Assembly: GCA_903899375.1 (NCBI GenBank)
Contig: CAIUIT010000104.1
Location: 1-40,357, forward strand
DNA from: an uncultured Actinomycetes bacterium
GTDB lineage: Bacteria > Actinomycetota > Actinomycetes > Nanopelagicales > Nanopelagicaceae
Direction of reading: 5' to 3'
Length of the DNA: 40,357 bases
Under the pieces are notes generated by a model. The model searched no databases. It saw nothing but the letters and a program-made list of their open reading frames with translations, and was not told where the DNA came from. The translations under genes and the position numbers were made by a program. Below are positions 1-40,357 of the stretch, in pieces (positions within the stretch are counted from its first letter, which is position 1; each line of letters starts with the position of its first letter).

Positions 1-1008
1 AGTTGGCTTGGAATTGGAACTACTGCAGGATTTGTAGTCCAGTTGGCCTGTCTTATTCCAGTGCTAAGACAGACGAAGATAAAGATTCGCCCGCGCTTTG
101 ACTGGCGCGATCCTGAAATTAAGAAATCGCTCCACCTGGCCTCCTGGGCCTTAGCCTTTGCGGCATTCTCGCAGTTGAGTTATCTCGTCACCGTAAACTT
201 ATCGACCGGTGCTGCCGTTCGAGCTCTCAAAGAGGGAATCACAACGGGCGTCGGATACACACCATATGGAAATGCCTTTCTAATTCTTATGTTGCCCCAC
301 TCGGTGATTACTATTTCGATAGTTACCGCAATCCTTCCTCTGCTCTCTAGCCACGCTATCGATCGCAAATTTAAAGAGATTCACGATGAGTTAGTGCGTG
401 CCATTCGGTTAGTTGGGATCGTGACAGTCCCAAGTGCCATCGCTTTTCTGCTCTTTGGACCCTTGATCACAAGGACTCTTTTCTTTGGAATCTCAAATGC
501 AGATGCCCGCTATCTTGGGCTAGTTCTCTCTGCCTTTGCTCTTGGACTACTGCCGTTAAGTATCAATTTGATAGCTCTACGTGGGCTTAATGCTTTTGAA
601 AATGTAAAGCTGCAGGTACTTAGCAATGCAATCATGAATATCGTGGCCAGCATTGTCGCCATTCTTCTAGCGATGACTCTTCCTGCTAAATGGGTAACGG
701 TAGGCCTGGCTGCTGCCCTCGCCTTGAGTTACTACATTGGGGCCTGGACCTCTATTCGTTTACTGCGCAGATATGACGTCGTGATACGGACACATGAGAT
801 CACCGGTCTATATATGCGTTTAGCTGCCATTTACTGTTCGGTAGCTGTACCGCTTTATCTTGTAATGGGGCATATACCAGGAGGGAATAGTCTTAAGTTA
901 TTAGTTGTTCTCTGCTTAAGCGGGTTGGGCTACCTTGGTCTAGCCAAGACCTTTAAGATCGTAGAAGTGAACGCCGCTTTCTCGCTCTTTTTAAAGCGCC
1001 AGCGTTAA
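1..1008 (+). CDS. murJ: MurJ lipid II flippase, 3' part (5' end outside window)
   Basis: This is the C-terminal part of a MurJ/MviN polytopic membrane protein, which flips the cell-wall precursor lipid II across the inner membrane. The reading frame is open from base 1, so the gene starts upstream of the window; about 335 residues are visible. The run GNAFLILMLPHSVITISIVT and the ILPLLS stretch after it are typical of the family. Multiple hydrophobic helices follow, and the protein ends with a short basic tail (LKRQR). In mycobacteria murJ (mviN) also sits just upstream of trxB, with sigM between them; here only 34 bases separate murJ from trxB and no sigma factor is present. Family assignment is firm; the exact number of helices is not resolved. 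Confidence 0.9.
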   Translation, partial: SWLGIGTTAGFVVQLACLIPVLRQTKIKIRPRFDWRDPEIKKSLHLASWALAFAAFSQLSYLVTVNLSTGAAVRALKEGITTGVGYTPYGNAFLILMLPHSVITISIVTAILPLLSSHAIDRKFKEIHDELVRAIRLVGIVTVPSAIAFLLFGPLITRTLFFGISNADARYLGLVLSAFALGLLPLSINLIALRGLNAFENVKLQVLSNAIMNIVASIVAILLAMTLPAKWVTVGLAAALALSYYIGAWTSIRLLRRYDVVIRTHEITGLYMRLAAIYCSVAVPLYLVMGHIPGGNSLKLLVVLCLSGLGYLGLAKTFKIVEVNAAFSLFLKRQR

Positions 1009-1042
1009 TAGTAATTTCGTAGATATTTAAGAGAGAGATGGT

Positions 1043-1981
1043 GTGCTAGTGAGTGACACAATCCACGACCTAGTTATCGTAGGTTCTGGTCCAGCGGGAT
1101 ATACGGCAGGCATTTACGCTGGCCGTGCCCAGCTCGCTCCAGTCCTCTACGAAGGTTCGGTAACCGCGGGTGGCGCACTGATGAACACCACAGAGGTAGA
1201 GAATTTTCCAGGTTTTCCGCAAGGAATTATCGGACCTGATTTGATGGACAATCTTAAAGCGCAATGTGAAAAATTTGGCACGAAATTGGTGCGTGACGAT
1301 ATCGTTGAAATGAAACTTGCTGGAGATATCAAAGTATTAACTGATGGTAGTGGAAACGTTCTCCGTACTAAATCTGTAATTCTCGCTACAGGATCTGCTT
1401 ATAAAGAGATTGGTCTCGTTAACGAAAAACGCTTATCGGGTCGCGGTGTTTCTTGGTGTGCAACGTGTGATGGATTCTTCTTTCGAGATCAAGAGATAGC
1501 GGTTGTCGGTGGTGGTGACTCAGCGATGGAAGAGGCGACCTTCTTAACTCGGTTTGCGTCCAAAGTTGTTCTCATTCATCGTAGGGATTCCTTACGCGCA
1601 TCTAAGATTATGATTGAGAGAGCTACTGCAAATCCTAAAATTGAATTTGTATGGAATACCGAGGTCATTGACGTTCTAGGTGATCAAAATGTCACCGGCC
1701 TTAAGTTACGTAACACTGTTGATGGTACCGAGAGCGAACGGGCTTTTACTGGACTCTTTGTCGCTATCGGACATTCACCACGCTCTGAACTTCTTCTCGG
1801 TCAAGTTGATCTCGACCCCGAAGGTTATGTGAAGGTCGATGGACGTTCTACGCGGACCAATCTCCCAGGAGTATTCGCCTGCGGGGATCTCGTTGACCAC
1901 ACCTATCGCCAAGCGATCACCGCAGCAGGAACTGGATGTGAAGCCGCGTTAGACGCTGAAAGATTCTTAGCGGGACACTAG
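1043..1981 (+). CDS. trxB: Thioredoxin reductase (NADPH)
   Basis: This flavoprotein passes electrons from NADPH to thioredoxin in the cytoplasm. The 312-residue length is normal for low-molecular-weight bacterial TrxB. Visible motifs are the FAD dinucleotide fold GSGPAG (residues 14-19), the redox-active CATC (C139 and C142), the NADPH-binding GGGDS (156-160) and the C-terminal FAD motif beginning GDLVDH. The start is a GTG at 1043 behind a purine-rich AGAGAG; an in-frame GTG at 1049 is an alternative. Its substrate trxA follows 59 bases downstream, so the two form a thioredoxin module. Confidence 0.97.
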   Translation: MLVSDTIHDLVIVGSGPAGYTAGIYAGRAQLAPVLYEGSVTAGGALMNTTEVENFPGFPQGIIGPDLMDNLKAQCEKFGTKLVRDDIVEMKLAGDIKVLTDGSGNVLRTKSVILATGSAYKEIGLVNEKRLSGRGVSWCATCDGFFFRDQEIAVVGGGDSAMEEATFLTRFASKVVLIHRRDSLRASKIMIERATANPKIEFVWNTEVIDVLGDQNVTGLKLRNTVDGTESERAFTGLFVAIGHSPRSELLLGQVDLDPEGYVKVDGRSTRTNLPGVFACGDLVDHTYRQAITAAGTGCEAALDAERFLAGH

Positions 1982-2040
1982 AATTCGTACTCTGATTTTA
2001 TTTATAGCAGTGGTTTTATTTACATAATCGAGGGAGAAAA

Positions 2041-2367
2041 ATGAGCAATACATCGCCAGTAACAGCTGCCACCTTTGAAGAGGTAGTTCTTAAGAGCACG
2101 ACGCCAGTACTCGTAGATTTCTGGGCAGAGTGGTGTGGCCCATGCCGCGCTGTTGGCCCAATCTTGGAAGAGATTGCTGGCGAACATGCCGGAAAGATCA
2201 AAATCGTGAAACTTAATACCGATGAAGAAGCTTCCATCGCAATGAAATATGGAATCACTTCAATCCCGACCATGAATGTATTTGTTGGTGGTCAAGTTGT
2301 AAAAAGTATTGTTGGAGCTAAGCCAAAGCCTGCTCTTCTCAAAGATCTAGCGGACTATATCCAGTAG
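2041..2367 (+). CDS. trxA: Thioredoxin
   Basis: This 108-residue protein is a classical thioredoxin that reduces disulfides in cytoplasmic proteins. The active site is WCGPC, with C32 and C35 preceded by the usual VDFWAE strand, and the cis-proline region SIPTMNVF is present. The ATG lies behind a strong GAGGGAG ribosome binding site. It follows its reductase trxB and precedes cwlM, the order seen in mycobacteria (trxB, trxC, cwlM). Confidence 0.98.
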   Translation: MSNTSPVTAATFEEVVLKSTTPVLVDFWAEWCGPCRAVGPILEEIAGEHAGKIKIVKLNTDEEASIAMKYGITSIPTMNVFVGGQVVKSIVGAKPKPALLKDLADYIQ

Positions 2368-2396
2368 TTTATTAAGTATCGAATTAACGAGTTCTC

Positions 2397-3482
2397 ATGA
2401 CGCCCGATCTAACTTTTGGTGGATCGGGCGATCTTGTTTTACAGGTAACTAATTATCTCGCGCGCCTAAATTTGTTAAAAGCAGAGAGTTCAATTTTTAA
2501 CGCCAGCGTTGAATCAGCAGTTAAAGAGTTTCAGCAATCTCGAGGATTAACCGTTACTGGGGTTGTAGATGCCATCACGCTGCGCGCCCTCGACGAGGCG
2601 AGATGGAAATTAGGGGACCGAGTTCTCTCCCTCACTTCACCTCCAATGCGCGGGGACGATGTCGCTGCCCTGCAATCTCAACTGAGTGAGATGGGATTTA
2701 ATTGCGGCCGGGTTGATGGCATATTTGGTATCGAGAGTGAAGTTGCAGTGATGGATTTCCAGAAATCAGTCGGTGCAAAGGTTGATGGTCGATGTGGGCC
2801 TGCAACCATCATGTCGATGTTGCGGTTAAAGAAGATCGTCTCTGGTGGGGCTCCGATCCAACTCCGAGATGCGGCGATACGGGCCGAACGCGGACCGGCA
2901 CTCGCTGGAAAAGTGATTGTTATTGATCCATCTGATTCACCTGATATTTTCGATCTTTCACAGCGCCTGGAAGGACGATTGATTGCCCTTGGGGTAAATG
3001 TATTTCTAACTCGCACCCTCTCTTCCGCCCCGCGTGACTCTGAACGTATTGAGATTGCAAATGCCTCTAACGCTGATCTGGTCATATCTATGCATCAAGA
3101 TCGTCATATAAACGAGAAAGCTCATGGAGTTGCCACTTATTACTATGGCAGCGACTCTCATGGGGTGCACTCAATAGTAGGCGAACGTTTTGCCACGCTG
3201 GCACAGCGAGAAATTTGCGCTCGGACCGATCTCCTTAACTGTCGAATTCATGCAAAAACCTGGGATCTGCTCCGTCTAACTAAATCTCCTACCGTTCGTA
3301 TTGAATTGGGTTATGAAACCAACCCTGGGGATGCCAAAAGAGTTTCCGACCCCGCCTTCCGTGAAACAGTCGTAGAAGCTTTGATGGTTGCAATTCAACG
3401 CCTTTACTTAAGCGCTGAGAACGATGCAAAGACGGGAACTCTGAAGATCTCTGATCTGCGCAGGGCTGGTCTGCGTAAATAA
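2397..3482 (+). CDS. cwlM: CwlM-like N-acetylmuramoyl-L-alanine amidase homologue, probably catalytically degenerate
   Basis: The 361-residue protein has two peptidoglycan-binding (PG_binding_1) repeats at about residues 10-65 and 82-142, then an Amidase_3 fold at about 172-343. There is no signal peptide or membrane segment, so it should be cytoplasmic like mycobacterial CwlM, which regulates MurA rather than cutting peptidoglycan. The usual DPGHGG motif reads DPSDSP at 177-182, so the first zinc-ligand histidine is replaced by D180. I also see no glutamate at the expected second-ligand position. The later His (H233, SMHQ) and Glu (E303, IELGYETNP) remain. The position after trxA and near parB matches the mycobacterial cwlM locus. 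The ATG at 2397 is the only reasonable start, because an in-frame TAA lies at 2385. Regulatory function is inferred from homology and context. Confidence 0.85.
   Translation: MTPDLTFGGSGDLVLQVTNYLARLNLLKAESSIFNASVESAVKEFQQSRGLTVTGVVDAITLRALDEARWKLGDRVLSLTSPPMRGDDVAALQSQLSEMGFNCGRVDGIFGIESEVAVMDFQKSVGAKVDGRCGPATIMSMLRLKKIVSGGAPIQLRDAAIRAERGPALAGKVIVIDPSDSPDIFDLSQRLEGRLIALGVNVFLTRTLSSAPRDSERIEIANASNADLVISMHQDRHINEKAHGVATYYYGSDSHGVHSIVGERFATLAQREICARTDLLNCRIHAKTWDLLRLTKSPTVRIELGYETNPGDAKRVSDPAFRETVVEALMVAIQRLYLSAENDAKTGTLKISDLRRAGLRK
2401..2430 (+). promoter_or_regulatory. GC-rich hairpin at the cwlM start codon
   Basis: A perfect 9-bp inverted repeat, CGCCCGATC (2401-2409) and GATCGGGCG (2422-2430), encloses a 12-base loop. 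It begins two bases after the cwlM ATG and is followed by ATCTTGTTTT. The stem is 7/9 G-C. As RNA it could limit cwlM translation or act as an intrinsic-terminator-like structure behind trxA. The structure is seen in the sequence; the role is inference. Confidence 0.5.
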
Positions 3483-3523
3483 AGGCGACCCATACCCCTT
3501 CATTAGTGTGGCAGAATTGTCTA

Positions 3524-4777
3524 ATGTCTAATGAGGTAAAGCGTTTTCGCACAGGTGAAGATCAACAACTCACGCAGCGCTTTGCCCACCGCGCCGAGTT
3601 GATGCAGGCCAGCGAGATTCGAGCCTTATTTGCCGTCGCCTCCCGCCCCGAGATCGTCTCTCTTGCTGGTGGTATGCCAAACCTCTCAGCTCTCCCTATG
3701 GAGATGATGGCTGAAGTCGTTGAAAAACTCATTAAAGAGAATGGCAATGAAGCCCTGCAGTATGGAAGCGGCCAGGGCCACCCGAAGTTACGCGAACAGA
3801 TCTGCGATGTCATGGCTTTAGAAGGTATCCGGGCGCATCCAGATGACATCATTGTTACGACTGGTTCACAACAAGCCCTTGATCTCATCTCTCGTATCTT
3901 TATTAATCCCGGCGATGTGGTTTTGGTGGAAGCGCCATCCTATGTTGGAGCGCTAGGAACCTTTAAGCAATATGAAGCCAATGTTGTTCATGTGCAGATG
4001 GATGACGAAGGAATGATCCCAGAAGCGCTTCGCGCAGCGATTGAAGCAGTGCGTAAATCTGGTCAAGAGATTAAATTCCTATACCTCATCCCTAATTACC
4101 AAAATCCTGCCGGGGTACTTCTGCCAGCAGAGCGACGCACAGAGATACTTGAAATCTGCGCCGCAGAAAAAATCTTTATAGTTGAAGATAATCCTTATGG
4201 CCTTCTCGGTTTCGACAAACCATCGCCTAATGCGATGCGCGCACAAGATTCTGAGAATGTTATCTACCTTGGTTCCTTCTCAAAGACGATTGCTCCCGGT
4301 TTCCGAGTTGGGTGGGCTTTGGTCCCTCAAGCGTTGAAGGAGAAGTTGGTGATCGCGGCAGAAAGTTCGATTCTCTGTCCATCTAATTTCACACAGTTAT
4401 CTATTAGCGGTTATTTGGCAGACCAACCTTGGCGCGATCAAATCGCTTCATTTTGTAAACTTTATAAGATCCGTCGCGATGCGATGCTAGAAAGTTTGGA
4501 AGAGTATTTCCCAGAGGGCGCTATTTGGACTAAGCCGCACGGAGGTTTTTATATTTGGGTGACCCTTCCCCCTGAAATTGATACGACCGCCCTGATGCCA
4601 AAGGCGATCGCCGCAAAGGTTGCCTATGTTCCCGGTACCGCTTTCTATGCGGATGGTTTTGGAAGTTGGTCTATGCGCCTGGCGTACTGCTACCCCACCC
4701 CAGAGAGAATTCGTGAAGGTGTAAAAGCTTTGGGTGGAGTTATACGCACCGAGATGGAAAACCGCGCACTTATCTAA
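3524..4777 (+). CDS. PLP-dependent aminotransferase, class I/II (MocR/2-aminoadipate-type)
   Basis: This is a fold-type I pyridoxal-phosphate aminotransferase of 417 residues. The schiff-base lysine is K254 in GSFSKTIAPGFRVGW. The substrate-anchoring region LAGGMPN, the PLP-phosphate region TTGSQQALDL and the aspartate in EDNPYG are all recognisable. This pattern is closest to the 2-aminoadipate/aromatic (LysN, MocR-catalytic-domain) subgroup, but there is no N-terminal DNA-binding domain, so it is an enzyme and not a regulator. The amino-acid substrate cannot be told from sequence. The ATG at 3524 is preferred over an in-frame GTG at 3506; neither has a strong ribosome binding site. Its stop overlaps the convergent parB stop by 8 bases. 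Confidence 0.85.
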   Translation: MSNEVKRFRTGEDQQLTQRFAHRAELMQASEIRALFAVASRPEIVSLAGGMPNLSALPMEMMAEVVEKLIKENGNEALQYGSGQGHPKLREQICDVMALEGIRAHPDDIIVTTGSQQALDLISRIFINPGDVVLVEAPSYVGALGTFKQYEANVVHVQMDDEGMIPEALRAAIEAVRKSGQEIKFLYLIPNYQNPAGVLLPAERRTEILEICAAEKIFIVEDNPYGLLGFDKPSPNAMRAQDSENVIYLGSFSKTIAPGFRVGWALVPQALKEKLVIAAESSILCPSNFTQLSISGYLADQPWRDQIASFCKLYKIRRDAMLESLEEYFPEGAIWTKPHGGFYIWVTLPPEIDTTALMPKAIAAKVAYVPGTAFYADGFGSWSMRLAYCYPTPERIREGVKALGGVIRTEMENRALI

Positions 4778-5648
4778 GCAGCTGGGTAATTCGTTTTAAA
4801 TCCTCTTCATCCGCGAACTCGATGGTTATCTTGCCTTTTTCTCTCCCTAACTCGATAGTGACGCGAGTATCGAGTTTATTGCCAAGTTGATCACCCAACT
4901 CTTTTAAGTATGGGTTTGGCGATGTATGGCGCTTTACTTTCTCGCCCTTCCTTTTTCCATCGCTTGTCGCAACAATCTCTTCTACCGCGCGAACACTCAA
5001 GCCTTCGGCAACTATCCGGTTTGCCAGCGTTTCGATCTCATGTGCATCAGTTAATGAGAGCAGCGCACGCGCATGTCCTGCGGAGAGAATTCCTATTGCC
5101 ACTCTTCTTTGCACAGAAGCTGGAAGGTTGAGAAGACGTAAAGTATTAGTAATAACTGGTCTAGATTTCCCAACTTTCACCGCAAGCTCTTCATGGGTGT
5201 AGCCAAAATCATTAAGTAAGTTTTGATAAGCGGCGGCTTCTTCAAGGGGATTGAGTTCGCTACGGTGAATATTTTCTAATAAAGCTTCACGTAACATCTC
5301 ATTATCTGTTGATGCACGAAGAATGACGGGAATAGTTTTTAGCCCAGCTATTTTGGAGGCGCGTAATCGTCGCTCACCCATAATCAATTCGTAACGACCA
5401 GCACCAATCTCGCGAACAACTGGGGGCTGCATAACGCCAACTTCTTTGATCGATGCCGCTAATTCATGTAGGGCGCGTTCATCAAAATAGGTACGTGGTT
5501 GTTTGCTATTTGGTTGGACTGCGTTGATATCAACTTCAAGAGCAGTACCTGCAATAACTCCAGAATTGTTTACAACATCACCAATAGTTGTTGTGGGGAT
5601 GAGTGCATCTAAACCGCGACCCAAACCTCCCTTGCGCACTGCACTCAT
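4770..5648 (-). CDS. parB: Chromosome partitioning protein ParB
   Basis: ParB is the CTP-dependent clamp that loads at parS sites near oriC and, with ParA, segregates the origins. The 292-residue protein begins with the usual basic tail (KGGLGRGLDALIP). It carries the CTP-binding/arginine-patch motif GERRLRAS (residues 91-98) and a helix-turn-helix around the segment HEELAVKVGKSRPVI. A C-terminal dimerisation region follows. The ATG overlaps the parA stop as ATGA, so the two are translationally coupled. Two matching parS sites lie 0.9 and 1.5 kb upstream, within parA and rsmG. Confidence 0.97.
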   Translation of the reverse strand: MSAVRKGGLGRGLDALIPTTTIGDVVNNSGVIAGTALEVDINAVQPNSKQPRTYFDERALHELAASIKEVGVMQPPVVREIGAGRYELIMGERRLRASKIAGLKTIPVILRASTDNEMLREALLENIHRSELNPLEEAAAYQNLLNDFGYTHEELAVKVGKSRPVITNTLRLLNLPASVQRRVAIGILSAGHARALLSLTDAHEIETLANRIVAEGLSVRAVEEIVATSDGKRKGEKVKRHTSPNPYLKELGDQLGNKLDTRVTIELGREKGKITIEFADEEDLKRITQLLR

Positions 5649-6523
5649 GCTGCAGATCCTCTCCGTGCTATTTCACGCGCAGCCCCCATATATGCAATTG
5701 CACCAGGGGAAGCTGCGTCGTATGTCATGACTGTTTGATTAAAAGATGGCGCTTCAGAAACTCGTACTGCGCGAGGTATTGGAATATCAATTAATTCATT
5801 GGGAAAGTGACGCCTAACATCATCTGCAACATCGTTCGCTAATCGAGTGCGTGAATCGAACATCGTGAGGAGAATTGTGCTGACGCGAACTAATGGATTA
5901 AGGGCTCTTTGAATCTTTCCCAGCGTCTCCATAAGTAAGGAGATTCCCTCCAGCGAGTAGTACTCGCATTGAATAGGAACGAGGACTTCTTCTGCTGCGG
6001 TTAGCGCGTTGATAGTCAGCAAGCCCAAGCTTGGCGGGCAATCGATAATTACATAATCCAGACGATCTCCGCGCGCATCTCGCTCGCCGAGATATTTCAA
6101 GAGTGCGCCTTTAAGAATACTTTCGCGTGCAACAAATGTAACTAGGGCGATCTCGGCGCCTGCGAGCTCGCGATTTGCTGGAGCGCATTCCAAGCTAGGA
6201 AAACCTGCAACTTTTTGGATTGTTTGGGAGAGATCAACTTCATCAACCAAGACTTCATACATCCCAGGAGTTCTATTGCGGTCGACCCCAAGGGCGGTAC
6301 AGGCATTTCCTTGTGGATCCAAATCGATAACGAGGACCTTTAGCCCTCCCATCGCCATTGCCGCCGCTAGATTTACTGCAGAGGTGGTCTTTCCCACTCC
6401 GCCTTTTTGGTTGGCCACGGTGAAGATCCGAGTTTTGATCGGTTGTGGCATAGGCTCTTTGAGGCGACGAACTCCAATGAGCTTCTTCTCCTCCACCTTT
6501 GGTGTTTCACGTGAATCACTCAT
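5645..6523 (-). CDS. parA: Chromosome partitioning ATPase ParA
   Basis: ParA/Soj is a Walker-type ATPase that binds the nucleoid and pulls ParB-parS complexes. The 292-residue protein has the deviant Walker A motif KGGVGKTT at residues 40-47, the VIDLDPQGN motif, and the Walker B-like IDCPPSLGLLT. An N-terminal extension of about 30 residues precedes the ATPase core. The first codons, encoding SDSRETP, also form a parS site (6503-6518). The stop overlaps the parB start by 4 bases. It is part of the - strand operon that runs away from oriC. Confidence 0.97.
   Translation of the reverse strand: MSDSRETPKVEEKKLIGVRRLKEPMPQPIKTRIFTVANQKGGVGKTTSAVNLAAAMAMGGLKVLVIDLDPQGNACTALGVDRNRTPGMYEVLVDEVDLSQTIQKVAGFPSLECAPANRELAGAEIALVTFVARESILKGALLKYLGERDARGDRLDYVIIDCPPSLGLLTINALTAAEEVLVPIQCEYYSLEGISLLMETLGKIQRALNPLVRVSTILLTMFDSRTRLANDVADDVRRHFPNELIDIPIPRAVRVSEAPSFNQTVMTYDAASPGAIAYMGAAREIARRGSAA
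6503..6518. promoter_or_regulatory. parS site inside parA
   Basis: The 16 bases TGTTTCACGTGAATCA match the parS consensus TGTTTCACGTGAAACA at 15 of 16 positions. The site lies within codons of the ParA N-terminus (the residues SDSRET on the - strand), which constrains both the protein and the DNA site. ParB encoded next door is the expected ligand. Confidence 0.9.
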
Positions 6524-6531
6524 AGGCGTAG

Positions 6532-7134
6532 TTAAGCAGTCTTTCGTACCTCGATGACACGCGAGATTTCAAATCCAGGCAGTTCGATGATGTGGAGCGT
6601 GGTTATTGAGTGCTTCTTTGGCTCTGTAGAGTCAATCTCTGTCTGGGCCCCTTCTCCCTTCATGGCAAGAAGTGCTCCATCTCTTTTAACTAGATCCCAA
6701 GAGATTGCCAGCAGTTTAGGAAGTGGCGCAACTGCCCTTGCGGTGACAACTTCAAAGCTTCTTTTGACGCTCTCGGCCTTGCCCCGTATTACCGTTATAG
6801 GTAGATCTAGCAAGCCAATAACCTCGAGCAAGAAATCCACCCGTCGCTGTAGCGGCTCAACAAGAACAATCTCTAGATCAGGGCGCGCTAACGCGATAAC
6901 TATTCCAGGCAATCCGGCTCCTGAGCCAATATCTGCCACCCTTACTCCCTCTGGGATCAGGGTCATTAAAGGAAGGCAATTTGCAATGTGGCGTTCCCAA
7001 ATGCGCTCTCCCTCTTTGGGGCCAATCAAACCGCGTTCAATCCCCCATGTTCCAAGGATTTGCGCATAGCGATCGGCCTTATCCGGGCTAGCTTTAAAGT
7101 AACTCTCTAGGAGTGTTTCACGTGAAACGATCAA
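6532..7134 (-). CDS. rsmG: 16S rRNA (guanine-527-N7)-methyltransferase RsmG (GidB)
   Basis: RsmG methylates G527 of 16S rRNA using S-adenosylmethionine; its loss gives low-level streptomycin resistance in other bacteria. The SAM-binding motif VADIGSGAGLPGI lies at about residues 66-78, and the length of 200 residues is normal. I chose the TTG at 7134, which overlaps the jag stop as TTGA; a TTG at 7155 would add seven residues. The first codons (IVSRETL) contain a second parS site. It sits between jag and parA, the standard actinobacterial order. Confidence 0.93.
   Translation of the reverse strand: MIVSRETLLESYFKASPDKADRYAQILGTWGIERGLIGPKEGERIWERHIANCLPLMTLIPEGVRVADIGSGAGLPGIVIALARPDLEIVLVEPLQRRVDFLLEVIGLLDLPITVIRGKAESVKRSFEVVTARAVAPLPKLLAISWDLVKRDGALLAMKGEGAQTEIDSTEPKKHSITTLHIIELPGFEISRVIEVRKTA
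7114..7129. promoter_or_regulatory. parS site inside rsmG
   Basis: TGTTTCACGTGAAACG matches the parS consensus at 15 of 16 positions; only the last base differs. It lies in the first codons of rsmG, encoding VSRET on the - strand, 611 bases from the parS site in parA. Together with that site it should nucleate ParB spreading close to oriC. Confidence 0.92.
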
Positions 7135-7649
7135 GCTGGTAGAACCACCACGCAACGGTTTGGTTCTTCGCCCTCTGATTCGCTCGTCAGCCCAATCTCT
7201 TGGATTGTGTCGTGGATCACTTTTCGTTCAAAAGCATTCATTGGTTTGAGTTTTACCTGTTCGCCAGAGGATTTAACCTCATCTGCAATCTCATGTGCCA
7301 ATTTGGTCAGTTCAATCTTCTTGTTGCTGCGAAAGTTATCGATATCCAGCATCAAGCGGGAACGCTCACCCAGGGAGGTTTGAACCGCCAGGCGAGTGAG
7401 CTCTTGGAGCGCATCGAGTACCTCACCGCTATCTCCAACGAGGTGAGAGAGGGCGCCACCGGCGATGGCCAGTGAAGCGCGTTCATTCTCTACATCAATA
7501 TCAATATCCCCATCAAGGTCGGCAATATCGAGCAACCCCTCGAGGTAATCCGCCGCGACATCACCCTCTTCTTCCAAACGAGCGATGAGGGACTTTTTTG
7601 GGGTCTCTACTACAGTCTCGGTCTCAGGAACTATCTCGGTCTCAGTCAT
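7131..7649 (-). CDS. jag: Jag/KhpB RNA-binding protein (KH and R3H domains)
   Basis: This 172-residue protein is a Jag/KhpB homologue, a cytoplasmic RNA-binding protein usually encoded beside yidC. An acidic N-terminal stretch is followed by a KH-type domain around residues 50-120 (including IGG-like AIAGGALSHLVG) and a C-terminal R3H domain with NAFERKVIHD and the terminal PNRCVVVLP. It lies 57 bases downstream of yidC and overlaps rsmG. In Firmicutes KhpB acts with KhpA on division and sRNA metabolism; its actinobacterial role is less well defined. Confidence 0.92.
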   Translation of the reverse strand: MTETEIVPETETVVETPKKSLIARLEEEGDVAADYLEGLLDIADLDGDIDIDVENERASLAIAGGALSHLVGDSGEVLDALQELTRLAVQTSLGERSRLMLDIDNFRSNKKIELTKLAHEIADEVKSSGEQVKLKPMNAFERKVIHDTIQEIGLTSESEGEEPNRCVVVLPA

Positions 7650-7706
7650 TGTGCTGCCTTTCTGTCGGATTTAAACCTTTTGTTATATTTTGTGGGTATT
7701 TAAGGG

Positions 7707-8630
7707 CTATTTACGAGGTTTCTTCTTTTTCGGTTGTTGGCGTTGCCGGCTCTTGGCCGCCTCTGCCTCGCGCTGCGCCTCTGTCATGCCTTCGGGTGTC
7801 TGCGTATCGCCCGCCTCGGAAATTCCGCGTTTGCGTTGTAACTCTTCATAGGCAGGTGAACCTGGCGTTGGGTTTCTTTTGATGACGTAGTACTGCTGAC
7901 CAAAGGTCCAGAGGTTTGTCGTTGACCAGTAGATCAGAACACCGATTGGAAAGTTCACTCCGGAGATTGCGAAGATGAATGGAAATACGTACAACATTAT
8001 CTTCTGTTGTTGCGCCATCATATTATTTGATGGGTCGACCTTTGGCATTCCTTTCACCATCAATTGGCGTTGGGTTGTAAATGTTGTGGCAGACATAAAT
8101 GCAATGAGGCAGACCGTAACGATCTTGGTGCCTGTTGTTGCGTTATGGCTAAGGAAGCTATCTGCGATGGGAGCGCTGAGGAATTTTGCATCATGTGCCG
8201 TAGTTAAAAGTTTTACAGTTAATATATTTGGAACATATGAAGTGTTGTGTGCGATTCCACTTAGTACTCTAAATAGTGCAAAGAAAATTGGGGCTTGTGC
8301 GAGCAGTGGGAGACATGGTGCCAGTGGGTTGGTTTTATGCTCTTTATAGAGCTTCATCATCTCTTCGGATTGCTTTTGACGATCATCTTTATGCTTCTTC
8401 TGAATCTCTTTCATATGTGGTTGCAGCGCGGTCATGGCCCGCTGCGATTTAATCTGCTTCACAAAGAGTGGGATCAGAATTACTCGAATTAATACTACGA
8501 GAAGAACAATGGAAAGGGTCCACTTAAGGGATTCGTGTGAATCTTTGCCGAGCATCCAACCGAGCATGGTGTGGAAAGTGACCATAACCCATGTAACCGC
8601 GTAGTACAGGGGGTGCAGTATCGCGTTCAT
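7707..8630 (-). CDS. yidC: Membrane protein insertase YidC
   Basis: YidC inserts and folds proteins in the cytoplasmic membrane, alone or with SecYEG. The 307-residue protein has the short Gram-positive/actinobacterial architecture, lacking the large periplasmic P1 domain of E. coli YidC. The first conserved segment LIRVILIPLFVKQIKSQRAM carries the hydrophilic-groove arginine. A charged cytoplasmic loop, the APIFFALFRVL segment and a basic C-terminal tail ending PKKKKPRK (ribosome contact) follow. Its ATG overlaps the yidD stop by one base (TAATG). Confidence 0.97.
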   Translation of the reverse strand: MNAILHPLYYAVTWVMVTFHTMLGWMLGKDSHESLKWTLSIVLLVVLIRVILIPLFVKQIKSQRAMTALQPHMKEIQKKHKDDRQKQSEEMMKLYKEHKTNPLAPCLPLLAQAPIFFALFRVLSGIAHNTSYVPNILTVKLLTTAHDAKFLSAPIADSFLSHNATTGTKIVTVCLIAFMSATTFTTQRQLMVKGMPKVDPSNNMMAQQQKIMLYVFPFIFAISGVNFPIGVLIYWSTTNLWTFGQQYYVIKRNPTPGSPAYEELQRKRGISEAGDTQTPEGMTEAQREAEAAKSRQRQQPKKKKPRK

Positions 8631-8875
8631 TATTTAGCTCCCTTTAGATGTTCGTAGACAACTCGCTTGCCGCCGGCGTAATCGACGCCGCCATGTGACC
8701 ATGGGTTACAACGGAGGATCCGCCAAGCCCCCATCATCAAACCTTTTAAACCGAATTCTTTGATCGCGTCGATCGTATATTGCGAACATGATGGGAAATA
8801 TTTGCATCGGGGGGCCATATTTGACGAGATGGCGATCTGCCAAAATCTAATAGGCGCGATCAAGATTTTCTTCAT
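8630..8875 (-). CDS. yidD: Membrane protein insertion efficiency factor YidD
   Basis: YidD is a small protein (81 residues) that assists YidC-dependent membrane insertion. The family signature is clear: an amphipathic N-terminus, then CKYFPSCSQYTIDAI with C24 and C30, and LRCNPW with a HGGVD segment. It overlaps rnpA by 4 bases (ATGA) and yidC by 1 base, placing it in the conserved rpmH-rnpA-yidD-yidC operon. Confidence 0.97.
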   Translation of the reverse strand: MKKILIAPIRFWQIAISSNMAPRCKYFPSCSQYTIDAIKEFGLKGLMMGAWRILRCNPWSHGGVDYAGGKRVVYEHLKGAK

Positions 8876-9213
8876 TGGTGCGCGCCGGTTCTTTTTATAA
8901 CTTTCGCAATCAGCGCAGATAGATCGGAGCGATAATCACTCTGGTTTTTTAAGACGCGAATAACAATTTGGGTATGTGGTTGCAAATCCTTTATATGTTC
9001 TGCCATTGTGTGTCGTAATTGGCGGGCGATGCGATGGCGCGTCACTGATCCACCGACGCTCTTGTTAATAATTAACCCAACTTGCGGAACGCTCGGTAAT
9101 TGCTCATGGGTCAAAAAGTAGAGAACTAACAAATCGGAGGTTGCCCGATGCCCAGTCTTGGTAGTTCTAGAAAAATCTTGGCCTCGGCGCATACGGTTGG
9201 ATGCTGGAAGCAC
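8872..9213 (-). CDS. rnpA: Ribonuclease P protein component
   Basis: RnpA is the protein subunit of RNase P, which matures the 5' ends of tRNAs. The 113-residue protein has the N-terminal MRRGQDFSRTTKTG region, the VGLIINKSVGGSVTRHR segment and the following basic helix. The usual RNR motif reads RHR here, as in other actinobacteria. The GTG start lies only 3 bases after the rpmH stop, indicating tight coupling. Confidence 0.96.
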   Translation of the reverse strand: MLPASNRMRRGQDFSRTTKTGHRATSDLLVLYFLTHEQLPSVPQVGLIINKSVGGSVTRHRIARQLRHTMAEHIKDLQPHTQIVIRVLKNQSDYRSDLSALIAKVIKRTGAHQ

Positions 9214-9216
9214 GAT

Positions 9217-9354
9217 TTAAGCTGAGATGTGGGTGCGACCCTTTGCGCGGCGTGACGATAGAACTGCTCGTCCACCACGGGTGGCCATACGGGCACGGAA
9301 GCCATGCTTTTTGGCGCGCTTACGGTTATTTGGCTGATAGGTACGCTTGCTCAT
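9217..9354 (-). CDS. rpmH: 50S ribosomal protein L34
   Basis: This short gene encodes a 45-residue L34. It begins [20 protein letters not shown] and ends GRTHISA, an essentially canonical sequence rich in Arg and Lys. The ATG at 9354 is preceded on the - strand by a strong AGGAG and an AGAGGA stretch. It is the first gene of the - strand operon leading away from oriC, as in nearly all bacteria. Confidence 0.98.
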
Positions 9355-9622
9355 AAGTTCCTCTTTTTCTCCTAGCTGTTAAAGATGGATTCGGGGTTGG
9401 CACCAGCTAGGGCCACAACGGAAGGGCAAGATTAGCCGAATTGGTGTGGATAAACCACTTGCGCTTTTCCTTAGGGAGCCATAGGTTCGCGCTCTATCCA
9501 CAGGTTTCGCGCCTTTCGACCCTCAAGGCAGGGTTTAGACCACAGGCTGTGGATAACTTTGGGGATAACTTTATAAGGTTCTTGTTTTACAGAGTTTTAC
9601 TAGCGCTTGGTCTGGGGTAGGA
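9355..9622. promoter_or_regulatory. rpmH-dnaA divergent intergenic region with DnaA boxes
   Basis: This 268-base gap must hold the divergent promoters for rpmH and dnaA, and it carries DnaA boxes. TGTGGATAA (reverse orientation) occurs perfectly at 9445-9453 and 9548-9556. One-mismatch boxes are CTATCCACA at 9494-9502 and TGGGGATAA at 9560-9568. The inverted repeat CCACAG/CTGTGG (9540-9552) overlaps the second perfect box. An AT-richer stretch follows up to the GGGGTAGGA ribosome binding site of dnaA. The boxes suggest dnaA autoregulation, and this may be part of a bipartite origin. Confidence 0.8.
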
Positions 9623-11032
9623 ATGGCTTTACTAGAAGAGGTTGATCTCAACACCTTATGGGCGTTGGTTATTGAAGCGATGGCTTCGGAGTCACCCCAA
9701 CACCGGGCTTTCTTGGCGCTCACTAAACCTCTTGGCCTCCTTCAAAGCGAAGGTGGTGCCACCCTCCTATTAAATACCCCCAACCAATTTGCAAAAGATT
9801 TCTTAGAGTTGCGAGTTAAATCAGCTCTCAATGAAATTCTTACTAGCCAGCTAGGACAAAAAATAAATATTGCTGTTACTGTCGATGAAAATTTAGAGGT
9901 GGTAGAACCGGCGGAAGAACTTATTGATGAGAGCGCTCCTGAAGTTCAACCTAAAAGCGGTACCGGTCGTGACTTGGGATCAAAGTCCCCCTCGGAACCA
10001 TCTCAACTCAATCCACGATATGTTTTTGAAACCTTTGTTATAGGTGCATCAAATCGATTTGCACACGCTGCTGCTGTAGCGGTCGCTGAAGCGCCAGCAA
10101 AAGCTTATAACCCATTATTTATTTACGGTGAGTCAGGGCTTGGTAAAACCCATCTCCTGCACGCTATTGGGGCCTACGCAAAAGAGTTATATGGGTCGGT
10201 TCGAGTTCGCTACGTCTCCTCTGAAGAGTTCACCAACGATTTTATTAACTCAATTCGCGATGACAAGGCTGCGGTCTTTCAAAGGCGCTATCGAGACCTT
10301 GATGTTCTACTTGTTGACGATATTCAATTCTTAGAAAACAAAGAGCGGACCCAGGAAGAGTTCTTCCACACCTTTAACACTCTTTACAATGCCAATAAAC
10401 AGATTGTTATTTCTAGTGACCGTCCGCCAAAACAACTCACAACTTTGGAAGATCGGCTTCGTTCTCGTTTTGAGTGGGGTTTAATAACAGACATCCAACC
10501 CCCTGAGTTGGAAACACGTATTGCGATTTTGCGTAAGAAGGCAGCTCAAGACAGATTGAATGCTCCTGATGATGTCTTGGAATATATCGCCTCTAAAATT
10601 TCATCGAATATCCGAGAGTTGGAAGGCGCGTTGATTCGGGTTACCGCTTTCGCCTCCCTTAACCGCCAGCCGGTGGATATGGGGTTAGCTGAGATCGTTT
10701 TGAAAGACCTTATCCCTGACCAGGCCGGGCCAGAAATTACCTCATCGACGATCATGGCCCAGACCGCCTCCTATTTCAGTCTCACCTTAGAAGATCTTTG
10801 TGGGACCAGCCGAAGCCGAGTTCTGGTAAATGCGCGTCAAATCGCCATGTACCTCTGTAGAGAATTGACTGAGCTCTCATTGCCGAAGATCGGCCAGACC
10901 TTTGGGGGCCGGGATCACACGACAGTGATGCATGCAGATCGCAAGATTCGCCAATTAATGGCTGAGCGTCGCTCGATCTACAACCAGGTTACCGAGCTAA
11001 CAAATCGAATTAAACAGCAAGCTAAAAATTAA
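9623..11032 (+). CDS. dnaA: Chromosomal replication initiator DnaA
   Basis: DnaA binds DnaA boxes and melts oriC when bound to ATP. The 469-residue protein has an N-terminal DnaB/DciA-contact domain (about 1-90), a variable linker and an AAA+ core. Walker A is GESGLGKT (residues 169-176) and Walker B starts at D227 ([10 protein letters not shown]). The C-terminal DNA-binding domain carries the signature [19 protein letters not shown]. The ATG at 9623 follows a strong GGGGTAGGA. DnaA boxes lie on both sides of the gene. Confidence 0.99.
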
Positions 11033-11360
11033 ATAGTTCACTAACCCCAGTTGTGGGTAAGTTGTGGATAACTGCGGATTTACTGGGGGTTTTTGTGGGT
11101 GGAGACGGGATAACTTCTTAAAATAAGCCTAAAAGGAGGTTGAGGAAGTTGTTTCACATAGTTACCCACATAGTTACCCACAGCTGTAGAGAAGATTATC
11201 TAAAGGGTGACCAGCACTTTTAACCTTATCCACAGGAAAAGGCTCTGGTTACTACGAATAACTTTAAATAGAGAGAAAAGCACGAAGAAGCAATAACTTA
11301 TAACTATCTAAGGCGTCGGTGTGAAACCTTAGACTCAAGCGGTAGAGAAAGAGGCGAGAG
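11033..11360. other. Probable replication origin oriC (dnaA-dnaN intergenic)
   Basis: This 328-base non-coding gap sits where actinobacterial oriC is normally found. It carries DnaA boxes in two orientations: TGTGGGTAA (11052-11060, one mismatch) and TGTGGATAA (11063-11071, perfect) on one side. TTACCCACA (11162-11170 and 11174-11182, one mismatch each) and TTATCCACA (11226-11234, perfect) lie on the other. AT-rich stretches at about 11108-11135 and 11250-11290 are candidate unwinding regions. Most flanking genes diverge from this point. The dnaN promoter must also lie here, with a purine-rich ribosome binding site just before 11361. Confidence 0.85.
11155..11182 (+). repeat. 12-bp tandem iteron with embedded DnaA boxes
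   Basis: The unit CACATAGTTACC is present twice in tandem (11155-11166 and 11167-11178), followed by a partial third copy CACA. Each junction creates a TTACCCACA DnaA-like box, so two same-facing boxes are spaced exactly 12 bases apart. This suggests cooperative DnaA binding in the origin. Confidence 0.8.
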
Positions 11361-12488
11361 ATGAAATTTGTAGTTGAACCAACCGAGTTGGTGGATGCTG
11401 TTAACTGGGTGGCACGCAGCCTCTCCTCCCGCCCCATCAAAGCCGAACTACTAGGCATCATGATCGATGTCGACACATCAATAACTCTCACCGGTTCAGA
11501 TTTAGAGACCTCAACAAAAGCTATTTTAAAAGCTGAGATCAGCGCCAAAGGAAAGGTTTTGGTTCCTGGCCGCCTCCTCGCAGAGATCGCACGAGCATTA
11601 CCTAATAAACCAATCACCTTCACCCTTGATGGCAGTCGTGTGCTCGTAACCGCCGGAACTGCAAAATTTACCCTTCCTACTCTTTCTGTAAACGAATACC
11701 CAACACTTCCCGAACTACCAGAGACGGCAGGGGTAATCCCTAGCGATGTCTTTGCACACGCTGTAAACCAAGTTGCCATCGCGGCGGGCAAAGATGACTC
11801 TCTCCCAACACTCACAGGTGTGCATATCGAAATCCACCACAATAAAATTACCTTGGCGGCCACAGATCGCTATCGCTTGGCGGTGCGTGAATTAAATTGG
11901 CAGGCTAAAAATAACGAGATAGAAGTAAACACACTTGTTCGTGCACGAACACTCGCTGATGCAGCCAAATCTCTTACCGCGCATTCACAGGTAACCCTAG
12001 CTTTATCGCCAACACAATCGAACGAACGTCTTATTGGTTTTCTCTCTGAACTAAAAACAATGACCTCTCGAACTCTGGACGGTACATTTCCACCTTTTAA
12101 ACATTTACTCCCAAGTGAATCAGTGGCCGAAGCCACAATCGAAGTCGCACCATTTTTAGATTCAGTTCGACGTGTTGCTTTAGTTACAGATAAAACAGTT
12201 CCTTTGCGGTTGATCTTTGGCGACAACTCTCTCCAACTAGAAGCGGGTGCCGGCGAAGAAGCGCAAGCCACTGAAGAGCTGGAAATCATTTATTCTGGAG
12301 AGCCAATCAGTATTGCTTTTAACCCTCAATATCTAACTGACGGGTTACAGGCAATCGGAACACCTTATGTTCAAATTAACTTTACTGGAGCGAGTAAGCC
12401 AGCCGTCCTCACCGGGAAACATGAACTATCAGGTACGCGCGATATTAGTTATCAATACTTGCTCATGCCAATGCGCTATAGCGCATAA
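11361..12488 (+). CDS. dnaN: DNA polymerase III beta subunit (sliding clamp)
   Basis: The 375-residue protein is the ring-forming processivity clamp of the replicative polymerase and also recruits repair proteins. It opens with MKFVVEPTELVDAVNWVARS and contains the three repeated clamp domains. Characteristic segments include PTLTGVHIEI and AATDRYRLAVRE in the second domain, and the C-terminal YQYLLMPMR is the usual ending. It lies between oriC and recF with only 5 bases to the recF start. Confidence 0.98.
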   Translation: MKFVVEPTELVDAVNWVARSLSSRPIKAELLGIMIDVDTSITLTGSDLETSTKAILKAEISAKGKVLVPGRLLAEIARALPNKPITFTLDGSRVLVTAGTAKFTLPTLSVNEYPTLPELPETAGVIPSDVFAHAVNQVAIAAGKDDSLPTLTGVHIEIHHNKITLAATDRYRLAVRELNWQAKNNEIEVNTLVRARTLADAAKSLTAHSQVTLALSPTQSNERLIGFLSELKTMTSRTLDGTFPPFKHLLPSESVAEATIEVAPFLDSVRRVALVTDKTVPLRLIFGDNSLQLEAGAGEEAQATEELEIIYSGEPISIAFNPQYLTDGLQAIGTPYVQINFTGASKPAVLTGKHELSGTRDISYQYLLMPMRYSA

Positions 12489-12493
12489 AACGA

Positions 12494-13585
12494 GTGCACC
12501 TAAATCACCTCTCGCTTAAGAACTTCCGTTCTTATAGTGAGTTGGAACTACCCCTCACTCCAGGAATCACCATATTCCTTGGTAGAAACGGTGAAGGTAA
12601 AACAAATATCGTTGAAGCAATTCTCTACTTAGCGTTTCTATCCTCACATCGAACGGCTGGTGACCTACCTTTAGTGAAACTTGGAGAGAGCGCTGCTTAT
12701 ACGCGCGCACGCATCCAACACCCCGATCGAGAGATTTTAGTAGAGCTAGAAATCAACGCAGAAAAAGCTAACCGTGCCCGCATTAATCAAAATCCAATCC
12801 GAAGCCAAAAAGATCTCTTTGGTTTAATTCAATGCATCTACTTCTCACCTGAAGATATGGATTTAGTACGTGGAGACCCATCTGAACGCCGCCGATTCAT
12901 TGATCAAATCCTTATCCTTCGTTCACCTCGTATAGCTGGCGTTATTACAGATTACGAGAGGGCTGTGCGGCAACGTAACGCGCTGTTAAAAACACGTTCC
13001 AATCAAGCTTCTCTCGAACCTTGGAATCAACAAGTTGCAAAGTTCGGTGCTGAAATAATCGCTGCCCGCGTTTCGCTCCTTAAAGAATTTGAACCTTATT
13101 TCACCGAGATATACGCAAATATTTCAGCGGACAAGCCAGCGCATATCACGTATAAAAGTTCAATCGATAACCCGTCGACAAACCCAGATGAGAACTACAC
13201 GATAATAATTTCAAAAATGGCTGATCTTCAAACACAAGAAATGGACCGTGGTCTAACGTTGGTAGGCCCACACAGAGATGATCTAATACTTCAACTCGGA
13301 AAACACTTGGTTAAAGGCTATGCATCACACGGTGAGTCTTGGTCGATTGCATTATCTCTTAAACTCGCCGCTTACAATCTTTTGGTGAGCGAAGGTATTA
13401 AACCAATCTTAATTTTGGACGATGTCTTCTCTGAGTTAGATGAAGAGCGCCGCCATCAGCTTATTGAGTTAGCTAAATCAGCAGAGCAGACATTTATCAC
13501 AGTAGCTGTCGAAGGAGACTTGCCCAAAGATTTACACGGAACCACCTTCCATGTAAAAAACGGAAGTGTTAAGTTGAAATCATGA
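12494..13585 (+). CDS. recF: DNA replication and repair protein RecF
   Basis: RecF is an SMC-like ATPase that helps load RecA at gapped DNA. The 363-residue protein has Walker A GRNGEGKT (residues 30-37), an ABC-type signature in the segment ASHGESWSIALSLKLA, and a Walker B ILILDDVFSELDEERR. The start is a GTG at 12494, five bases after dnaN. It overlaps the following dciA gene by 4 bases (ATGA), indicating coupling. Confidence 0.97.
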   Translation: MHLNHLSLKNFRSYSELELPLTPGITIFLGRNGEGKTNIVEAILYLAFLSSHRTAGDLPLVKLGESAAYTRARIQHPDREILVELEINAEKANRARINQNPIRSQKDLFGLIQCIYFSPEDMDLVRGDPSERRRFIDQILILRSPRIAGVITDYERAVRQRNALLKTRSNQASLEPWNQQVAKFGAEIIAARVSLLKEFEPYFTEIYANISADKPAHITYKSSIDNPSTNPDENYTIIISKMADLQTQEMDRGLTLVGPHRDDLILQLGKHLVKGYASHGESWSIALSLKLAAYNLLVSEGIKPILILDDVFSELDEERRHQLIELAKSAEQTFITVAVEGDLPKDLHGTTFHVKNGSVKLKS

Positions 13586-14037
13586 AGGTTGACTTAGCGA
13601 GGGAGTTATACAAAACCTGGCGCGACAACGCTCGCAAGAACCATCCACGCGACAACCAAGAGACCCAACGATTAAGAATCGATGACCCTCAACCTTTAAA
13701 TGCCGCGCTTTCTGATTTGGTGTCGACTCGCGATTGGCGTCAAGGAATTGCCGAAGGTTCACTCTTTATCGAATGGCTAACAGTGGTCGGTCCTGAGATT
13801 GGCTCTCATTCCACCCCTATCGCTCTCGTCGATGGGTTGCTGACAATCCAAGCAACATCCTCGGCCTGGGCCACACAACTCACACTGATGAGTTCTAACC
13901 TCTTATCCACAATCTCCAACTCAGCCCCTGGGGCTTTGGTGGAAGAGATAGTGGTCCTTCCACCAAACGCCCCTAGTTGGAAGAAAGGCATTAGAACGAT
14001 CCGAAATTCTCGTGGTCCTAGGGATACCTACGGCTAA
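13582..14037 (+). CDS. dciA: DciA (DUF721) replicative helicase operator/loader
   Basis: This 151-residue protein belongs to the DUF721/DciA family. DciA supports loading of DnaB helicase at oriC in bacteria that lack DnaC/DnaI loaders, and actinobacteria use it (gene between recF and gyrB). The core is WRQGIAEGSLFIEWLTVVGPEIGSHSTP, followed by LTIQATSSAWATQLTLMSSNLLSTI, the typical DciA fold pattern. The N-terminal half is charged and likely flexible. It contains a perfect TTATCCACA DnaA-box sequence at 13903-13911, which may be chance. After it a 149-base gap precedes gyrB. Confidence 0.88.
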   Translation: MKVDLARELYKTWRDNARKNHPRDNQETQRLRIDDPQPLNAALSDLVSTRDWRQGIAEGSLFIEWLTVVGPEIGSHSTPIALVDGLLTIQATSSAWATQLTLMSSNLLSTISNSAPGALVEEIVVLPPNAPSWKKGIRTIRNSRGPRDTYG

Positions 14038-14138
14038 TCTCTAAAAGTCTCTCAGAGGTTCACCCAAGCCTTTTTACGGCTGGTTCTATCGCCGCTTTAC
14101 CACTAGGATTTGAAGTTGCAGGAGCCATATTCGCCTAA

Positions 14139-16141
<2,003 letters not shown>

Positions 16142-16142
<1 letters not shown>

Positions 16143-18634
16143 TGGAAGATAGATTTCAAGAAGGTATGGAAGGCTCAAAGATTGAGTCGGTTGACCTCCA
16201 AGTTGAAATGGCACGCAGTTATCTCGACTATGCCATGTCCGTCATCGTTGGACGCGCCCTACCCGATGTACGTGATGGACTAAAGCCAGTTCACCGTCGT
16301 GTTCTTTATGCAATGTTTGATGCTGGATATCGTCCAGACAAGGGCTATTACAAATCTTCTCGCATCGTTGGCGACGTCATGGGTAACTACCACCCGCACG
16401 GCGACGGCGCTATCTATGATGCAGTAGTTCGTCTCGCGCAGTTTTGGTCTCTCCGCTATCCATTAATTGATGGAAACGGAAACTTTGGATCGCCCGGAAA
16501 CGACCCTGCGGCGGCAATGCGTTACACCGAGGCAAAACTCGCTCCACTAGCCATGGAGATGATGCGCGATATTGATGAAGACACCGTCAACTTTATCCCT
16601 AACTACGATGGTCGCTCTCAAGAGCCAACAGTGCTTCCTTCTCGCTTTCCAAATCTCCTCGTCAATGGTTCTGCAGGTATTGCCGTTGGAATGGCAACAA
16701 ACATTCCGCCACATAACCTAACTGAAATTATTGAAGCGACATCATGGGCGCTTGAAAATCCAGATGCTTCACCGGAAGAGACCCTTGCAAAGTTGATGAC
16801 GATTGTTAAAGGACCAGATTTTCCAACCAAGGCGCTTATTGTTGGACGCCAGGGAATCGAAGATGCCTATCGCACAGGTCGCGGCTCGATCATTATGCGC
16901 GCAGTTGTAGAAATTGAAGAGATCAACAAGCGCACCTGTCTTGTGGTTACCGAACTTCCATACCAAGTAAACCCAGATAATTTGGCGCTCAAGATTGCCG
17001 AGCTCGTTAAAGAGGGACGTATTAAGGGAATCGCGGATGTTCGCGATGAGGGTAACGAGCGTTTGGGGCAGCGTCTTGTCATTGTTCTTCGAAACGATGC
17101 AACCCCTAAAGTAATTCTAAATAACCTTTACAAGCACACCCAGTTACAGGATTCTTTCGGCGCCAATATGTTGGCTCTTGTTGATGGAGTTCCCCGCACC
17201 TTGCGCCTCGATGAATTTATCCGCTATTACATCGAACACCAAGTAGAAGTAATTGTTCGTCGCACCCGTTTTCGCCTCGCTGAGCGTGAAAAACGCGCTC
17301 ATATCCTGCAGGGTTATCTCAAGGCGCTCGATGCCCTAGATGCAGTTATTGCCCTTATCCGCGCCTCAAAGACTCCAGAAGAAGCTCGCACTGGGCTGAT
17401 GAAGTTACTTGAAGTCGATGAGATTCAGGCCAATGCGATTTTGGATATGCAACTGCGCCGTATCGCCGCCCTGGAGCGTCAAAAGATTAACGATGAGTAT
17501 GAAGCTCTAATGGCCGACATAATCGTTCTCAACGAGATTCTCGCCAGCGAGTCAAAGCAGCGCGAAATAATCAAGACTGAACTCCACGAGCTTGGCGAAA
17601 AATATGCAGATGCTCGCCGTACCCAAATTGTGCTGGCTGAATCTGATCTCTCGATCGAAGATTTAATTCCTGATCAAGAAGTTGTCGTAACTATTACCCG
17701 CAGCGGTTATTCAAAGCGAACCAAGGCAGACCTTTACCGTGCCCAACGCCGCGGCGGAAAAGGGGTGAAAGGCGCTGCTCTGAAACAGGACGATCTGGTA
17801 GATCACTTCTTCACCGCATCCACACATGATTGGTTGCTCTTCTTCACTAATAAAGGCCGTGTCTACCGCGCTAAAGTGCACGAACTTCCAGATGCCGGTC
17901 GAGATGCACGTGGGCAGCATGTAGCAAATCTTTTGGCATTTAAACCGGATGAAGCAATTGCGCAAGTAATCTCGTTGCGTGATTACGACCCAACCCATTA
18001 TTTAGTAATTGCAACAAAGAGCGGGATGGTCAAGAAATCACCTTTGACAGAGTATGACTCCCCTCGCGCAGGTGGCTTGATCGCTATCAACCTTAAAACA
18101 GATGATGAAGTTGTCTCTGCAGCCCTCATCACTAACGACGATGAAATCTTGCTGGTCAGTCGACACGGGATGTCTTTACGCTTCGCCGCTCGAGAAGAGT
18201 CGATACGCTCGATGGGACGTTCAACATCTGGCGTGATTGGCATGAAGTTCCGAACCGACGATCAACTTCTCACGATGGCTGCAATCTCTGGTTCATCTCC
18301 AGACCAATTTGTATTGACTGCAACAGATGGTGGTTATGCAAAACGGACCCCATTAGATGAATACCGCGAACAGGCTCGTGGAGGTTTGGGAGTAAAGGCT
18401 GCAAAGATCGATGAGAACTCTCGTGGGACGTTAGTAGGCGCGATGATTGTGGCTCCTGGCGATGAAATTCTTGCAATTACCTCTGGAGGCGTGGTTATCC
18501 GTACTGCCGTTGAAGAGATTCGAGAGACTAGTCGAGATACCCTGGGTGTTCGCCTAGTAAACCTTGATGAAGGCACCTCTGTTGTCTCTATTACTCAGGT
18601 GAAAGATGTAGTTATCGAGGAGATTTTGGGCTAA
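16142..18634 (+). CDS. gyrA: DNA gyrase subunit A
   Basis: GyrA is the DNA cleavage-rejoining and wrapping subunit, 830 residues long. The catalytic tyrosine is Y128 (MRYTEAKL). The gyrase-specific GyrA box QRRGGKG is at 535-541, which shows this is gyrase and not topoisomerase IV. In the quinolone pocket the residue equivalent to E. coli Ser83 is Gly89 ([10 protein letters not shown]), while the Asp87 equivalent is retained. The gene is coupled to gyrB through a TGATG junction. As in mycobacteria, tRNA-Ile and tRNA-Ala follow. Confidence 0.98.
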
Positions 18635-18681
18635 TCCCTGAAGTCGGGTAGCCTCAGGCACTCGCACGAAACCCATAAAAT

Positions 18682-18759
18682 GGGCCTGTAGCTCAGCTTG
18701 GTTAGAGCGCTTCCCTGATAAGGAAGAGGTCGGAGGTTCAAGTCCTCCCAGGCCCACCA
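18682..18759 (+). tRNA. tRNA-Ile (GAT anticodon), CCA encoded
   Basis: A complete cloverleaf is visible. The acceptor stem is GGGCCTG/CAGGCCC, the D-arm GCTC...GAGC, the anticodon arm CTTCC-CTGATAA-GGAAG and the T-arm GGAGG-TTCAAGT-CCTCC. The anticodon is GAT. The discriminator A is followed by an encoded CCA. It lies 47 bases after gyrA. Confidence 0.98.
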
Positions 18760-18811
18760 GATTTCCTAGCCCAAGCCACTTCGGATAGGGTACGGATTCT
18801 GAAATAAAGAT

Positions 18812-18884
18812 GGGGCCTTAGCTCAATTGGTAGAGCGCCTGCTTTGCAAGCAGGAGGTCAGGAGTTCGATCCTCCTAGGCTCCA
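18812..18884 (+). tRNA. tRNA-Ala (TGC anticodon), CCA not encoded
   Basis: The acceptor stem GGGGCCT/AGGCTCC contains the G3:U70 pair that defines alanine tRNAs. The anticodon arm is CCTGC-TTTGCAA-GCAGG (anticodon TGC) and the T-arm AGGAG-TTCGATC-CTCCT. The discriminator A at 18884 is followed by CTC rather than CCA, so CCA must be added enzymatically. Confidence 0.98.
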
Positions 18885-18932
18885 CTCCCATATTTATATA
18901 AGTCAATAAACATCTAATGCGGAGGCAACTCA

Positions 18933-19400
18933 ATGACAACAGCAACCCTTCATACATCTAAAGGTGACATCTTGGTCGAGCTCTTCGACAACCATGTTCC
19001 AAAGACTGTTAAGAACTTTACAGATCTAGCACAGAAAGATTTCTATAACGGCACCATCTTTCATCGCGTTATCGCTGGGTTCATGATCCAAGGCGGTTGC
19101 CCACAAGGAACCGGAACTGGTGGACCTGGTTACAAGTTCGATGATGAATTCCATGGCGAGCTCAACTTTGATCGCCCGTACCTATTGGCGATGGCGAACT
19201 CTGGTCCAAATACCAACGGTTCACAATTCTTCATTACCGCAGCTCCAACCACATGGTTGAACCGCAAGCACTCTATCTTTGGCGAAGTTAAAGACGAGGC
19301 TTCACAGAAGGTTGTTGATGCTATTGAGACAGCAAAGACTGGTGCCGGCGATCGCCCAGCTGAGGCTATAAAGATAAATTCTGTAACTATTACTGAATAA
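18933..19400 (+). CDS. ppiA: Cyclophilin-type peptidyl-prolyl cis-trans isomerase
   Basis: This 155-residue cytoplasmic cyclophilin catalyses proline isomerisation during folding. The family core is clear: IFHRVIAGFMIQGGCPQGTGTGGPGY with the catalytic arginine, LAMANSGPNTNGSQFFIT, and LNRKHSIFGEV. There is no signal peptide. The ATG follows a good GGAGG. The position after gyrA-tRNA-Ile-tRNA-Ala matches ppiA of mycobacteria. Confidence 0.96.
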   Translation: MTTATLHTSKGDILVELFDNHVPKTVKNFTDLAQKDFYNGTIFHRVIAGFMIQGGCPQGTGTGGPGYKFDDEFHGELNFDRPYLLAMANSGPNTNGSQFFITAAPTTWLNRKHSIFGEVKDEASQKVVDAIETAKTGAGDRPAEAIKINSVTITE

Positions 19401-19404
19401 CAGT

Positions 19405-20010
19405 ATGAAGCTAAAGAATTCTTTAACAACAACACTCATAGTTGTTATTTCTGGATTCTTTATCGTTGCTACCTACGCCCCCACAATTACATGGGGCGGA
19501 CTCGGGCTGCAAGAGCACCTCTTATTAATTAACAAAGCTATCTTTCCTGACAACCAAGTTCATGGTGTTTATGCCGGCGAATGGTGGCGCGTCCTCACTG
19601 TCGTTCTAACACACGCCAGTTGGCTACACCTTGGCATGAACATGTTGGTCCTCTTTCAACTTGGAAATATTGTCGAGGGCTACTATGGACGCACCCGTTA
19701 CTCGATCATTCTTTTGGCCTCTACCGTGAGTGCTTCTTTTGCATCGCTCTTACTTGACCCTTTGAACCAACCATCAGTTGGAGCTTCCGGAATGATCTTT
19801 GGACTCTTTGGCGCAATGGCCCTGACTGGCAAAAAGATGGGCGTGGATTACCGTCAAGTGATGGCCTATTTGGTCCTCAACCTTGTCATCGGTTTCGCGA
19901 TACCGAACGTCGATTGGCACGCCCATGTTGGCGGATTAATCGGAGGGTTACTCGCTGCCCTCATTCTCCAAGCGCTTCCTCACCATCGGATCCCACAGCG
20001 CTGGGAATAA
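19405..20010 (+). CDS. Rhomboid family intramembrane serine protease
   Basis: The 201-residue integral membrane protein has the six-helix rhomboid core. The catalytic serine is S128 in GASGMIFGLFG, and the catalytic histidine is H174 in HAHVGGLIGG. The second-helix motif HLGMNMLVLFQLGNIVE is present, with the oxyanion-hole asparagine. The substrate is unknown. It begins 4 bases after the cyclophilin gene and has no obvious ribosome binding site, so translation is probably coupled. Rhomboids near ppiA are also found in other actinobacteria. Confidence 0.93.
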   Translation: MKLKNSLTTTLIVVISGFFIVATYAPTITWGGLGLQEHLLLINKAIFPDNQVHGVYAGEWWRVLTVVLTHASWLHLGMNMLVLFQLGNIVEGYYGRTRYSIILLASTVSASFASLLLDPLNQPSVGASGMIFGLFGAMALTGKKMGVDYRQVMAYLVLNLVIGFAIPNVDWHAHVGGLIGGLLAALILQALPHHRIPQRWE

Positions 20011-20045
20011 ACTCTCCACCCACTCTGTTACCTGAATAACTCTAA

Positions 20046-20066
20046 CTTGAGCCACCCAGACTCAAT
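20046..20066. promoter_or_regulatory. HAIR operator (HspR binding site)
   Basis: CTTGAGC-N7-ACTCAAT matches the HAIR consensus CTTGAGT-N7-ACTCAAG at 12 of 14 conserved positions with the correct 7-base spacer. It ends 3 bases before the likely dnaK -35 box. The cognate repressor hspR is the fourth gene of this operon. Confidence 0.88.
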
Positions 20067-20068
20067 CT

Positions 20069-20098
20069 TTTGACACTTTGGGACTCAAGGACGAGAAT
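20069..20098 (+). promoter_or_regulatory. dnaK promoter with overlapping second HAIR-like half-sites
   Basis: A consensus -35 TTGACA (20070-20075) is followed after 17 bases by GAGAAT (20093-20098), a four-of-six match to the -10. A perfect HAIR right half-site ACTCAAG (20083-20089) lies between them. Seven bases before it is a degenerate left half, TTTGACA (20069-20075), that includes the -35. HspR bound here would occlude RNA polymerase. The promoter call rests on motif matches only. Confidence 0.65.
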
Positions 20099-20165
20099 TC
20101 GGTCAGGCCCAGACGTAAAGCGGGCAGGAACCCCTAAATGGGGCGTGAAAGAGGGAGAGATACAA

Positions 20166-21989
20166 ATGGCTAGAGCCGTAGGAATCGATTTAGGAACAAC
20201 CAACAGCTGCGTGAGCGTGCTGGAAGGTGGAGAACCCACCGTTATCGCCAATGCTGAGGGTGCTCGCACCACTCCATCGATCGTCGCATTCGCTAAGAAT
20301 GGCGAGGTCTTGGTCGGAGAGGTCGCCAAGCGTCAATCAGTCACCAACGTGGATCGCACCATCCGCTCAGTAAAGCGCCACATGGGCACCAACTGGAGCA
20401 TGGATGTAGATGGCAAGAAGTACACACCTCAAGAGATCTCCGCACGTATCTTGATGAAGCTCAAGCGCGATGCTGAGTCATATCTTGGCGATGTCGTTTC
20501 AGATGCTGTCATTACCGTACCCGCATATTTTGATGATGCCCAACGTCAGGCAACAAAGGAAGCCGGCGAGATCGCTGGCCTCAATGTTTTACGTATCGTC
20601 AACGAGCCAACTGCAGCGGCTTTTGCATACGGCTTCGACAAGGGAGACCACGAACAAACCATTTTGGTATTCGACCTTGGTGGCGGAACCTTTGACGTAT
20701 CGCTTCTCGAAATGGGAGAAGGCGTAATTGAAGTTAAAGCAACGAGTGGAGATAACCACCTCGGTGGCGATGATTGGGATCAATCGCTTGTAGACCACCT
20801 TGTTGCAACATTTAAAAAAGCTAACGGCATTGATTTAACTAAGGACAAGATGGCGATGCAGCGTGTTCGCGAAGCTGCAGAGAAAGCGAAGATCGAACTC
20901 TCTGCTTCGGCACAGACTTCAATCAACCTTCCATACATCACAGTTGATGCAGAGAAGAATCCATTGTTCTTGGACGAGACAATCACACGCGCTCAATTTG
21001 AAAACATGACGGCAGATTTGTTAGCACGTTGCAAAGGCCCATTCCAAACTGTATTAAAAGATGCCGGTATTCCTATCGCCGATATCAATCACGTTGTCTT
21101 GGTTGGTGGCTCAACGCGTATGCCTGCTGTAGTTGATTTAGTTCGTGAACTTACTGGCGGCAAAGAGCCTAACAAGGGTGTAAACCCTGATGAGGTTGTA
21201 GCTGTCGGAGCCGCTCTACAAGCTGGAGTTCTCAAAGGTGATGTCAAAGACATCCTCCTTCTCGACGTCACGCCTCTCTCACTTGGTATCGAAACCAAGG
21301 GTGGAGTTATGACGAAGTTGATAGAGAAGAACACCACAATTCCTACAAAACGCTCAGAGATCTTCACAACCGCTGATGACAATCAGCCAGCTGTTCAGAT
21401 TCAGGTCTTCCAAGGTGAGCGCGAGATCGCCAGCGCAAACAAACGCCTTGGGATGTTTGAACTCACTGGACTAGCTCCAGCTCCACGTGGAGTTCCCCAG
21501 ATCGAAGTCACCTTCGATATTGATGCCAATGGAATCTTGCATGTAGGCGCCAAGGATCTTGGTACTGGTAAAGAGCAGAAGATCACGATTAGTGGTGGAT
21601 CGTCTCTCTCCAAGGAAGAGATCGAGCGCATGGTGAAGGACGCTGAAGCCCACGCTGAAGAAGATAAGGCGCGACGCGAGGAAGCCGAAACTCGCAACAT
21701 GGGTGATGGCCTCGTTTATCAGACCGAAAAATTCATCAAAGATAATGACGAGAAGTTGTCTCAAGGCGAAACTGCTTCTAAAAAGGCAGATGTTGAGAGC
21801 GCTCTTGGAGACCTCAAGAGTGCACTAGCCGGAGCCGATATGAACGCCATCAAATCTGCTACTGAAAAAGTCTCTACTTTAAGTCAAGAACTTGGAGCAT
21901 CTCTCTACGCCGCAAGTGCAGCAGAATCTTCGGAAGCTCCGAAGGCTGATGATGGAGTCGAAGATGCCGAAATTGTAGAAGAGCAGTAA
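20166..21989 (+). CDS. dnaK: Molecular chaperone DnaK (Hsp70)
   Basis: DnaK is the ATP-driven Hsp70 chaperone of the cytoplasm. The 607-residue protein begins [17 protein letters not shown], with the phosphate-binding GIDLGTTNS loop. It also has [10 protein letters not shown] and [11 protein letters not shown], the linker [16 protein letters not shown], a substrate-binding domain and the acidic C-terminal tail ending [10 protein letters not shown] start at ATG 20166 after AGGGAGAGA, because the longer frame from 20070 begins inside the promoter. The stop overlaps the grpE ATG by one base (TAATG). Control by HspR through the upstream HAIR is predicted. Confidence 0.99.
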
Positions 21990-22477
21990 TGACAGAAGAA
22001 TCTATGGGCGAGGAGAGCGCCGAACAAGCGCTCTCTGCTGCCGTCGCTGAAGCAATTGCAGACGTTGATCCCGTAGCGGTTTTGACGAGCGATCTACAAC
22101 GGTTGCAAGCTGACTTCCAGAACTATCGCAAGCGCATCGATAAAGAGCGCAGTGAATCAACAGAAGTTGTCACAGGTCTAGTCCTCGCGCAATTTCTCTC
22201 CGCCTTGGACGACATTGATCGGGCAGAAGAACATGGCGAGCTTTTGGGTGGCTTCAAAGCTGTGGCGGATGCGTTGACGGCAACAACGACAAAGTTGGGA
22301 TTAACTAAATTTGTCGATACTGGCGTTAACTTTGATCCTAATATTCATGAAGCTCTGATGCACGAAACATCCCCTGGCGTTACAGAGACTCAAGTTACAA
22401 AAGTTTTGCGCCCCGGTTATAAGTTTAAAGAGCGTGTTTTACGTCCAGCTCAAGTGATTGTGACCGATCCCGAGTAA
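21989..22477 (+). CDS. grpE: GrpE nucleotide exchange factor
   Basis: GrpE releases ADP from DnaK. The 162-residue protein has an acidic N-terminus and a long helix with LQADFQNYRKRIDKER. The C-terminal beta domain contains the family motif region FDPNIHEALMHE and VTKVLRPGYKFKERVLRPAQVIV. It is one base overlapped with dnaK and 26 bases from dnaJ, as expected of the chaperone operon. Confidence 0.97.
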   Translation: MTEESMGEESAEQALSAAVAEAIADVDPVAVLTSDLQRLQADFQNYRKRIDKERSESTEVVTGLVLAQFLSALDDIDRAEEHGELLGGFKAVADALTATTTKLGLTKFVDTGVNFDPNIHEALMHETSPGVTETQVTKVLRPGYKFKERVLRPAQVIVTDPE

Positions 22478-22503
22478 TAACAGGTAGAGAGAAGTTGAAG
22501 TAA

Positions 22504-23418
22504 ATGGCCGCCAAGGATCTGTATGAAAAGGACCTCTACAGGATCCTTGGCGTTTCAAAAAGCGATGATGCCACGGTAATCAAAAAGGCATATCGAAAAT
22601 TAGCTAAAGATTTACACCCCGACAAAACCAAAGGCGATAAGAAATTAGAGGATCGCTTTAAAGAGGTTTCAGAAGCCTATGAAGTTCTTTCAGATGATAA
22701 GAAGCGCGCTGAATACCAAGAGATGCGCGAAGCATTTACAACAGGGCGTGTGCCACGTGGCGGACAACAAGCTCAATCCGGCGGCTTTAACGGCGGCAAT
22801 TTCGAAGATATTTTTGGAGGCGGCTCCCAAAACGATATTTTCTCCACCTTATTCGGCGGGGGTAATCGCGCTCCTAGAAGAGGTCAAGACTTACAAACCG
22901 AAACCACAATCTCATTTCGTGATGCGATATTCGGCCGTGAAATTAACCTGCGGGTCAATGATCAAACAATCACTACTCGAGTTCCCGCTGGAATTAAAGA
23001 TGGCGGAAAGATAAAACTTAAAGGGCGGGGATCTTCAGGCCAAGCCGGTCCTGGCGATCTATTCATTATTATCCATGTCACTAAACATCCCGTCTTTACA
23101 CGCGACGGACAGAATTTATTAATGACCCTACCAGTCACATTTACAGAGGCTGCTCTTGGTGGTGATATTTCTGTACCGACACTCAATGGAGAAGATGTAA
23201 CGGTGAGACTTGCCCCGGGCACTCAAAATGGAAAAGTTTTGCGGGTTAAAGGCCGTGGAGTTACAAAAGACTTTCAAACAGGTGATCTACTAATTACTGT
23301 AGAAGTGCATGTTCCACAACGGCTCGATAGTAAGGCAAAGAGTGCGCTTCAAGAATTTGCAGAGTTAACAGAGAATGAATCACCTCGTAAAGACCTCAAA
23401 GAGAGGGCGGGAGCATGA
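22504..23418 (+). CDS. dnaJ: DnaJ/Hsp40 co-chaperone, zinc-finger-less (class B type)
   Basis: This J-domain protein stimulates DnaK ATPase activity. The J domain (about residues 9-74) contains the essential HPD at 38-40 (KDLHPDK). A Gly/Phe-rich linker ([15 protein letters not shown]) and the two beta-barrel substrate-binding domains follow. At 304 residues it is shorter than canonical DnaJ (about 375-390), and it contains no cysteines. The four CxxCxGxG zinc-finger repeats are therefore absent, giving a class B (CbpA-like) architecture, although it occupies the dnaK operon. It overlaps hspR by 4 bases. Confidence 0.95.
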
Positions 23419-23792
23419 ACCTTGATTCACAACCCGATGACGACCAAGCGGTTTATGTAATATCAATTGCTGCAGAATTATCTGGAATGCACCCCCAGAC
23501 GCTCCGACAATACGACCGCATAGGTTTGGTCTCACCTGGGCGCGCTTCAGGCAGAGGGCGCCGCTATTCACTCCGTGATATCGCCTCACTCCGAAATATT
23601 CAACGTTTGGTCGGAGATGGCATTAATTTGGCTGGAATTAAGCGGATTATGGAGCTCGAATCAGCAGTCGCAAATATGGCTCTTGAGGTTGCAATTCTCC
23701 GTACCGAGGTAGATGCACTTATTGCAGCCAACCCGACCAAAGCGATCGCCAAGCGCTCAGGACAGAGTGTCATGATTTATAAAGAAGAGTAG
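23415..23792 (+). CDS. hspR: Heat-shock repressor HspR (MerR family)
   Basis: HspR is a MerR-family repressor that binds HAIR operators, with DnaK as co-repressor in Streptomyces and mycobacteria. The 125-residue protein starts with a variable tail. It then has the diagnostic winged-helix sequence [30 protein letters not shown] and [17 protein letters not shown], and a coiled-coil helix follows. Its own operon carries a HAIR upstream of dnaK, so negative autoregulation is expected. The ATG overlaps the dnaJ stop (ATGA). Confidence 0.96.
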
Positions 23793-23805
23793 ATAGGGTT
23801 TCACC

Positions 23806-24339
23806 ATGACATCACGCGAAGCACTCAAGCAAGAGATACTCAACAAAGCTGTAGTCCACGGAAAGGTAGTTCTCTCCTCTGGAAAAGAAGCAGACTATTA
23901 CGTGGATTTACGACGTATAACTCTTGATTCAATTGCTGCGCCACTCGTTGGAGAGGTGATGCTCGAACTCACAAAAGATTGGGACTATGAAGCTGTCGGC
24001 GGATTAACTCTCGGTGCCGATCCTGTCGCGACAGCGATGATGCATATAGCTGGTCAACGCGGTCGAAAATTGGATTCCTTTGTAGTTCGCAAAGCAGAGA
24101 AGGCGCATGGTTTACAACGTCGTATCGAAGGTCCAGATGTTGCGGGCAAAAGAGTTCTTGCAGTTGAAGATACATCGACCACGGGTGGTTCAGTTCTCAC
24201 CGCAGTTGAAGCGCTTAAAGAAGCTGGAGCAATCGTTGTTGGAGTTGCAGTTATTGTGGAACGTGGAGCCGCGTCTACAGTTCAAGACGCTGGCTTGGAA
24301 TATCGAGCTGCATTTCAACTAGCTGATCTCGGTTTGTAA
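23806..24339 (+). CDS. pyrE: Orotate phosphoribosyltransferase
   Basis: PyrE converts orotate and PRPP to orotidine monophosphate in pyrimidine synthesis. The 177-residue protein shows SSGKEADYYVDLRRITLD near the N-terminus, GGLTLGADPVATAM, and the PRPP loop VLAVEDTSTTGGSVLTAVE. It lies 13 bases after hspR on the same strand, so read-through from the heat-shock promoter is plausible. Its stop is 1 base from the convergent dedA stop, leaving no room for a terminator between them. Confidence 0.96.
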   Translation: MTSREALKQEILNKAVVHGKVVLSSGKEADYYVDLRRITLDSIAAPLVGEVMLELTKDWDYEAVGGLTLGADPVATAMMHIAGQRGRKLDSFVVRKAEKAHGLQRRIEGPDVAGKRVLAVEDTSTTGGSVLTAVEALKEAGAIVVGVAVIVERGAASTVQDAGLEYRAAFQLADLGL

Positions 24340-24340
24340 T

Positions 24341-24976
24341 TTAAGAGAGGTGCTTGCGTGAGCGCCACTCTTTGAAGATTTCCCAGCCTAAAGGTAGGAC
24401 GGTAACTCCAGCAATCACCAAGATGATATCGGTGAGGTATTTGGAGATCGTGTTAGCAAATGTGTTTCCTGCTGCATAGGCACCCCAGATAAGAACCTGA
24501 GTCCAAATAATTGCGCCCAAGACATTCCAAAAAGCGAAGGTCTTAAAGGGGACACGGATAATTCCTGAGAGTGGATTAATCAACCCACGAATAACTGGAA
24601 TAAAGCGGCCTAGGACGATGGCGCGACCCCGACCATACTTGGTGATGTACTTTTCAGCTGATTTGATCTTGCCTGGGTCAAAGAACTTGGAGTCGGGTCT
24701 GCTAAAGATTTTGATTCCGTAATGCCAACCGAGCCAATGCCCGAATTGGGATCCGAGAATTGCCGATATCGGTGCTCCGATAGCAACCAAGGCAATATTG
24801 AGGTGATGGCCATGGGTGCTGCCGATGCCGGCAGCGAATAGCCCCGCCGTGATGAGCAAGGTATCCCCGGGGAGTCCAATTATTAGGGGCAGACCCGTCT
24901 CGAGCGCCAAGATGGCGAAGATTATGGCTAGTGAATAGTTGGAATTAAGGGCTGAGGTCACGCTTATAAAGCTCAT
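24341..24976 (-). CDS. DedA/VTT-domain membrane protein
   Basis: The 211-residue integral membrane protein belongs to the DedA (SNARE-associated) family. Some members recycle undecaprenyl phosphate or phosphatidylethanolamine across the membrane. Typical features are ETGLPLIIGLPGDTLLI near the N-terminus, an acidic/glycine re-entrant segment, GRFIPVIRGLINPLSG with the conserved arginine, and a late helix with WTQVLIWGAYAAG. The C-terminal tail is basic. A 132-base divergent gap with an AT-rich TATATATAT stretch separates it from hppA. Substrate assignment is not possible. Confidence 0.93.
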   Translation of the reverse strand: MSFISVTSALNSNYSLAIIFAILALETGLPLIIGLPGDTLLITAGLFAAGIGSTHGHHLNIALVAIGAPISAILGSQFGHWLGWHYGIKIFSRPDSKFFDPGKIKSAEKYITKYGRGRAIVLGRFIPVIRGLINPLSGIIRVPFKTFAFWNVLGAIIWTQVLIWGAYAAGNTFANTISKYLTDIILVIAGVTVLPLGWEIFKEWRSRKHLS

Positions 24977-25108
24977 AGGGGGCTAACGATAGCGATTACT
25001 TCCCCTAAATTTGTAATAGTCCTTATATATATGTGTAACCTTTCACCCCTCAGGTCCCCTTAAACCAAATATGCACCGCGCCTATCAACTCAACGAGGAG
25101 CCAAAATA

Positions 25109-27367
25109 GTGTCTACACCCGTGCACGTCACAGGAACCAATCTGATTTACGTATTTATCGTCCTTGGAGTCTCCCTTCTAGCCCTTGCCATCGCCTACGG
25201 TCTGCGTGCTCAGGTCTTGGCTCAATCAGACGGAACAGAAAAGATGAAGGAGATTGCCGCCGCCGTTCAAGAGGGCGCAGCTGCATATCTCAATCGCCAA
25301 TTTAAGACTCTCTCAGCATTCGTGGGAATCGTCTTTGTACTCCTTTTCGCCCTACCCGGGCACACCGATATCCGCATTGGACGCTCGGTCTTCTTCCTAC
25401 TCGGAGCGCTCTTCAGTGCTGGCGTTGGGTACAACGGCATGTGGCTCGCAGTTCGCGCTAACGTCCGCGTGGCTGAAGCAGCCAGACAGAAGTCGGCAGC
25501 GAATGCTGTGAAGATCGCCTTCCGTACCGGCGGCGTTGTAGGAATGACGACTGTTGGACTGGGACTTCTCGGAGCTTCACTTGTGGTCATCATCTATCGC
25601 GAAAACGCTCCCGATGTACTTGAAGGCTTTGGTTTTGGTGCTGCAATGCTCGCCATGTTTATGCGTGTTGGTGGCGGAATCTTTACTAAGGCTGCCGATG
25701 TTGGAGCAGACCTTGTCGGCAAAGTTGAAAAGAATATTCCTGAAGATGATCCTCGTAATGCGGCAACAATTGCTGACAACGTCGGTGACAACGTCGGTGA
25801 CTGCGCCGGAATGGCAGCGGACCTCTTTGAATCCTATGCGGTTACATTGGTTGCAGCGCTTATTCTTGGTAAGGCCGGATTCGGTGATGCAGGCTTGATC
25901 TATCCATTGATCGTTCCTGCAATTGGAATCGTGACTGCAATTATCGGAATCTTTATCACTCGCTTGCGTCCAACAGATCGATCTGCAATGCAGGCAATTA
26001 ATCGCTCATTCTTCTTATCAGCAATTATTTCTGCAGTGCTCGTTGGTTTTGCAACCTTCACATACCTACCTGGATCCATGAAGCTACTTGTTGGTTTAGA
26101 TCCTTCTCATGCAGCAAGTAACGTTAATCCACGTATCTTGACCTTTGGTGCAGTTCTCATCGGAATCGTTCTAGCTGCGGCTATTCAGCTCCTTACTGGT
26201 TTCTTCACAGAGATTGGTCGACGTCCAGTTAATGATGTCGCTGCATCGTCGAATACTGGCTCTGCAACCGTAATCTTGGCTGGTATTGCAATTGGTTTTG
26301 AGTCTGCAGTGTATTCAGCTCTACTAATCGCTTCGGCGGTATTCGGCGCCTTTATCTTGGGACATGGTTCGATAGTTCTCAGTCTCTTTGCAATTGCGCT
26401 CGCTGGAACAGGTTTGTTAACCACCGTCGGAGTAATTGTTGCGATGGATACCTTTGGGCCAATCTCTGATAACGCACAAGGCATTGCTGAAATGTCGGGC
26501 GATGTCGAGGGCGAAGGCGGACAGATTCTCTCCTCACTAGATGCAGTCGGTAATACTACAAAAGCAATTACCAAAGGCATCGCAATCGCTACTGCTGTAC
26601 TTGCCGCAACCGCACTCTTCGGGGCATTTACAAATGCGATTCTCAAAGCAGTGAGCGACGCTGGTAAGACGGCCGCTAATCTCAATCTGCAATTCCAAGG
26701 GATTTTAGATATTGCTAACCCACGTAACTTGGTTGGTCTTATCATCGGCGCATCAGTTGTATTCCTGTTCTCAGGTTTAGCAATTAATGCGGTTTCTCGC
26801 GCAGCGGGTGCAGTTGTTGTTGAAGTTCGCGAGCAGTTCCGGTTACATCCTGGAATTATGGATGGAACCGAGAAGCCAGAATATGGACGCGTTGTAGACA
26901 TTTGCACACGCGATTCCTTGCGTGAACTTGTTGCACCTGGCCTACTCGCTGTTATGGCTCCCATTGCAGTTGGCTTCGGCCTTGGCGTAGGTGCACTGGG
27001 TGCTTACCTCGCTGGTGCAATCGGTACCGGAACCCTGATGGCAGTCTTCCTCGCAAACTCAGGTGGTGCGTGGGATAACGCAAAGAAGATGGTTGAAGAT
27101 GGACATCACGGCGGCAAGGGATCTGATTCTCATCATGCCACCATCGTTGGTGACACCGTAGGAGATCCATTTAAAGATACCGCTGGTCCTGCAATCAACC
27201 CTCTGCTCAAGGTTATGAACTTAGTTGCACTGTTGATTACACCAGCGATCGTTTCCTTCTCACTTGGTGGTCACAAGGTCGAGAGTGCACTCATCGCTCT
27301 AGTCGCTGTTCTTGTTATCATCTACGCCCTAGTGCGCAACAGGAGAGCTTCTACCGCAATCGCATAA
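25109..27367 (+). CDS. hppA: Membrane-bound proton-translocating pyrophosphatase, K+-independent type
   Basis: H+-PPase couples hydrolysis of pyrophosphate to proton export across the cytoplasmic membrane. The 752-residue, multi-helix protein carries the catalytic motif DNVGDNVGDCAGMAADLFESY region and a C-terminal motif with GGAWDNAKK and GDTVGDPFKDT. The position that distinguishes subfamilies reads GNTTKA with K485; lysine here is typical of K+-independent enzymes, alanine of K+-dependent ones. The GTG start at 25109 follows GAGGAG. Streptomyces carries hppA in the same neighbourhood as topA. Confidence 0.97.
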   Translation: MSTPVHVTGTNLIYVFIVLGVSLLALAIAYGLRAQVLAQSDGTEKMKEIAAAVQEGAAAYLNRQFKTLSAFVGIVFVLLFALPGHTDIRIGRSVFFLLGALFSAGVGYNGMWLAVRANVRVAEAARQKSAANAVKIAFRTGGVVGMTTVGLGLLGASLVVIIYRENAPDVLEGFGFGAAMLAMFMRVGGGIFTKAADVGADLVGKVEKNIPEDDPRNAATIADNVGDNVGDCAGMAADLFESYAVTLVAALILGKAGFGDAGLIYPLIVPAIGIVTAIIGIFITRLRPTDRSAMQAINRSFFLSAIISAVLVGFATFTYLPGSMKLLVGLDPSHAASNVNPRILTFGAVLIGIVLAAAIQLLTGFFTEIGRRPVNDVAASSNTGSATVILAGIAIGFESAVYSALLIASAVFGAFILGHGSIVLSLFAIALAGTGLLTTVGVIVAMDTFGPISDNAQGIAEMSGDVEGEGGQILSSLDAVGNTTKAITKGIAIATAVLAATALFGAFTNAILKAVSDAGKTAANLNLQFQGILDIANPRNLVGLIIGASVVFLFSGLAINAVSRAAGAVVVEVREQFRLHPGIMDGTEKPEYGRVVDICTRDSLRELVAPGLLAVMAPIAVGFGLGVGALGAYLAGAIGTGTLMAVFLANSGGAWDNAKKMVEDGHHGGKGSDSHHATIVGDTVGDPFKDTAGPAINPLLKVMNLVALLITPAIVSFSLGGHKVESALIALVAVLVIIYALVRNRRASTAIA

Positions 27368-27407
27368 CGTGATTGAAGTCGCTTGCCGTTCGGCCTTTTA
27401 GGAGTTG

Positions 27408-30170
27408 ATGAATTTGGGTATCAAGCTTGTGATCGTGGAGTCCCCTGCAAAGGCGCGCAAAATTGGCGCCTTTCTAGGGGATGACTACGTAGTCGAAGCC
27501 TCTGTTGGTCATATTCGTGATCTACCGCAACGTGCCGCTGATATTCCTGCTGAATATAAGAAGATTGCATGGGCTAAAGAGGGTGTAAATATCGCGGAGG
27601 ATTTTGCTCCGCTCTATGTCATTAACCCAGATAAGCGTGCCAAGGTGAATGAACTTAAAGCGCTCATGAAGGGAGCCGATGAACTGATTCTGGCTACCGA
27701 TGAGGACCGCGAGGGCGAAGCGATTGCTTGGCATTTGATAGAAGTATTGCGTCCAAAGATTCCTATTAGCCGCATGGTCTTTCATGAGATCACAAAAGAG
27801 GCGATCCAAGAGGCCGCTAAAAATACCCGCGATCTGGATTATCGCTTGGTAGATGCCCAAGAAACTCGTCGAGTGCTCGATCGTTTATACGGCTATCGCC
27901 TCTCTCCCGTTTTATGGAAGAAAGTCATGCCACGGATCAGCGCTGGCCGTGTGCAATCAGTGGCGACACGTTTGATCGTTGAACGCGAACGTGAGCGAAT
28001 GGCATTTATTTCTTCTGCATGGTGGGATCTCAAAGCAGAGACGGATCAGAATTTCACCGCTCGCCTCCTTTCACTCGACGGTAAGCGCGTGGCCACAACA
28101 AATGACTTTGACGAAACCGGTGGACTTAAAGAGAAATCAATTGGCAACATCCTCTTATTGGAAGAAACCTCTGCAAATGCATTAACTCAGAGCTTGGTTG
28201 GATCGAAACTCACGGTAATAAGTACCGAAGAATCACCTCGCACTGAACGTCCAAAGGCGCCGTTCACAACTTCAACAATGCAGCAAGATGCCGGCTCGCG
28301 TTTAGGTTGGGGTGCGCAAATAACAATGCGTATCGCGCAACGACTCTATGAAAATGGCTACATCACCTATATGCGAACAGATTCGGTAACGCTTTCGCAA
28401 TCGGCAATTTCTACGGCTCGGGCCCAGGCCACCTCTTTGTACGGCAAGGAATACATTCCACCAACTCCACGGGTATATGAAGGTAAGACGAAGAATGCCC
28501 AAGAAGCGCATGAAGCGATCCGTCCCGCTGGAGAAACCTTTAAAACTCCCGGTGAGCTAGCCCCAGAGCTCAGTCGCGACGAATTTGCACTTTATGATTT
28601 GATTTGGAAGCGAACAATTGCATCACAGATGTCCGATGCCAAGAAGATGCAGATGCGCGTTGACTTCGAAGTTTCTACAAATGTTGGTGCAAACGCAATC
28701 TTCCGCGCCAACGGTTCTGTTCTCACTTTTCCTGGTTTCTTAGCAGCATACGAAGATGTGCTGGAAGAGGGTGCGCCAGAGGCCGATGATGAATCCAAGC
28801 GTCTGCCCCCAATGGCTATCGGTGACATTGTTGGCGTCAAGCAATATTCCTATGAAGGTCACGAAACTAAGCCCCCCGCACGCTATACAGAACCATCTCT
28901 GGTTAAGAAATTGGAAGAGTTGGGAATTGGTCGCCCTTCAACTTTTGCTTCAATCATGAGCACCATTCAGGACCGCGGTTACGTTGCCAAACGTGGTCGA
29001 GCACTCGTCCCTACATTTTTGGCATTTAGCGTTACTGGTTTATTGGAACAACACTTTTCTAAGTTAGTCGACTACGAATTCACTGCATCGATGGAAGAGG
29101 ATCTCGACAAGATCGCAAATGGTGAAGCCGATCGGGTTGAGTGGTTAACGCGTTTCTTCTATGGCCATGATGATGTACCTGGCCTAGAAGCGCTGGCCTC
29201 CGATCTCGGCGCGATTGATGCGCAACAGATCAACACGATGAAGATGGGTCAAGATATTGAAATTCGAGTGGGTCGCTATGGGGCATATATCCAGCAAGGC
29301 GAAGGTGATAATCGCAAGTTTGCCAACATCCCAGAGAACATGGCCCCCGATGAACTGACGCTTGATGTGGCAATTGAATTGTTGGCCAAACCATCGGGTG
29401 AACGTGAATTGGGAGTTGAGCCCCTCACCGGATATCCACTTGTAGCAAAGTCGGGTCGCTTTGGTCCATACGTCACTCAAATCTTTCCTGAACCAGAATT
29501 GGTTGTTGATAAGAAGACCGGCGAACTCAAGAAACCTCGCAAGAAGAAGGATGCTCCGAAACCTAAGACGGCATCACTCCTTTCCACAATGACGCTAGAT
29601 ACGATCACGATGGATGATGCTCTCAAGTTGATGTCTCTGCCAAGAACGCTTGGTGAATATGAAGATGAAACGATCACCGTTCAGAACGGTCGCTACGGAC
29701 CTTACTTAACAAAGGGAAGTGATTCTCGAACCCTTACCTCTGAAGATCAACTCTTTGACATCTCTCTGGATGAAGCAATCGCAATTTATAAAGAGCCAAA
29801 GGTGCGCCGCCGGGGTGTTGCAAAGCCACCAGTTAAAGATTTAGGTGTTGATCCTGCATCCCAGCGCCCGGTTCTCGTTAAAGATGGCCGCTTCGGTCTT
29901 TACGTCACCGATGGAGAGACCAACGCAACGCTGCGTCGTGGGGATACCGTCGAATTCCTTACCCTTGAACGTGGCATGGAGTTATTGGCTGGGCGACGGG
30001 CTTGGGAGGCTGAAAATGGTGGCGCAACTCGTGTAAAGAAGAAGTCAACGCGAGCAAAGAAGAGCGCTCCCACCCTGACCGCTAAGACGGTAAAAGCCAC
30101 TGGAGCACCTAAAACCAAGAAGAAAGCCGCCTCTGGCAAGGGCAAAGCTACTTCTGTCGCTAGCCTCTAG
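27408..30170 (+). CDS. topA: DNA topoisomerase I (type IA)
   Basis: TopA relaxes negative supercoils. The TOPRIM domain begins LVIVESPAKARKIG and contains DEDREGEAIAWH. The catalytic tyrosine is Y321 in GYITYMRTDS. There are no zinc fingers. The C-terminal half instead has four Topo_C-type repeats (GRYGAYIQQ, GRFGPYVTQ, GRYGPYLTKG, GRFGLYVTDG) and a Lys/Ala-rich tail, the actinobacterial arrangement used for processivity. ATG 27408 follows GGAG closely; TTG 27405 or TTG 27414 are alternatives. It lies 10 bases before the MFS-tmk gene. Confidence 0.97.
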   Translation: MNLGIKLVIVESPAKARKIGAFLGDDYVVEASVGHIRDLPQRAADIPAEYKKIAWAKEGVNIAEDFAPLYVINPDKRAKVNELKALMKGADELILATDEDREGEAIAWHLIEVLRPKIPISRMVFHEITKEAIQEAAKNTRDLDYRLVDAQETRRVLDRLYGYRLSPVLWKKVMPRISAGRVQSVATRLIVERERERMAFISSAWWDLKAETDQNFTARLLSLDGKRVATTNDFDETGGLKEKSIGNILLLEETSANALTQSLVGSKLTVISTEESPRTERPKAPFTTSTMQQDAGSRLGWGAQITMRIAQRLYENGYITYMRTDSVTLSQSAISTARAQATSLYGKEYIPPTPRVYEGKTKNAQEAHEAIRPAGETFKTPGELAPELSRDEFALYDLIWKRTIASQMSDAKKMQMRVDFEVSTNVGANAIFRANGSVLTFPGFLAAYEDVLEEGAPEADDESKRLPPMAIGDIVGVKQYSYEGHETKPPARYTEPSLVKKLEELGIGRPSTFASIMSTIQDRGYVAKRGRALVPTFLAFSVTGLLEQHFSKLVDYEFTASMEEDLDKIANGEADRVEWLTRFFYGHDDVPGLEALASDLGAIDAQQINTMKMGQDIEIRVGRYGAYIQQGEGDNRKFANIPENMAPDELTLDVAIELLAKPSGERELGVEPLTGYPLVAKSGRFGPYVTQIFPEPELVVDKKTGELKKPRKKKDAPKPKTASLLSTMTLDTITMDDALKLMSLPRTLGEYEDETITVQNGRYGPYLTKGSDSRTLTSEDQLFDISLDEAIAIYKEPKVRRRGVAKPPVKDLGVDPASQRPVLVKDGRFGLYVTDGETNATLRRGDTVEFLTLERGMELLAGRRAWEAENGGATRVKKKSTRAKKSAPTLTAKTVKATGAPKTKKKAASGKGKATSVASL

Positions 30171-30179
30171 GCTTAACCC

Positions 30180-32213
30180 ATGTCTCAAGCGCTGCCATAC
30201 CCATCGGCTCCGGCGCAATCGGAGTCTCGTAGCGTTCTTGCTATCCCGGCCTTCCGCAAGCTCTGGAAGAGCATGGCCTTCTCCTCCTTCGGAGATTGGC
30301 TCGGTCTCTTGGCCACTACTGCCCTCGCTCAAGAACTAGCAGGCGGAAACTACAAGAAAGCCAACTTTGCTATCGCGGGTGTCTTTATCGTACGGCTATT
30401 GCCAGCAGTTCTCTTAGGACCAATAGCCGGAGTTATCGCCGATCGCTTTGACCGCCGTCGCTTGATGATCGTGTGCGACATTTTACGATTCGGTTTCTAC
30501 CTCTCGATTCCCATCGTTCACAATTACATCTGGCTCTATACCGCAACGGTGATCGTTGAATCCATCACGCTTTTCTGGTCGCCGGCCAAAGAGGCCTCTG
30601 TTCCTAATCTCGTGCCGAAGGACAAGCTCGAATCCGCAAATCAAATGACCCTGTTAGCGAGTTATGGAAGCGCTCCCGTTGCTGCTTTGATGTTTGCAAT
30701 TCTGGCCGGTGTCGCAGCAACTCTGACGTCGATTTCTAATGCACGATATGCCTCTACGGCTGACTTGGCCCTTTATATCGATGCAATTTCATTTTTATAT
30801 ACCGCATGGGTGGTTTATCAATTACAGACTATTCCTAAAGGCGCCGCTTCAAAGAGCGCAGTGAATGACAATATTGGAAAGTCTCTTATTGATGGATTTA
30901 AATTTGTATCGCAATCAAAGGTTATTAGTGGATTGATTCTCGGAATGCTTGGAGCCTTTTTCGCAGCAGGAGCTGTAATTGGTCTTGCTCGAACTTTTGT
31001 GGGCGACCTCAACGCTGGAGATGCCGCGTACGGAATTCTCTTCGGTTCTGTATTCACAGGTCTTGCCCTGGGAATTTGGCTCGGACCAAAAATATTCGGT
31101 CAATTCTCTAGACGTCGCATCTTTGGTATCTCACTCACCATCTCTTCAGCATTTTTGGTAGTTCTATCGCTCGTCTCTAACTTGGTTCTGGCAATGTTGA
31201 TAACGATCTTTCTTGGAGCTTTCGCCGGCTTGTCGTGGGTCACTGGATTCACCATGCTCGGTATGGAAGTGGAAGACGAGGTCCGCGGTCGCATTTTTGC
31301 CTTCGTGCAATCACTTATTCGCATCTCTTTAGTTCTCGTTCTTGCAATCGCGCCGGTAATTGCTGCATCTATCGGCCGTCATCAATTCACCGTAAATAAC
31401 ATTCACCTTCATTACAGTGGTGCTTCATTCACGATGTTTGGTGCTGGAATTATTGGTCTAGTTGTCGGGATATTCTCATATAAGCGTATGAAAGACCGCC
31501 CCAATGTTTCTTTCTTCTCGGACATCATGGCAGCTTTCCGCGGAGAGCTAGGCGGAATCACAGGCCAGGCGCATAAGGGGATCTTCATTGCATTTGAAGG
31601 TGGCGAAGGTTCTGGAAAATCCACGCAGGCCGAGATGCTCAAGAAGTATCTCGTGAGCGTTGGGGAAAACGTTATCGTCACTAGAGAGCCTGGTGGAACG
31701 GTTCTTGGGAAGCAGTTACGAAAGATTTTGCTGGACCCAAAGACGGGGGCCATCTCCCCTCGCGCTGAAGCGCTCTTATATGCAGCCGATCGCGCCAATC
31801 ACGTCTTTTCGCTCATAGAACCTGCCCTTGAACGCGGCGATGTCGTTATTACAGATCGATATTTGGATTCATCTATTGCCTATCAAGGTGCCGGAAGAAT
31901 CTTGCTTCCAAGCGAAGTCGCTCGAATTTCACGCTGGGCGACGGAATCACTAACACCAAATCTAACTTTCATTTTGGATCTCCCAGCTGAAATTGGTTTG
32001 AGCAGACTTGATAGCATCGATCGGTTAGAACAAGAACCGCTCGCTTTTCACGAACGAGTACGCCGTGAATTTCTTAACTTGGCCAATATCGACCCAGATC
32101 GGTATTTTGTAGTTGATGCAACCCAGAGCGTAGAAGCGATAGCTCAGCAGATTCACGAGCGAGTGTCTACGATTCCTCTCTTGAAGATCAATCGCGAAAA
32201 TACCAAGAAGTAG
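30180..32213 (+). CDS. tmk: MFS transporter-thymidylate kinase fusion
   Basis: This 677-residue protein joins two enzymes. Residues about 20-440 form a 10-12 helix MFS-like membrane domain (AGVIADRFDRRRLMIVCD and a second loop with GRIFAFVQS). Residues about 468-677 are a complete thymidylate kinase: P-loop GGEGSGKST (474-482), TREPGGT, the DRY motif in ITDRYLDSSIAYQGAG, and a lid segment RLDSIDRLEQE. The kinase makes dTDP for DNA synthesis; the role of the membrane part is unknown. Similar fusions are known in Streptomyces, also between topA and holB. No internal start with a good ribosome binding site was noticed before the kinase. Confidence 0.95.
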   Translation: MSQALPYPSAPAQSESRSVLAIPAFRKLWKSMAFSSFGDWLGLLATTALAQELAGGNYKKANFAIAGVFIVRLLPAVLLGPIAGVIADRFDRRRLMIVCDILRFGFYLSIPIVHNYIWLYTATVIVESITLFWSPAKEASVPNLVPKDKLESANQMTLLASYGSAPVAALMFAILAGVAATLTSISNARYASTADLALYIDAISFLYTAWVVYQLQTIPKGAASKSAVNDNIGKSLIDGFKFVSQSKVISGLILGMLGAFFAAGAVIGLARTFVGDLNAGDAAYGILFGSVFTGLALGIWLGPKIFGQFSRRRIFGISLTISSAFLVVLSLVSNLVLAMLITIFLGAFAGLSWVTGFTMLGMEVEDEVRGRIFAFVQSLIRISLVLVLAIAPVIAASIGRHQFTVNNIHLHYSGASFTMFGAGIIGLVVGIFSYKRMKDRPNVSFFSDIMAAFRGELGGITGQAHKGIFIAFEGGEGSGKSTQAEMLKKYLVSVGENVIVTREPGGTVLGKQLRKILLDPKTGAISPRAEALLYAADRANHVFSLIEPALERGDVVITDRYLDSSIAYQGAGRILLPSEVARISRWATESLTPNLTFILDLPAEIGLSRLDSIDRLEQEPLAFHERVRREFLNLANIDPDRYFVVDATQSVEAIAQQIHERVSTIPLLKINRENTKK

Positions 32214-32215
32214 TC

Positions 32216-33364
32216 ATGTCGGTCTTTGATTCACTTATCGATCAGAATGAGACGGTTGCAATTCTGAAAGAGGCGACCATCGCCGCCAAGAATAATGAGG
32301 ATGAATCACAAAACATGACTCATGCTTGGCTCTTTACCGGGCCACCAGGTTCGGGTCGAAGTAATACCGCTTTAGCATTTGCAGCAGCCCTGCTCTGTCC
32401 CGACTCGGGATGTAATCACTGCGTAAATTGTGCTACGGCTCTTAAAGGAACACATGCAGATGTAGAGCTGATAAAAACCGAAGGTCTCTCTATTAAGATC
32501 GATGAAGTTCGAGATCTAATTACCAGAGCCTCATGGAGCCCAGCCGTTGCTCAATATCGCGTAGTGATTATTGAAGATGCTGATCGCTTGACCGAATCGG
32601 CAGCGAATGCGTTACTCAAAGCAATTGAAGAGCCGGGTTTACGAACGGTCTGGCTACTTTGCGCGCCAACTCTTACTGACGTGCTTCCTACTATTCGCTC
32701 GCGTACCAGAAACTTAATATTGCGCACCCCATCTATCGCGGCCGTTACTAAACTTTTGGAGGGCGAGCTAATTTCACATTCCGTCGCCGAACTTTCGGCG
32801 CGCGCCTCCCAAGGACATATTGGGCGAGCCCGCTATTTAGCCAATGACCCAGAAGCGCGGACTCGACGTACGGATATTCTGAAACTCCCTCTGACTATTA
32901 CCGATATCGCCTCAGCATTTAAATGTGCCCAATTATTGGTCGATGCCGCCAAACGGGAAGCCGAGACGGATGCCGAGAAGAGGAACGACCTTGAGAGTTC
33001 TGCCTTAAAAGAAGCTTGGGGCCAACAGGGAAGTCGAATGGTTCAGGGTGGGGCTAAGGCGATCAAAGAGTTGGAGAAAGATCAAAAGTCCAGACAAACT
33101 AGAATGGTGCGAGATTACTTAGATCGAGCACTGTTAGATATTGCGACCTTCTATCGTGACACCTTACTTGTGCAAAGTGGGATGAAATCTGAAGACTCTC
33201 TTATCAATAGCGATATGCAGCGCGAGATTGCTATCGTAGCCAGTAATACGACATCGGAAATAACTTTAAGGAAGCTAGAGGCAATCATGAACACGCGCAC
33301 CAATCTATCGCGCAACGCTGCTCCGCTACTTGCTGTGGAGGCGTTAATGGTGCAACTACGATGA
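32216..33364 (+). CDS. holB: DNA polymerase III delta prime subunit
   Basis: This clamp-loader subunit is 382 residues long. It has an AAA+ fold with GPPGSGRS at residues 42-49, in which arginine R48 replaces the Walker A lysine, fitting a subunit that need not hydrolyse ATP. The zinc module uses C61, C66, C69 and C72. The segments VVIIEDADRLTESAANALLKAIEEP and LPTIRSRTRNL are diagnostic. It follows the tmk fusion by 2 bases and overlaps the secreted hydrolase gene by 4 bases, a conserved actinobacterial cluster. Confidence 0.93.
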   Translation: MSVFDSLIDQNETVAILKEATIAAKNNEDESQNMTHAWLFTGPPGSGRSNTALAFAAALLCPDSGCNHCVNCATALKGTHADVELIKTEGLSIKIDEVRDLITRASWSPAVAQYRVVIIEDADRLTESAANALLKAIEEPGLRTVWLLCAPTLTDVLPTIRSRTRNLILRTPSIAAVTKLLEGELISHSVAELSARASQGHIGRARYLANDPEARTRRTDILKLPLTITDIASAFKCAQLLVDAAKREAETDAEKRNDLESSALKEAWGQQGSRMVQGGAKAIKELEKDQKSRQTRMVRDYLDRALLDIATFYRDTLLVQSGMKSEDSLINSDMQREIAIVASNTTSEITLRKLEAIMNTRTNLSRNAAPLLAVEALMVQLR

Positions 33365-34842
33365 GACGCACTATTGCGATATTTGCAGCTTTCTCTGCAG
33401 CTCTCTCCAGCTTTGTTTCCCCCGCCTTCGCCAGTCAAACGTGGACTTTGGCAACATTGCAGTCACAGACTCTTAAGTGGACTCCGTGCAATAGCGGCTT
33501 TGAATGCGCTCAATTCAAAGTACCTGTGGATTACAACCATATCAAGAGCGACACATTCACTTTGCAAGTGATTAAACATGTGGCGAATATCCCGTCCCAG
33601 CGCCTCGGCTCCCTCATTATGAATCCTGGGGGGCCAGGTGGTTCTGGGATCCAATATGTAGAGGCCGCTGACTCTATTGTTTCAATGAAGATTGAAGACG
33701 TTTATGATTTAATCGGGTTTGATCCACGCGGAGTTAATCTCTCACAGCCCATTCGTTGCTTAACGGACCCACAAGAGGACTATTTCCTTGGTGGAGATGG
33801 CTCTGTGCAGACTCCAGCTGATCTAGCTGCTGCAATCTCTTCTTCGAAATTGATGGCCTCTGCATGTGCGATGTCGGCAGGAAATAAGTTGGGTCACTAC
33901 TCAACACTAGAAACCGCTCGAGATATGGAACTTTTGCGGATACTTCTCAAGTCGCCAAAGCTAAATTACATCGGTAAGTCATATGGAACTTTCCTTGGAA
34001 CCCTTTATGCAGCTCTATATCCAAAGACGACCGGTCTCATGGTGTTGGATGGTGCCGTCGACCCAAACATTCCTGTGCGCGATCAAAATATTGCACAGGC
34101 GGTCGGTTTCGATACCGCATTGAAATCTTTTGTAGCAGCAAATCCGACCTTCTCAATAAAGCAAATTCAAACATTCTTACAGACTTCGCGAACCAAACCA
34201 TTAGTGGATCGCAATCATCGCCAGCTCTCCGAGTCGCTGGTCGTAACTGGAATTGCCGCTTCGCTGTACGACCCGACAAATGGATGGCCCTTATTGGCAA
34301 AGGCGTTAACAGAAGCGTTTACGAATAAGAATCCCTTCGGTTTCTTTCTGCTCTCTGACTCTTATAACGAACGCGATAAAAATGGCCATTATGTATCTAA
34401 TCAAACCGATATTGCTGAAGTCGTTTCTTGCCTGGATTTTAAAGATCCGCGCACATTGAGTCAGATACAGGCTGATGCAAAGAACTTTGCCGCCGCCGCG
34501 CCCATCTTCGGGCCCTACCTCGCATTTTCAGGGCTGCCTTGTCTCTACTGGCAGGCCAAGCCTGTTGCGGCCCCAGTTCTTACCCACCTAACCACTAACC
34601 CGCTCTTAGTTATTGGCACTACCCGTGATCCTGCCACGCCCTACCAGTGGGCCAAATCGCTACACAAAGCGCTGCTCAACAGCACTCTGATCACCTTAAA
34701 TGGGGATGGTCATACCGGCGCCAACCGGGGCAGTGCCTGCGTAGATAAGGCCATGAATCACTATCTGCTGACCGGGAAGCTTCCCGTCCATGACATTACC
34801 TGCGATACCGACGCCGCCCTCTCCGCAGCGATCACGGCCTAA
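33361..34842 (+). CDS. Secreted alpha/beta-hydrolase peptidase (TAP/S33 family)
   Basis: The 493-residue protein has a Sec signal peptide (MRRT then a hydrophobic run ending SPAFA-SQ) and an alpha/beta-hydrolase fold with a TAP-like C-terminal domain. The nucleophile is S207 in GKSYGTFLG, with D423 (GTTRDPATP) and H451 (GDGHTGA) completing the triad. The oxyanion region MNPGGPGGSG is typical of tripeptidyl/prolyl aminopeptidases of family S33. It is likely exported to release short peptides for uptake. A homologous gene follows holB in Streptomyces. The exact specificity is unknown. Confidence 0.93.
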   Translation: MRRTIAIFAAFSAALSSFVSPAFASQTWTLATLQSQTLKWTPCNSGFECAQFKVPVDYNHIKSDTFTLQVIKHVANIPSQRLGSLIMNPGGPGGSGIQYVEAADSIVSMKIEDVYDLIGFDPRGVNLSQPIRCLTDPQEDYFLGGDGSVQTPADLAAAISSSKLMASACAMSAGNKLGHYSTLETARDMELLRILLKSPKLNYIGKSYGTFLGTLYAALYPKTTGLMVLDGAVDPNIPVRDQNIAQAVGFDTALKSFVAANPTFSIKQIQTFLQTSRTKPLVDRNHRQLSESLVVTGIAASLYDPTNGWPLLAKALTEAFTNKNPFGFFLLSDSYNERDKNGHYVSNQTDIAEVVSCLDFKDPRTLSQIQADAKNFAAAAPIFGPYLAFSGLPCLYWQAKPVAAPVLTHLTTNPLLVIGTTRDPATPYQWAKSLHKALLNSTLITLNGDGHTGANRGSACVDKAMNHYLLTGKLPVHDITCDTDAALSAAITA

Positions 34843-34844
34843 TC

Positions 34845-34872
34845 CCCAAGTTGGTAAAAAGTACCCCTTGGG
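34845..34872 (+). terminator. Candidate hairpin terminator without U-tract
   Basis: CCCAAG (34845-34850) pairs with CTTGGG (34867-34872), and inside it GGTA (34853-34856) pairs with TACC (34862-34865) around a short A-rich loop. No T-run follows. It fills most of the 48-base gap after the secreted hydrolase gene, so it may end the topA-tmk-holB-hydrolase transcript. Confidence 0.4.
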
Positions 34873-34890
34873 ATACGGCAGTATTTCCCT

Positions 34891-35535
34891 ATGCGCCTCG
34901 ATCACGTTTCCTACGTAACCAGTCACGAACAACTTTCTGACACCGTTCAACGCCTAGGCTCCAAGTTAGGAACGACCTTCGTCGACGGTGGTATTCACCC
35001 TCGTTTTGGAACCCGAAATTTCACAGCCCCACTTCAGAATGGTCATTATCTTGAAGTTGTTTGCCCCCTCGATCATCCAGCTACAGATAGCAATGCATTT
35101 GGACGCGCAGTTTCCAAGCGCGCAAATGAAGGTGGAGGTTGGTTGACGTGGGTCTTATCGACCGACGACATTAAACCAATTGAAACTCGGATTGGTCGTC
35201 TGGCAGCAGAAGGTCATCGCATGAAACCCGATGGTACTGATCTGCGTTGGAAGCAGATCGGCGTCAACGATATTTTGCAAGATAAGCAACTACCATTCTT
35301 TATTCAATGGCTTACATCTGATCATCCATCTAAGGATGGAATCGCAACCGCTTCGATCACTAAGGTTGAATTTGCTGGTGATAAAGAGAAGATTAAGGAA
35401 TATGCTGGATCTGAAGTTTCAGAAGCAATCGGCGATGTCGAAATCATTTGGGTAGATGCATCAACGAACGATGGAGAGACTGGAATTGTTGCGGTCTATC
35501 TACAAACTCCAACTGGCGAAATTCGCGTTGATTAA
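34891..35535 (+). CDS. Glyoxalase-like (VOC superfamily) domain protein
   Basis: This 214-residue protein begins MRLDHVSYVTSHEQLSDTV, the first beta strand and helix of a vicinal-oxygen-chelate (Glyoxalase_3-like) fold with a potential metal-ligand His5. HPRFGTRNFTAPLQNGHYLEVVCP is the second conserved block with a potential metal-site glutamate. Members are often annotated only as glyoxalase-like, and the substrate is unknown. It lies alone on the + strand. Its stop overlaps the convergent small gene by 4 bases. Confidence 0.8.
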   Translation: MRLDHVSYVTSHEQLSDTVQRLGSKLGTTFVDGGIHPRFGTRNFTAPLQNGHYLEVVCPLDHPATDSNAFGRAVSKRANEGGGWLTWVLSTDDIKPIETRIGRLAAEGHRMKPDGTDLRWKQIGVNDILQDKQLPFFIQWLTSDHPSKDGIATASITKVEFAGDKEKIKEYAGSEVSEAIGDVEIIWVDASTNDGETGIVAVYLQTPTGEIRVD

Positions 35536-35972
35536 ACTCCTTGGGTTACTTTAAATCGAGCACGCTCTAATTCTTCACCATCAATTTCACAGGTAAAAAG
35601 ATAAGAACCTAAACGTGGAATTGGTAACATTGGCATATTGAAACCAAGGTTGATTACCTGCCACTCACCTGGTTCTAGTCCTTCGGGGCGACCAACTTGG
35701 AAACTCATCTCAGCTCTAAATGGCCCAAAGGTGTCGGGGCTGGTTGGCAATAGAACATCTTGGCCGTCGATGTCTTGTAAGCGAATAAGCAATAGATGAT
35801 CACGATTGGTCATATCCCAAGGGACCTTCACCTGCACTGCTATCGCAACGTTTATTGGCCACGGGGCGAGAACCCCAGCGGGCACGGTCACGCGGTCAAT
35901 TCCACCCCCAGAGATGTACAAAAGCCCATTCGGGGTTTCAACGTGATTGCAGAGGATGGCAGATAGTTCCAT
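35532..35972 (-). CDS. DUF6941-like small conserved protein
   Basis: The 146-residue protein begins MELSAILCNHVETPNGLLYISGGG and looks like an all-beta domain of the DUF6941 type. It has an ISGGGIDRVTVP strand, PINVAIAVQVKVPWD, and a C-terminal LGSYLFTCEIDGEEL region. I start at 35972, because upstream in-frame codons run antisense through the tRNA-Thr gene; ATG 35996 is an alternative with a GAGG before it. Function is unknown. It diverges from tRNA-Thr with only 27 bases between the two. Confidence 0.7.
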   Translation of the reverse strand: MELSAILCNHVETPNGLLYISGGGIDRVTVPAGVLAPWPINVAIAVQVKVPWDMTNRDHLLLIRLQDIDGQDVLLPTSPDTFGPFRAEMSFQVGRPEGLEPGEWQVINLGFNMPMLPIPRLGSYLFTCEIDGEELERARFKVTQGV

Positions 35973-35999
35973 AACGCACAGGGTACTCTTACGCATTGC

Positions 36000-36074
36000 G
36001 CCTCGGTGGCTCAGTGGTAGAGCAGCCCACTCGTAATGGGCAGGTCGCCGGTTCAATCCCGGCCCGAGGCTCCA
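36000..36074 (+). tRNA. tRNA-Thr (CGT anticodon), CCA encoded
   Basis: The cloverleaf is complete: acceptor GCCTCGG/CCGAGGC, D-arm GCTC...GAGC, anticodon arm GCCCA-CTCGTAA-TGGGC (anticodon CGT), T-arm GCCGG-TTCAATC-CCGGC, discriminator T and encoded CCA. The 3' 22 bases overlap the end of the convergent MFS gene on the opposite strand. Confidence 0.98.
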
Positions 36075-37285
36075 GTACTTTTTTCGTCCTGATTTCGCTC
36101 CGGTAAGTGCAGGCGCATCACTGCAAAGGCGACTATCGATAGGCCAGCAACCAAACTTGCAATCCATATCCATTGCAAACCTGCGCCAAGGAGTACGCCA
36201 GCTAGAACCGGCCCCATGATGGAGGCAATTGTCCAGATGCTCGTTGAAGCGGCGTTATAACGACCGCGTAAATGCTCGGGTGCCAACTGATTAACGATGG
36301 AAGGCATTATCGGTGACCAGATCATTTCGCCAACTCCAAAAACAATTTGGCAGATAATGACCAATACCAAGGCTTGTGAGTGCACAATTCCTGCGAAGGC
36401 AAGTGAGAGCCAGGCTAACGCCCAAAAGAATGCAGCGAGAGCGATTGATTTTCTACGGTCGACTTTTTCCATGCGCTTTACAAACCAAAGTTGCGCTATT
36501 GCAATTAAGAAAGTGTTAGCGGCAAAAGCCCAGGCAATATCAGCAGGCTGCACCTTGGCGACCATCGAGGAGAATGCGGTGAAGCCGACTTCTAGCTGCG
36601 CATAACCGCAGAAAATTGCGCCAATAGAGATTAACCAGAATTTAATAAAAACTCGATCGCGCAGTACCTCACTCCACCCGCCACTACGGTTGGAATTCTC
36701 GACACGCTCTTCGCTGCTGCGATGTCCGACTCCACGAACAAAGAGGATGACAGCAAAATAGACAAGGTAGGAGAGCCCATCGCCGTGGTAGAGATTGACG
36801 AAGGTTTGGGGATTTTTGACATTGACTACCAACGAAGCAAGTAATCCACCAAGACCCATACCAAAATTCATAAGAGCAAACTGAGAACCAAAGTAACGTG
36901 GTCGCTGCGTTTCTGTAGTCAGTTCAGCCGCGATCGCGCTCTGGCTGGGCCACATCGCGCTCTGACCTATCGCACATATAGTTGTGACCATTAACGCGCT
37001 TGTAACTCCGTGAATAGAACCCATACTGAAGTAACCACAAGCGCTAATGAGTAGCGAGGTGTATAGAACTGGCTTGGGTCCCCAGTGATCGACCAAAGTT
37101 CCAACGATCGGAGATAGCATCAATCCGATAATTGCCCCGTAGGCGGAGATGAGTCCGACAACACCAGATGGGATTCCCCGAACTTCATGGAGGTAAATAA
37201 AGAGGAATGAGAAAACCAACCCATTGCCCACAGCAGAGAGCAATACCCCAAGCAGGAGAATTCGTATCTGGAATGGGAGTTTCAC
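36053..37285 (-). CDS. MFS transporter (drug/sugar efflux type)
   Basis: This is a twelve-helix major facilitator of about 410 residues. The loop 2-3 motif reads GTLVDHWGPKPVL, and a second-half loop contains KRMEKVDRRKSIAL. It resembles bacterial MdtH/YceL-type exporters; the cargo is unknown. I start at GTG 37285, after AAGGGA; an ATG at 37336 would add 17 residues and nearly meet the divergent gene at 37344. The last six codons (GASGRD) and the stop are read from the antisense strand of the tRNA-Thr 3' end, so the C-terminus is set by tRNA sequence. Confidence 0.85.
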   Translation of the reverse strand: MKLPFQIRILLLGVLLSAVGNGLVFSFLFIYLHEVRGIPSGVVGLISAYGAIIGLMLSPIVGTLVDHWGPKPVLYTSLLISACGYFSMGSIHGVTSALMVTTICAIGQSAMWPSQSAIAAELTTETQRPRYFGSQFALMNFGMGLGGLLASLVVNVKNPQTFVNLYHGDGLSYLVYFAVILFVRGVGHRSSEERVENSNRSGGWSEVLRDRVFIKFWLISIGAIFCGYAQLEVGFTAFSSMVAKVQPADIAWAFAANTFLIAIAQLWFVKRMEKVDRRKSIALAAFFWALAWLSLAFAGIVHSQALVLVIICQIVFGVGEMIWSPIMPSIVNQLAPEHLRGRYNAASTSIWTIASIMGPVLAGVLLGAGLQWIWIASLVAGLSIVAFAVMRLHLPERNQDEKSTGASGRD

Positions 37286-37343
37286 TTCGCTATTATCCCT
37301 TACCAAGCCCTTTCTCCGTTCCAAATTAGTTACCATCACTCTT

Positions 37344-38216
37344 ATGAACTCAATCAGAGTCGGAACTTTCACCAAATCCATTTTGATTGAGGTCGCGAAG
37401 AGTATGGGCTATTTAGCGGATTCTGGGATTAAAGTCGATGAGATTTCGGTTCCCTCATCCCCAGCAGCTTTTGAGATGCTAGAGCGCTCCGAAATAGATG
37501 TTCTAATCACCAGTCCCGATAATGTCTTGGCTTATCGATATTTAAGCGAAAACCCCTTAGGCAGGAAACTTGATGCAAAAATCTTAGGGGCGATAGATCG
37601 CGGACTTGGACTCTCGCTTTGTTACGCACCTGACGTGGATTTGGCACCTTTAACTTTTGGAGTTGATGTTCCGACTTCCGGCTTTGCCTTCGTCGGATAT
37701 GAACTTCTCTCGCAACAAGGAATTGCATATAAAAGCTACTCCGTCAAAAACCTTGGTTCGACTCCCAAGAGACAAGTTGCACTCGTTGGAGGAAGTATAG
37801 ATTCCACAATTCTCAATGCGGGAAATGAAATAAAGGCTATTTCGCAAGGGGCACGAAAGATCGCTGATGTATCAGCAATCGGTCCTTACATCGGCTCAGT
37901 ACTAACGGCGGTCAGCGAACCTTCTCATTCCATGCTCGCCTTAACAGAGATCATAAATCAAGTAATAAACGAGATTTTAACGGGTGAACATGCTCGGCTT
38001 ATCATCGATATAGCCAAGAGAAATCTAGAACTGAATTCAGCCCAGGCGCTCGATCATTACAACACCTTGATCGATCCAATCCATGGGTTAGTACAAGGCG
38101 GAAAGATCGACCTACCCTCGCTTAAGACTCTGATTGATTTACGTAATAAATACCTTCCAACCAATGAACTTGATGGAGTGATGGCGGATATCAGTGCTCT
38201 AGCAAGAGCACAGTAA
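37344..38216 (+). CDS. Periplasmic-binding-protein-like protein (NMT1/SsuA-like) without signal peptide
   Basis: The 290-residue protein resembles substrate-binding proteins of the NMT1/nitrate-sulfonate-taurine group. It begins SIRVGTFTKSILIEVAKSMGYLADSGIKVDEISVPSS and then has FEMLERSEIDVLITSPDNVLAYRYL, the pattern of a type II binding-protein lobe. The start at ATG 37344 has no signal peptide or lipobox, so it is predicted to be cytoplasmic, and no ABC transporter gene lies nearby. It is probably the first gene of a three-gene operon (18 bases to the next gene). Ligand sensing or an enzymatic role are possible; the function is unknown. Confidence 0.75.
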   Translation: MNSIRVGTFTKSILIEVAKSMGYLADSGIKVDEISVPSSPAAFEMLERSEIDVLITSPDNVLAYRYLSENPLGRKLDAKILGAIDRGLGLSLCYAPDVDLAPLTFGVDVPTSGFAFVGYELLSQQGIAYKSYSVKNLGSTPKRQVALVGGSIDSTILNAGNEIKAISQGARKIADVSAIGPYIGSVLTAVSEPSHSMLALTEIINQVINEILTGEHARLIIDIAKRNLELNSAQALDHYNTLIDPIHGLVQGGKIDLPSLKTLIDLRNKYLPTNELDGVMADISALARAQ

Positions 38217-38234
38217 ATAAAGTAGTCTTTCCAG

Positions 38235-39152
38235 ATGCTACATGCGTTCGACCCACAAGTGCCCGTCAAGGTAAATAAGGTAGGAGATTCACCGATCCCC
38301 GCAGAATATTTCTTGGCTCGCACTATGGATGGGCTCTATGCGCCATATGTAATGCGCGTCCCAGAAGGAACCGGTCCATTCCCATTTATCTTTCTTGCAT
38401 ATGGCAATGGCGGTGTCGGTTTCGAATGGTTGGAAGATCGCATAGAACGCTTTAGTTACATCATGGATCGCTTACTGGCCGCGGGGTATGCCTGTGCATG
38501 GGGAAGGTACAGAGCTGAAGTTGAACTCGGTTACCACAATGGTGGCGCACTCAAAGTGGATGTTCGACAAGGCATGCAGCTGATGAATCGCGCTCCTCTG
38601 GAGTACGAAGACGAGATTTCAATTATCGAAAATGTAAAAGCAGATCTTAGAATTGATAGCGAACGCTGTGGCCACGTTGGCGTAAGTCATGCGGGAGAGA
38701 TGCTTTTCAAGATTGCTTCGCAATATGTTGGAGTTGTAAAGGTTGGCGTTGCTTGCGAACCAGCAAACCACGAATTCTTGGCTCTCACTCCAGATAGTAC
38801 CGCCAAGGTCAATCCAGAATCTGGTTTACGGAATATAGAAGAGATGGTGATGAGCAATCCTCTCTATGTTCGTACTCGCATTGATGATCAGGTAGCGAAG
38901 AGTCGAATTGCTGAGATCGACATTCCAATGCTGGTGATGGGTCGCGACGATGATCCCCTGCAGGGAATTTTCCGAGTAAGTTATGAGTTGCTGGAAGAAG
39001 CAAAAAAGAATGTGGAGTGGGTTACCTACGATCACCCATTACATGGGTACATTTTTCCTGTTAGAAATGCAGAGGGCACGATCGAGGTAGATGAAATGCA
39101 GAAATCCGCAATTGCCACGGTAATTTCATATCTAGACCGATATCTAAAATAG
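38235..39152 (+). CDS. Alpha/beta hydrolase (dienelactone hydrolase/S9-like)
   Basis: This 305-residue hydrolase has the nucleophile S151 in GHVGVSHAGEM. A likely acid lies in the MGRDDDPLQG segment and a histidine in YDHPLHGYIF near the C-terminus. The N-terminal half has PFPFIFLAYGNGGVGF, a probable oxyanion strand. There is no signal peptide. It is transcribed with the preceding binding-protein-like gene and the following CMD-family gene (9 bases). Substrate unknown; esters, lactones or amides are possible. Confidence 0.85.
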   Translation: MLHAFDPQVPVKVNKVGDSPIPAEYFLARTMDGLYAPYVMRVPEGTGPFPFIFLAYGNGGVGFEWLEDRIERFSYIMDRLLAAGYACAWGRYRAEVELGYHNGGALKVDVRQGMQLMNRAPLEYEDEISIIENVKADLRIDSERCGHVGVSHAGEMLFKIASQYVGVVKVGVACEPANHEFLALTPDSTAKVNPESGLRNIEEMVMSNPLYVRTRIDDQVAKSRIAEIDIPMLVMGRDDDPLQGIFRVSYELLEEAKKNVEWVTYDHPLHGYIFPVRNAEGTIEVDEMQKSAIATVISYLDRYLK

Positions 39153-39161
39153 GAGTGCACC

Positions 39162-39731
39162 GTGGAGAATAAGCAGAGAATTTCCTTCTTTCCATACGAC
39201 CAGATGGATGCTCCAATGCAGACAGAGATGCAACGTTGTGCCACTGAGGGCACCCCGCGACCAGAGAGCAGCGCGATTCGCGCACACGCTCCAAATGCCT
39301 TTTGGGCCTTTGCCAATAGTTGGCAAGATATTTTCTACCACGGGGTTTGTGAACACTCGATTAAAGAGCTATGCCGGGTGTATATCTCTCGCACAGTAAA
39401 GTGCGAATTTTGTGGGAATCAGCGCAGCGAGAAGGCATCGACCGAAGGCTTGTTGGAGATGAAGTACGACGACCTACTTAATTTTGAAGCATCAGAAAAA
39501 TACGACGACCGACAGAAGGCGGCGCTGGCTTATGCCGAAGCGATTGCCTGGCGGTTAGATTTAGATGATGCATTTTGGACCCGGTTACATTCGCACTTTA
39601 GTGAGCCTGAAATTGTTGAATTAGGCTGCTTTATTGCGCTCACCTTCGGCCAGCAGAGTTGGATCAGAATTCTTAATATTGATCACCAGACCTACATGGG
39701 TGAAACAAGTGCAGGTCTGGTAAAAAAGTAA
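39162..39731 (+). CDS. AhpD/carboxymuconolactone decarboxylase family protein
   Basis: The 189-residue all-helical protein belongs to the CMD/AhpD superfamily. The diagnostic CxxC is C81-C84 in SRTVKCEFCGNQRS, preceded by a helix with HGVCEHSIKELCRVYI. A later helix contains QKAALAYAEAIAW. Members act as peroxidase partners (AhpD) or ring-lactone decarboxylases; the CxxC favours redox activity. The GTG start follows TAGGAG. It ends 3 bases before the convergent hydrolase stop. Confidence 0.85.
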   Translation: MENKQRISFFPYDQMDAPMQTEMQRCATEGTPRPESSAIRAHAPNAFWAFANSWQDIFYHGVCEHSIKELCRVYISRTVKCEFCGNQRSEKASTEGLLEMKYDDLLNFEASEKYDDRQKAALAYAEAIAWRLDLDDAFWTRLHSHFSEPEIVELGCFIALTFGQQSWIRILNIDHQTYMGETSAGLVKK

Positions 39732-39734
39732 AGC

Positions 39735-40357
39735 TTAGAGATTTGCTGAAAGACCCAACTTCTCTGCCATCCAATCGGCAGTGAAGTAACGATGTTCATT
39801 CGGAACATTGGCGCAACCGTGATTGCCACGCTCTAGGAGCAATAACTCACTGACAGATTTCGTCGCTTCGTGAACTTTTACAGCATCTTGCCAAGGGAAG
39901 AGGCGATCCACTTTTCCGGCGACAATCAAGGTAGGACACTTGATCAGATCGAAGCGGCCTTCATTAGTAAGGTTGAGAGCATGCTTTTGCGCCTCTTCTT
40001 GATTCTTAGAAAATGAGCGCACCGTATAGGTTTCGCGAGTGAGATCTGGAAGTTGATCCCAAATCTTGCCTAAGTTGTATGGTCCGCAGAGCGATACACA
40101 AGCCTTTATGCGTGGATCTCCGGAGGCAAAGCGTGGTGCGTAATAACCTCCCAGGCTTACACCCCAGACCGCGATCTTCTCCGGATCTACATCAGAACGT
40201 GTTTCAAGGTAATCAACGATTGCCCTACCCGGAACTTCCCAATCTGCGCGAATGGGTAGGTCGTACTCCGCTTCACCTTGTCCCGGACCGTCAATGCTCA
40301 AAATTGCCATGCCGCGTTCGAGAAATAAATTCTCGGTAGGGAGAAATTCTTCTTTAG
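39735..40357 (-). CDS. Alpha/beta hydrolase (FrsA/dipeptidyl-peptidase-like), 5' end outside window
   Basis: The visible C-terminal part is about 206 residues and is open to the window edge, so the true start lies beyond base 40357. The nucleophile motif is WGVSLGGYYAPR. DGPGQGEAEYDLP is a conserved loop of FrsA-like hydrolases, and VAGKVDRLFPWQDA carries the acid. The final histidine is in ERGNHGCANVP. It converges on the CMD gene. Its specificity is not readable, but it adds a second hydrolase to this neighbourhood. Confidence 0.85.
   Translation of the reverse strand, partial: KEEFLPTENLFLERGMAILSIDGPGQGEAEYDLPIRADWEVPGRAIVDYLETRSDVDPEKIAVWGVSLGGYYAPRFASGDPRIKACVSLCGPYNLGKIWDQLPDLTRETYTVRSFSKNQEEAQKHALNLTNEGRFDLIKCPTLIVAGKVDRLFPWQDAVKVHEATKSVSELLLLERGNHGCANVPNEHRYFTADWMAEKLGLSANL

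Follow-up and report, generated by a model that had tools for sequence, protein, structure and literature searches.

In the window, by which we mean the whole 40,357-nucleotide stretch of DNA analysed here, a thymidylate kinase (Tmk) is encoded in one reading frame with a membrane protein of the major facilitator superfamily (MFS). We conclude that this fusion is real, ancient and apparently little-studied. In many Actinomycetota, Streptomyces included, a membrane transporter ends in an enzyme that supplies dTTP synthesis. The phylum shows every stage: separate neighbours, the fused gene, the fused gene with a relaxed transporter, the kinase alone and the transporter with its kinase encoded elsewhere. 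As all of these stages are present, the role of the transporter in the supply of DNA precursors is directly testable. The distribution and the natural variants are the strong part of the evidence. Below, G denotes a genome, L a locus and f a family, coded families being used for much of the phylum.

The fusion gene

The features of the window that are used in the text are listed below.

25109..27367, + strand: membrane H+ pyrophosphatase, upstream of topA (Pfam)
27405..30170, + strand: topA, DNA topoisomerase I, upstream neighbour (Pfam and NCBIfam)
30180..32213, + strand: MFS-Tmk fusion gene, 677 aa, stop included (open reading frame and domain matches)
30237..31499, + strand: MFS half, approximately aa 20-440, with 12 membrane helices according to the helix list of the model
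30294..30299, + strand: codons for the family-conserved D39 and W40 of helix 1 (alignment rows)
31500..31574, + strand: linker, aa 441-465
31575..32153, + strand: thymidylate kinase domain, aa 466-658
31596..31625, + strand: P-loop of the kinase, aa 473-482
32216..33364, + strand: holB, DNA polymerase III delta prime subunit, downstream neighbour (Pfam and NCBIfam)
33361..34842, + strand: alpha/beta hydrolase, overlapping holB by 4 bases (Pfam)

The frame runs uninterrupted from the ATG at 30180 to the stop at 32213 and encodes 677 aa. The same was true for all window-genus copies not cut by a contig end (n = 16, the window's included), each of which forms one frame of 677-700 aa; the one TAG that was flagged, in G007, lies at the end of its frame. 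Fused copies are also present in named cultured genera. Together, the 16 one-frame copies and the copies in cultured genera exclude chance as well as a slip in assembly, and the fusion is confirmed. A first-pass annotation of the sequence had described a complete Tmk fused to a multi-helix MFS-like domain, with a P-loop at residues 474-482. The single 677-aa frame and its Pfam and NCBIfam matches bear this out, and our P-loop agrees to one residue. The same annotation had called the genome otherwise minimal. The genome is indeed small (assembly of 1,382,823 bases in 138 contigs, completeness 90.66), but the fusion is not confined to genomes of small size.

The kinase half matches Pfam Thymidylate_kin (PF02223) at aa 472-658 over profile positions 1-185 of 185 with 171.4 bits (cut-off 27), and NCBIfam TIGR00041 (dTMP kinase) with 168.6 bits against a cut-off of 83.25. 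It is the only PF02223 match in the window genome assembly, in which thymidine kinase and ThyX are each matched once. Across the 50 aligned fused rows E473, G474, G477, G479, K480 and T482 of the P-loop are invariant, as are D559-R560 and R615. The half aligns along its length with solved kinases, the best-scoring solved chain being 5x98, which we take to come from Thermus. Judged by the curated cut-offs, the full-length domain, the P-loop and the conserved blocks, the C-terminal half is predicted to be a dTMP kinase. Extensions of ~160 to 540 aa follow the kinase at L081, L082, L093, L094, L101, L104 and Streptomyces loci; nearly all of them have no predicted membrane helix.

The N-terminal half belongs to the MFS, as judged from its 12-helix fold and its Pfam match (MFS_3 at aa 20-377, 75.4 bits, cut-off 27; MFS_1, 57.2 bits, cut-off 33.4). 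Its sequence matches are to efflux or flippase-type families. It scored 122.1 and 124 bits with TIGR00900 (DHA3), below the cut-off of 319.6, and it is not a DHA3 member as modelled by that profile; an E value of 0.01 or better with TIGR00900 was reached by 48 of the 50 aligned rows, among them that of the window. The second-best NCBIfam match is PRK08633 (LplT-Aas fused) with 76.6 and 78.5 bits against a cut-off of 1221. The C-terminal half is a kinase and carries no acyltransferase domain, and the window protein is not a fused LplT-Aas acyltransferase. We found no nucleoside-transporter family among the Pfam and NCBIfam matches of the window protein nor, for the 50 rows, among the families listed (6 of 6 for Pfam, 25 of 28 for NCBIfam). 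By sequence family the MFS half does not count as a NupG nucleoside:H+ symporter.

Modelled alone, the MFS half reached a pLDDT of 88.4 and a pTM of 0.87. The model of the full protein (pLDDT 89.1, pTM 0.78) shows weak confidence at aa 457-463 of the linker. The best 50 fold matches listed by VIA-align are, judging by their titles, MFS-type transporters with Z values of 30.8-35.4, and VMAT, SPNS2, NorA, NupG, YegT and G6PT are among them. As such matches span the whole superfamily, the closest fold does not decide the substrate. Lysines and arginines number 22 in the predicted inner loops and tails compared to 4 in the outer loops, which places both ends of the MFS half, and with them the kinase, on the predicted cytoplasmic side.

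Linker and internal signals

An ATG lies 26 codons ahead of the kinase in all 16 full-length genus sequences, where it encodes a conserved methionine of the linker. None of the 40 listed sequences has a Shine-Dalgarno-like string before it. An internal start giving free kinase was rejected: no start codon preceded by a Shine-Dalgarno-like string is conserved in the window genus. Elsewhere in the stretch, single sequences do have start-like codons with such a string at scattered places; all three f24 rows carry one no more than 15 codons ahead of the kinase, each at its own position. An internal promoter was likewise rejected. Between 30100 and 32300 a single promoter-like site was found, on the opposite strand, with 1.9 expected by chance. 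Terminator-like sites number 6 in the same interval (2.6 expected), none of them in the linker. The first-pass annotation had raised the question of whether the two halves are normally separated. In the window genus we found neither a stop nor a conserved internal start between them; in other lineages they are separate genes.

Gene neighbourhood

The placement between topA and holB noted in the first pass holds for the window and is conserved in relatives. The end of topA lies 9 bases before the fusion gene and holB starts 2 bases past its stop; a gene similar to the alpha/beta hydrolase sits downstream of holB in many relatives. We took 79 loci of named genomes from at least 587 matches. Among these, topA precedes and holB follows the kinase gene on the same strand at 58 of the 71 loci counted as fused and at 7 of the 8 unfused loci. 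The remaining 14 comprise 13 loci with no match for topA and/or holB in the available DNA and L101, in which holB is on the opposite strand. At the unfused loci L160, L165 and L167 the distance between topA and tmk is ~2 to 3 kb, and in the two of these intervals that were read no MFS gene was found among the open reading frames.

Several features of this neighbourhood were seen by eye. In L201 (G110, 24-2132) the topA frame seems to carry an intein-like insertion, CLTGDTS...VVHN before STRHEI. In L199 (G003:C92, ~4950), from a member of the window genus, the end of topA lacks its lysine-rich tail and continues into genes of aminotransferase-like and methyltransferase-like type; this is either a genomic island or a chimeric contig. 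At L201 and L203, both from separate-gene families, a malate dehydrogenase-like gene separates topA from the MFS gene, and at L203 a fumarase-like gene does so as well. L208 was grouped with these two, its topA-MFS gap having been judged by size only.

Distribution of fused, separate and lost halves

At 70 of the 79 named loci at least part of the MFS half precedes the kinase, and at 8 the kinase stands alone. The last one, L150, begins inside the kinase and cannot be judged; it is counted with the 71 fused. Fused loci occur in Streptomyces and relatives, Micromonospora, relatives of Actinoplanes, Nonomuraea, relatives of Nocardiopsis, Actinomadura, Blastococcus, Frankiaceae, Catenulispora and Nitriliruptorales. 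The kinase alone was observed in Nocardioides, Microbacteriaceae, Ornithinimicrobium and acMicro. The family-wide search for the architecture that had been proposed in the first pass thus yielded fused orthologues across Actinomycetota. The age and selection that it had read from known fusions in Streptomyces agree with this spread, with the constraint described below and with the conserved topA-holB setting.

We also searched 119 genomes of the phylum with a profile of the MFS half. A match of at least 370 bits was found in 40 genomes, 35 of which have an open frame of at least 600 aa, the length of a fusion; the kinase was judged by this length only, and one of the 35, G155, has its kinase in a different frame. 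In G155, as in G090, one contig carries both the MFS match and the kinase but in separate frames, and the match of G090 is interrupted by two stops. In G060 the two are on different contigs and the match contains one stop. These three exceptions may be real splits or assembly errors.

From the profile search we fetched 13 MFS loci in which the frame is too short for a fusion or the kinase lies apart. At 12 of the 13 a separate tmk on the same strand lies within ~1.2 kb of the MFS gene or overlaps it and is followed by holB, and topA or its end was found at 10 of these 12. The other one, L213 (G046 of f29, 2961-5668), has an MFS gene that overlaps holB by four bases and its tmk on another contig. 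The MFS gene with the kinase on another contig was observed in all three f29 genomes, one neighbourhood of which (G046) was read. A further locus, L219, which was fetched as a second copy of the MFS gene and taken out of the second copies before counting, has the order topA-MFS-tmk-holB with tmk starting at the end of the MFS gene.

Within the window genus 19 of the 24 other genomes have a PF02223 match, with a fusion frame of 677-700 aa where contig ends allow. The other five (G003, G005, G012, G014 and G022) have no match. They also have no clear holB orthologue (three show 31-32% matches in frames of 570-585 aa and two show none). As for topA, G005 and G012 have a cut copy, G003 has it joined to other genes, and in G014 and G022 it was not found. 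G005 retains the first 200 residues of the fusion. As the neighbourhood is missing too, we read these five as assembly gaps and rejected a loss of tmk inside the genus. Another candidate, G119, in which the kinase seemed lost from a still fused MFS, was dropped because part of the gene reads as masked. No relative was found on viral contigs with the patterns used, and none of 292 matching phage records covers 80% of the query. Only 1 of 185 plasmid records does so, and this is an 11.85 Mb Nonomuraea record in which the gene is unannotated.

Constraint and conserved residues

In the window genus dS is near saturation and we therefore preferred dN ratios to dN/dS. The median dN across 120 pairs of the 16 full-length genus sequences (four cut copies excluded) came to 0.187 in the MFS half and 0.209 in the kinase, with a median ratio of 0.90. 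For 33 of the 37 named Streptomyces loci (528 pairs) we obtained 0.207 and 0.062, a ratio of 3.16. The median MFS/kinase ratio was 3.89 in Actinomadura (3 rows), 1.58 in a Nocardiopsis-Streptosporangium set (5), 1.29 in Micromonosporaceae (7), 0.99 in f24 (9) and 0.74 for L081, L093 and L094 (3). By a crude count that gives 8 for the window protein, all 37 Streptomyces frames have 10-12 hydrophobic segments before the kinase.

Eight residues of the MFS half (D39, W40, R72, E127, K137, N154, Y162 and R381) are each kept in 38-43 of 43 rows drawn from the window genus, other Actinomycetes, f24 and Nitriliruptorales-like loci. In 18 other MFS proteins of the same genome set D39 occurs in 10 and N154 in 8, and R72, E127, Y162 and R381 are rare. 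The 13 stand-alone MFS copies of the locus hold the residue set if K/R and D/E swaps are allowed, with two exceptions at Y162. In the model D39, R72, R103, E127 and R381 lie at least 10 residues from either end of their helices, and K137 and N154 are nearer the inside. Streptomycetaceae (14 rows) retain D39, R72 and R381; E127, N154 and motif A are mostly gone. The three Actinomadura rows have lost D39, R72, E127, K137 and R381 in all or most cases. The MFS half of Streptomyces and Actinomadura thus looks relaxed although it is still fused. The decay of the MFS half in relatives, which the first-pass annotation had thought might speak against a function, is found in these two groups and not in the window genus.

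Trees and origin

We counted five changes of state in a kinase tree built from 83 chosen rows, of which 60 are fused and 23 are not; two of these changes are forced by well-supported branches. A first MFS tree of the 60 fused rows and 18 other MFS proteins, computed with a simple model and showing long branches, did not keep the fused rows together and gave two changes. For a second MFS tree we left out Streptomycetaceae, Actinomadura and nine far MFS proteins and used a mixture model on 52 rows. In this tree the MFS halves of fused genes group in a single clade with the stand-alone MFS of the locus, apart from nine other MFS proteins (support 95); one origin for the fusion was not rejected (p-AU 0.386). 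As the trees have no inferred root, gain and loss of the fusion are not separable from the counts alone. Given the families with separate neighbours, the joining of neighbours followed by loss of the MFS half in some lineages is the simplest story.

Second copies of the MFS gene

A second and unlinked copy of this MFS type is present in several genomes. We fetched 12 from the higher-scoring matches listed, leaving out those of G128, G082 and lower-scoring rows; 11 remain after the removal of L219, which is a locus copy. At 8 of the 11 loci (L214, L215 and L220-L225, from f37, f51, four genomes of f32, and f29) a gene for a PlsY-like acyltransferase adjoins the MFS gene, with one small open reading frame in between at L220. 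The other three (f43, f58) adjoin a gene read from its sequence as clpB. All four PlsY-like proteins that were scanned scored above the Pfam G3P_acyltransf cut-off and none above that of TIGR00023; the remaining four calls rest on similarity to a scanned one. A DegV-family gene is present at three second-copy loci. Searches with two PlsY-like queries and one DegV query gave no hit in the available DNA of the 92 kinase-linked loci and in the window, where diverged genes may be missed with such distant queries.

Ten of the second copies (L223 excluded) form one clade with support 100. At each of its positions the residue set recurs in all or most of these copies, with R in place of K137 in all ten; the copy of L221 departs at two positions. 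Added to the tree, the second copies were placed between two groups of locus copies, and one clade of locus copies was still not rejected (p-AU 0.30). We regard the PlsY-linked clade as a candidate lipid transporter. Its position beside PlsY-like acyltransferase genes suggests a lysophospholipid-like substrate, and a lipid-like phosphorylated substrate for this MFS type is a reasoned guess. The guess crosses from a related clade to the locus clade and the transfer may fail.

Proposed function and alternatives

Fusion, orthology, gene order, constraint and predicted topology were all computed. On this basis our main reading is that a single chain carries two working activities and that the kinase is tethered at the cytoplasmic face of the membrane. 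We put its probability at a little below one half (roughly 0.46). The N-terminal half would be an MFS transporter of 12 helices whose two ends lie in the cytoplasm, and a short flexible linker would keep the C-terminal half, the only thymidylate kinase detected in the genome, at the cytoplasmic face. The most likely origin would be the in-frame joining of neighbours in an old topA-MFS-tmk-holB cluster. In the window lineage the transporter appears to be under selection equal to that on the kinase and to have kept its charged residues in mid-membrane, which makes the transport of something very probable. R72, E127 and R381 seem largely special to this MFS type; D39 is found in about half of the compared MFS proteins. 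Our best guess for the substrate class would be a phosphate-bearing amphiphile, e.g. a lysophospholipid, and the benefit that we infer for the tether would be a fixed ratio of both activities and the production of dTDP at the membrane. A membrane localisation of the dTTP supply, one of the roles suggested in the first pass, is possible. In general no tight coupling of transporter and kinase is needed, since each half survives at the locus without the other (the kinase in Nocardioides and Microbacteriaceae, the transporter in f29). The more specific version, in which a transporter of the lysophospholipid type is hard-wired to the sole Tmk so that lipid handling and DNA-precursor supply are co-made, co-placed and perhaps co-regulated, strikes us as improbable; if true, it would join membrane-lipid handling to DNA-precursor supply in a large part of a phylum.

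The fusion could also be passive, i.e. two operon neighbours merged, are hard to split again and give each other no help. That the halves are separate neighbours in other lineages, that each can be missing and that tmk remains flanked by topA and holB whether or not the MFS gene is present all fit this account. However, the separate genes remain neighbours even in far lineages and the fused form lasts in many families. The MFS half also stays in frame after the loss of its charged residues, though kinase-only forms are viable elsewhere. We consider a passive fusion somewhat unlikely. A more pronounced doubt applies to an MFS half that no longer transports and just holds the kinase at the membrane. 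The Streptomyces dN (3.2 times that of the kinase), the residues mostly lost in Streptomycetaceae (E127, motif A, N154) and the five lost in Actinomadura with the frame still open would suit such an anchor; in the window genus, however, the MFS half has 0.9 times the dN of the kinase and retains its conserved residues, and we think an anchor alone improbable.

Two further alternatives give the transporter a substrate close to that of the kinase. The MFS half could move dTMP or a related nucleotide, for salvage import or the export of an excess, with the fused kinase acting on it. This would need no thymidine kinase, and the conserved basic residues R72, R103 and R381 near mid-membrane would be in keeping with it, as would the sugar-phosphate transporter G6PT among the fold matches, although many unrelated MFS proteins are found there too. 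The efflux or flippase-type sequence matches, the second copies that adjoin PlsY-like and not nucleotide genes, and the f29 genomes with their kinase on another contig argue against a deoxynucleotide transporter, and we rate it as unlikely. The uptake of thymidine or another nucleoside coupled to phosphorylation, which the first-pass annotation had offered, fared worst. A thymidine kinase match is present in 23 of 25 window-genus genomes, the window's included, and NupG and YegT are among the fold matches. But those fold matches cover the whole superfamily, no nucleoside-transporter family was listed, and Tmk phosphorylates dTMP and not thymidine. Of ten fused or part-fused genomes of the same class outside the genus (G030-G037, G039, G040) nine have no match to PF00265 (thymidine kinase, Tdk), the exception being G032. 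Among five unfused genomes of the class (G025-G029) only G026 has one, so Tdk is generally absent from the class, irrespective of the fusion. As Tmk needs dTMP and Tdk is mostly absent, the import of thymidine into this kinase is not the general function, and we regard coupled nucleoside uptake as very improbable.

Relation to known systems

We found no paper on an MFS-Tmk fusion in the open-licence literature as covered by titles, abstract starts and passages, subscription papers being mostly outside it. SCO3542 is presumably the Streptomyces coelicolor member of the fusion. A table of PMC3897704 gives SCO3542 as a putative thymidine kinase. Passages of PMC3711429 present thymidylate kinase as a translational-coupling cluster, and in those of PMC3924187, which treat Streptomyces transporters, the word thymidylate does not occur.

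Ordinary dTMP kinases are soluble, single-domain proteins of ~200 aa. The kinase half shares with them the full domain, the P-loop and the other conserved blocks but trails a 12-helix transporter. For the MFS half, the best family matches come from the DHA3 / MFS_3 branch (TIGR00900, EntS, MefA), from which it differs in having its own conserved residues and scores under the TIGR00900 cut-off. With the nucleoside:H+ symporters NupG and YegT it has the MFS fold in common, though the identity in fold alignments is 10-14%. A comparable pairing is that of LplT-Aas, which passages of PMC11416262 describe as a lysophospholipid flippase/acyltransferase complex that is fused in some bacteria. There, too, an MFS transporter and an enzyme on the cytoplasmic face are encoded by neighbours or by one open reading frame; the partner in LplT-Aas is an acyltransferase, whereas here it is a nucleotide kinase.
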